37,722 nt of DNA, taken from the NCBI GenBank assembly GCA_016204465.1, contig JACQKQ010000014.1:1-37722 (forward strand). Reading direction: 5' to 3'. Shown one piece after another: positions 1 to 37,722 of this stretch. The DNA comes from Candidatus Levyibacteriota bacterium (GTDB taxonomy: Bacteria; Patescibacteriota; Microgenomatia; Levybacterales; UBA12049). The notes below the pieces were generated by a model. The model ran no database searches. It was not told where the DNA came from and worked only from the letters and a program-made list of their open reading frames with translations. How positions within the stretch are numbered: position 1 is the first letter of the stretch; the number at the start of each line of letters is the position of its first letter. The position numbers and the translations under genes are program-made.

Positions 1-199
1 AGGAGGAACAAAAACACCAAAAGGCTCAGAGACAAAAGCAATCCTTACTTCACTCTTTGATACCTGGCAACTGCAAAACCTTAACCCTCTTCAACAATGC
101 CGCTTGCTCTTAACTTCATAGCAGAAGTGTGAGTTCATTCTTTTTGCATCCCTGCTTGACTTTATTGCCTTTATTGTCTCGTTTTTTCTTGGTCTTACG

Positions 200-1042
200 T
201 TGTACGCTTTGGTAGGAAATTGGTTTTCTGCAACGTTTGTAATTCCACATGGGTTTGCCAACGCAGTCGGGTTTTTTCTTGTGGCGTTTGTTAGCGAAAT
301 TACCATACACGCTCTCTTGCGGTTTTTGGCGTCAGCTATATTTCCGACACAAAGGCAGTTTGCCACACCGTGGAACCGAATCAATCAATTTTTGGGCATT
401 TTTCCTAGTCTTGCATCTGCATTTGTTATCCTTTCGTTTCTTTTTACAGTTATTGTTGCCTTGCCTTTTTCTCCATTGCTCAAACACGAAGTTGCCCAAG
501 CAGCTTTAGGGAAAATGTTTCTTGCCGCAACGCAAAATCTTGAAAAGCGCATACAACAAGTGTTTGGCGGCGCTGTTTTAGATACACTAAACTTTATTAC
601 CGTCAAGCCGCAAAGCGATGAGTCTTTGCAGCTTAAGTTTAAGACAACTGCGGTGAGTGTTGATGGTCAAGCAGAGGAGGAAATGTTTGCGATGGTTAAC
701 AAAGAGCGCAAAGCAGCAGGTCTTTCATCGGTTGCGCAAGACGAGCTTTTGCGAAACGTTTCGAGAAAACACGCAGTTGATATGTTTGCAAAAGGATACT
801 TTTCCCACTACACGCCAGAGGGGCGCTCGCCCTTTGACCGCATGGCTCAGGCTCAAATTCCTTTCACCTTCGCCGGAGAGAATTTAGCGCTTGCCCCAAG
901 TGTAGAGCTTGCGATGCAGGGTCTTATGAAGAGTCCTGGGCACAGAGCCAACATCTTATCGGCGCAGTTTGGAAGAGTTGGCATCGGCGTGATTGACGGC
1001 GGCATTTATGGTAAGATGTTTGTACAAGAGTTTACTGACTAG
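200..1042 (+). CDS. CvpA-like membrane region fused to a CAP/SCP (PR-1-like) domain, extracytoplasmic
   Basis: Hydrophobic N-terminal half, then a CAP-domain pattern (MVNKERKAAGL...HAVDMFAKGYFSHYTPEGRSPFDRM...GENLALAP...MKSPGHRANIL...VGIGV). The open frame extends upstream of the TTG at 200 to a stop at 119-121, so the start is uncertain. Confidence 0.8.
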   Translation: MYALVGNWFSATFVIPHGFANAVGFFLVAFVSEITIHALLRFLASAIFPTQRQFATPWNRINQFLGIFPSLASAFVILSFLFTVIVALPFSPLLKHEVAQAALGKMFLAATQNLEKRIQQVFGGAVLDTLNFITVKPQSDESLQLKFKTTAVSVDGQAEEEMFAMVNKERKAAGLSSVAQDELLRNVSRKHAVDMFAKGYFSHYTPEGRSPFDRMAQAQIPFTFAGENLALAPSVELAMQGLMKSPGHRANILSAQFGRVGIGVIDGGIYGKMFVQEFTD

Positions 1043-1044
1043 AC

Positions 1045-2088
1045 ATGCAATTGCCGGATATTCGAAACGCAGATGTACGGGGAAAAACAATTCTTCTTCG
1101 ATCAGACATCGATGTTCCTCTTTCCGACAATGGAGCAATTCTTGATGACACGCGCCTACAGGCAAGTTTGCCAACAATTCGTTTCTTGCTCGAACACGGG
1201 GCAAAGGTGATTATTTGCGGAAAGCTCGGAAGACCGGAAGGTGTTGATAAAAAGTTAAGTTTAGACCCAGTGGCGAAGTGGTACGAACAGCAGTTCAAAA
1301 ATCAAAATGCAAAAATCAAAACGAAGAAAATAGATGGGTTTGAAGGCTGGGAGATTACAGAGCACATATCACTACTTGAGAATTTACAGTTTGATCCAAA
1401 AGAGCGCGCGACTGATCCAGAGCTCGCAAAAAAGCTCGCTTCTCTTGCAGATGTGTACGTCAACGATGCCTTTGCCGTCTGCCACCGAAGCCTTGCTTCA
1501 ACTGTTGGCGTTGCGAAACTTTTGCCGTACTTTGCTGGCTTTCGACTTTTGGAAGAGACGAACGTGCTCTCCAGCGTGCTCCGCAACCCAAATCGTCCGT
1601 TTGTCGTTGTGATTGGCGGGGCAAAAATTGAGACAAAGCTGCCGCTGGTTGAGAAGATGCACCAGTTGGCGGATTATGTGCTGGTAGGCGGTAAGATTGC
1701 CGGGCAAACAAGCGAACTGGTTAGGGTGCAGCATAAAAAATTAGTTGGGAAAAAGTCGGTGCTGCTTGTAGCGGAGCTTAACAGTAAGGAGACAGATATA
1801 ACCGAGAAAAGCGTGGATAATTTCTTGCAGATTATTAACCTTGCGAAAACGATTGTGTGGAACGGGCCGCTTGGAAAAGTGGAGGAAGTAACGCACGCGA
1901 CAGAGGCGATTGCGCGGGGAGTTGTGTCAAGCGGCGCATACACGGTAGTTGGCGGCGGCGATACATCGGCGTTTCTTAAAAAGATTGGCCTTCTTCACAA
2001 ATTTTCGTTTGCCTCAACCGGCGGCGGCGCCATGCTTGCGTTCCTTTCCGGCGAAGACCTCCCCGGCCTCTCCGCACTAATGCGTTGA
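1045..2088 (+). CDS. pgk: Phosphoglycerate kinase
   Basis: VRGKTILLRSDIDVPLSDNG, LLEHGAKVIICGKLGRPEG, YVNDAFAVCHRSLAST, VVIGGAKIETKLPLVEKM, VWNGPLG, VVGGGDTSAFL, STGGGAMLAFLSGEDLPGL. Confidence 0.95.
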   Translation: MQLPDIRNADVRGKTILLRSDIDVPLSDNGAILDDTRLQASLPTIRFLLEHGAKVIICGKLGRPEGVDKKLSLDPVAKWYEQQFKNQNAKIKTKKIDGFEGWEITEHISLLENLQFDPKERATDPELAKKLASLADVYVNDAFAVCHRSLASTVGVAKLLPYFAGFRLLEETNVLSSVLRNPNRPFVVVIGGAKIETKLPLVEKMHQLADYVLVGGKIAGQTSELVRVQHKKLVGKKSVLLVAELNSKETDITEKSVDNFLQIINLAKTIVWNGPLGKVEEVTHATEAIARGVVSSGAYTVVGGGDTSAFLKKIGLLHKFSFASTGGGAMLAFLSGEDLPGLSALMR

Positions 2089-2170
2089 GTACGTATTCAG
2101 TTCTTCCCAGCAGTTTGTCATCGCGAGACTACGGAGTAGTCGTGGTGATCTCACGAGATTGCACCGAGTA

Positions 2171-2220
2171 ACTAAAGAACACTAAGTCCCAGACCTTGTG
2201 CCTGAGGAGTATCACTTGGA
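2171..2220. repeat. 50-bp dispersed repeat, copy 1
   Basis: ACTAAAGAACACTAAGTCCCAGACCTTGTGCCTGAGGAGTATCACTTGGA; second copy at 6141-6190 with one mismatch. Confidence 0.9.
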
Positions 2221-2488
2221 AGATTCTTATGAAGATAAACAGTACAATTTCAGACAGTTTATCGCACATACAAAATTCAAAACAAACTTTCTGACAAAAT
2301 ATGCGTTAGTTTAATTCAGAAAATCTATAGCACCAGAGGGTACTAATATTATTGTATAATTCTACAAAATAGATGACTTTTATTGAAAAATTTCATTCTC
2401 ATAAGGATTTACAGTTAAAAATAGAGTTTCTTAGGTTCTATCTTGAACTGGGGTTATAGTAACAAAAATCCCATTCCAAATTTTTAAT

Positions 2489-3307
2489 ATGAGTTATGGA
2501 AATAAGGAAAAATTGCAATTAGAAAATAGTTATTACTTTAAACATCATGTTGGCGATTATACCTTGGAGGGACGTATACTGTATAACAGTGGTCATCAGA
2601 AACCATGGGTATTATCTATTCATGGTGCAAGGTCTGATTATTCCAAGTCCGATACTGTAACGATTGGACTTAGAGAGCGAGGATATTCGATTTTAGGTTT
2701 CAATATGTCAGGACATGATCCTGCCAGTAACATTCCTGGGGAACAAACCACGCTTGGAGATAATGTGAAAGAATCAAAGGCATTTTATTCATACCTAGAT
2801 CCGCAGCGAAAGAAAAAAATTATTGCATATAGCCTCGGAGCTACACCAGCCCTTAAAATTCTTGGTATGCATTTAGACGAAGTTGATAGGATTGTCCTTT
2901 TTGGCCCGGCTATTTATTCAGCGCAAGCTTACGATAAACCTTTTGGTGAGGAATTTCGAAGAACCATCTCGAAACCTTTTAGTTACCGTGAGAACGATGT
3001 CATTGTTAATCTTGAGGCTTTTCAAGGGAAACTATTGTTAATAAAGGGAGAGTATGATGGCTTAGATCCGGTTGTTTACGGTAAACCACAAGGCACGTCT
3101 GCAGGAAAAGTAGAGATAGATAACAAGGGCTACTATAGCCCGATACCAAAAGAGGTAATGGAGATGATATATTATGCAGTTCCACCTGAAAGGCGCGAAA
3201 TGGTTGTTGTGCCGGGAAGTGATCATGGTATTGTGCCTTGGATTGTTAACCACCCAGCTGAGGGCGTATTGATAGTAGATAAAATAGCCGCGTTTCTGAA
3301 GAGTTAG
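2489..3307 (+). CDS. Alpha/beta hydrolase (serine peptidase/esterase-like)
   Basis: VLSIHGARSDYSKSDT, GHDPASNIPGEQTT, IIAYSLGATPALKI (GxSxG-like nucleophile elbow), C-terminal GSDHGIV. Confidence 0.8.
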   Translation: MSYGNKEKLQLENSYYFKHHVGDYTLEGRILYNSGHQKPWVLSIHGARSDYSKSDTVTIGLRERGYSILGFNMSGHDPASNIPGEQTTLGDNVKESKAFYSYLDPQRKKKIIAYSLGATPALKILGMHLDEVDRIVLFGPAIYSAQAYDKPFGEEFRRTISKPFSYRENDVIVNLEAFQGKLLLIKGEYDGLDPVVYGKPQGTSAGKVEIDNKGYYSPIPKEVMEMIYYAVPPERREMVVVPGSDHGIVPWIVNHPAEGVLIVDKIAAFLKS

Positions 3308-3351
3308 ATAATATGTCTTGTTTATTTTTTAATGAGTTATAATCCCGATAT

Positions 3352-4590
3352 ATGTTGAAAGATGTAAGCGTTGCCCCACGAGATTTTCAGGAATATCGTG
3401 TTGTGATTGATTACAAACTTTTTGAAGAAATTATCTATCTTTCAGGTCAATTACGTAATAAACGTATTCTATATATAAACTCTAACCAAAACAGGGGCGG
3501 CGTATACGAACACCTTACAAGTTTAATTCCTCTTTTACAGAACTTAGGGATTAAGGCTGAGTGGAAAGCAATTTCAGAAGTCCCGCCAGACTTTTACGAA
3601 GCAACAAAGAGAATTTATAACTGTATCCAAGGTGCAGAATATGTCTTAACACCCAAACAATGGAAAATCTATGAAAACTTTAACAAAGGTATAGCAAAGG
3701 AAGTAGAAGGTGATAATTGGGATTTTGTTTTAGTACAAGATCATCAGATGCTTGGTGCATTATCACAGGTAAGAAATAAGAGGAGGATGAAGTGGATTTG
3801 GCAATCACATTCTGAAACGCATAATCCAGATGAGCGCTTTGTCAATCATCTCATAAAATATCTACAGCCATACGATGGCGTTATTTTATACCTTCCTGAG
3901 TATGTGTTTAAAAATTTTCATCCAAAAAAACTTGTTACCTCAACGATTGCGATAGACCCTATAAGCCCAAAAAATGTGCCCATGAACAAACTTAAAGCAA
4001 GACGGGTAATCGAACAATTTGGCATAAATTCTCATAGACCATTTATAACCCAGATCGCTAGAATAGACTCTTGGAAAGATTTTCCCGGGGTTGTTGATGC
4101 GTGGTTAATTGCAAAGAAAAAAATCCCTGGATTGCAGTTGGCAATAGTTGGAGTAGTGAGTTTAAATAATATCCACGCAAAAGAAATTATTGATCAAATC
4201 CTTGAGAAAACAAAAGGAGAAGAAGGCATATATCTACTTATCAACACAGTTGAGAGAGAAAATATTAAGGCATTTCAAACAGCAAGTAATATCATAGTGC
4301 AAAAATCTCTCCGTGAAGGGTTCGGTTTAGCTGTCTCTGAGGCTCTTTGGTCTGGCACACCCGTAATTGGCGGCAATGTGGGTGGAATAAAAGTTCAAAT
4401 TATTAACGGTAAGTGCGGTTATTTAGTAGATTCTATTGAAGAATGTGCGCAGCGAATAATAGAATTAATACAAAACCCAAGCAGGGCTAGAGCAATGGGT
4501 AAATTCGGACGGGAGTACGTACGTAAACAATTCCTTCTGCCGAGGCTTATCCGTGATGAGATGCAGTTAATGATTGACTTGTTAGACTAG
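3352..4590 (+). CDS. GT4 glycosyltransferase, resembling trehalose glycosyltransferring synthase (TreT)
   Basis: NRGGVYEHLTSLIPLLQNLGI, FVLVQDHQM, IWQSHSETHNPDERFVNHLIKYLQPYDGVILYLPEYVF, AIDPISPKN, REGFGLAVSEALWSGTPVIGGNVGGI. Confidence 0.8.
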   Translation: MLKDVSVAPRDFQEYRVVIDYKLFEEIIYLSGQLRNKRILYINSNQNRGGVYEHLTSLIPLLQNLGIKAEWKAISEVPPDFYEATKRIYNCIQGAEYVLTPKQWKIYENFNKGIAKEVEGDNWDFVLVQDHQMLGALSQVRNKRRMKWIWQSHSETHNPDERFVNHLIKYLQPYDGVILYLPEYVFKNFHPKKLVTSTIAIDPISPKNVPMNKLKARRVIEQFGINSHRPFITQIARIDSWKDFPGVVDAWLIAKKKIPGLQLAIVGVVSLNNIHAKEIIDQILEKTKGEEGIYLLINTVERENIKAFQTASNIIVQKSLREGFGLAVSEALWSGTPVIGGNVGGIKVQIINGKCGYLVDSIEECAQRIIELIQNPSRARAMGKFGREYVRKQFLLPRLIRDEMQLMIDLLD

Positions 4591-4646
4591 AAACGATAAT
4601 TTTCCAAAAAATATCACCCCATTGTTGCTTATGATACAATCTTTTT

Positions 4647-5462
4647 GTGAATATCGGTGTTTTCGATTCAGGATTAGGTGGCCTCTCTGTTTTTCGAGAA
4701 ATCATGACAGAACTGCCTCAATATAACTATATCTATTTGGGTGACAACGCTCGAGTTCCGTATGGAGGACGTTCTAGTGACATGATTTATCAGTTCACCA
4801 GAGATGCAGTAAATTTTTTATTTCAAAATGATTGTCAGCTTATTATTATAGCATGTAATACGTCCTCAGCAATTGCATTGCAACGATTACAACAAGAGTA
4901 CTTGCCCCAAAACTATCGGGATAGACGAATTTTAGGTGTCCTTTATCCTGTTGCTGAACACATTGCTGATGAAAATATTCAAAGGGTTGGCATAATGGCA
5001 ACTAGGGCAACAGTAGCATCAAATAGATATCCAAAGCAAATTAAAAAATTAGCACCTAATACACAAATTTTTCAAGTAGCATGTCCGCTTCTCACCCCAA
5101 TGATAGAAGAAGATGAAATGGAATGGGAAGGATTTGATTTATTATTACAGAGATATATTAATCCATTATTGGAAAGAAAAATTGACGGACTTATTCTTGG
5201 GAGTACGCATTACGGTCTTATTACAGATAGAGTTAAGAAACATGTACCAGGCTCTGTAAAAATTATCTCACAAGGTGAGGTAACAGCAAAAAAGCTAAGA
5301 AAGTATCTTAAAAGACACCCTGAGATAGAAATGAAGTTGGCAAAGGATTCCAAAAGAATTTATTTTGCAACTGATTTAAATCAACGCTTTGAAAAATTGA
5401 CTAAACTTTTCTTAGGTGAACGTTTTAGTAAAGGTGTAACGTTACATCTTGCGAATATTTAA
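4647..5462 (+). CDS. Glutamate racemase-family protein with one catalytic Cys replaced (LGSTHY)
   Basis: GTG start; IGVFDSGLGGLSVFREI, ACNTSSA, then LILGSTHYGLI where MurI normally has LGCTHYPL. Confidence 0.85.
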   Translation: MNIGVFDSGLGGLSVFREIMTELPQYNYIYLGDNARVPYGGRSSDMIYQFTRDAVNFLFQNDCQLIIIACNTSSAIALQRLQQEYLPQNYRDRRILGVLYPVAEHIADENIQRVGIMATRATVASNRYPKQIKKLAPNTQIFQVACPLLTPMIEEDEMEWEGFDLLLQRYINPLLERKIDGLILGSTHYGLITDRVKKHVPGSVKIISQGEVTAKKLRKYLKRHPEIEMKLAKDSKRIYFATDLNQRFEKLTKLFLGERFSKGVTLHLANI

Positions 5463-5704
5463 AGGAAAATATTCTCACGTTTTAGTAAAATATTTGAGAG
5501 CAGAAATATCGAGCTACACAGGGTAATTATATGTTAATTAATTTGCTTAATCTTTTATATTAGGCATTGAGTTTAATGCTCTTTCTGCATTTCCCCAAAC
5601 AAGTGTAAAGCTAGCATGCCCATAATTATGGATAACAATTTTATCTTTGACTATTCCCGTATAAGATGTTGGATGGTATCAAGTAAAGGTTTCAGTTTAG
5701 GTTG

Positions 5705-5809
5705 ATGGGTAAGTTATCGAATATTTCGGGGAAAGAGGCAGTCAAACTTTTTGTAAAACTTGGATACTCTTTTGATCATCAGACCGGGAGTCGTATGATT
5801 TTATTATAG
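5705..5809 (+). pseudogene. Truncated HicA-like toxin remnant
   Basis: MGKLSNISGKEAVKLFVKLGYSFDHQTGSRMILL* matches the N-terminal half of HicA (sGkevvk.Lek.Gf...rq.GSH.il), then stops. Confidence 0.6.
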
Positions 5810-5847
5810 AAACGCCGTTTAAGGGACTCTTTGCATTTTTCGAACAG

Positions 5848-5889
5848 TGGTTCCTCTTTTTGCATGCTAAACGAGAGGAGTTAGGATAA
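5848..5889 (+). pseudogene. Gene 3'-end remnant encoding WFLFLHAKREELG*, copy 1
   Basis: tggttcctctttttgcatgctaaacgagaggagttaggataa; same 13-aa tail as 5998-6039. Confidence 0.6.
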
Positions 5890-5897
5890 ATTTTTTA

Positions 5898-5989
5898 TGT
5901 CATCCTGAGTGAAACGAAGAATCTTTTTATGAAAACGAATAGAGATTCTTCACTTCGCCAAGTCAGACTCGGCTTCGTTCGGAATGACA
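5898..5989. repeat. MITE-like palindromic element with TGTCATYC termini
   Basis: TGTCATCCTGAGTGAAACGAAGAATCT...AGATTCTTCACTTCG...GGCTTCGTTCGGAATGACA; inverted ends and internal AGATTCTTC/GAAGAATCT. Confidence 0.75.
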
Positions 5990-5997
5990 TGTTGAAG

Positions 5998-6039
5998 TGG
6001 TTTTTATTCCTGCACGCTAAGAGAGAAGAGCTGGGATAA
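5998..6039 (+). pseudogene. Gene 3'-end remnant encoding WFLFLHAKREELG*, copy 2
   Basis: tggtttttattcctgcacgctaagagagaagagctgggataa; differs from copy 1 at synonymous positions. Confidence 0.6.
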
Positions 6040-6042
6040 ATA

Positions 6043-6136
6043 AAATTCAAAATTCAAAGTGCAAAATGCAAAATTGTAATTCAAAAGTCAAAGTTTTTAA
6101 CTTCAAGTTCCAACTTTTAACTTTTCACTTAGAACT
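6043..6136. repeat. Heptamer-period A-rich repeat (AAAATTC/AAAGTGC/AAAATGC units)
   Basis: aaaattcaaaattcaaagtgcaaaatgcaaaattg... and related arrays across the window. Confidence 0.8.
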
Positions 6137-6140
6137 TTTA

Positions 6141-6190
6141 ACTAAAGAACACTAAGTCCCAGACCTTGTGCCTGGGGAGTATCACTTGGA
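6141..6190. repeat. 50-bp dispersed repeat, copy 2
   Basis: ACTAAAGAACACTAAGTCCCAGACCTTGTGCCTGGGGAGTATCACTTGGA; 49/50 identical to 2171-2220. Confidence 0.9.
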
Positions 6191-6350
6191 TAATGTCTGG
6201 TCTGCCGCGGCCGAGTTCTGCACTATCCAATCCATACCCTTCAACCCATGGTGAACCCTTAAGCGTGAAGCCAACGTAGTCAATACAAACATTTACTTCT
6301 CTGCGTGCGGGCTTCTCAAGCAGCACTAAAGTTTTCATTGTAGTATACTT
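6141..6350 (-). pseudogene. Hypoxanthine-guanine phosphoribosyltransferase-like C-terminal fragment
   Basis: MKTLVLLEKPARREVNVCIDYVGFTLKGSPWVEGYGLDSAELGRGRPDII resembles the HPRT C-terminus (LLDKPSRREV.V...GF.....VVGYG.D.....R..P.I); no N-terminal PRPP-binding half. Confidence 0.65.
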
Positions 6351-6480
6351 GTCAAACTCAAAAATTCTCTCTTGAGAATTTTTCCGAGAGTTTAACAACG
6401 TGGGAGAGGGTAGCATGTAGGAATAACTATCGGTTCACAGCTCGGTTCACAGCTCGCAACCATCAAACAAGGAGAGAAAG

Positions 6481-6903
6481 ATGCCACAGAAGAAGACGCC
6501 AAGCTTTTCAACACTGAAACGCCTGGCTGAAATCTGCAGAGAAAAGGCCTTTCGGCTGCAGGAGTTCGCGGACCTTCTCGAAGAATTCGAAGATATGGGT
6601 CTAAAGGTAGAAAGGAGCGATATCCAGGCGGCGCTTGCTGCGTACTTAGCGGAGGGTGGCCAACAGCCTCGCATAGCCGGTCCAGCGCAACACGGAATAC
6701 GCCAACCAAGGAGAAGCCGTGCTGGTTCATCGGGTCGTTCGCCCCGGCCGTACCTCATGTTAGAAAAAGAGCGGCAGGAGGCCGTTCGGCTCGCCAGGCA
6801 GGGCTTGGGTGTTCGGGAGATCGCACGTCAGTTGAAGCGATCGCCTTCGACGATCTCACGACTTCTGAAAGCGGCGCGGGGAGCCGCACAGCAGAACGCG
6901 TAA
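6481..6903 (+). CDS. Small HTH DNA-binding protein (transposase/resolvase-like HTH)
   Basis: SD aaggagagaaagATG; C-terminal EAVRLARQGLGVREIARQLKRSPSTISRLLKAARG; locally GC-richer codons. Confidence 0.7.
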   Translation: MPQKKTPSFSTLKRLAEICREKAFRLQEFADLLEEFEDMGLKVERSDIQAALAAYLAEGGQQPRIAGPAQHGIRQPRRSRAGSSGRSPRPYLMLEKERQEAVRLARQGLGVREIARQLKRSPSTISRLLKAARGAAQQNA

Positions 6904-7079
6904 GTGAGGTAGGGGTCTGTGGTAGTACACCACGGGGTAGCAATGCTGCCACAGGCCCTGCCCGGCGCAGACGGGCCTTCTGCCTACAGATGTGAAACCA
7001 ACATCATCTGCCACATTGCGCGGCATTTCTTTGTTGTTTCACACAACCCTCTCTCACTCTTTCTTTTCTATTTTTGAAA

Positions 7080-7215
7080 CAATCTCCGGTCTGTCGCGGT
7101 CTAGTTCGCCACTATCCAAACAATAGCCTATCTACCCACGGCGATTCCTCAAGCGTAAAGCCAACGTAGTCCACGTTCACTTGGATTTCGGCTCGGGCGG
7201 GTTTCTCAAACTGTG
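7080..7215 (-). pseudogene. Second HPRT-like C-terminal fragment, frameshifted
   Basis: QFEKPARAEIQVNVDYVGFTLEESPWV then, in another frame, IGYCLDSGELDRDRPEIV; paralogous to 6141-6350. Confidence 0.65.
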
Positions 7216-7281
7216 GTAGTTTTTTCGTTTCTTTTTCAATCACAGCACATGAACACGTATGATATTATTATATTAAGTTGT

Positions 7282-7413
7282 ATGATCAGTGTACAGGTTT
7301 ATTTACCAAAATATCTCCGTGATGCGCTCGATTGCATCGCCGCACGTGAGCGAAAATCAAGAACGCAGATTATTCGCGAGATGTTAACAAGTGAGATCAA
7401 AAAGAAACGATGA
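7282..7413 (+). CDS. Ribbon-helix-helix (CopG-like) small protein
   Basis: MISVQVYLPKYLRDALDCIAARERKSRTQIIREMLTSEIKKKR. Confidence 0.7.
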   Translation: MISVQVYLPKYLRDALDCIAARERKSRTQIIREMLTSEIKKKR

Positions 7414-7487
7414 ATCTTTGGTTTTGACGAATCCTTTCGCAAGAACGGCTACACCGTCTTGGAATAAGCTGCCTTTAAGTAAAATGC

Positions 7488-7928
7488 ATGGAAACAACTG
7501 TTAATGAAGTTGGAAAACTTCCGCAATTTGTACCAGGCAGGGTGTTAAGAGAGACAAAGAATTTTCGTGTGGTTATGGATTGGAAGCCAGGCGAAGAAGA
7601 AAAGACTGGAGCAGAGAGGTTTTTTATTGAACCTAAAAATAAAGATGCAGAGTTTATGTTGCGGCTTGCTGCGTTAACGCACAATTTGAAAGATACGCAT
7701 TTCAACCAAAGGAAAGTTTTGGTCATGGGCGAAGAGAAAAAAACGTTTTGGGAGTTTGGCTGTCTAAGAGCGGATTTTAAGGCAGCCAATTTGCCAGTGC
7801 TGCTCAAAGGAAAAGTGGAGATACCAAAATCTACTAATGAAGATACAATTCCTTCTCCCGATAGGATGGAGGATTGTTTGGTGCTTCATCCACGCAGGTA
7901 CACGTTCAACGAACTGGTGAGAATTTAG
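7488..7928 (+). CDS. Hypothetical protein, 146 aa
   Basis: Intact ORF METTVNEVGKLPQFVPGRVLRETKNFRVVMDWKPGEEEK...; no family recognised. Confidence 0.6.
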   Translation: METTVNEVGKLPQFVPGRVLRETKNFRVVMDWKPGEEEKTGAERFFIEPKNKDAEFMLRLAALTHNLKDTHFNQRKVLVMGEEKKTFWEFGCLRADFKAANLPVLLKGKVEIPKSTNEDTIPSPDRMEDCLVLHPRRYTFNELVRI

Positions 7929-8046
7929 CTTACCCTAAAGGGTCATAAACGCAAAAAGGGCACCATGTCGGTCATTTTTCTCTTCTATGGGGTTCTAAGT
8001 TTGTGGGCTTGTCAAGACTTTACCAACTCACTATTATATATAGTAT

Positions 8047-9105
8047 ATGGTGCGTTTGGCGATTAACGGCTATGGCAGAATAGGCAGAATTTCCCACAGG
8101 GTAATTCTTGAGCGGTTCAGCGACAAAGTTGAGGTTGCCGCCATCAACGCCGGTGAGTCTACAGACATCAAAGGCTGGATGTACCTTCTCAAATACGATA
8201 CCATGTATGGCCCGCTTTCGGGCCACACTATTTCCGCAAATCCTGCAGAGCCTGGAGCCTCCAACACCAAACACGGCTACATCGGCGATATTGTGGTTGA
8301 CGCAAAAGCAATTCCCGTTTTCTCGCAAAAAGATTCATTACAGTTGCCGTGGAAAGAGCTCAACATTGACGTTGTCATTGAAGCAACAGGCCACTTACGG
8401 ACAACAGACAAAGCAAAAGCGCACATCACAGCCGGCGCCAAGGCAGTGGTTATTTCTGCTCCCTCTAAAGATGATACAGCGACGTATGTTCTCTCTGTTA
8501 ACACCGACAAATACAAAGGCGAAGACATTATTAGCAATGCGTCGTGTACCACTAACTGCATTGCGCCGGTAGCAAAAATTATGGAAGAGTCGTTTGGCAT
8601 TGAAAAAGCCATGATGACAACGATTCATGGGTATACTTCAGATCAAAGATTGCAAGATGGAGGACACAAAGACTACCGGCGCGCTCGGGCAGCAGCACAA
8701 AACATTATCCCCACCTCAACCGGCGCAACTTTAGCTTCGGCCAAAACCCTCCCATCGCTTGCTAATAAATTTACTGGATTGGCAATTCGCGTGCCGGTTG
8801 CCACTGGGTCATTGTCGGACTTTACGTTTCTCGTAGCACGTAACACGTCAAAAGAGGAAGTAAATAATGTGTTCAAAAAAGCAGCATCGCTAAACGAATA
8901 CAAAGGAATTTTGGAGACAACAAATGACCCGATTGTATCTTCGGACATCATCGGCAACCCCCATTCGGCAATTGTTGATCTCTCGCTCACGCAAGTAGTC
9001 GGTGGCAATCTCGTCAAGATAATTGCGTGGTACGACAACGAATACGGCTACGCGAATCGCCTGGTTGAAGAAGCAATCATGGTTGGGAAGAAACGCTATG
9101 CGTGA
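8047..9105 (+). CDS. gap: Glyceraldehyde-3-phosphate dehydrogenase, type I
   Basis: VRLAINGYGRIGRISHR, SNASCTTNCIAPVAK, TIHGYTSDQRLQDGGHKDYRRARAAAQNIIPTSTGA, WYDNEYGYANR. Confidence 0.97.
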   Translation: MVRLAINGYGRIGRISHRVILERFSDKVEVAAINAGESTDIKGWMYLLKYDTMYGPLSGHTISANPAEPGASNTKHGYIGDIVVDAKAIPVFSQKDSLQLPWKELNIDVVIEATGHLRTTDKAKAHITAGAKAVVISAPSKDDTATYVLSVNTDKYKGEDIISNASCTTNCIAPVAKIMEESFGIEKAMMTTIHGYTSDQRLQDGGHKDYRRARAAAQNIIPTSTGATLASAKTLPSLANKFTGLAIRVPVATGSLSDFTFLVARNTSKEEVNNVFKKAASLNEYKGILETTNDPIVSSDIIGNPHSAIVDLSLTQVVGGNLVKIIAWYDNEYGYANRLVEEAIMVGKKRYA

Positions 9106-9688
9106 AATAAAAAATAACGGTTACGAGATAGCGCCAACAGCCCCAAGAGAAAATTTTTTGCCACACCCAGCGCTGCAACTTGAAGATTTGGAAGCGTATT
9201 CAATGTTGGCGATTGCGGGAGTTAGCGAAAAACCATGGCAAGACGAGGGACTAAGAAGGTACGGCGTGGCGCTTGTTATTGGTAGATTTCAACCATTGCA
9301 TGCTGGACATATATATCTTTTTCACAGGGCGCTTGCACTTGCCGATACTATTATTATAGGCATAGGGAGCGCAAATGTCCAAAACGAAGATAACCCTTTT
9401 TCTGTTCAGGTACGTGAACTGCTTGTTCACAGGGCAATACAAAGAGAAGATATAGTCCCTCGTGTTGTGAATGTTGTCCCTCTTAATGATTGTTTTAATG
9501 ATGATGCGTGGTTAAAAGAAGCGATTGCTAGAACAGGAAAGGTTGATGCGGTGATTGGCAATAACGAGTGGGTAAACGGCATTTTTGTGGGATATGGCAT
9601 TCCGGCTATCGAAGTGCCGCTTTTTAACCGCGATAGATTTGAAGGCCGCAAAATCCGCCAACAACTTCGACAACAAAGAAAATTGTAA
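9098..9688 (+). CDS. Nicotinamide-nucleotide adenylyltransferase (NadM-like nucleotidyltransferase)
   Basis: YGVALVIGRFQPLHAGHIYLFHRALALADTIIIGIGSANVQNEDNPFS; start ATGCGTGA overlaps the gap stop. Confidence 0.85.
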   Translation: MREIKNNGYEIAPTAPRENFLPHPALQLEDLEAYSMLAIAGVSEKPWQDEGLRRYGVALVIGRFQPLHAGHIYLFHRALALADTIIIGIGSANVQNEDNPFSVQVRELLVHRAIQREDIVPRVVNVVPLNDCFNDDAWLKEAIARTGKVDAVIGNNEWVNGIFVGYGIPAIEVPLFNRDRFEGRKIRQQLRQQRKL

Positions 9689-9694
9689 CCCCTC

Positions 9695-9723
9695 TTGACA
9701 GTACGTACGGAAAAGCGTACGAT
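9695..9723 (+). promoter_or_regulatory. Promoter/operator of TA module
   Basis: TTGACA (9695-9700), 17-bp spacer, TACGAT (9718-9723), with repeated CGTACG half sites; ATG 10 nt downstream of the -10. Confidence 0.7.
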
Positions 9724-9733
9724 AAGTTGTACT

Positions 9734-10054
9734 ATGACAACAATCTCTGCTACTATGGCAAGAACAAAATTATATGATCTCATCGATGAGGTTTCTGCCT
9801 CGGGCAAGCGCGTGGGAATTACCAAAAAAGGGGAAGCGAAAGTTGTGTTAATAAGTCAAGAAGACTTGAATTCTTTAGAAGCAACACTTGATATTATGTC
9901 GGACACAGAACTTATGGAGTCTATTCGGAGGGGCGATGAGGACATTAAAGCGGGCAGGGTGCATGATTGGGAAGATGTTAAGAAGGAGCTTGGAATACAT
10001 GTTCCAACTAAAATTATCAAATCACGCAAAAAAAGATCTCAAAAAGCTAGATAA
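9734..10054 (+). CDS. Phd/YefM-type antitoxin
   Basis: MTTISATMARTKLYDLIDEVSASGKRVGITKKGEAKVVLISQEDLNSLEATLDIMSDTELMESIRRGDEDIKAG. Confidence 0.85.
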   Translation: MTTISATMARTKLYDLIDEVSASGKRVGITKKGEAKVVLISQEDLNSLEATLDIMSDTELMESIRRGDEDIKAGRVHDWEDVKKELGIHVPTKIIKSRKKRSQKAR

Positions 10055-10253
10055 AAAGTTTATCTTTAAAGTATCTGCTAGTTTAGAGTTACTTAAAACC
10101 AATCCTTTTCTTGGCCAGAAAATGACTGGCGATTTTCAAGGTTCATATAGAATTAAAATTCCTCCAATTAGGATTGTTTACGAAGTAGATTTTGCCAATA
10201 AAATAATATTGATTAGGGCAGTTTGGGATAGACAGGGAGTCTATAGAGGATAA
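9999..10253 (+). CDS. RelE/ParE-type toxin
   Basis: MFQLKLSNHAKKDLKKLDKKFIFKVSASLELLKTNPFLGQKMTGDFQGSYRIKIPPIRIVYEVDFANKIILIRAVWDRQGVYRG; overlaps antitoxin by 56 nt. Confidence 0.85.
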   Translation: MFQLKLSNHAKKDLKKLDKKFIFKVSASLELLKTNPFLGQKMTGDFQGSYRIKIPPIRIVYEVDFANKIILIRAVWDRQGVYRG

Positions 10254-10352
10254 TATGTGTTTACATCTCTCCGACGGCCACAGATCAACAGCGTACAGAT
10301 GAATTTACTTTGATCTTTCGAAACATCAAAACACATTCAGTTTTGATTGTTA

Positions 10353-10560
10353 TTACTTCCTAAAGTACATGTTGAGAGCGCGTATCGCCTCTTCCATGTC
10401 TTCTTTTTTTATGACAAACGTAGTTTCGGTAGGTACGGCACTCCCTTTAAGGGGATTCTTACTAAACGGCGCGGCTCTATCTACTATTTTTTTAAATCGC
10501 TATACCCACCAGAATGACAAAAACAATTATTGCAACTAAAAACCATCCAACAGGTTCCAT
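10353..10560 (-). pseudogene. SD-preceded membrane microprotein with a +1 frameshift to a longer C-terminus
   Basis: ACGGAGGTGGATTATATG then MEPVGWFLVAIIVFVILVGIAI* (10492-10560); the adjacent frame continues KKIVDRAAPFSKNPLKGSAVPTETTFVIKKEDMEEAIRALNMYFRK* to 10353. Confidence 0.55.
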
Positions 10561-10691
10561 ATAATCCACCTCCGTGAACGAAATGCCTTTGAAACAATTC
10601 GCTTTGCCACCCTATTGGGGATAGCACGTTTTATCGTAAGATACAAGTAAAAGATTCCATTTTTACGCAAAATCCGCTACAATCGGGACAG

Positions 10692-11195
10692 GTGAAAAAT
10701 CAACAGAGAGACAAAATTCATATTATTATTACCGGCGGGACGATTGATTCGGTGTGGAATGGCGCGCAGGACACGGTGGTTGTTGCAAATCACTCAATCC
10801 TTCCAGAATATTTTGGCGAGCTTGGGCGGAATTTGAAGTTCTATGAACAAATATCGTTTACCGAAATCTGCATGAAAGATAGCCGGGCGATTACAGAAGA
10901 AGACCGGAAAAATGTTCTTAAAGCCGTAGAAAAAAGCGACGCGACAAAGATTATTGTCACACACGGCACGTACACCATGCCAGACACTGCCCGCTTTCTC
11001 AAAGACAACCTCAAAAGAGCCGACCAAGCAATTGCGCTCACCGGCTCCATGGTGCCGATTAAAGGCTTTGATTTTTCCGACGGGCCGTTTAATTTAGGCT
11101 ACGCGATCGCACAGGTGCAAAAGTTGCCGCCAGGAGTATACGTGTGCATGAATGCGCGAGTGTTTACGCCAGACGAAGTTGCAAAAAACATTTAG
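10692..11195 (+). CDS. Short asparaginase-like protein (N-terminal domain only)
   Basis: GTG start; IHIIITGGTIDSVWNG, KIIVTHGTYTMPDTARFL, IALTGSMVPIKGFDFSDGPFNLGYAIAQVQ; 167 aa. Confidence 0.8.
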   Translation: MKNQQRDKIHIIITGGTIDSVWNGAQDTVVVANHSILPEYFGELGRNLKFYEQISFTEICMKDSRAITEEDRKNVLKAVEKSDATKIIVTHGTYTMPDTARFLKDNLKRADQAIALTGSMVPIKGFDFSDGPFNLGYAIAQVQKLPPGVYVCMNARVFTPDEVAKNI

Positions 11196-11236
11196 TGAGG
11201 GAAAATTCTATTCGGTCTTTAAAGACGAGCAGTAAT

Positions 11237-11821
11237 ATGCAACCGATTGATTTGTCACATATTCGAAACATAACCGTGTCGGGGAGGATTGGCAGTGGGG
11301 CAACGACGCTGGCGACAAAGCTTGCCGAGAAACTTGGCTGGGATGTGTTGGATGGCGGAAAGCTCATGCGGCAAGTCAATAAAGACCTTGGATTTAGTAT
11401 TATTGACGCAAGTAAACGGCCAGACCGTTTCGATCTAGAATACGAAGAACGAGTAAAAAAAATGCTCCGTGAAGAGTCACACCACATTATCCAAAGCCAC
11501 CTTGCGGGATTTGACGCGCAAGGTATGCCGGGGGTGTTTAAAATTCTAATTCTCTGCGAAGACAATCAAGGCAATGATAGAATAGACATTCGTATAGATA
11601 GACTTGTAAACAGAGATCAAATTTCTGTGGAGAAAGCAAAGCACGAGGTGCAAGAACGAGAGCGCCAGCACTTGGCAAAATTCAGAAGACTGTATGCAAA
11701 TAACGATCAAAACTGGGTCTACTGGGACAAGAAATATTACGATTTGGTTATCAATACCTACTCACACAACAAGGAAGAAACACTTACAATTGGCCTCCAG
11801 GCACTTGGCGTTTCCAAATAG
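11237..11821 (+). CDS. cmk: Cytidylate kinase-like nucleoside monophosphate kinase
   Basis: ITVSGRIGSGATTLATKLAEKLGWDVLDGGKLMRQ; NRDQISVEKAKHEVQERERQHLAKFRRLY. Confidence 0.8.
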   Translation: MQPIDLSHIRNITVSGRIGSGATTLATKLAEKLGWDVLDGGKLMRQVNKDLGFSIIDASKRPDRFDLEYEERVKKMLREESHHIIQSHLAGFDAQGMPGVFKILILCEDNQGNDRIDIRIDRLVNRDQISVEKAKHEVQERERQHLAKFRRLYANNDQNWVYWDKKYYDLVINTYSHNKEETLTIGLQALGVSK

Positions 11822-11880
11822 TTGCAAAACCAATCGCAGTGTGGTATCTTCGCATCACAAACAAACACACCTAATCTACC

Positions 11881-12426
11881 ATGCAAACATATTTCCTGCT
11901 TGTCGCATTTTTGCTCTTCGCCCTTTTTCCTCTTCAAATCCGTGCGCAAGAGGAGGTTGACGAAGATGCAACCGTTTCAGCAGAGGTAGTTACCCCAACG
12001 CCTAAGGTAGAGTACCAATTGCCATATCCCGGGCTTTTGCCCGGCAGCCCTTTCTACGTTCTTAAAACTATCAGAGATCGCATTGTTTCGTTTCTGATTG
12101 CCGACCCGCTTAAAAAAGCAGAGTTTAATCTTTTACAGGCGGATAAAAGACTAAGCACCGGTATTATGCTTGTGAAACAAAAAAAAGAGGCACTCGCTGA
12201 ATCAACAATTTCCAAAGGAATAAACTACTTTGAAGAGGGAATAGGACAGCTTGATGAGGCACGAAAGCAGGGAATTAATACTGACGCTCTCGCTTTTCGT
12301 TATCAGCAAGCCGCAGCAAAACACATTGAGGTGTTGCAGGGTTTTTCGCAGTTAGTTGCAAAAGAGCACCAGCCCCTCTTTTTAACGCTGATAAAGCGAA
12401 TGGATACCTTGCGAAGCAGGCTGTAA
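11881..12426 (+). CDS. Secreted DUF5667-type protein
   Basis: Signal peptide; LPYPGLLPGSPFYVLKTIRDRIVSFLIADPLKKAEFNLLQADKRLSTG. Confidence 0.75.
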   Translation: MQTYFLLVAFLLFALFPLQIRAQEEVDEDATVSAEVVTPTPKVEYQLPYPGLLPGSPFYVLKTIRDRIVSFLIADPLKKAEFNLLQADKRLSTGIMLVKQKKEALAESTISKGINYFEEGIGQLDEARKQGINTDALAFRYQQAAAKHIEVLQGFSQLVAKEHQPLFLTLIKRMDTLRSRL

Positions 12427-12549
12427 GTGTAAGGATAAACGACTATTTTTTTTACCCGCCGCATATTGCGCAAAGAGCAATTTTTCTGCCCCAAAAACAT
12501 TTTGAAGCTAGAAACATACCTTGAGCATTTCTGATATAGATATTGCTAG

Positions 12550-12602
12550 TTGACGCAGCTTATTTAGTGCCATATTATCGTTTGTGACACTAATTGTAGG
12601 GT
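12550..12602 (+). promoter_or_regulatory. nrdR promoter with two candidate NrdR boxes
   Basis: TTGACG (12550-12555) - 17 bp - TATTAT (12573-12578). Box-like 16-mers GCAGCTTATTTAGTGC (12555-12570) and ACACTAATTGTAGGGT (12587-12602), 32 bp apart. Confidence 0.5.
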
Positions 12603-12678
12603 TCCTTAACAAATTAAAAGTTCAAAGTGAAAAGTTAAAAATTAATTTTGCATTTTGAATGTTGCATCTTAAATTTAT

Positions 12679-13128
12679 ATGCGGTGTCCGTACTGCGAAA
12701 ATACAAAAACAGAGGTAGTTGAAACGCGAGACAGCGACGATTTAGAAACGATTCGACGACGACGAGCGTGCATTGGGTGCGGCAAGCGGTTCACAACGTA
12801 TGAGCGGGTCGAAAATATTAATTTAGTTGTTATTAAAAAAGATAGCAAGCGGCAGCAGTTTGACAGAATTAAACTACGAAACGGCATTATTAGAGCCTGC
12901 GAAAAGACGGCGGTTGGGATTGATAATATAGAAAGAATTGTTGGGGAAGTAGAGCGAGAACTAAGAGTCGCAGATTCAGTAGAAGTGGAGAGCAAGAAGA
13001 TTGGACAAATGGTTGCAACGAGGCTCAAAAAGATTGATAAGGTGGCGTATATTCGATTTTCGAGTGTGTTTAAGCGGTTTTTGGATGTAGAAGATTTCGA
13101 AAAAGAGGTAAAGCGGCTCATAGAATAA
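12679..13128 (+). CDS. nrdR: Transcriptional repressor NrdR
   Basis: MRCPYCENTKTEVVETRDSDDLETIRRRRACIGCGKRFTTYERVE plus ATP-cone-like region. Confidence 0.96.
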   Translation: MRCPYCENTKTEVVETRDSDDLETIRRRRACIGCGKRFTTYERVENINLVVIKKDSKRQQFDRIKLRNGIIRACEKTAVGIDNIERIVGEVERELRVADSVEVESKKIGQMVATRLKKIDKVAYIRFSSVFKRFLDVEDFEKEVKRLIE

Positions 13129-13197
13129 ATTTTACATTTTTCTTGAACAACGCATGTAGCGATCTTAACAAAAAAGATATTAAGTAAAGGAGCATTT

Positions 13198-16100
13198 ATG
13201 AAATTAGACGGTATTAGGCAAAAAGTATTTATAGATAGGTATTCCTTAAAAGACAAGGAGGGTAATCCTACAGAAAAGACACCAAATGAAATGTGGCTAA
13301 GGGTTTCCCATGGTATAGCAAAGCAGGAAAAACCAAAGAACCGTAAAAAGTGGGAGAAACGATTTTATGATGTGATGGCTGACTTTAAGTTTGTTCCTGG
13401 CGGCAGGATACTTTCGGGCGCTGGCACAGGGTATCAGGTTACCTACTACAACTGTTTTGTCATTCCTTCCCCCAAGGACTCGCGGGAAGGAATTCTAGAA
13501 TCACTTAAGCAGTTGGTGGAGATTCAATCCCGATCAGGCGGGGTTGGGCTTAACCTCTCGTCGCTTCGCCCACGAGGGGCACGAGTCAGGAAGGTTAACG
13601 GTACTTCCTCGGGGCCTGTCACGTGGGCAGGGCTTTTCTCCTACGCGACACACGACGTTGTACAGCAGGGCGGGACAAGGCGAGGCGCAACCATGCTTAT
13701 GCTGTGGGATTGGCATCCGGATGTTGAAGAGTTTATCACTGTTAAGCAAGATCTTTCCAAAATAAACGGCGCAAATCTCTCCGTTTGTATTTCTGACGCA
13801 TTCATGGAGGCAGTAAAAAAAGATAAGGACTGGGATTTGGTGTATCCTGATTTAGACGACCCACGCTACGACACGCACTGGAACGGCGAGATTGACGAGT
13901 GGAAAAAGCTTGGCGGCCGCGTTAAGGTGCACAAAACAGTGAAAGCGCGCTTTCTGTGGGATATTATCTGCACTGCAGCATGGCGCTCTGCCGAGCCGGG
14001 GCTGCACTTTTTAGAGCGCTCCAATAAACGCAGTAACACATTTTGGTTTGAGAAGCTAATCGCAACCAATCCCTGTGTTACAGGAGATACGTTGGTGGCA
14101 ACAGCGAATGGATGGAAACGCGCTGATGAAGTTACAGTAGGTGATCGAGTAGGTACTGTGCTAGGAAGCGGTGTAGTAGACGAGGTTGAAGTATACGAAA
14201 AACGTCCGGTTTTTCGCGTCAAGCTTTCTGACGGCGCAGAGCTTCGGGTAACTGCAGCACATCAGTTTCATGCTATTAAGCATGCTAATCGAGCAAAAAA
14301 TTCTGCAAATAAACGATTTTCAGAACTTGCCCTTGCAGAGCTTGAGAGTGGAGATCTCGTACGTATCGCCAAAGCGCCAATGCCACAGAATCCTGTTTCT
14401 GATTTACCAAGTGGCTGGAGTAATAAAGAGTATGGGTTCTTTCTTGGCATGTTGTTAGGGGATGGATGCATTAGCCCCAAAACACTCAATCGAAATGTGG
14501 TGAAAGTTGCGGTGAACACCAACGAAACCGAGTGGAATGCCTTAGTAAGAACTACTTTAGAAAAAACAGGTGTCGTTAGGCTTGACGCTTCAGCTGGAGG
14601 ATACTCTGCTAATTTCACTGCGCAATCAGCACATGGCGCGGCGCTTTTGGTAAGGCAATCATTGCTGACGCCAGCGTATTCCTTTGAGAAGAAAATTCCT
14701 CTTGAGTATCAAAATTCAAATAAAGAATTTCTGGCAGGACTTTTAGATGGATTGTTCAGCACAGATGGTAATATTGATCTTAGCAGTAACCATCCTTTCT
14801 TGCGATTTAAGACAACGAGTAAGAGACTTGCTTTGGATATTAGAAGAATTCTTCTCTGTTTTGGTATACACGGTCGGATTGCAACAATTAAGAAGGTCGC
14901 AAATGGAAATATTAACGGCCGTGTTATCGTTTCGAAGCATCAGCAGTATGAAGTAATTATTTCTGGTGCTGGCATGAAAGTTTTTGCAGAGCAGATTGGG
15001 CTTTCTCATCCAGATAAACAAAAGAGGCTGCAAATTGCCCAGCAAGAATTCGCGCTTACCGGCAACACGTGGCTTGCTCGGATTGTTTCAATCGAATCTG
15101 ATGGAATAGAAACAGTGTATGATTTGCACGAGCCAGCTTCAGACACCTGGATTACGGAAGGCGTTGTTTCTCGTGGGTGTGGCGAGCAACCCCTCGGGGC
15201 TTGGGCGGTTTGCAATTTAGGGGCGATGAACTTGGCCGCATACGTAAAAAGCGAGCAGTTTGATTTCGAAAGTTTTGGCCGCGATGTTCGCACAGCCATT
15301 CGCTTTTTGGACAACGTTATTGACGACACGTACTATTTTTTTGACGAGAACGAAAAATGCGCTAAAGATATTCGCCGCACAGGTCTTGGCATTATGGGCA
15401 TTGCCGATGCGCTCATTAAAATGAAATTGCGTTACGGCTCCGAGGAGTCGCTGCCGGTTGTCATAAAGATTTTTGCAACCCTTCGGGATAATGCTTATGA
15501 AGCATCTTCGGATTTAGCCAAAGAAAAGGGATCATTCCCCAAGTTCAACAAAAAAAAGTATTTGCAAGGCTACCACATTCAAAACTTACCAAAATCAATT
15601 CGAACAAAGATTACAAAACAGGGTATTCGAAACGCAGTCCTACTTACTATTGCGCCAACTGGTACAACCAGTCTCTTGTCCGGTGTATCATCGGGCATTG
15701 AGCCAGTCTATGAATTCACGTTTATTCGCCGCGATCGAACCGGCGAGCACATCTTAAACCACCCGTTGTTGGAAGCGTGGAAGAAGGATCACCTAAACGA
15801 AGAAAAGCCAGACTATTTTGTCTCGGCAAATGATTTAACGCCTTTAGAGCACACAACGGTTCAGGCAATTGCCCAAGAGTATATTGACTCGTCCATTTCA
15901 AAAACTGTCAACGCGCCAAACTCGCACACTGTTGAAGATGTAAAGGTGCTCTATATGGCAGCATACGATATGGGACTTAAAGGCATTACCTATATGCGGG
16001 ATGGTTCTCGTGCTGGCGTGCTGACACGGGTTGAAGAGAAAAAGCAAGAAAAGACGGTTCAGAAGCCTTTGGTGTTTGGCGAGCCGGTGATTCCGCGGCC

Positions 16101-16788
16101 AACAATGGTCGAGGGTGTTACATACCAAACCGAAACACCGGTTGGGACTGCGTTTGTCACCATAAATCACGATGAGCACAAAAACCCCTTTGAGCTGTTT
16201 ATTACCATTGGCAAGTCCGGTTCCGATGTTGCGGCAATGGCCGAGGCTTTGGGTAAAATGATTTCCCTTAATCTGCGGCTTTCTGCTGCAATTGCGCCGC
16301 GGGAGAAGGTGCGCGAGATTATTGCAAGACTTGCTGGCATTGGAGGAGCAAGAAGCATTGGGTTTGGAAAAGAAAAGATTCGTTCCTTGCCTGATGCAGT
16401 GGCAAAAGTCTTGGCGCGGCAGTATGGTTTTACCGTGAATGGGAGAGTAGAGGATAAGACGGGGTTTGTCATGGGCAACGGGCAGGGTAATGGTTCTGCA
16501 AAGCAGAACTTGGGTTCTGCAAGGCAGAATTTTGGCTCGGGAAATGAGCATTTAGGTTCTGCTCTGCAGAATGGCGTTTCGCAACCGCAGGCGGAAAACA
16601 AAGGGACAGTAGTCTTGCAACAGCTTGCACTCGATGGATCTGCTTCTGCCGTTTCTGCGCCAAAAGCCGCAATGCATCCGGTTGCCTCAACACACTTGTT
16701 TGACATTTGCCCCGAGTGCGGAACAGGCAGTTTTGCCTACGAAGAAGGTTGCAAAAAATGCTATAGCTGTGGATACAGCGAGTGTTAG
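13198..16788 (+). CDS. nrdJ: Adenosylcobalamin-dependent (class II) ribonucleotide reductase, intein-interrupted
   Basis: SD aaaggagcattt; PGGRILSGAGTGYQVTYYNCFV, RSGGVGLNLSSLRPRGA, ATNP|intein|CGEQPLGAWAVCNLGAMNL, APTGTTSLLSGVSSGIEPV; C-terminal zinc ribbon CPECGTGSF...CKKCYSCGYSEC. Confidence 0.95.
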   Translation: MKLDGIRQKVFIDRYSLKDKEGNPTEKTPNEMWLRVSHGIAKQEKPKNRKKWEKRFYDVMADFKFVPGGRILSGAGTGYQVTYYNCFVIPSPKDSREGILESLKQLVEIQSRSGGVGLNLSSLRPRGARVRKVNGTSSGPVTWAGLFSYATHDVVQQGGTRRGATMLMLWDWHPDVEEFITVKQDLSKINGANLSVCISDAFMEAVKKDKDWDLVYPDLDDPRYDTHWNGEIDEWKKLGGRVKVHKTVKARFLWDIICTAAWRSAEPGLHFLERSNKRSNTFWFEKLIATNPCVTGDTLVATANGWKRADEVTVGDRVGTVLGSGVVDEVEVYEKRPVFRVKLSDGAELRVTAAHQFHAIKHANRAKNSANKRFSELALAELESGDLVRIAKAPMPQNPVSDLPSGWSNKEYGFFLGMLLGDGCISPKTLNRNVVKVAVNTNETEWNALVRTTLEKTGVVRLDASAGGYSANFTAQSAHGAALLVRQSLLTPAYSFEKKIPLEYQNSNKEFLAGLLDGLFSTDGNIDLSSNHPFLRFKTTSKRLALDIRRILLCFGIHGRIATIKKVANGNINGRVIVSKHQQYEVIISGAGMKVFAEQIGLSHPDKQKRLQIAQQEFALTGNTWLARIVSIESDGIETVYDLHEPASDTWITEGVVSRGCGEQPLGAWAVCNLGAMNLAAYVKSEQFDFESFGRDVRTAIRFLDNVIDDTYYFFDENEKCAKDIRRTGLGIMGIADALIKMKLRYGSEESLPVVIKIFATLRDNAYEASSDLAKEKGSFPKFNKKKYLQGYHIQNLPKSIRTKITKQGIRNAVLLTIAPTGTTSLLSGVSSGIEPVYEFTFIRRDRTGEHILNHPLLEAWKKDHLNEEKPDYFVSANDLTPLEHTTVQAIAQEYIDSSISKTVNAPNSHTVEDVKVLYMAAYDMGLKGITYMRDGSRAGVLTRVEEKKQEKTVQKPLVFGEPVIPRPTMVEGVTYQTETPVGTAFVTINHDEHKNPFELFITIGKSGSDVAAMAEALGKMISLNLRLSAAIAPREKVREIIARLAGIGGARSIGFGKEKIRSLPDAVAKVLARQYGFTVNGRVEDKTGFVMGNGQGNGSAKQNLGSARQNFGSGNEHLGSALQNGVSQPQAENKGTVVLQQLALDGSASAVSAPKAAMHPVASTHLFDICPECGTGSFAYEEGCKKCYSCGYSEC
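14074..15177 (+). mobile_element. Intein with LAGLIDADG homing endonuclease in NrdJ (368 aa)
   Basis: Block A CVTGDTLVATANGWKRADEVTVGDRV, block B GAELRVTAAHQF, endonuclease LGMLLGDGCIS and LLDGLFSTDGNI, block F GIETVYDLHEP, end VVSRG|CGEQPL. Confidence 0.92.
16494..16571. repeat. Three TTCTGC-N3-GCAGAA palindromes in the nrdJ linker
   Basis: 16494-16508, 16515-16529 and 16557-16571; same architecture at 33387-33401. Confidence 0.85.
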
Positions 16789-17034
16789 ATGGGAATGTAT
16801 CCGAATATACTTAATCTTTAAGATAAATGTCGTCGACGTGCTCTGCGAAATGCGTTTTCTTTCTTGTTTTGAGGTCTATAGAACCATTAAGAGCATCCAA
16901 AAAGCTATAGTACGCAGACAGTCGCTTTGTACCATCTTTGCCTCGTTTCGCCAATGAGCTTTTCGTTGCTTTTTTCATACGATATGCATCGTATTCGATG
17001 ATGTATATTTTTGTCAAGAATGAAAAAACATGCA

Positions 17035-17064
17035 GACAAAATAATCTTCAAAGATTATTTTGTC
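17035..17064. terminator. Perfect hairpin between convergent genes
   Basis: GACAAAATAATCTT CA AAGATTATTTTGTC, 14-bp stem downstream of nrdJ (+) and of the 17081-17827 (-) gene. Confidence 0.6.
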
Positions 17065-17080
17065 CGAGGAGCAGTACTGG

Positions 17081-17827
17081 TTACTCCGAGTGTTTTGGAA
17101 CAGCATGATACCCTTCGATATCAATTAAGTAGAGCTTCTTTGGATTAACTTTATCAACCATAAGCTGTGCTCCACCAAGTTCCTCATTAATAGTCCCGCT
17201 TTTGTCCTCCAATATATAATTCAACTGTAAGACAAAAGAGGATGCTTCCTTATAAGGTAGTCCAGTAGTTTTTGTTGAAAAAGGCTGTGCATCTATAAAA
17301 TCGTAGACCATAATTTTTTGTCCTGTAACTTTGTTAATAAGCCCAATAAGAGGCTCTATAAAGGTTATTTCCTCCATGCCATATTTTACTGCTAGTTCTT
17401 TTACTTCCTTATGATTAAGGGCTGCTTTAATTTTTGGACTAAGGTTAATTTCATTTAGTAGCGAAGCAAATGCGTAGTGTGCTCTGCGGGAAAAGCCAAA
17501 ATCTGAAACATCCCCTCGTTCCATTTTTTTAGCATACGCTACCCACGTAGGCATACCCATGGTGCGGGTTTTTGCAAAAAATCGGGGTCGGTTTTCGTTG
17601 TCTATCCATTGACCATAATCAGGATCGACTTCTCTTGCTATGTCTCGGCGCCAGCTGGGATCTTCTCTGGCAAGCCATGAAGAAGGAATCCCATTTTTAA
17701 CTTCTTCAACTAATTCCCTTACATCTTGACGATGGCTTACTGATGGGTTGATCAAGACAGTAAAGTTTGGACTATGAATGATTTCTGTTGTTCTTGGTTG
17801 TGGTTCTCTTTCTGGCTGCTTATCCAT
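17081..17827 (-). CDS. Hypothetical protein, 248 aa
   Basis: Intact ORF MDKQPEREPQPRTTEIIHSPNFTVLINPSVSHRQDVRELVEEVKNG...; family not recognised. Confidence 0.65.
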   Translation of the reverse strand: MDKQPEREPQPRTTEIIHSPNFTVLINPSVSHRQDVRELVEEVKNGIPSSWLAREDPSWRRDIAREVDPDYGQWIDNENRPRFFAKTRTMGMPTWVAYAKKMERGDVSDFGFSRRAHYAFASLLNEINLSPKIKAALNHKEVKELAVKYGMEEITFIEPLIGLINKVTGQKIMVYDFIDAQPFSTKTTGLPYKEASSFVLQLNYILEDKSGTINEELGGAQLMVDKVNPKKLYLIDIEGYHAVPKHSE

Positions 17828-17883
17828 AATATGAGGTAATTATATCATTTGCCTCTTGAAAATCTTACAAAAGAGGTTTAATA

Positions 17884-18002
17884 TGGTTAAACCAGTGTAT
17901 GGGCAAACACCGTGAAAGTCGGTGGAAGTGCCGCTACTGTATATCCAGAAAACCATACACACCGTTTACCTAAAGTGAACGTGGCAAACCCGAGCAGGAA
18001 AC
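17884..18002 (+). promoter_or_regulatory. Cobalamin riboswitch
   Basis: CACCGtgaaagtCGGTGgaaGTGCCGCTACTGTatatcc resembles the cobalamin core (GGUG.aA.UCcgg..GcC.CC.CUaCUGU). GTGTATGG/CCATACAC pairing. B12-box-like CGAGCAGGAAAC directly abuts the ATG. Confidence 0.8.
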
Positions 18003-18563
18003 ATGAAAATTTCAAATTTCAAATTTTCAATTTCAAATACCCTAGCGCCTCTTTCCATCATTGCGTTTGCCGTTTTGCTGCGTTTACTTCCGCACCCGCC
18101 AAATGTAGCTCCGATTGCGGCGATGGCGCTGTTTGGCGGTTGTTATCTGAACAAAAAATATGCACTTGCTGTTCCGCTTTTTTCAATGGTTGTTTCCGAC
18201 TATTTCTTGGGATTCCATAATACCATGCTTTTTGTATATGGTTCTTTCATACTCACCGGTCTTGTTGGCATGTGGGTAAAAACGCATAGATCAGTTCCAA
18301 TAATCATTTCCGCAGCGCTCTTCTCATCACTCCTTTTTTTCATCATCACAAACTTTGGCGTTTGGCTGGTTACGAATATGTACCCAAAAACCATAGATGG
18401 CCTTTTGCAATCGTACACCATGGCAATTCCGTTTTTTAGAAATACTATTTTTGGTGATTTGCTCTATACAGGGCTGTTTTTTGGCAGTTTTGCATTCATC
18501 AAAAATCTGCTTTCCCTTTACCGTTTGAAACTTGTGCAATCAAAAGCTCCGAAATCTGTGTAA
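18003..18563 (+). CDS. Small polytopic membrane protein, putative ECF-type substrate-binding/cobalamin transporter component (DUF6580-like)
   Basis: Multiple TM segments (FAVLLRLLPHPPNVAPIAAMALFGG, VPLFSMVVSDYFLG, IISAALFSSLLFFIITNFGVWL); immediately downstream of the riboswitch. Confidence 0.7.
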   Translation: MKISNFKFSISNTLAPLSIIAFAVLLRLLPHPPNVAPIAAMALFGGCYLNKKYALAVPLFSMVVSDYFLGFHNTMLFVYGSFILTGLVGMWVKTHRSVPIIISAALFSSLLFFIITNFGVWLVTNMYPKTIDGLLQSYTMAIPFFRNTIFGDLLYTGLFFGSFAFIKNLLSLYRLKLVQSKAPKSV

Positions 18564-18642
18564 GCCAGATACTGTGCCGCAGCCGTTACAGTCGGATCGC
18601 AGGCTTTTGACAAGCATTGTTCCTTCGAGCAAAGGAAGCGCT

Positions 18643-19275
18643 ATGGTCAAACTTACAAAACAAACGACAAAACACTATTTTATTTCTGCAGGACTACTTG
18701 CGATTTCTGCTGTTTCATTTGGAATATTTCTTTCAAGTTCGCCACAGCAAAAAGTTTCACAAAACATTGAGAATAAAGTCCTCAGCGCACAAACTAGCCC
18801 AACGCAAACGCCTCCACCAACTGGCAAATCAATAAATGGATGGTCTGCGAATAGCCGATTTGTCGCTGCTTCTTCAACAGGAATTCCAACGTCTGTTTCA
18901 CAGCCAAAAGTCCATCAGCAAGAGCCAACCGCAACACCTCCGCCAGATAACGTACCAACCGCAGTTCCAACAGCAGAAACAGTACAGTTGCACGTTTCGA
19001 TCAACGGCGGAAACGAGTTCACGTTGACAATTGAGCAAGGGAAAAACCAGTGCGATGTGCTTGCAAAAGCGCTCCAAGATGGAAAGATCTCGCAACTGCT
19101 CATGCGTTTTGACAGCAATTTGGGAAGCTATGCTGTCTACCAGATTAACGGTCTGGGAAAAGAAAACTCGGTTTGGTGGGTCTATAAGGTTAACGGGCAA
19201 AGCCCCAGTCAGGGGTGTAGCTATATACAGGTGAGTAATGGCGATCGTGTCTCATGGGAATATATCGGGCACTAA
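18643..19275 (+). CDS. Membrane-anchored DUF4430 (transcobalamin C-terminal/beta-domain-like) protein
   Basis: N-terminal TM anchor, Pro/Thr linker, VQLHVSINGGNEFTLTIEQGKNQCDVLAKALQDG...GLGKENSVWWVYKVNGQSPSQGCSYIQVSNGDRVSWEY. Confidence 0.75.
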   Translation: MVKLTKQTTKHYFISAGLLAISAVSFGIFLSSSPQQKVSQNIENKVLSAQTSPTQTPPPTGKSINGWSANSRFVAASSTGIPTSVSQPKVHQQEPTATPPPDNVPTAVPTAETVQLHVSINGGNEFTLTIEQGKNQCDVLAKALQDGKISQLLMRFDSNLGSYAVYQINGLGKENSVWWVYKVNGQSPSQGCSYIQVSNGDRVSWEYIGH

Positions 19276-19285
19276 GGAGTTAAAA

Positions 19286-20668
19286 ATGCAAAAATTAACA
19301 ATCAAAATTACAGAGCAAAAAGTAAAGATTTTTCACTTTGCGTTATGGTGTTGCTTTTTCAGCTTTGCACTTTACATTTCTTCTTTAACAGTTTTTGCTG
19401 ATGCTTTAGTTGATAATGGCATCAATTTTCTGAAATCAAAGCAGGATGACACGGGAAGGATTACCAATGGGTTTAGCAATCCCTCGCAGTGGGCTGCGGT
19501 TGCATTTAGTGCCGCAGGCGTTCCAATTGACACCGTGAAAAACCCTAGCGTTTCTCTGCGGGATTTTTTACTTTCCCATCCGCCAGCTGCTACTTCAACA
19601 GTGAGCGATTGGGAGGCAGCACTTCTGGCAGTCGTTGCAGCAGGAGATGACCCGACAAATTTTGGCACTGTGAACTACGTTTCGCACATTGAAAGTGCTT
19701 ACAATAACCAGCAAATTGGCGAGACGTACCTTCTCAACGACGATATGTTTGGGCTTTTGGCTTTAATCGCAAGCGGGAGCACGGCAGATGCAACGATTAC
19801 GCAAGATACGCTTAACTTTATTATCGACCACCAGGCAGCAGACGGGAGCTTCAGTTGGTCGCCTGATACAACGTGTCAGTTCTGCGACACGTCAGACGAC
19901 ATGACTGCGGCGGCGATCCAGGCGTTGCAAGCGGCAAAAGATAGTGGCATGGCATACACTGGCACAAATACCTTGTTAAGCCTTGATAGCGCACTCGCGA
20001 ACGCGCGCGACGTGCTCATTTCGCATCAAAATGCAGACGGCGGGTTTGGCTACTTTGGCACAAGCGACGCAGACACGACAAGCTGGGCGCTTATGGCGTT
20101 TAATGTGTTGGGCTTAGGAGTTTCATCCCAGGCAACGCTTGCGAAAAACTGGCTCACTGCTCAGCAGAGCGCAAGTGGCGGCTTTCCAAGCTACAGCGGC
20201 GATGACACCACGACAACAAGTCACGCTCTGATTGCGCTATTGGGGAAAGGGTGGTTGCTTTACATGTTTGTCCCGCCATCAATTACACAAGCGCCTACGC
20301 CAACAGCGTCTGTTACCAGTACCCCAACACCGACGGTTTTGCTAACGCCTACGCCAACAGTAGTCATTACGCCTACCGTAACACCAACAATAGTACCAAC
20401 AGCAGTTCATTCACCAGCTCCAATTACAACAGTCGTACCGAGTCCAACGCCGACAGTGCAACCAACAAATGCTCAGGTTTTTACTGCACGCATTCTTTCG
20501 TCACCAACTGTAACTGCCGTATCAACACAACGTCCTTCCAAACAGGTAAAAGCGGCAAGTGCTGTTTCCCAATCCCCCTCATTTAGCACAACGAAAATGG
20601 CGTTTCTGCTGATTTCTGCAGTTTCCTTTGCAACAGCATTGGTGTATGCTCGACTTAAATTATGGTAA
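19286..20668 (+). CDS. Secreted, C-terminally anchored alpha/alpha-barrel protein (prenyltransferase/terpene-cyclase-like fold; transcobalamin alpha-domain-like)
   Basis: SD aaggag; signal peptide; repeats FLKSKQDDTGRI, FIIDHQAADGSFSW, LISHQNADGGFGYF, WLTAQQSASGGFPSY; Thr/Pro linker; C-terminal TM. Confidence 0.75.
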   Translation: MQKLTIKITEQKVKIFHFALWCCFFSFALYISSLTVFADALVDNGINFLKSKQDDTGRITNGFSNPSQWAAVAFSAAGVPIDTVKNPSVSLRDFLLSHPPAATSTVSDWEAALLAVVAAGDDPTNFGTVNYVSHIESAYNNQQIGETYLLNDDMFGLLALIASGSTADATITQDTLNFIIDHQAADGSFSWSPDTTCQFCDTSDDMTAAAIQALQAAKDSGMAYTGTNTLLSLDSALANARDVLISHQNADGGFGYFGTSDADTTSWALMAFNVLGLGVSSQATLAKNWLTAQQSASGGFPSYSGDDTTTTSHALIALLGKGWLLYMFVPPSITQAPTPTASVTSTPTPTVLLTPTPTVVITPTVTPTIVPTAVHSPAPITTVVPSPTPTVQPTNAQVFTARILSSPTVTAVSTQRPSKQVKAASAVSQSPSFSTTKMAFLLISAVSFATALVYARLKLW

Positions 20669-21216
20669 AGATTTACACGAGAACCGGCGACAAAGGGCAG
20701 ACGTCATTGTACGGCGGGAAGCGCGTTTCGAAAAGTTCGCTTCGCATAGAAACAATAGGGACGGTTGACGAGCTCAATAGCGCAATAGGCGCGGCGATTG
20801 CAGGAATTAGGAATAAGGAATTAGGAATTAGGAAAGAACTGGAAAAAATACAAAATGACCTTTTCACCATTGGTGCTGTTCTCGCGTCTCCTTCTACGAT
20901 GAACAATGAACCAATAACCAATAACGTCAAAATTCGCGTTATTCATTTTGAAAAACTCATCGATCAACTCACCAAAAAACTTCCGGAACTTCGTAATTTC
21001 ATCCTCCCCGGAGGAAGGAGGGCAGGAGCAGCGCTGCACTTAGCTCGCTCCATCTGCCGCCGTGCAGAGCGTCGGCTTGTCGAGTTATCTAAAAAGGAAA
21101 CAGTGCCAAACCACATCTTTATTTACTTTAATCGTCTTTCAGATTTACTTTTTACCATGGCGCGTTTTGTCAATTATCAAGAAAAGCAAAAAGAAACCAT
21201 CTGGCAGAACAAATAA
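20662..21216 (+). CDS. ATP:cob(I)alamin adenosyltransferase, PduO type
   Basis: MVKIYTRTGDKGQTSLYGGKRVSKSSLRIETIGTVDELNSAIG; FILPGGRRAGAALHLARSICRRAERRLVEL; FINxLSDLLFxMARF-like end. Confidence 0.95.
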   Translation: MVKIYTRTGDKGQTSLYGGKRVSKSSLRIETIGTVDELNSAIGAAIAGIRNKELGIRKELEKIQNDLFTIGAVLASPSTMNNEPITNNVKIRVIHFEKLIDQLTKKLPELRNFILPGGRRAGAALHLARSICRRAERRLVELSKKETVPNHIFIYFNRLSDLLFTMARFVNYQEKQKETIWQNK

Positions 21217-21261
21217 GGCGTTTTACTTCCTCTTTACTGCTTTTCGTGCTATCATACGTTT

Positions 21262-21744
21262 ATGGACAATTCTGCTCAAAAGACACAAAATACATCTTTG
21301 GCAACACCAGCGCCAGCTCCTTTACAGCAACCATCGCCGCCGCAAGTTGCTCAAACACCAATTAGCGGAGTACAAAAAGAGCACGAGGTTTTGGGAGCGC
21401 CATTGCAATCATCGGAAACACTGCTAACGCCGGTTGAGACAAAGCCTGCGCTCTCTCCCGAAGTAGAAAAAGCAGGGGTTGAAGTACCGCTTGAGCATGA
21501 ACCGCCGCAAATTCCACACGAGGCACAAGAAGCAGGACTAGCACACGCAAAAGAATCAGCACCACTGCCAACTACCCCTTCAGAAACGTTAGTGTTGCCA
21601 ATGGATCCAAAACAGGCGCACATTATACTCAAAACCCATAAGAAAATTTCCGATTCTATCGTGTGGCTTGCTATGTTGGTTTTAAGGCAAGTAAAAATGA
21701 TGCACGAAAAAGTTATTGGGAGGGACGAAAATGCCGGGAATTGA
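21262..21744 (+). CDS. Pro/Ala/Glu-rich hypothetical protein upstream of the ATPase
   Basis: Intact ORF, low-complexity N-terminus, hydrophobic C-terminus; overlaps next gene. Confidence 0.6.
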   Translation: MDNSAQKTQNTSLATPAPAPLQQPSPPQVAQTPISGVQKEHEVLGAPLQSSETLLTPVETKPALSPEVEKAGVEVPLEHEPPQIPHEAQEAGLAHAKESAPLPTTPSETLVLPMDPKQAHIILKTHKKISDSIVWLAMLVLRQVKMMHEKVIGRDENAGN

Positions 21745-24097
21745 TAATATCACCGCGTTTATTTTAGCATTGCTTTTTGGCGTGTTTGGCGCATTGTTTT
21801 TCGTTGGTGCAACTGCCGCTTTTTTATACCTTTTTGCTCTTTGGTTTAGGTTTCGCAACCGCGAGCAAGAGTCGGTTGGCTCTGTTTTACTGCAGGTAGC
21901 GCTCCCGCGGGAAAACGAAATTAAAATTGACGCGGCCGAGCAGTTTTTCTCCTCCCTTGTCTCGCTTCGAAAGGGCGGCATATTGTCGTTTCTGAAAATG
22001 CAACCCCACATTGGGTTTGAGATTGTCGGTTTGCCCGGTGACATTCGGTTTTATATCCACGTGCCAGGAAAGCTTCGCGATTTAGTAGAAAAGCAGATCA
22101 ACGGCGCGTATCCGGACGCGGATATAAAGACGATTGACGAGGCAACGGCCAAGGGCAAGCAGTACATTGCCGGTGACGAGTACAACATTTTTTCAGAGGA
22201 GGGTAAGGTTGCGTTTGTTTCCCTAAAACTTAAGGGGCCAAGCTACCTGCCGATTAAAGTCTACAAAGATTTACCAACCGATCCACTTTCCTCAATTACA
22301 TCTGTGCTTGCGAAGATGACAGACGGCGAAGGTGCGGCAATTCAAATCCTCGTTAGTCCAACGGGTAGCAAATGGAAAAAGCAAGGCCGATCCTACGTTG
22401 CAAAAACAAAAAAAACCGAAGCAAATCCCGATACGGCTAAGTACTCGGCAGATGCTAAGGAGCTTGAAGCAATTGAAAACAAGGTAGGGAAAGCAGGTTT
22501 TGATACGGTGGTTCGTATTGTCGTGTCTTCAAGCACAAAAGAAGCGGCAGACGCTCACCTTGCCAACATCACCACCGCCTTTAGCCAATTTAGCGGCCAA
22601 AATTCATTTATAAAAAATAAACACTATCTCAAGTGGGCATTTATGACCGACTTTATCTACCGATACATTCCTATGCGCGGGCAGACATCGGTTTTGTCAA
22701 GTGAAGAATTAGCAACTATTTTTCACTTTCCAAATAAGAGCGTGACAACCCCGCACATCCATTGGATTTCGGCAAAACGAGCGCCGGCTCCAGCACAGAT
22801 TCCAGAAAAAGGTCTCTTCCTTGGAAAAAGTACTTATCGAGGACTTACAAAACCTGTCTTTATGGATATAGACGACAGGCGGCGGCACATGTACATTATT
22901 GGTAAAACCGGTACCGGAAAATCGGAGTTTCTAAAAGCGATGATTATGCAGGACATTAGGGAAGGACAAGGGGTTGCGGTGATTGACCCGCACGGCGATT
23001 TGGTGGAAGATATTTTACCGCTTGTTCCGCCTGCTAGGGCAGAAGATGTTATCTTGTTTGATCCGTCCGACACAAGCAGACCTATGGGCTTTAATATGCT
23101 TGAGGCGCAAACAGAGGAGCAGAGACACTTAGTAGTTACTTCGATTATTGGCCTTATGTACAAGCTTTTCGATCCGCACAAAACCGGTATTATTGGTCCG
23201 CGGTTTGAGCATGCCATTAGAAACGCAATGCTTACTGTCATGTACGAGCCGGGGAGCACGTTTGTTGAGGTAGTGCGCGCGTTAACAGACGCAGCATATG
23301 TTCAAGAATTACTACCAAAAGTGCAGGACCCGATAATCCGGCGCTACTGGACCGACCAGATTGCCCAAACATCTGACTTTCATAAATCAGAGGTTTTGGA
23401 TTACATCGTTTCAAAATTCGGCCGGTTTGTCACCAACAAGATGATTCGAAATATCATTGGCCAGTCAGATAGCGCATTTAACTTTCGAAAAGTCATGGAT
23501 GAAAAGAAAATTTTGCTTGTGAATCTCTCGAAAGGAAAAATTGGCGAAGAGAATTCAAGCTTTCTAGGCTTGGTGCTTGTCCCAAAAATTCTTGTTGCCG
23601 CAATGAGCCGGCAGGATATGCCAAAAGAAAAGCGCACGGACTTTTTCCTCTACGTTGACGAGTTTCAAAACTTCGCAACGCCCGATTTTGCGCAAATTTT
23701 GTCAGAAGCCCGTAAGTACAAGCTTAATCTTATCGTTGCCAACCAGTTTATCGGTCAAATGGAAGAAGAGGTGAAAAACGCGATTTTTGGCAATGTCGGA
23801 TCACTCATTGCCTTTCGCGTTGGCGTCACCGATGCAAACTATTTGCAGCACGAATTCCAGCCGACGTTTACCGAAGCAGACCTTATTAACATTGACAAGT
23901 ACAACTGCTACATTAAAACAATTGTCGGCGGAGAGCCGGCCCCGCCGTTTTCCATGGACTTAACCCGCGATATGTCCGAGGAAAAAAGGCTTGCCAACCC
24001 TCGTGTTTCGGAGCTTGTCAAAGAGCTCTCACGCCTCAAGTACGGCCGCGACATTGCGGTTATTGAGGCAGAGATTGCGCAACGCGCTCGATTGTAA
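21731..24097 (+). CDS. DUF87/HerA-TraG-like membrane-anchored ATPase
   Basis: N-terminal TM; Walker A YIIGKTGTGKSEFLKAMIM; GVAVIDPHGDLVEDIL; Walker B-like FFLYVDEFQNFA; ANQFIGQM. Confidence 0.85.
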   Translation: MPGIDNITAFILALLFGVFGALFFVGATAAFLYLFALWFRFRNREQESVGSVLLQVALPRENEIKIDAAEQFFSSLVSLRKGGILSFLKMQPHIGFEIVGLPGDIRFYIHVPGKLRDLVEKQINGAYPDADIKTIDEATAKGKQYIAGDEYNIFSEEGKVAFVSLKLKGPSYLPIKVYKDLPTDPLSSITSVLAKMTDGEGAAIQILVSPTGSKWKKQGRSYVAKTKKTEANPDTAKYSADAKELEAIENKVGKAGFDTVVRIVVSSSTKEAADAHLANITTAFSQFSGQNSFIKNKHYLKWAFMTDFIYRYIPMRGQTSVLSSEELATIFHFPNKSVTTPHIHWISAKRAPAPAQIPEKGLFLGKSTYRGLTKPVFMDIDDRRRHMYIIGKTGTGKSEFLKAMIMQDIREGQGVAVIDPHGDLVEDILPLVPPARAEDVILFDPSDTSRPMGFNMLEAQTEEQRHLVVTSIIGLMYKLFDPHKTGIIGPRFEHAIRNAMLTVMYEPGSTFVEVVRALTDAAYVQELLPKVQDPIIRRYWTDQIAQTSDFHKSEVLDYIVSKFGRFVTNKMIRNIIGQSDSAFNFRKVMDEKKILLVNLSKGKIGEENSSFLGLVLVPKILVAAMSRQDMPKEKRTDFFLYVDEFQNFATPDFAQILSEARKYKLNLIVANQFIGQMEEEVKNAIFGNVGSLIAFRVGVTDANYLQHEFQPTFTEADLINIDKYNCYIKTIVGGEPAPPFSMDLTRDMSEEKRLANPRVSELVKELSRLKYGRDIAVIEAEIAQRARL
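24016..24097 (+). repeat. 82-bp perfect direct repeat, left copy (3' end of ATPase gene)
   Basis: TGTCAAAGAGCTCTCACGCC...CAACGCGCTCGATTGTAA, identical to 27871-27952. Confidence 0.97.
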
Positions 24098-24169
24098 CTA
24101 TGACAGAAAGTGGAGAAGTCCCAGTTAGGCCACAAAAGCAGCCAGCATTTACGCAAACCTTTTTGCTGG

Positions 24170-24780
24170 ACTCCTGAGGAGATTGTTGGAAATTACTCCC
24201 TAATTCCAGAAAAAAGAGGATGAAAATGGGTGGAAGACGAGTACAACGAGCCTCAAAAATATCCAATGCCGTATCAATTGACCAAAGACCTGGTGCAGTT
24301 GCTCTACGGCAGGAAATTGGCCTTTGGGAAACAGATAATGTCATTGGTAAACAAACAGACAAAACTGCTCTGTCTGTTACGGCGGAAAGAATAACGAGGT
24401 TGACAGTGCTTTCTCTTACTGGAAAATCTACTGATGCAAAAACAAAAGTAGTTATCAAACGACTCACAACATTTCCAGACAGAGTACGGATAACACTCAC
24501 CGCAGACAATGGTGCTGAAAATACCAATCATCAAGAGATTGCAAAAAAGCTTGGAGTATCTGTCTTCTTCTGTCACGCATACCATTCTTGGGAAAAAGGG
24601 ACTGTAGAAAATACTAATGGGAGAATCAGAAGACATATTCCAAAAGGTATGAGCATAGATACAATTACTGAGAATCAAATCAAAACATTGGAGCACCACT
24701 TGAACTCAACACTACGGAAAAGTTTCAAAGGATACGTCACGTTACACACAAAGAGATCATGCCACCAGATTCGTAGCTCA
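24170..24780 (+). pseudogene. IS30-family transposase remnant
   Basis: WTPEEIVGNYSLIPEKRG* then KMGGRRVQRASKISNAVSIDQRPGAVALRQEIGLWETDNVIG, TADNGAENTNH, YHSWEKGTVENTNGRIRRHIPKG; N-terminal HTH deleted and C-terminus frameshifted. Confidence 0.85.
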
Positions 24781-25134
24781 AGGGTTTGCTGTTGTTTGTC
24801 GGGAATAACGTGGAGTGCTACCTCTTCATACGGCGGTACTTTGGGGAGTTGGAGTTCATGGGAGTAGAACGAGATTTTCCGATACCCATTTGTTCTCCGC
24901 TTCTCTCGTAAACAGAAAATGTCATTGATATAGGTATAGGGTTTGGGAATGGTAAACGGACGAAAGAGTGTTTTTCCTTCTCTGCGTGCTTTGCTAAATC
25001 GTATGATGGGAATATATCATATCCAGACCTAGTCCGATTTTCAGTCGGAAACAGTCCGATTTTGAATCGTAAGTAACAAAATTTTTTTAGGGCTTGACAA
25101 CTTTAATATAAAGTAGTACTACGATATTGAAATC

Positions 25135-26430
25135 ATGGAGACTTTAAAGTTTAATCCAGAAAAATATAGAGCACAATTTCCTGCCTTAAGAAAACCTGAT
25201 GCCCCCATTTTTTTAGATGCTGTAGGCGGAACATAAATGCCGGATTCTGCAATTGAAGCTATAATAGATTATTCTATCAATAAAAATGGGAATAAAGGAG
25301 GAGTTTTTCCAACGAGTATTGCGACTGATGAAACAATAGATAGAGCTGCTAAAGTAACAGCAGATTTTATAAATGCTCCAGAGGCAGACGAGATTGTTTT
25401 TGGGGCAAATTTTACAAGCATTGCATTTCAAGTGAGTCGGGCTATTAGCACTGAATGGAAAGTGGGAGATGAGATTGTTGTTACAAGATTAGATCATGAT
25501 GCAAATGTTTCTCCTTGGATACGCGCTGCTGAAGATAGAGGTGTGACCGTTCTTCATGCAGATATTATTAATGGGGATGCTCAAATTGACATAGAAATGT
25601 ATGCCCAACTTCTTTCTCGGAAGACAAAGCTTGTCGCATTTTGTGCAGCATCTTCTTCTATAGGAACCCGTACAGACGTAAAAACAATCACAGAACTTGC
25701 ACATCAGGTTGGTGCAATGGCTTATGTTGATGCAGTTGCGTATGCTCCTCACGGGCCAATTGATGTTCAAGAGTGGGGCGCAGATTTTGTTGGTATTTCT
25801 GCATATAAATTTTTTGGGCCACATGTAGGGCTTTTATGGGGGAAAAGAGAGCATCTAGAAAGATTACCGGCATATAAAATTCGGCCTGCTCCAGATGAAA
25901 TACCGGGGAAATGGATGAATGGAGCACAGCCATATGAACTTCTTGCAGGTGCAACTGCGGCAATGGAATATCTTGCAGCAATCGGAGGTGACCATCCAGA
26001 ATATCAAGATCAGTTTCCCCAATTTACCGGCAGAAGAAGAGATATGAAGACTGGAATGACAGCAATAGAAAAATATGAAAATGGACTTACATGGAAATTT
26101 ATTAGAGAGATGAAAGGTAGATCCAAATATAGACTTTGGGGAATAGTAGATGAAGAAAAAGCACAGTGGAGAGTTCCAACAATTGCAGTATCAAGAGATG
26201 GAGAAAAATCAAACGACATGGCTTTTTTTCTCTCACGTGAAGGAAACGGTATAAATATTTGGAGTCGGAGTGTATATTCTAAGTCACTGTCTGATCGTTT
26301 AGGTCTTGAAAAAACAGGAGGATTTATTCGAGTAGGATTTGTTCATTATAATACCAATGAAGAAGTTGATAGATTATTGGATGCTCTTGATACGTATGGA
26401 AAACCTCCGAAAACTATTTCGACTCCTTAG
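25135..26430 (+). pseudogene. Class V aminotransferase / cysteine desulfurase-like gene with an in-frame TAA
   Basis: METLKFNPEKYRAQFPALRKPDAPIFLDAVGGT-TAA-MPDSAIEAIIDY...; family typically has GGTQVP here. PLP-Lys region YKFFGPHVGLLWGKRE. Confidence 0.8.
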
Positions 26431-26569
26431 ATGTTTTTATAATGAGTAAATTCTCCTTCAGAGGGTGAGTTGAACGGTAGTCTTCTTCTTTCTTGACATT
26501 GTCATTTATTATTGTTATCGTTCACCTTGAAAATGGTACGCGCACATGCAAAATAAAGAGTAAGAAGAC

Positions 26570-27370
26570 ATGTTACATAGTCAACCGTCAGAAAGAATTA
26601 TTTCGCCAAATCTGCTAACGCCGGAAGGTATGTCTGCCTTTGATGCCATTTCATTTTCAAAAATGAAATTCGGTTCTTTGCCCGATGTTCGCAAATTTGC
26701 CGAGCAGGTGGCGGAAATTATTGACCCGGAATTGGTAAACAGCAAAACGGTGGTTGCGGCCGTTGAGTATGATTATGCTCCGGCGGCGGGAGTGCTGCTT
26801 GCGGAAGAAGTTGCCCGATTGATAAGCCAAAAACATAATGTAAAATTGCCATTTCTTCGTATTCGACAACACAACACTCCGACAGTGGATTTTGCGGTAC
26901 TTTCCCTGGAAGAACGGACTGTATATTTACATTCAATTGTCTATGATGTTGTGCCAAGTACGGTTAGTGATAAAAACATTATTTTTGTCGATGACATACG
27001 AACGACTGGTGGACATGAGGCGGTAGCCCGAGAGAATCTTGGCAATTTACCGAGAGATGTGACGTACGCATACGCTGCTATTCTCGATCCCAATAGCGAC
27101 CCGCGTATTGAGCAAACGCTTACGATGGCGGCGATTCATTCCATCGAGGATATAGCCGGGATCATGTTGGACGAGCAGTTTGTGGTAACCACTAAACTGT
27201 GCAAATATCTATTGGTTTATGGACAGCCGGAAGATATTGCAAAACTAGCACGCATGCTTCCTTTGGACCGTCTACAGAAACTGTATATATGCATGAAAAA
27301 TTCGTTGTATAATACTGTGCCGAAGTATGCCCTTAACACCCGTTTGTTTGAAAACTATGCACAGAGATAA
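26570..27370 (+). CDS. Phosphoribosyltransferase-like protein
   Basis: PRPP-binding signature NIIFVDDIRTTGGHEAVARENL; TVVAAVEYDYAPAAGVLLAEEVA. Confidence 0.75.
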   Translation: MLHSQPSERIISPNLLTPEGMSAFDAISFSKMKFGSLPDVRKFAEQVAEIIDPELVNSKTVVAAVEYDYAPAAGVLLAEEVARLISQKHNVKLPFLRIRQHNTPTVDFAVLSLEERTVYLHSIVYDVVPSTVSDKNIIFVDDIRTTGGHEAVARENLGNLPRDVTYAYAAILDPNSDPRIEQTLTMAAIHSIEDIAGIMLDEQFVVTTKLCKYLLVYGQPEDIAKLARMLPLDRLQKLYICMKNSLYNTVPKYALNTRLFENYAQR

Positions 27371-27794
27371 CTGGAAAAGACGAATCGCAGTAGATTTTGA
27401 TGGGGTCGTCCATAAGTTTCGAAAGGGAACACATGATGAATCAATTTATGATGAACCGAATGCGGAGGTCCTTAAGGGGATTCATGAACTTCTCAAACAG
27501 GATTTTATTGTCTTTATTCATTCCGCACGGGAGCGCGACAAAATAAAAGAATGGATGGATACATTGTATCCTTGGTTTGGACCCCGAGCTGCTGCTGAAA
27601 AGATAGGATTTCCGGTAGTCATTATTCCGGAGAAAGACGAACACTGGCACGAAACAAGAGTACTCGGTATAACAAATGTAAAAATCGCTGCCCTTATTTA
27701 CATAGATGACCATGCATTTCATTTCACTGGCAGTTGGGAAGATGCGATGAAAGAATGGAAGAGAAGGAGACTTCTTTTGGAGGACACAACTTGA
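27357..27794 (+). CDS. HAD-like small phosphatase
   Basis: RIAVDFDGVVHKF, FIHSARERDKIKEWM, ALIYIDDHAFHF; start overlaps the PRTase 3' end by 14 nt. Confidence 0.7.
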   Translation: MHRDNWKRRIAVDFDGVVHKFRKGTHDESIYDEPNAEVLKGIHELLKQDFIVFIHSARERDKIKEWMDTLYPWFGPRAAAEKIGFPVVIIPEKDEHWHETRVLGITNVKIAALIYIDDHAFHFTGSWEDAMKEWKRRRLLLEDTT

Positions 27795-27870
27795 GGCTTC
27801 GCTCGCTTAAGAGGATTGATAATATGCTATCTGAATCTGGTACAAAACTCCTATTAGCTTATCCCCGCAA

Positions 27871-27952
27871 TGTCAAAGAGCTCTCACGCCTCAAGTACGG
27901 CCGCGACATTGCGGTTATTGAGGCAGAGATTGCGCAACGCGCTCGATTGTAA
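27871..27952 (+). repeat. 82-bp perfect direct repeat, right copy
   Basis: Identical to 24016-24097. Confidence 0.97.
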
Positions 27953-28012
27953 AAGTAGCTGCTTTTTCTACTTTATTCTACTTTCTCTACTTGATATAAT
28001 TAAGGTGCACAA

Positions 28013-28084
28013 AGGCCCGTAGCTCAATGGCGGAGCATCAAGCTTATATCTTGAGGGTTGCAGGTTCGATCCCTGCCGGGCCTA
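28013..28084 (+). tRNA. tRNA-Ile (anticodon UAU)
   Basis: AGGCCCG TA GCTC aatggcg GAGC A TCAAG CTTATAT CTTGA GGGTT GCAGG TTCGATC CCTGC CGGGCCT A; full cloverleaf, loop CTTATAT gives anticodon TAT. Confidence 0.85.
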
Positions 28085-28093
28085 CTGCTTCTC

Positions 28094-29893
28094 ATGAAAC
28101 GATCACCCCACGGACATGCGTTTGGCGATTCGATTCTGCTTGAGAAAACAAGTAGACACCGCTTTAGTTACGAAGATCAAAGCGCAGTGTCTTTTCGAGG
28201 CCCCTTTCTTCTTATCATGATTATTTTTTTTATGGGTGTGCTGCTTTTTCAGCTTATTTCGCTTCAGGTTGTTGCGGGACCGTACTACCGAGGCCTATCG
28301 GACCAAAACCGTATTCGCACAACCACAATTTACGCGCCGCGAGGCATACTTTTTGACAGAAATGGCACGCCGCTTGTTTTTAATGAGCCAGGATTTAGGC
28401 AGACTATTGACGGGAAGACACAACTCCTTTCTCACAAGGAGGCAACGGAGAAACTTGCACAAGGGAAAATATTGGAAATTGATAGTTTGCGTCGCTACCC
28501 ATACAAGGAGGCGTTTACGCACGTTCTAGGGTACGTTTCGCAAATTTCCGAAGAAGAGCTTCGTGAAGATAGGTATGCCTCTTATAAGCCGGGCGATATT
28601 ATCGGGAAGTTTGGTATCGAAAAGCAGTACGAAAATCTTCTTTCCGGTGTTGACGGTAAGGCGCTTTCTGAAGTAGATGCAACAGGGAAAAATATTCGCA
28701 CCCTTGGCCAAACAGACCCTACCTCTGGAAAAGACATCTCGCTAACGCTCGATGCAAGCTTACAGCAAGCAGCTTTTCTTGCAATGGCCAACATTACAAA
28801 AGGAGCAGTAGTAGCAACTACACCAGAAGGCGAAGTTTTGGCGCTTGTCTCTAAACCCTCTTTTGATCCAAACCTTTTCACCATGGGAGGCACATACAAA
28901 AAGGAAGGTACAGAAAGCGCATATTTTACTGTTGAGGAGATTCTCAATGATAGCCAAAACCAGCCGTTTTTAAACCGTGCAATTGCAGGTACGTATCCGC
29001 CCGGCTCAACGTTTAAACTTATTACCGCGGCAAAGGGCTTGGAGGACAAGGCAATTGACGAACGTTTTCTTGTTAAAGATATAGGTATTTTGCAAGTTGG
29101 AGCGTTTTCGTTTGGCAACTGGTACTTTCTTCAGTACGGGAAAACAGAAGGTGAAGTAAACGTTGTTACAGCAATTAAGCGATCAAATGACATTTTCTTT
29201 TATAAGCTTGGGGAAAAATTGGGCGTTTCGCGCATCTCGCAAATGGCAGAAAACTTTGGGCTTGGCAAGCCGCTTGGGATTGATCTTTCCGGCGAGGCTG
29301 CAGGGCTTGTTCCATCCGATAGTTGGAAGCAAAAAGCAATTGGCGAGCAGTGGTACTTGGGGGATACATATCATTACAGCATTGGACAGGGATACCTTTT
29401 AACAACTCCTTTACAAGTAAATAGCTGGACTCAAGTAATTGCCAATGGTGGCACGTTGTACAACCCCCATCTTCTTAAAAATTCGAAATTCGAAATTCGA
29501 AATTCGAAATTCTTATCAGAGAAAACGATTTCTCTGATAAGGGAGGGCATGGTTGAGAGTTGCAGTCCGGGAGGAGTAGCGTGGCCGCTCTTCGAGTTCA
29601 AAGTTCAAAGTGCAAAGATCAAAATTGATGGGAAAAATTTTTTAATTCCAAAACCCTCAACAACTTCAGCATCGCTCATAAAAAAAGATTCTGTCAAAGT
29701 TGCTATTGCCTGTAAAACAGGCACGGCGCAGCACGGTGGAGAAAAGGACTTGCCGCATGCATGGATTACGCTTTTTGCGCCAGCCTACGACCCGCAAATT
29801 GTCCTCACTGTTTTGGCAGAATCGTCGGGCGAAGGTTCTAATGTCGCTGCCCCGATTGCCAAGAAGATTTTGGAGAATTGGTTCAGTAGGTAA
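28094..29893 (+). CDS. mrdA: Penicillin-binding protein 2 (peptidoglycan transpeptidase)
   Basis: YYRGLSDQNRIRTTTIYAPRGILFDRNGTPL; GTYPPGSTFKLITAAKGL; KRSNDIFFYKLGEKLG; KTGTAQHGGEKD. Confidence 0.93.
   Translation: MKRSPHGHAFGDSILLEKTSRHRFSYEDQSAVSFRGPFLLIMIIFFMGVLLFQLISLQVVAGPYYRGLSDQNRIRTTTIYAPRGILFDRNGTPLVFNEPGFRQTIDGKTQLLSHKEATEKLAQGKILEIDSLRRYPYKEAFTHVLGYVSQISEEELREDRYASYKPGDIIGKFGIEKQYENLLSGVDGKALSEVDATGKNIRTLGQTDPTSGKDISLTLDASLQQAAFLAMANITKGAVVATTPEGEVLALVSKPSFDPNLFTMGGTYKKEGTESAYFTVEEILNDSQNQPFLNRAIAGTYPPGSTFKLITAAKGLEDKAIDERFLVKDIGILQVGAFSFGNWYFLQYGKTEGEVNVVTAIKRSNDIFFYKLGEKLGVSRISQMAENFGLGKPLGIDLSGEAAGLVPSDSWKQKAIGEQWYLGDTYHYSIGQGYLLTTPLQVNSWTQVIANGGTLYNPHLLKNSKFEIRNSKFLSEKTISLIREGMVESCSPGGVAWPLFEFKVQSAKIKIDGKNFLIPKPSTTSASLIKKDSVKVAIACKTGTAQHGGEKDLPHAWITLFAPAYDPQIVLTVLAESSGEGSNVAAPIAKKILENWFSR
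29477..29541. repeat. In-frame heptamer array (AAATTCG)n followed by a 13-bp perfect inverted repeat
   Basis: aaattcgaaattcgaaattcgaaattcgaaattc then CTTATCAGAGAAA acga TTTCTCTGATAAG, inside mrdA. Confidence 0.95.
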
Positions 29894-30054
29894 ATCAAAA
29901 ATCAAAGATTAAATAGCAAAAACACAAAGCAAAGATAAAAAATTATTCGGCGAATTGGAAGACGGAGAGGGTTTGGTTGAAAATAGGTTCATAGTTTAGG
30001 TTCTTGTGTCAAGTATGTTGACAACCGGTATTTTATGATGTATATTAATGATGT

Positions 30055-30348
30055 ATGCAGACGCCATCGCAACGAACGCAAATTTACTTGCCAAAAGATC
30101 TTCGCAACGAGATTGAACGCCAGCGCCGTGCTAGCGGTGAAAGCTTAGCAGAGTATCTGCGCACTGCCGCAAGAGAACGAATAGCAAAAGAAAAAAAGAG
30201 GAAGGTTGATCTTAAAAAATTGGCAGCAGAAGTTATCGGTTCTATTAATCCTGGAGAAGGAGGGTGGGGAAAGGTAAAGAATGTCAATTCATACATACGC
30301 AAGACGCGACAAGAAGAAGACGCTCATAGATTCGGTAAGTTAGAGTAA
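30055..30348 (+). CDS. RHH-type antitoxin
   Basis: MQTPSQRTQIYLPKDLRNEIERQRRASGESLAEYLRTAARERIA; preceded by TTGACA-17-TATATT. Confidence 0.75.
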   Translation: MQTPSQRTQIYLPKDLRNEIERQRRASGESLAEYLRTAARERIAKEKKRKVDLKKLAAEVIGSINPGEGGWGKVKNVNSYIRKTRQEEDAHRFGKLE

Positions 30349-30352
30349 GGCA

Positions 30353-30730
30353 ATGACATATTTACCTGATACGAATATTTTTATTCAAGCATTCCGTAAT
30401 CAAGAGCCAGAAGCGAGTTTTCTTAAGCGTCAAATAGAAAAAAATGCAATTGTCTTATCGGTCGTTGTCATTGCTGAATTTTTAGTTAAGGCAACAGAGG
30501 AGCAGAAGGAGACGTTTGGTGCCATCAAGAAAGCATTTCGCAAGCTACCAATCGATGAAGAAATAGCAAGTATTGCTGCCACATATCGAACTGAATACTC
30601 ACGAAAGACAAAAAGGATATTTTTACTGGATTGTTTCTTAGCTGCGCAAGCAAAGGTACACAGGTTAACCTTGGTGACGAATAACAAAGCTGATTTTCCG
30701 ATGAAAGATATTCGGGTAGTTTCTCCTTGA
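30353..30730 (+). CDS. VapC-type PIN-domain toxin
   Basis: YLPDTNIFIQAFRNQEPE, VVIAEFLVKA, LLDCFLAAQAKVHRLTLVTNNKADF. Confidence 0.85.
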   Translation: MTYLPDTNIFIQAFRNQEPEASFLKRQIEKNAIVLSVVVIAEFLVKATEEQKETFGAIKKAFRKLPIDEEIASIAATYRTEYSRKTKRIFLLDCFLAAQAKVHRLTLVTNNKADFPMKDIRVVSP

Positions 30731-30775
30731 TGTGGTTTGCCGTTAGTTGTCGCAGCGGATAAAAGTGCGGTCAAA

Positions 30776-31636
30776 TTATAATTCGACAAGCTGCGTGTTT
30801 TCTTTCCCGCGGTCTTTGACAAACTCAAGGTAGCGTTCGGTAGTCGAGAGCCGCTTGTGGCCTAATATCTTTGAAAGGACAATAAGTGACACGCCGTGCT
30901 TAAGATGGTGGGCAACGAATGTATGGCGAAGGTCGTTTACCTTTGCTTCCTTAATTTCGGCTAAACGGAAGTATCGTTCAATAGCAGTTCTTATATTGCG
31001 AATAAGGAAGGGCTTGCCGGACTTAGTAATAAAAACTCGGTTTTCTGCTACTTTTGGCCTAACCAGAAGGTAGCGGTTAAGCGCTTCACGCGCTGATTTG
31101 TTGAGCGGTACGAGCCGCTCTGGATGCTTTTCGTAGCTTGTAATCCTAAGTGCGTCTTTTTGCATATCCTCAAGCCGCAAGTTTGCAAGCTCACCAATCC
31201 TTATTCCTGTTTGGAGCAAGACTTCAATAATGGCAAACATACGCGGGTCGTTTCGTGCAGCATCGCGAAGCGCCCTATACTCCATTGGTGTTAAAATGCG
31301 CGGCGGGGCAAGTTCGTAGCGAGGGTGAGCAACAAGAAGGGAAGGGTCGTCAGTAATGTATTCTTGAACTTTTAAGAAGCGGTAAAAGGTGCGAGTGGAA
31401 TTGATTTTTCGCGAAATGGACTTTGGCGTATAGCCTGTCTTTGAGAGTTTTGCCAAAAACGCCTCGATGTCTTCTTTGGTGACTTCGTGGACTTGCTGTT
31501 TTTGCAGCTCTCTCAAAAAAGAAACTAGCTGCTCAATGTCCTTGCCATATGCTACAATGGTAGACGTTGAGTGCAACTTTTCTTTTAAGAACTCTTTAAA
31601 TTCTCTATGCGCGTGGTGCAACGGAACTGCCTTCAT
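30776..31636 (-). CDS. Xer-type tyrosine recombinase
   Basis: LLQTGIRIGELANLRLEDM, VNDLRHTFVAHHLKHG, SKILGHKRLSTTERYLEF. Confidence 0.9.
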   Translation of the reverse strand: MKAVPLHHAHREFKEFLKEKLHSTSTIVAYGKDIEQLVSFLRELQKQQVHEVTKEDIEAFLAKLSKTGYTPKSISRKINSTRTFYRFLKVQEYITDDPSLLVAHPRYELAPPRILTPMEYRALRDAARNDPRMFAIIEVLLQTGIRIGELANLRLEDMQKDALRITSYEKHPERLVPLNKSAREALNRYLLVRPKVAENRVFITKSGKPFLIRNIRTAIERYFRLAEIKEAKVNDLRHTFVAHHLKHGVSLIVLSKILGHKRLSTTERYLEFVKDRGKENTQLVEL

Positions 31637-31844
31637 AGTAAAATATGTGACTTGGACTTACCTTAACGGTTTTACGATTTCGCGGATAACATCTATCTGC
31701 GTAATCCAATGTAAAGCCTTTAAGGGATTAACACGGATAAGAATCCGCGTTGATCTAATCCAAGCGATAAAGTATCACTCACGATTACTTTATGATAGCC
31801 TATAATATCACTATTATGCGTATTCGTCAAGCGCCATTTCAGAT

Positions 31845-32174
31845 ATGAAAAAATTAGCGTTTTTTGTTGTCGTGGCAGCCTGTTTAATTGTTATCAACAA
31901 TTTGGCGCATACAATTTATAATCTATGGAAAAAAAACGACCTTATTGTAAACGTACAGGAAGAAGTAGCAGCGGAGAAAAAGCGAAATTTGGAACTTACA
32001 GAGCAAGTGAAAAAAGTCGAAGACCCTAGCTTTATCGAAGAGCAGGCGCGCAATAATCTCCTTTTGACAAAAGAAAATGAAGTAATTGTTATTCTGCCAA
32101 CAGGCGTGTTGGGGGAGAAAAAGAATCTTTTGGAAGTGCCGAATTGGAGAAAGTGGTGGAAGTTATTCTTCTAA
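31845..32174 (+). CDS. FtsB/DivIC-like septum formation initiator
   Basis: Single N-terminal TM then coiled coil, FIEEQARNNLLLTKENEVIVILP. Confidence 0.8.
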   Translation: MKKLAFFVVVAACLIVINNLAHTIYNLWKKNDLIVNVQEEVAAEKKRNLELTEQVKKVEDPSFIEEQARNNLLLTKENEVIVILPTGVLGEKKNLLEVPNWRKWWKLFF

Positions 32175-32289
32175 ACCTTTTTCCTGTCATCCCGAATTCA
32201 TTTCACCGCGTCTGACGCGGTTTCAGGATTTTTTTCTTTGCGACTTTGGCAGCAAAGTCGCCCAAACTGGCGAGCAGGAAAGTCGCGCT

Positions 32290-32376
32290 AAAATTGTTCA
32301 TTCGTTAGGCGGGGGAATGCAGGCCCCCTCCGACACTAAAGGTCGGTGATCCCCCTGCCAACTCATTCACAATTTT
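32290..32376. ncRNA. Candidate switch-like structured RNA
   Basis: AAAATTGT/ACAATTTT, GTT(a)GGCGGGGGA/TCCCCC(t)GCCAAC, CCGAC/GTCGG; alternative GGGGG/CCCCC pairing. Confidence 0.4.
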
Positions 32377-32462
32377 CAACGCGCTTTGTTTCGAAGCTCG
32401 CAAAAACGAGAATTTGAAATTTGAAATTGGTAGTATTGGTAGTATTTTAAGGGGGATGGCTA

Positions 32463-32563
32463 GGGGTGGCAACCAGAAAACTCTGGGAGTGTCGCGTCAA
32501 ACGCGATGCATATGCGCGCTTAACGCCGCAATACTCCGTAACGCGAGTTCCGATTGCCACCCC
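32463..32563. ncRNA. Candidate nested-hairpin RNA/DNA element
   Basis: GGGGTGGCAA/TTGCCACCCC, AACTC/GAGTT, GGAGT/ACTCC, CGCGTcaaACGCG nested in order. Confidence 0.5.
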
Positions 32564-32578
32564 GGCCAAGGCCCTTCA

Positions 32579-32746
32579 TCAGTTGCGGTTAGCGTAGAAC
32601 TTGCGCAAGTGCCAGCAAGCGCCCATCGCTGCTACACCGCTAAGAAATCCAATAAGCTGCCCTCCGGCGGTTTCACCCACCAAGTATGCAGCCAACATGC
32701 ATCCCAGTGTGGCAAACGGCGCCACGGGAAGAAGGGTCTCCTTCAT
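32579..32746 (-). CDS. 55-aa membrane microprotein
   Basis: AAAGGAGGCATAGATG; MKETLLPVAPFATLGCMLAAYLVGETAGGQLIGFLSGVAAMGACWHLRKFYANRN*. Confidence 0.65.
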   Translation of the reverse strand: MKETLLPVAPFATLGCMLAAYLVGETAGGQLIGFLSGVAAMGACWHLRKFYANRN

Positions 32747-32757
32747 CTATGCCTCCT

Positions 32758-32865
32758 TTATGATGCTATGTTCGGGCAGGATTGCCCGGAAAGGGAATTG
32801 CCGCTTTTGCGATCGGTATAGTTACGATGATCTCCCCTTGTCCACTTATCTTCCTTTGCTGACAT
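32758..32865 (-). CDS. 35-aa microprotein upstream of the 55-aa ORF
   Basis: GGAGGTTTTTCATG; MSAKEDKWTRGDHRNYTDRKSGNSLSGQSCPNIAS*; its stop abuts the next SD (TAAAGGAGG). Confidence 0.45.
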   Translation of the reverse strand: MSAKEDKWTRGDHRNYTDRKSGNSLSGQSCPNIAS

Positions 32866-33168
32866 GAAAAACCTCCATGGAGTAGCGAGCCTCCTTCGCA
32901 CGAGGCTACGGAAGGCCAAGGGGAGAGGGGCGGACTCTCCCTAAAGGCTATCTGCGTGACTAGGGTCTTCTTAGGAGATTGTAATTGCAATAGGCATTGC
33001 TGCAGCGATGTTCCTTGTTGTCAGGGTCTTCAACGTGCGTAATGGTTATTATGCATAGGTGTCTTAGCGGACATCGCTTATCTCAGCGGCGTGGGTCAGG
33101 GTCTCTTGGACCGCTCACGATGGTTCTCCTTGTCGAGATTTTGGTAGACTAAGGATTGCTTTCCGCCC

Positions 33169-33483
33169 CAAAGCAAAGAAGGGAGAGAAAATAACAATGA
33201 AACAATGTAGCAATTGAACAATTTCCTCCCCATTCCTTGCTTTGAGAACGGCGCTATAGTCTACTATGTAGTACTATACTCTATACTAACCGCCCACGTA
33301 ATAAATTGCAGTGCAATTTAAACGTGGCAGGAACGTAAAAGTTGTAAACTTTGTACGTTCCGCAAACTGTTAAAGGGCTTCTGCAATTCTGCAATGCAGA
33401 ACAAAGCAGAATAAAACCGACTAAAACGAATTGCCCAGACTTGCAATCCGCCAGCTGGCGGAATCTAAGATCGTTTCAGTCGG
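33169..33483. other. Tandem array of strong hairpins/palindromes
   Basis: 33169-33244 inverted repeat; 33255-33278 TATAGTCTACTATGTAGTACTATA; 33303-33319 AAATTGCAGTGCAATTT; 33330-33361 GGAACGTA...TACGTTCC; 33379-33411 TTCTGC/GCAGAA; 33417-33483 CCGACTAAAACGA...TCGTTTCAGTCGG enclosing CCGCCAGCTGGCGG. Confidence 0.8.
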
Positions 33484-33614
33484 AGTGATTGTAGCAAGAA
33501 GAAGAGGAGAAAGCAAAAGTGTTCAGATACGCTCCAGATAAACGATTTTGCCTTGTTTGGCAAGTGCAGTCACTTCTGTCAAGTGCTAACTAATCATTCT
33601 CGTAGTGTTTAACA

Positions 33615-33914
33615 TTATCCATATATCTGGGCATGCGTTCCGAGGATATGAAATGTAATAACTGTTTGCGTTTTGCTTTCCTTAACTGTAAACAGTGCTC
33701 GCCAATCCCCAGTAACGTCAATACTTTGGTATCCCGCAAATTGTTCTTTTAAGGGATGACTTCTCAAGCTGGGATGAGGATTAAGAGAGTTTTCCAGAAA
33801 CAATTCAAGTGCTTCTCGAAAGGCAATTTTAACCTCAAGTGGTGATGCTTCTCGTTGCTTGCTAAATAGGGTGGTATATTTAATGAGAGGAGAGTTTTCG
33901 TTTTTCATCTGCAA
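33615..33914 (-). CDS. YafQ/RelE-type mRNA interferase toxin
   Basis: HPLKEQFAGYQSIDVTGDWRALFTVKESKTQTVITFHILGTHAQIYG; overlaps antitoxin. Confidence 0.85.
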   Translation of the reverse strand: MQMKNENSPLIKYTTLFSKQREASPLEVKIAFREALELFLENSLNPHPSLRSHPLKEQFAGYQSIDVTGDWRALFTVKESKTQTVITFHILGTHAQIYG

Positions 33915-34188
33915 TCTCTTTGTCTAAGTAGTCAAGCGCTTCTCTGGGGGTTTTAAAGGTAGTAACTCTTCCTGCTTTTTCGTCTTCTTCGGATTCCTTG
34001 AGGGCATTGATAAGCCATTGATTTGGGGTTTCATCCTCTGCGCTAAACACGACTCTTTTTGTTCGCACAAAGTGTTTTAGGTAGTTGTTTAACACCGTAC
34101 TTAGACTAATGCCCATTTTTTTCGCTACTTTCTGGGCGTCTTGTTTTGTTTTTTCTTCTGTGGTGAAGTTAATAACTGCTGACTGCAT
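33880..34188 (-). CDS. RelB/DinJ-type antitoxin
   Basis: MQSAVINFTTEEKTKQDAQKVAKKMGISLSTVLNNYLKHF; upstream TTGACA-16-TATAAT on the minus strand. Confidence 0.8.
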   Translation of the reverse strand: MQSAVINFTTEEKTKQDAQKVAKKMGISLSTVLNNYLKHFVRTKRVVFSAEDETPNQWLINALKESEEDEKAGRVTTFKTPREALDYLDKEIADEKRKLSSH

Positions 34189-34248
34189 ACGATCCCTCCT
34201 ATATAGGCTATATTGAAATTATATAGTTATTACACAATCTGTCAAGGG

Positions 34249-34470
34249 CTAATTCTCGTTCAGGTACTCCCTTAGCATCATACAAAAGGTTATTTTTCCT
34301 TTCGTTGTTTTGAAATATTCCTCTCTTCTTTTTGCGTCTTTCTCGTTTCGATATGCTTCGTAGAAAATAAGATCAAGGGGAGCGTATGCTTTATTACATT
34401 CATTGCAAGATTGTACTTTTGTACAATCGCAGCAGTGAACCCGAATGAAAGATGCACCGTCTGGTGCATC
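34249..34470 (-). pseudogene. GIY-YIG endonuclease C-terminal remnant
   Basis: CNECNKAYAPLDLIFYEAYRNEKDAKRREEYFKTTKGKITFCMMLREYLNEN*; no GIY or YIG N-terminal motif. Confidence 0.65.
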
Positions 34471-34496
34471 TTGAAATGAGTGGTTCGTTGTTGCGG

Positions 34497-34768
34497 GGTC
34501 GGGAGTTGCGCCCGACCTGTGAGATTATGCATCTGTTGCTCCGATTACTCGGAGTGTCGGACTATATCATCACCCTTCGATAAACTCAGGGGCCTAGCGT
34601 GTAGTCTCTACGGGATCTCGCTTTTTTAGCTTGACTTCCCTCGGTATTGCCCTCAGAAGTTTTAACAAAGGAGGGGTTTACCGATATAGCTAAGTTCTCT
34701 CATAATGTTGCCATTACAAGGGCCCATTTAATTAAGCCTCACGTGCACTGTACACTACCCCGCGCGTT
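34497..34768 (-). ncRNA. Group I intron-like RNA
   Basis: Minus strand: P4 UUAGCU/AGCUAA, P5 CGGUA/UACCG, P7 GAGACUACACG...GAUAUAGUCC (GACUA 34602-34606 / UAGUC 34560-34564), P9-like CUCCGAguaaUCGGAG, further hairpin GGUCGGG/CCCGACC. Confidence 0.7.
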
Positions 34769-34774
34769 GAATTT

Positions 34775-34803
34775 ATGATAGCAGAAAATATATTCTCAGT
34801 CAA
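34775..34803 (-). promoter_or_regulatory. Promoter for the group I intron-like RNA
   Basis: Minus strand TTGACT - 17 bp - TATCAT. Confidence 0.6.
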
Positions 34804-34843
34804 CAACAATGCCCGCTCTTTGTAGTATACCATTTTTATCTTG

Positions 34844-34872
34844 TTGACATTGTTTAGAAACTTAATCATAAT
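34844..34872 (+). promoter_or_regulatory. Promoter of the HTH/LAGLIDADG-like gene, predicted leaderless
   Basis: TTGACA - 17 bp - CATAAT, ATG 7 nt after the -10. Confidence 0.65.
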
Positions 34873-34878
34873 AAAGAT

Positions 34879-35571
34879 ATGTTACATTCAGCTCTAGAAA
34901 TAGATAATGTCCGTGAGCTTCGGAGAAGAGGATACAGTCTTGGCCAGATATACGAAGTAACCAGTATACCTAAAACAACAATTAGAACTTGGATTTCAGA
35001 TATTTCTCTATCAGAAGCACAGCTTACAAGACTAAAAAATCGAACTCAAAAAGCTCTGCAAGCTGGTAGATTAAGAGTTCAAACGAGTGCTAAGAATAAA
35101 AGGATTGGATTAGAAAATAGCTTGCTGATTAAAGGGAAAAATGATATCGGCAATTTAACCAAAAGAGACCTTTTTATAGCTGGAATTGCATTGTATTGGG
35201 CGGAAGGCTTTAAAAATAAGCATGAACACCGTTTAGGCTTTTGTAATTCTGATCCAAAAATGATAAAGTTTTATATCTGGTGGTTGGAAAAAATATTAGC
35301 TGTTAATAAAAACGATATAATTGCAAGATTGACACTTAATATTTCTTATAAAAAAAAGGTAAGAGAAATGGAAAAATATTGGTCTGAATTGACAGGTTTA
35401 CCGTTAAGCCAGTTTACAAAAACTTTTTATCAGACTTCAAAATGGAAAAAGCAATATAATGTTGATAATTATCATGGAGTTTTAAGGGTACACGTGAAAG
35501 ATAGTATTAACAATTTATTGAAAATGAAAGGGTGGATTGAGGGACTAAATTCTGCTAAAATGGCTAAATAA
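34879..35571 (+). CDS. HTH plus LAGLIDADG-like putative endonuclease
   Basis: RRRGYSLGQIYEVTSIPKTTIRTWI (HTH); AGIALYWAEGFKNKHEHRLGFCNSDPKMIKFYIWWLEKI...YWSELTGLPLSQFTKTFY. Confidence 0.6.
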   Translation: MLHSALEIDNVRELRRRGYSLGQIYEVTSIPKTTIRTWISDISLSEAQLTRLKNRTQKALQAGRLRVQTSAKNKRIGLENSLLIKGKNDIGNLTKRDLFIAGIALYWAEGFKNKHEHRLGFCNSDPKMIKFYIWWLEKILAVNKNDIIARLTLNISYKKKVREMEKYWSELTGLPLSQFTKTFYQTSKWKKQYNVDNYHGVLRVHVKDSINNLLKMKGWIEGLNSAKMAK

Positions 35572-35643
35572 GCCAGGGTAGCTCAATGGTGGAGCACAGC
35601 ATTCATAGCGCTGCGGTTGTGGGTTCGATCCCCACCCCTGGTA
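35572..35643 (+). tRNA. tRNA with CAU anticodon (probably Met elongator)
   Basis: GCCAGGG TA GCTC aatggtg GAGC A CAGCA TTCATAG CGCTG CGGTT GTGGG TTCGATC CCCAC CCCTGGT A. Confidence 0.8.
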
Positions 35644-35705
35644 CTATAATCAATGCAAAAATTAAAAATCAAAGATCAAAGATTTTTCTTCATTAAGCCT
35701 CAATA

Positions 35706-36497
35706 ATGAAAAATCAACCAATCGGCATACTTGATTCGGGCATCGGGGGACTAACTATTTGGAAGGAAATAGTTCAGGAGTTGTCTTATGAGTCAACTAT
35801 CTACCTTGCAGACTCGAAAAATTGCCCATACGGAAACAAAACTGCAGGCCAGATTCACGAGCTTTCCCGGAAAATGGTTCAGTTTTTACTCAAAAATAAC
35901 GCCAAACTTATTGTTATTGCGTGCAATACAATTACTGTTTCGTGCTTGGACAAACTACGTTTAGAATTTCCTAACGTCCCAATTGTCGGTACAGTGCCGG
36001 TGATCAAGACTGCTGTTTCGACCACGAAAAATGGGAGAATCGGCGTTCTTTCAACGACTCAAACTGCAAATAGTAAGTATCAAAAAGACCTTATCGCAAA
36101 ATTTGCGGGTGATCGCACGGTGATAAATATTGGCACCGATGCCCTGGTGCCGCTCATCGAAGGAGGGGAGAACAGTACGTCAATGATTCGAATCATTAAA
36201 GCAACAGTACAGCCGTTCAAAGAAGCAAAGATTGATGTGCTTGCGCTTGGGTGTTCGCACTTCCCCCTGATAAAAGATCAAATACAGCAACTTTTGGGTT
36301 CCAATGTGCAAATTCTTGACTCAGGCGCTGCGATTGCAAGACAGGTTCGGCGAGTGCTGGGAGAACGGAATGAGCTTGCTTATGCAAAAGAACCACGCCA
36401 TCAATTTTTTACCTCTGGGAGTACAAACGCGCTTTTGCGTGCGCTGCAAAGCCATCTAGGGTATAATGCTAAGGACGTGTATGGACTTTGGCAATAA
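35706..36497 (+). CDS. murI: Glutamate racemase
   Basis: IGILDSGIGGLTIWKEI, VIACNTITVSCLDKLR, LALGCSHFPLIKDQI: both catalytic Cys retained. Confidence 0.93.
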   Translation: MKNQPIGILDSGIGGLTIWKEIVQELSYESTIYLADSKNCPYGNKTAGQIHELSRKMVQFLLKNNAKLIVIACNTITVSCLDKLRLEFPNVPIVGTVPVIKTAVSTTKNGRIGVLSTTQTANSKYQKDLIAKFAGDRTVINIGTDALVPLIEGGENSTSMIRIIKATVQPFKEAKIDVLALGCSHFPLIKDQIQQLLGSNVQILDSGAAIARQVRRVLGERNELAYAKEPRHQFFTSGSTNALLRALQSHLGYNAKDVYGLWQ

Positions 36498-37722
36498 AAA
36501 AATCGCCGTTTTAGGCGCTGGGGTAGAAGGATTCTCTAGTGCCGTGTGGCTTAAAAAGCACGGTGCGAAGGTGACGCTACTTGACAAAAATCAGGGGGAG
36601 AACTACCTCGAAGGATTAGAGCAGTACGACATGATTGTGCGAAGCCCGGGAGTAAAGCTCAATTTGCCTCAAATCCAGGCGGCAAAGAAAAAAGGAGTTG
36701 AAATCACCTCGCAAACGAAGATTTTTTTTGACCTCTGTCCTGGAAAAATTATTGGCGTAACCGGTACCAAGGGAAAAGGCACAACCTCGTCACTTATTTA
36801 CGAAATGCTCAAAAAAGATAATAAAAATGTATTTCTGGGTGGAAACATTGGAGAACCCCCGTTAAATTTTTTGGACAAAATTAGTGAACATGACTGGGTT
36901 GTGCTTGAACTCTCCAGTTTCCAGCTTCAAGACCTCCAAAAGTCACCACACATTGCGTTAATGCTCATGGTAACAAGCGAGCACCTTGATTACCACAAAG
37001 ACATACAAGAGTACATAGAGGCGAAACGCAACATTCTTGCGCACCAGTCAAAAAGTGACTATGCCATCCTCAACCGCGACTACCCGGCAACAAACGAATC
37101 GGATATCCATACGAATGCCAAACTCTTCTATGTAAGTAGAGAGAGGGAAGTGGAGAGAGGATGCTTCGTTAAAAATAACAAAGTAATTATTCGATTGCCT
37201 CTATTAAAATCCGAAATCCGAAATCCGAAATCCGAAACAAATGCAAAACGTTTTGAAAATTCAAATTTAGGTATTGTTTCGAGATTCGATATTCGTGCTT
37301 CGAATTTATCAAGCTATCGACAGGCTAGAGATAGAGAAGTTATAAACGTATCGGATATTCTCTTGCCAGGAAGACATAATCTTGAGAATGTGTGCGCCGC
37401 AGTGGTAGCAGCGAGCCTTGCCGGCGTACGTTTGGGTAACATTGTCCACGTTCTCAAAACGTTTGGAGGTTTGGAGCACAGGTTAGAACTAGTCAGGGAG
37501 GTTTTGGGAGTTAGGTTTTATGATGATTCGTTTTCAACAACGCCCGAGACTGCCATTGCAGCTATAGAGGCGTTTGAAGTACCTGAAATCATTATTTTAG
37601 GCGGCAGCAGCAAGGGAAGCGACTTCACAGAACTCGGTCGCGTCATACGCGATGCAAAAAATATTAAAGCGATTATTGGGATAGGGGTTGAATGGGTACG
37701 GATTAAGGAGGGAATTAGGAAT
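36481..37722 (+). CDS. murD: UDP-N-acetylmuramoylalanine-D-glutamate ligase, partial (runs off the window)
   Basis: KKIAVLGAGVEGFSSAVWLKKHGAKVTLLD, GVTGTKGKGTTSSLIYEML, LELSSFQLQDL, TSEHLDYHKDIQEYIEAKRNIL, LPGRHNLENVCAAVVAA, FYDDSFSTTPETAIAAIEAF. Confidence 0.93.
   Translation, partial: MDFGNKKIAVLGAGVEGFSSAVWLKKHGAKVTLLDKNQGENYLEGLEQYDMIVRSPGVKLNLPQIQAAKKKGVEITSQTKIFFDLCPGKIIGVTGTKGKGTTSSLIYEMLKKDNKNVFLGGNIGEPPLNFLDKISEHDWVVLELSSFQLQDLQKSPHIALMLMVTSEHLDYHKDIQEYIEAKRNILAHQSKSDYAILNRDYPATNESDIHTNAKLFYVSREREVERGCFVKNNKVIIRLPLLKSEIRNPKSETNAKRFENSNLGIVSRFDIRASNLSSYRQARDREVINVSDILLPGRHNLENVCAAVVAASLAGVRLGNIVHVLKTFGGLEHRLELVREVLGVRFYDDSFSTTPETAIAAIEAFEVPEIIILGGSSKGSDFTELGRVIRDAKNIKAIIGIGVEWVRIKEGIRN
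37206..37310. repeat. In-frame palindromic heptamer element inside murD
   Basis: (AAATCCG)x4 AAACAA ... CAAAACGTTTTG ... TTGTTTCGAGATTCGATATTCGTGCTTCGAATTT. Confidence 0.85.

Follow-up and report, generated by a model that had tools for sequence, protein, structure and literature searches.

A conserved clade of glycine-ended inteins in class II ribonucleotide reductases of Patescibacteria and viral contigs: possibly a fourth intein class

The window considered here is the whole stretch of 37,722 nucleotides that makes up positions 1 to 37,722 (forward strand) of contig JACQKQ010000014.1 in the assembly GCA_016204465.1 of a Candidatus Levyibacteriota bacterium. It carries a gene for a ribonucleotide reductase (RNR) that is interrupted by an intein with glycine as its last residue, and the features of this locus are as follows.

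13198-16788, plus strand: nrdJ, open reading frame (ORF) of a class II (adenosylcobalamin-dependent) RNR (ORF call, NCBIfam, Pfam, alignment with 1xje)
14074-15177, plus strand: Gly-ended intein of 368 aa, HINT splicing domain and LAGLIDADG endonuclease (translation, profiles, AF2 model)
14074-14076, plus strand: Cys1, N-terminal nucleophile of the intein, kept (18/18 in the Gly clade)
14251-14262, plus strand: block B TAAH (Thr B:7, His B:10), kept (T..H in 18/18)
14437-14466, plus strand: first LAGLIDADG motif, FFLGMLLGDG (sequence)
14728-14769, plus strand: second LAGLIDADG motif, FLAGLLDGLFSTDG (Pfam LAGLIDADG_3, 8.4e-17)
15121-15123, plus strand: Asp F:4, kept (18/18 in the Gly clade)
15142-15144, plus strand: Asp at the position of His F:13 (18/18 in the Gly clade, alignment)
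15148-15150, plus strand: Trp nine residues after Asp F:4 (18/18, and shared with the LD sister clade)
15172-15177, plus strand: Arg-Gly terminus replacing His-Asn (translation, family comparison)
15178-15180, plus strand: Cys+1, C-extein nucleophile and expected RNR radical-site cysteine of NPCGE (1xje alignment)

The nrdJ frame codes for 1196 aa with the intein and 828 aa without it, and its product matches the NCBIfam profile NrdJ_Z (TIGR02504) at 568 bits along with Pfam PF02867, PF00317 and TSCPD. The intein is inserted in frame at ATNP/CGEQPL, and its excision in silico yields NPCGEQPL, which aligns across the junction with the NrdJ of T. maritima (1xje; ATNPCGE and STNPCGE, respectively), confirming a preliminary description of the window that had placed the insertion inside the NPCGEQ motif. 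Cys+1 is presumably the radical-site cysteine of the RNR, and the Asn and Glu of the motif are likewise taken to be catalytic, so the enzyme is expected to be dead without exact removal of the intein. Further downstream, a short degenerate repeat (GSAKQNLGSARQNFGSGNEHLGSALQNG, 16492-16575) lies in the linker between the TSCPD domain and a C-terminal zinc-ribbon-like segment (CPEC...CKKCYSCG).

By fold, insertion and motifs, the insert at 14074-15177 is an intein: it lies in frame, its removal restores a conserved host motif, and a HINT fold with block A, B and F motifs is recovered by AF2, Foldseek and TIGR01445. The AF2 model (pLDDT 81.6, pTM 0.84) has the VMA intein 7qsu as its best PDB match, and the profile scores are 26.5 bits against TIGR01445, above that profile's cut-off, and 29.3 bits against PF14890, under the cut-off of 35.8. 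The translation runs from CVTGDTLV to WITEGVVSRG, and the next codon is that of Cys+1 (tct cgt ggg / tgt ggc gag). The presence of Cys1, block B T..H (TAAH) and two LAGLIDADG motifs (GMLLGDG and GLLDGLFSTDG), as claimed in the preliminary description, is evident in this translation, as is the Arg-Gly end without His-Asn, which 17 further non-redundant inteins also bear out; of the extent given there, 14074-15180, only the end needs correction, since it takes in the Cys+1 codon. A second intein (L001, contig C15 near 19441) occurs in the same genome, with a normal His-Asn end, in a protein resembling TPP-dependent 2-oxoacid oxidoreductases (PG/CVVPNT...AILHN/CGDFG).

Counted after removal of near-duplicates, at least 18 non-redundant Gly-ended inteins occupy this site in the ultra-small Patescibacteria and in IMG/VR viral contigs, 16 ending in RG and two in QG. 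The same-site intein is found in four other Patescibacteria genomes at 66-75% identity, with an SRG end in all four; one further relative, at 48% identity, came from the phylum sample (L007), another member from the class sample (L022), and the viral-contig members are L047, L048, L049, L055, L056, L058, L060, L065, L068, L070 and L072. Members of the clade belong to at least two classes of Patescibacteria or sit on a diverse range of viral contigs. The remaining inteins sampled at this site have Asn (n=35), Gln (n=14) or Asp (n=4) as their last residue, segments L078, L087, L088, L117 and L132, with other ends, having been left out as apparent pattern artefacts. The codons of the Arg-Gly end vary (CGT, CGA, CGC, CGG, AGA and AGG for Arg; GGA, GGC, GGG and GGT for Gly) with the amino acids fixed, and because the end is conserved in 17 further inteins with differing codons, chance or sequencing error is excluded. 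Among cultured phages and plasmids there was no close relative among the matches listed (all below 60% identity), and the one end inspected there, that of the Moorella phage MTATph1 intein, is HN. A narrow degenerate DNA scan of viral contigs for Gly-ended inteins at other sites returned nothing new among eight hits, six of them RNR inteins already in the set and two unrelated phage proteins. One member, L058, is a mini-intein of 149 aa without endonuclease in an RNR ORF of 869 aa (viral contig, approximately 4013-4459); it keeps every signature residue of the clade, and its model (pLDDT 81.6) matches gp41-1 at TM 0.88-0.90, normalised by target (Foldseek).

An alignment of same-site NrdJ inteins had been suggested as a means of seeing whether the SRG end marks a clade, and the Gly-ended members do form one. 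With the last two columns removed, the 18 are monophyletic in FastTree at supports of 0.998 and 0.985, but UFBoot for the clade alone reaches only 69 in the full tree and 91 in that of the splicing domain. Its sister is a group of three LD-ended inteins, with UFBoot 100 in both trees. These three (L023, L024 and L025) are same-site NrdJ inteins with a Leu-Asp end in which F:13 is occupied by Leu and +9 by Trp, and represent natural Asp-ended inteins without either His. The carboxylate is at G:7 in the LD clade, where F:13 is Leu, and at F:13 in the Gly clade, where G:7 is Gly; a change from Asp to Gly needs one base change. This distribution suggests an Asp-ended ancestor with known chemistry, in which a carboxylate may have arisen at F:13 and the terminal one may then have become dispensable, an order of events that we infer. 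A viral-contig intein at the same site (L074) has an Arg-Asp end (GNGISTRD/CGEV) and Lys at F:13; it was considered as a close relative of the Gly clade and rejected, as its placement in the tree is unstable.

All 18 Gly-ended inteins retain Cys1, Thr and His of block B, and Asp F:4; judged by these residues, the N-terminal side of the active site is of the class 1 type. Two departures beyond the one noticed at the outset were found in block F, namely His to Asp at F:13, the residue +7 from Asp F:4, and Phe to Trp at the aromatic position +9, both invariant (18/18). At the end itself, Arg or Gln replaces His at the penultimate G:6, followed by Gly G:7 and Cys+1 in every member. Asp at F:13 is absent from all other same-site inteins in which the position is readable; block F of the LD clade was read from the alignment, and pattern reading failed for some Gln- or Asn-ended sequences. 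Roles assisting step 3 have been given to His F:13 and His G:6 (review, PMC4031507), and in gp41-1 the residues lying at most 5 Å from the terminal Asn125 include Asp107, His114, Phe116 and His124 (PMC12245125). By the Asp+7/+9 spacing, these four would correspond to F:4, +7, +9 and G:6, respectively, and the changes in the Gly clade appear concentrated around the C-terminal bond, since the changed positions match gp41-1 residues near the terminal Asn.

Set against the known kinds of intein, the Gly clade departs from the definition of each. Class 1 inteins, whose definition includes a cyclisable C-terminal residue (Asn, Gln, Asp or Glu; PMC4031507), have nucleophiles at positions 1 and +1, and these are Cys and Cys in 18/18; the last residue, however, is Gly in 18/18, and His F:13 and His G:6, which are common in class 1 and not strictly required, are absent, with Asp and Arg or Gln instead. 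The HINT fold, Cys1, block B T..H, Asp F:4 and Cys+1 are shared with class 1, including the canonical NrdJ inteins L026, L029 and L030, which also share the NP/C site and a LAGLIDADG endonuclease; the differences are a terminal Gly rather than Asn, Gln or Asp, Asp rather than His at F:13, Trp rather than Phe at +9, and a penultimate Arg or Gln rather than His or Ser. Class 2 (Ala1 and direct attack by Cys+1), class 3 (no Cys1 or Ser1, Cys F:4 and a WCT motif) and type B BILs (no +1 nucleophile) were rejected on the basis of Cys1, Asp F:4 and Cys+1, each present in 18/18. Atypical cyclisable ends are known, with Gln in the CIV RNR and the Pab and Mma Pol II inteins, and Asp in others (PMC4031507); these share with the Gly clade a natural departure from terminal Asn, and the Asp-ended LD clade is its sister, but Gln and Asp are able to cyclise and Gly is not. 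Class 3 (WCT) offers a likeness in that a catalytic residue, putatively so in the Gly clade, has moved to block F and become fixed in a monophyletic, phage-associated group; there, however, it is the N-terminal nucleophile that moved, to Cys F:4, with Asn cyclisation retained, whereas the Gly clade retains Cys1 and has its C-terminal step altered. Type B BIL domains likewise have no His-Asn end, but in BILs there is no +1 nucleophile and type B members cleave without splicing, whereas inteins of the Gly clade have Cys+1 and interrupt NPCGE exactly and in frame.

In the inteins that have been studied, mutation of the terminal Asn abolishes C-terminal cleavage (PMC4031507). That the Gly-ended inteins splice at all is nevertheless quite probable, on account of purifying selection, the member without endonuclease, and an intein-bearing gene that is the sole detected large-subunit RNR in several genomes; the Gly-ended terminus looks like a working alternative design and not a broken copy. 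The splicing-domain dN/dS is 0.08-0.19 among five relatives, several dS values being near or at saturation, and is similar to the endonuclease value wherever the latter is computable. As its endonuclease is absent, L058 could not persist by its own homing. In G000, G120, G556 and G648 the intein-bearing nrdJ is the only large-subunit RNR found, and a search of these four for a class III RNR (NrdD) found none, although a second RNR could be missed because most genomes are MAGs and that of the window is 88.8% complete. The argument fails for G596 and G618, in both of which further RNR genes are present; on contigs C17 and C29 of the small G618 genome, several RNR large-subunit ORFs occur, at least two of them with inteins. 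The RNR chains of L003, L005 and L047 each carry a Gly-ended intein and, at another site, an HN-ended one, and appear to be splicing-matured in view of the latter. Of the three outcomes envisaged in the preliminary description, non-canonical splicing is favoured by the conservation of the family, the purifying selection, the invariant replacements, L058 and the absence of a detected second RNR in several genomes; an inactive allele is strongly argued against, and cleavage only is unlikely, since the intein breaks up the N-P-C-G-E motif of the active site.

The sequences themselves show a conserved clade, its concerted replacements and an RNR motif that is restored on excision; splicing and the chemistry of its third step are inferred. 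Glycine has no side chain and so cannot cyclise. The model tentatively preferred, at somewhat short of an even chance, is that of an active, conserved subfamily in which splicing does without cyclising the last residue and proceeds by way of a carboxylate relocated to block F. In this model, a thioester would form at Cys1 in the manner of class 1, aided by Thr B:7, His B:10 and Asp F:4, and the N-extein would pass to Cys+1 to give a branched thioester. The Gly-Cys+1 bond would then be cut by Asp F:13, possibly paired with Asp F:4, acting either as a nucleophile (through an acyl anhydride) or as a base for a water molecule that would occupy the space vacated by the absent terminal side chain; the penultimate Arg or Gln may replace His G:6 in stabilising the transition state, and an S-to-N shift would restore NP-CGEQ. 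The role of Asp F:13 as the essential step-3 catalyst is put forward with slightly more reserve than the model as a whole. We know of no intein in which Asp F:13 assists an anhydride or hydrolytic step. The other His of block B (HQFH) was rejected as a substitute catalyst, as it varies, L058 having Tyr and L060 Gln in its place.

The main alternative, unlikely though deserving of weight, replaces the carboxylate with two N-to-S acyl shifts: Cys+1 would attack the Gly carbonyl to give a Gly-thioester and a free Cys+1 alpha-amine, which would in turn attack the N-extein thioester at Cys1, and the intein would leave by thioester hydrolysis or as a circular protein through an acyl swap onto Cys1. 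In ordinary peptides, Gly or His before Cys is reported to permit an N-S shift that yields a thioester, and such a shift at a terminal Cys has been exploited for intramolecular cyclisation (PMC11284063), while for BIL-A domains a ligation via a free C-terminal amine has been proposed (PMC4031507). All 18 members have Gly G:7 and Cys+1. However, the peptide chemistry was reported under acidic conditions (PMC11284063), Cys+1 is not diagnostic since it is identical in canonical same-site inteins, and the invariant Asp F:13 is not explained by a shift alone. A slightly less likely scenario leaves the intein only the N-terminal chemistry, the Gly-Cys bond being cut by a host protease or RNR-associated factor in a manner coupled to ligation. 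The loss of both His and Asn would fit a lost self-cleavage, and RG or QG ends could be a recognition site, but such a factor would have to be widely available given the range of the clade, and the invariant Asp F:13 and Trp sit in the intein's own pocket. It is more improbable still that the inteins are inactive or cleavage-only, leaving non-functional RNR genes or two-chain enzymes: residues that are normally essential have been lost, but the low dN/dS, replacements invariant in 18 lineages and intact RNR frames where no other RNR was found speak against this, and an insertion inside NPCGE would leave an unspliced or two-chain enzyme without a correct active-site loop. Lastly, sequence error or decay concealing His-Asn, and a true junction elsewhere with a usable Asn, Asp or Gln, the first and last of which the preliminary description had raised, are very improbable and were rejected, since 18 independent sequences keep Gly with varied codons and low dN/dS, the frame is continuous in 18/18 and conceals no frameshift, and the cyclisable E, N or D that precedes the conserved Gly of TEG, TNG or TDG in 17/18 is Cys in L072, would be followed by Gly with no +1 nucleophile, and would leave extra residues in the RNR active site, no cyclisable residue thus standing at a usable position across all members.

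Inteins of classes 1, 2 and 3 begin splicing in different ways, but all of them end it by cyclising the terminal residue (PMC4031507, PMC7664689). Gly-ended inteins were not found described in the literature searched, most subscription journals lying outside its scope. If splicing is shown, the Gly clade is possibly a fourth intein class; that it forms a mechanistic class without terminal cyclisation, whether the bond is cleaved by Asp F:13 or through an N-to-S shift at Cys+1, possibly with a circular intein, appears moderately probable. Several simultaneous compensating changes have been argued to be improbable (PMC7664689), and the series HN, LD and RG at one site provides a testable route to multiple compensating changes. 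If the proposal is true, protein engineers would gain an intein that leaves Gly rather than Asn at its own end, the final step of splicing would prove to be replaceable as well, and the HINT fold would acquire a second means of cleaving the C-terminal bond.
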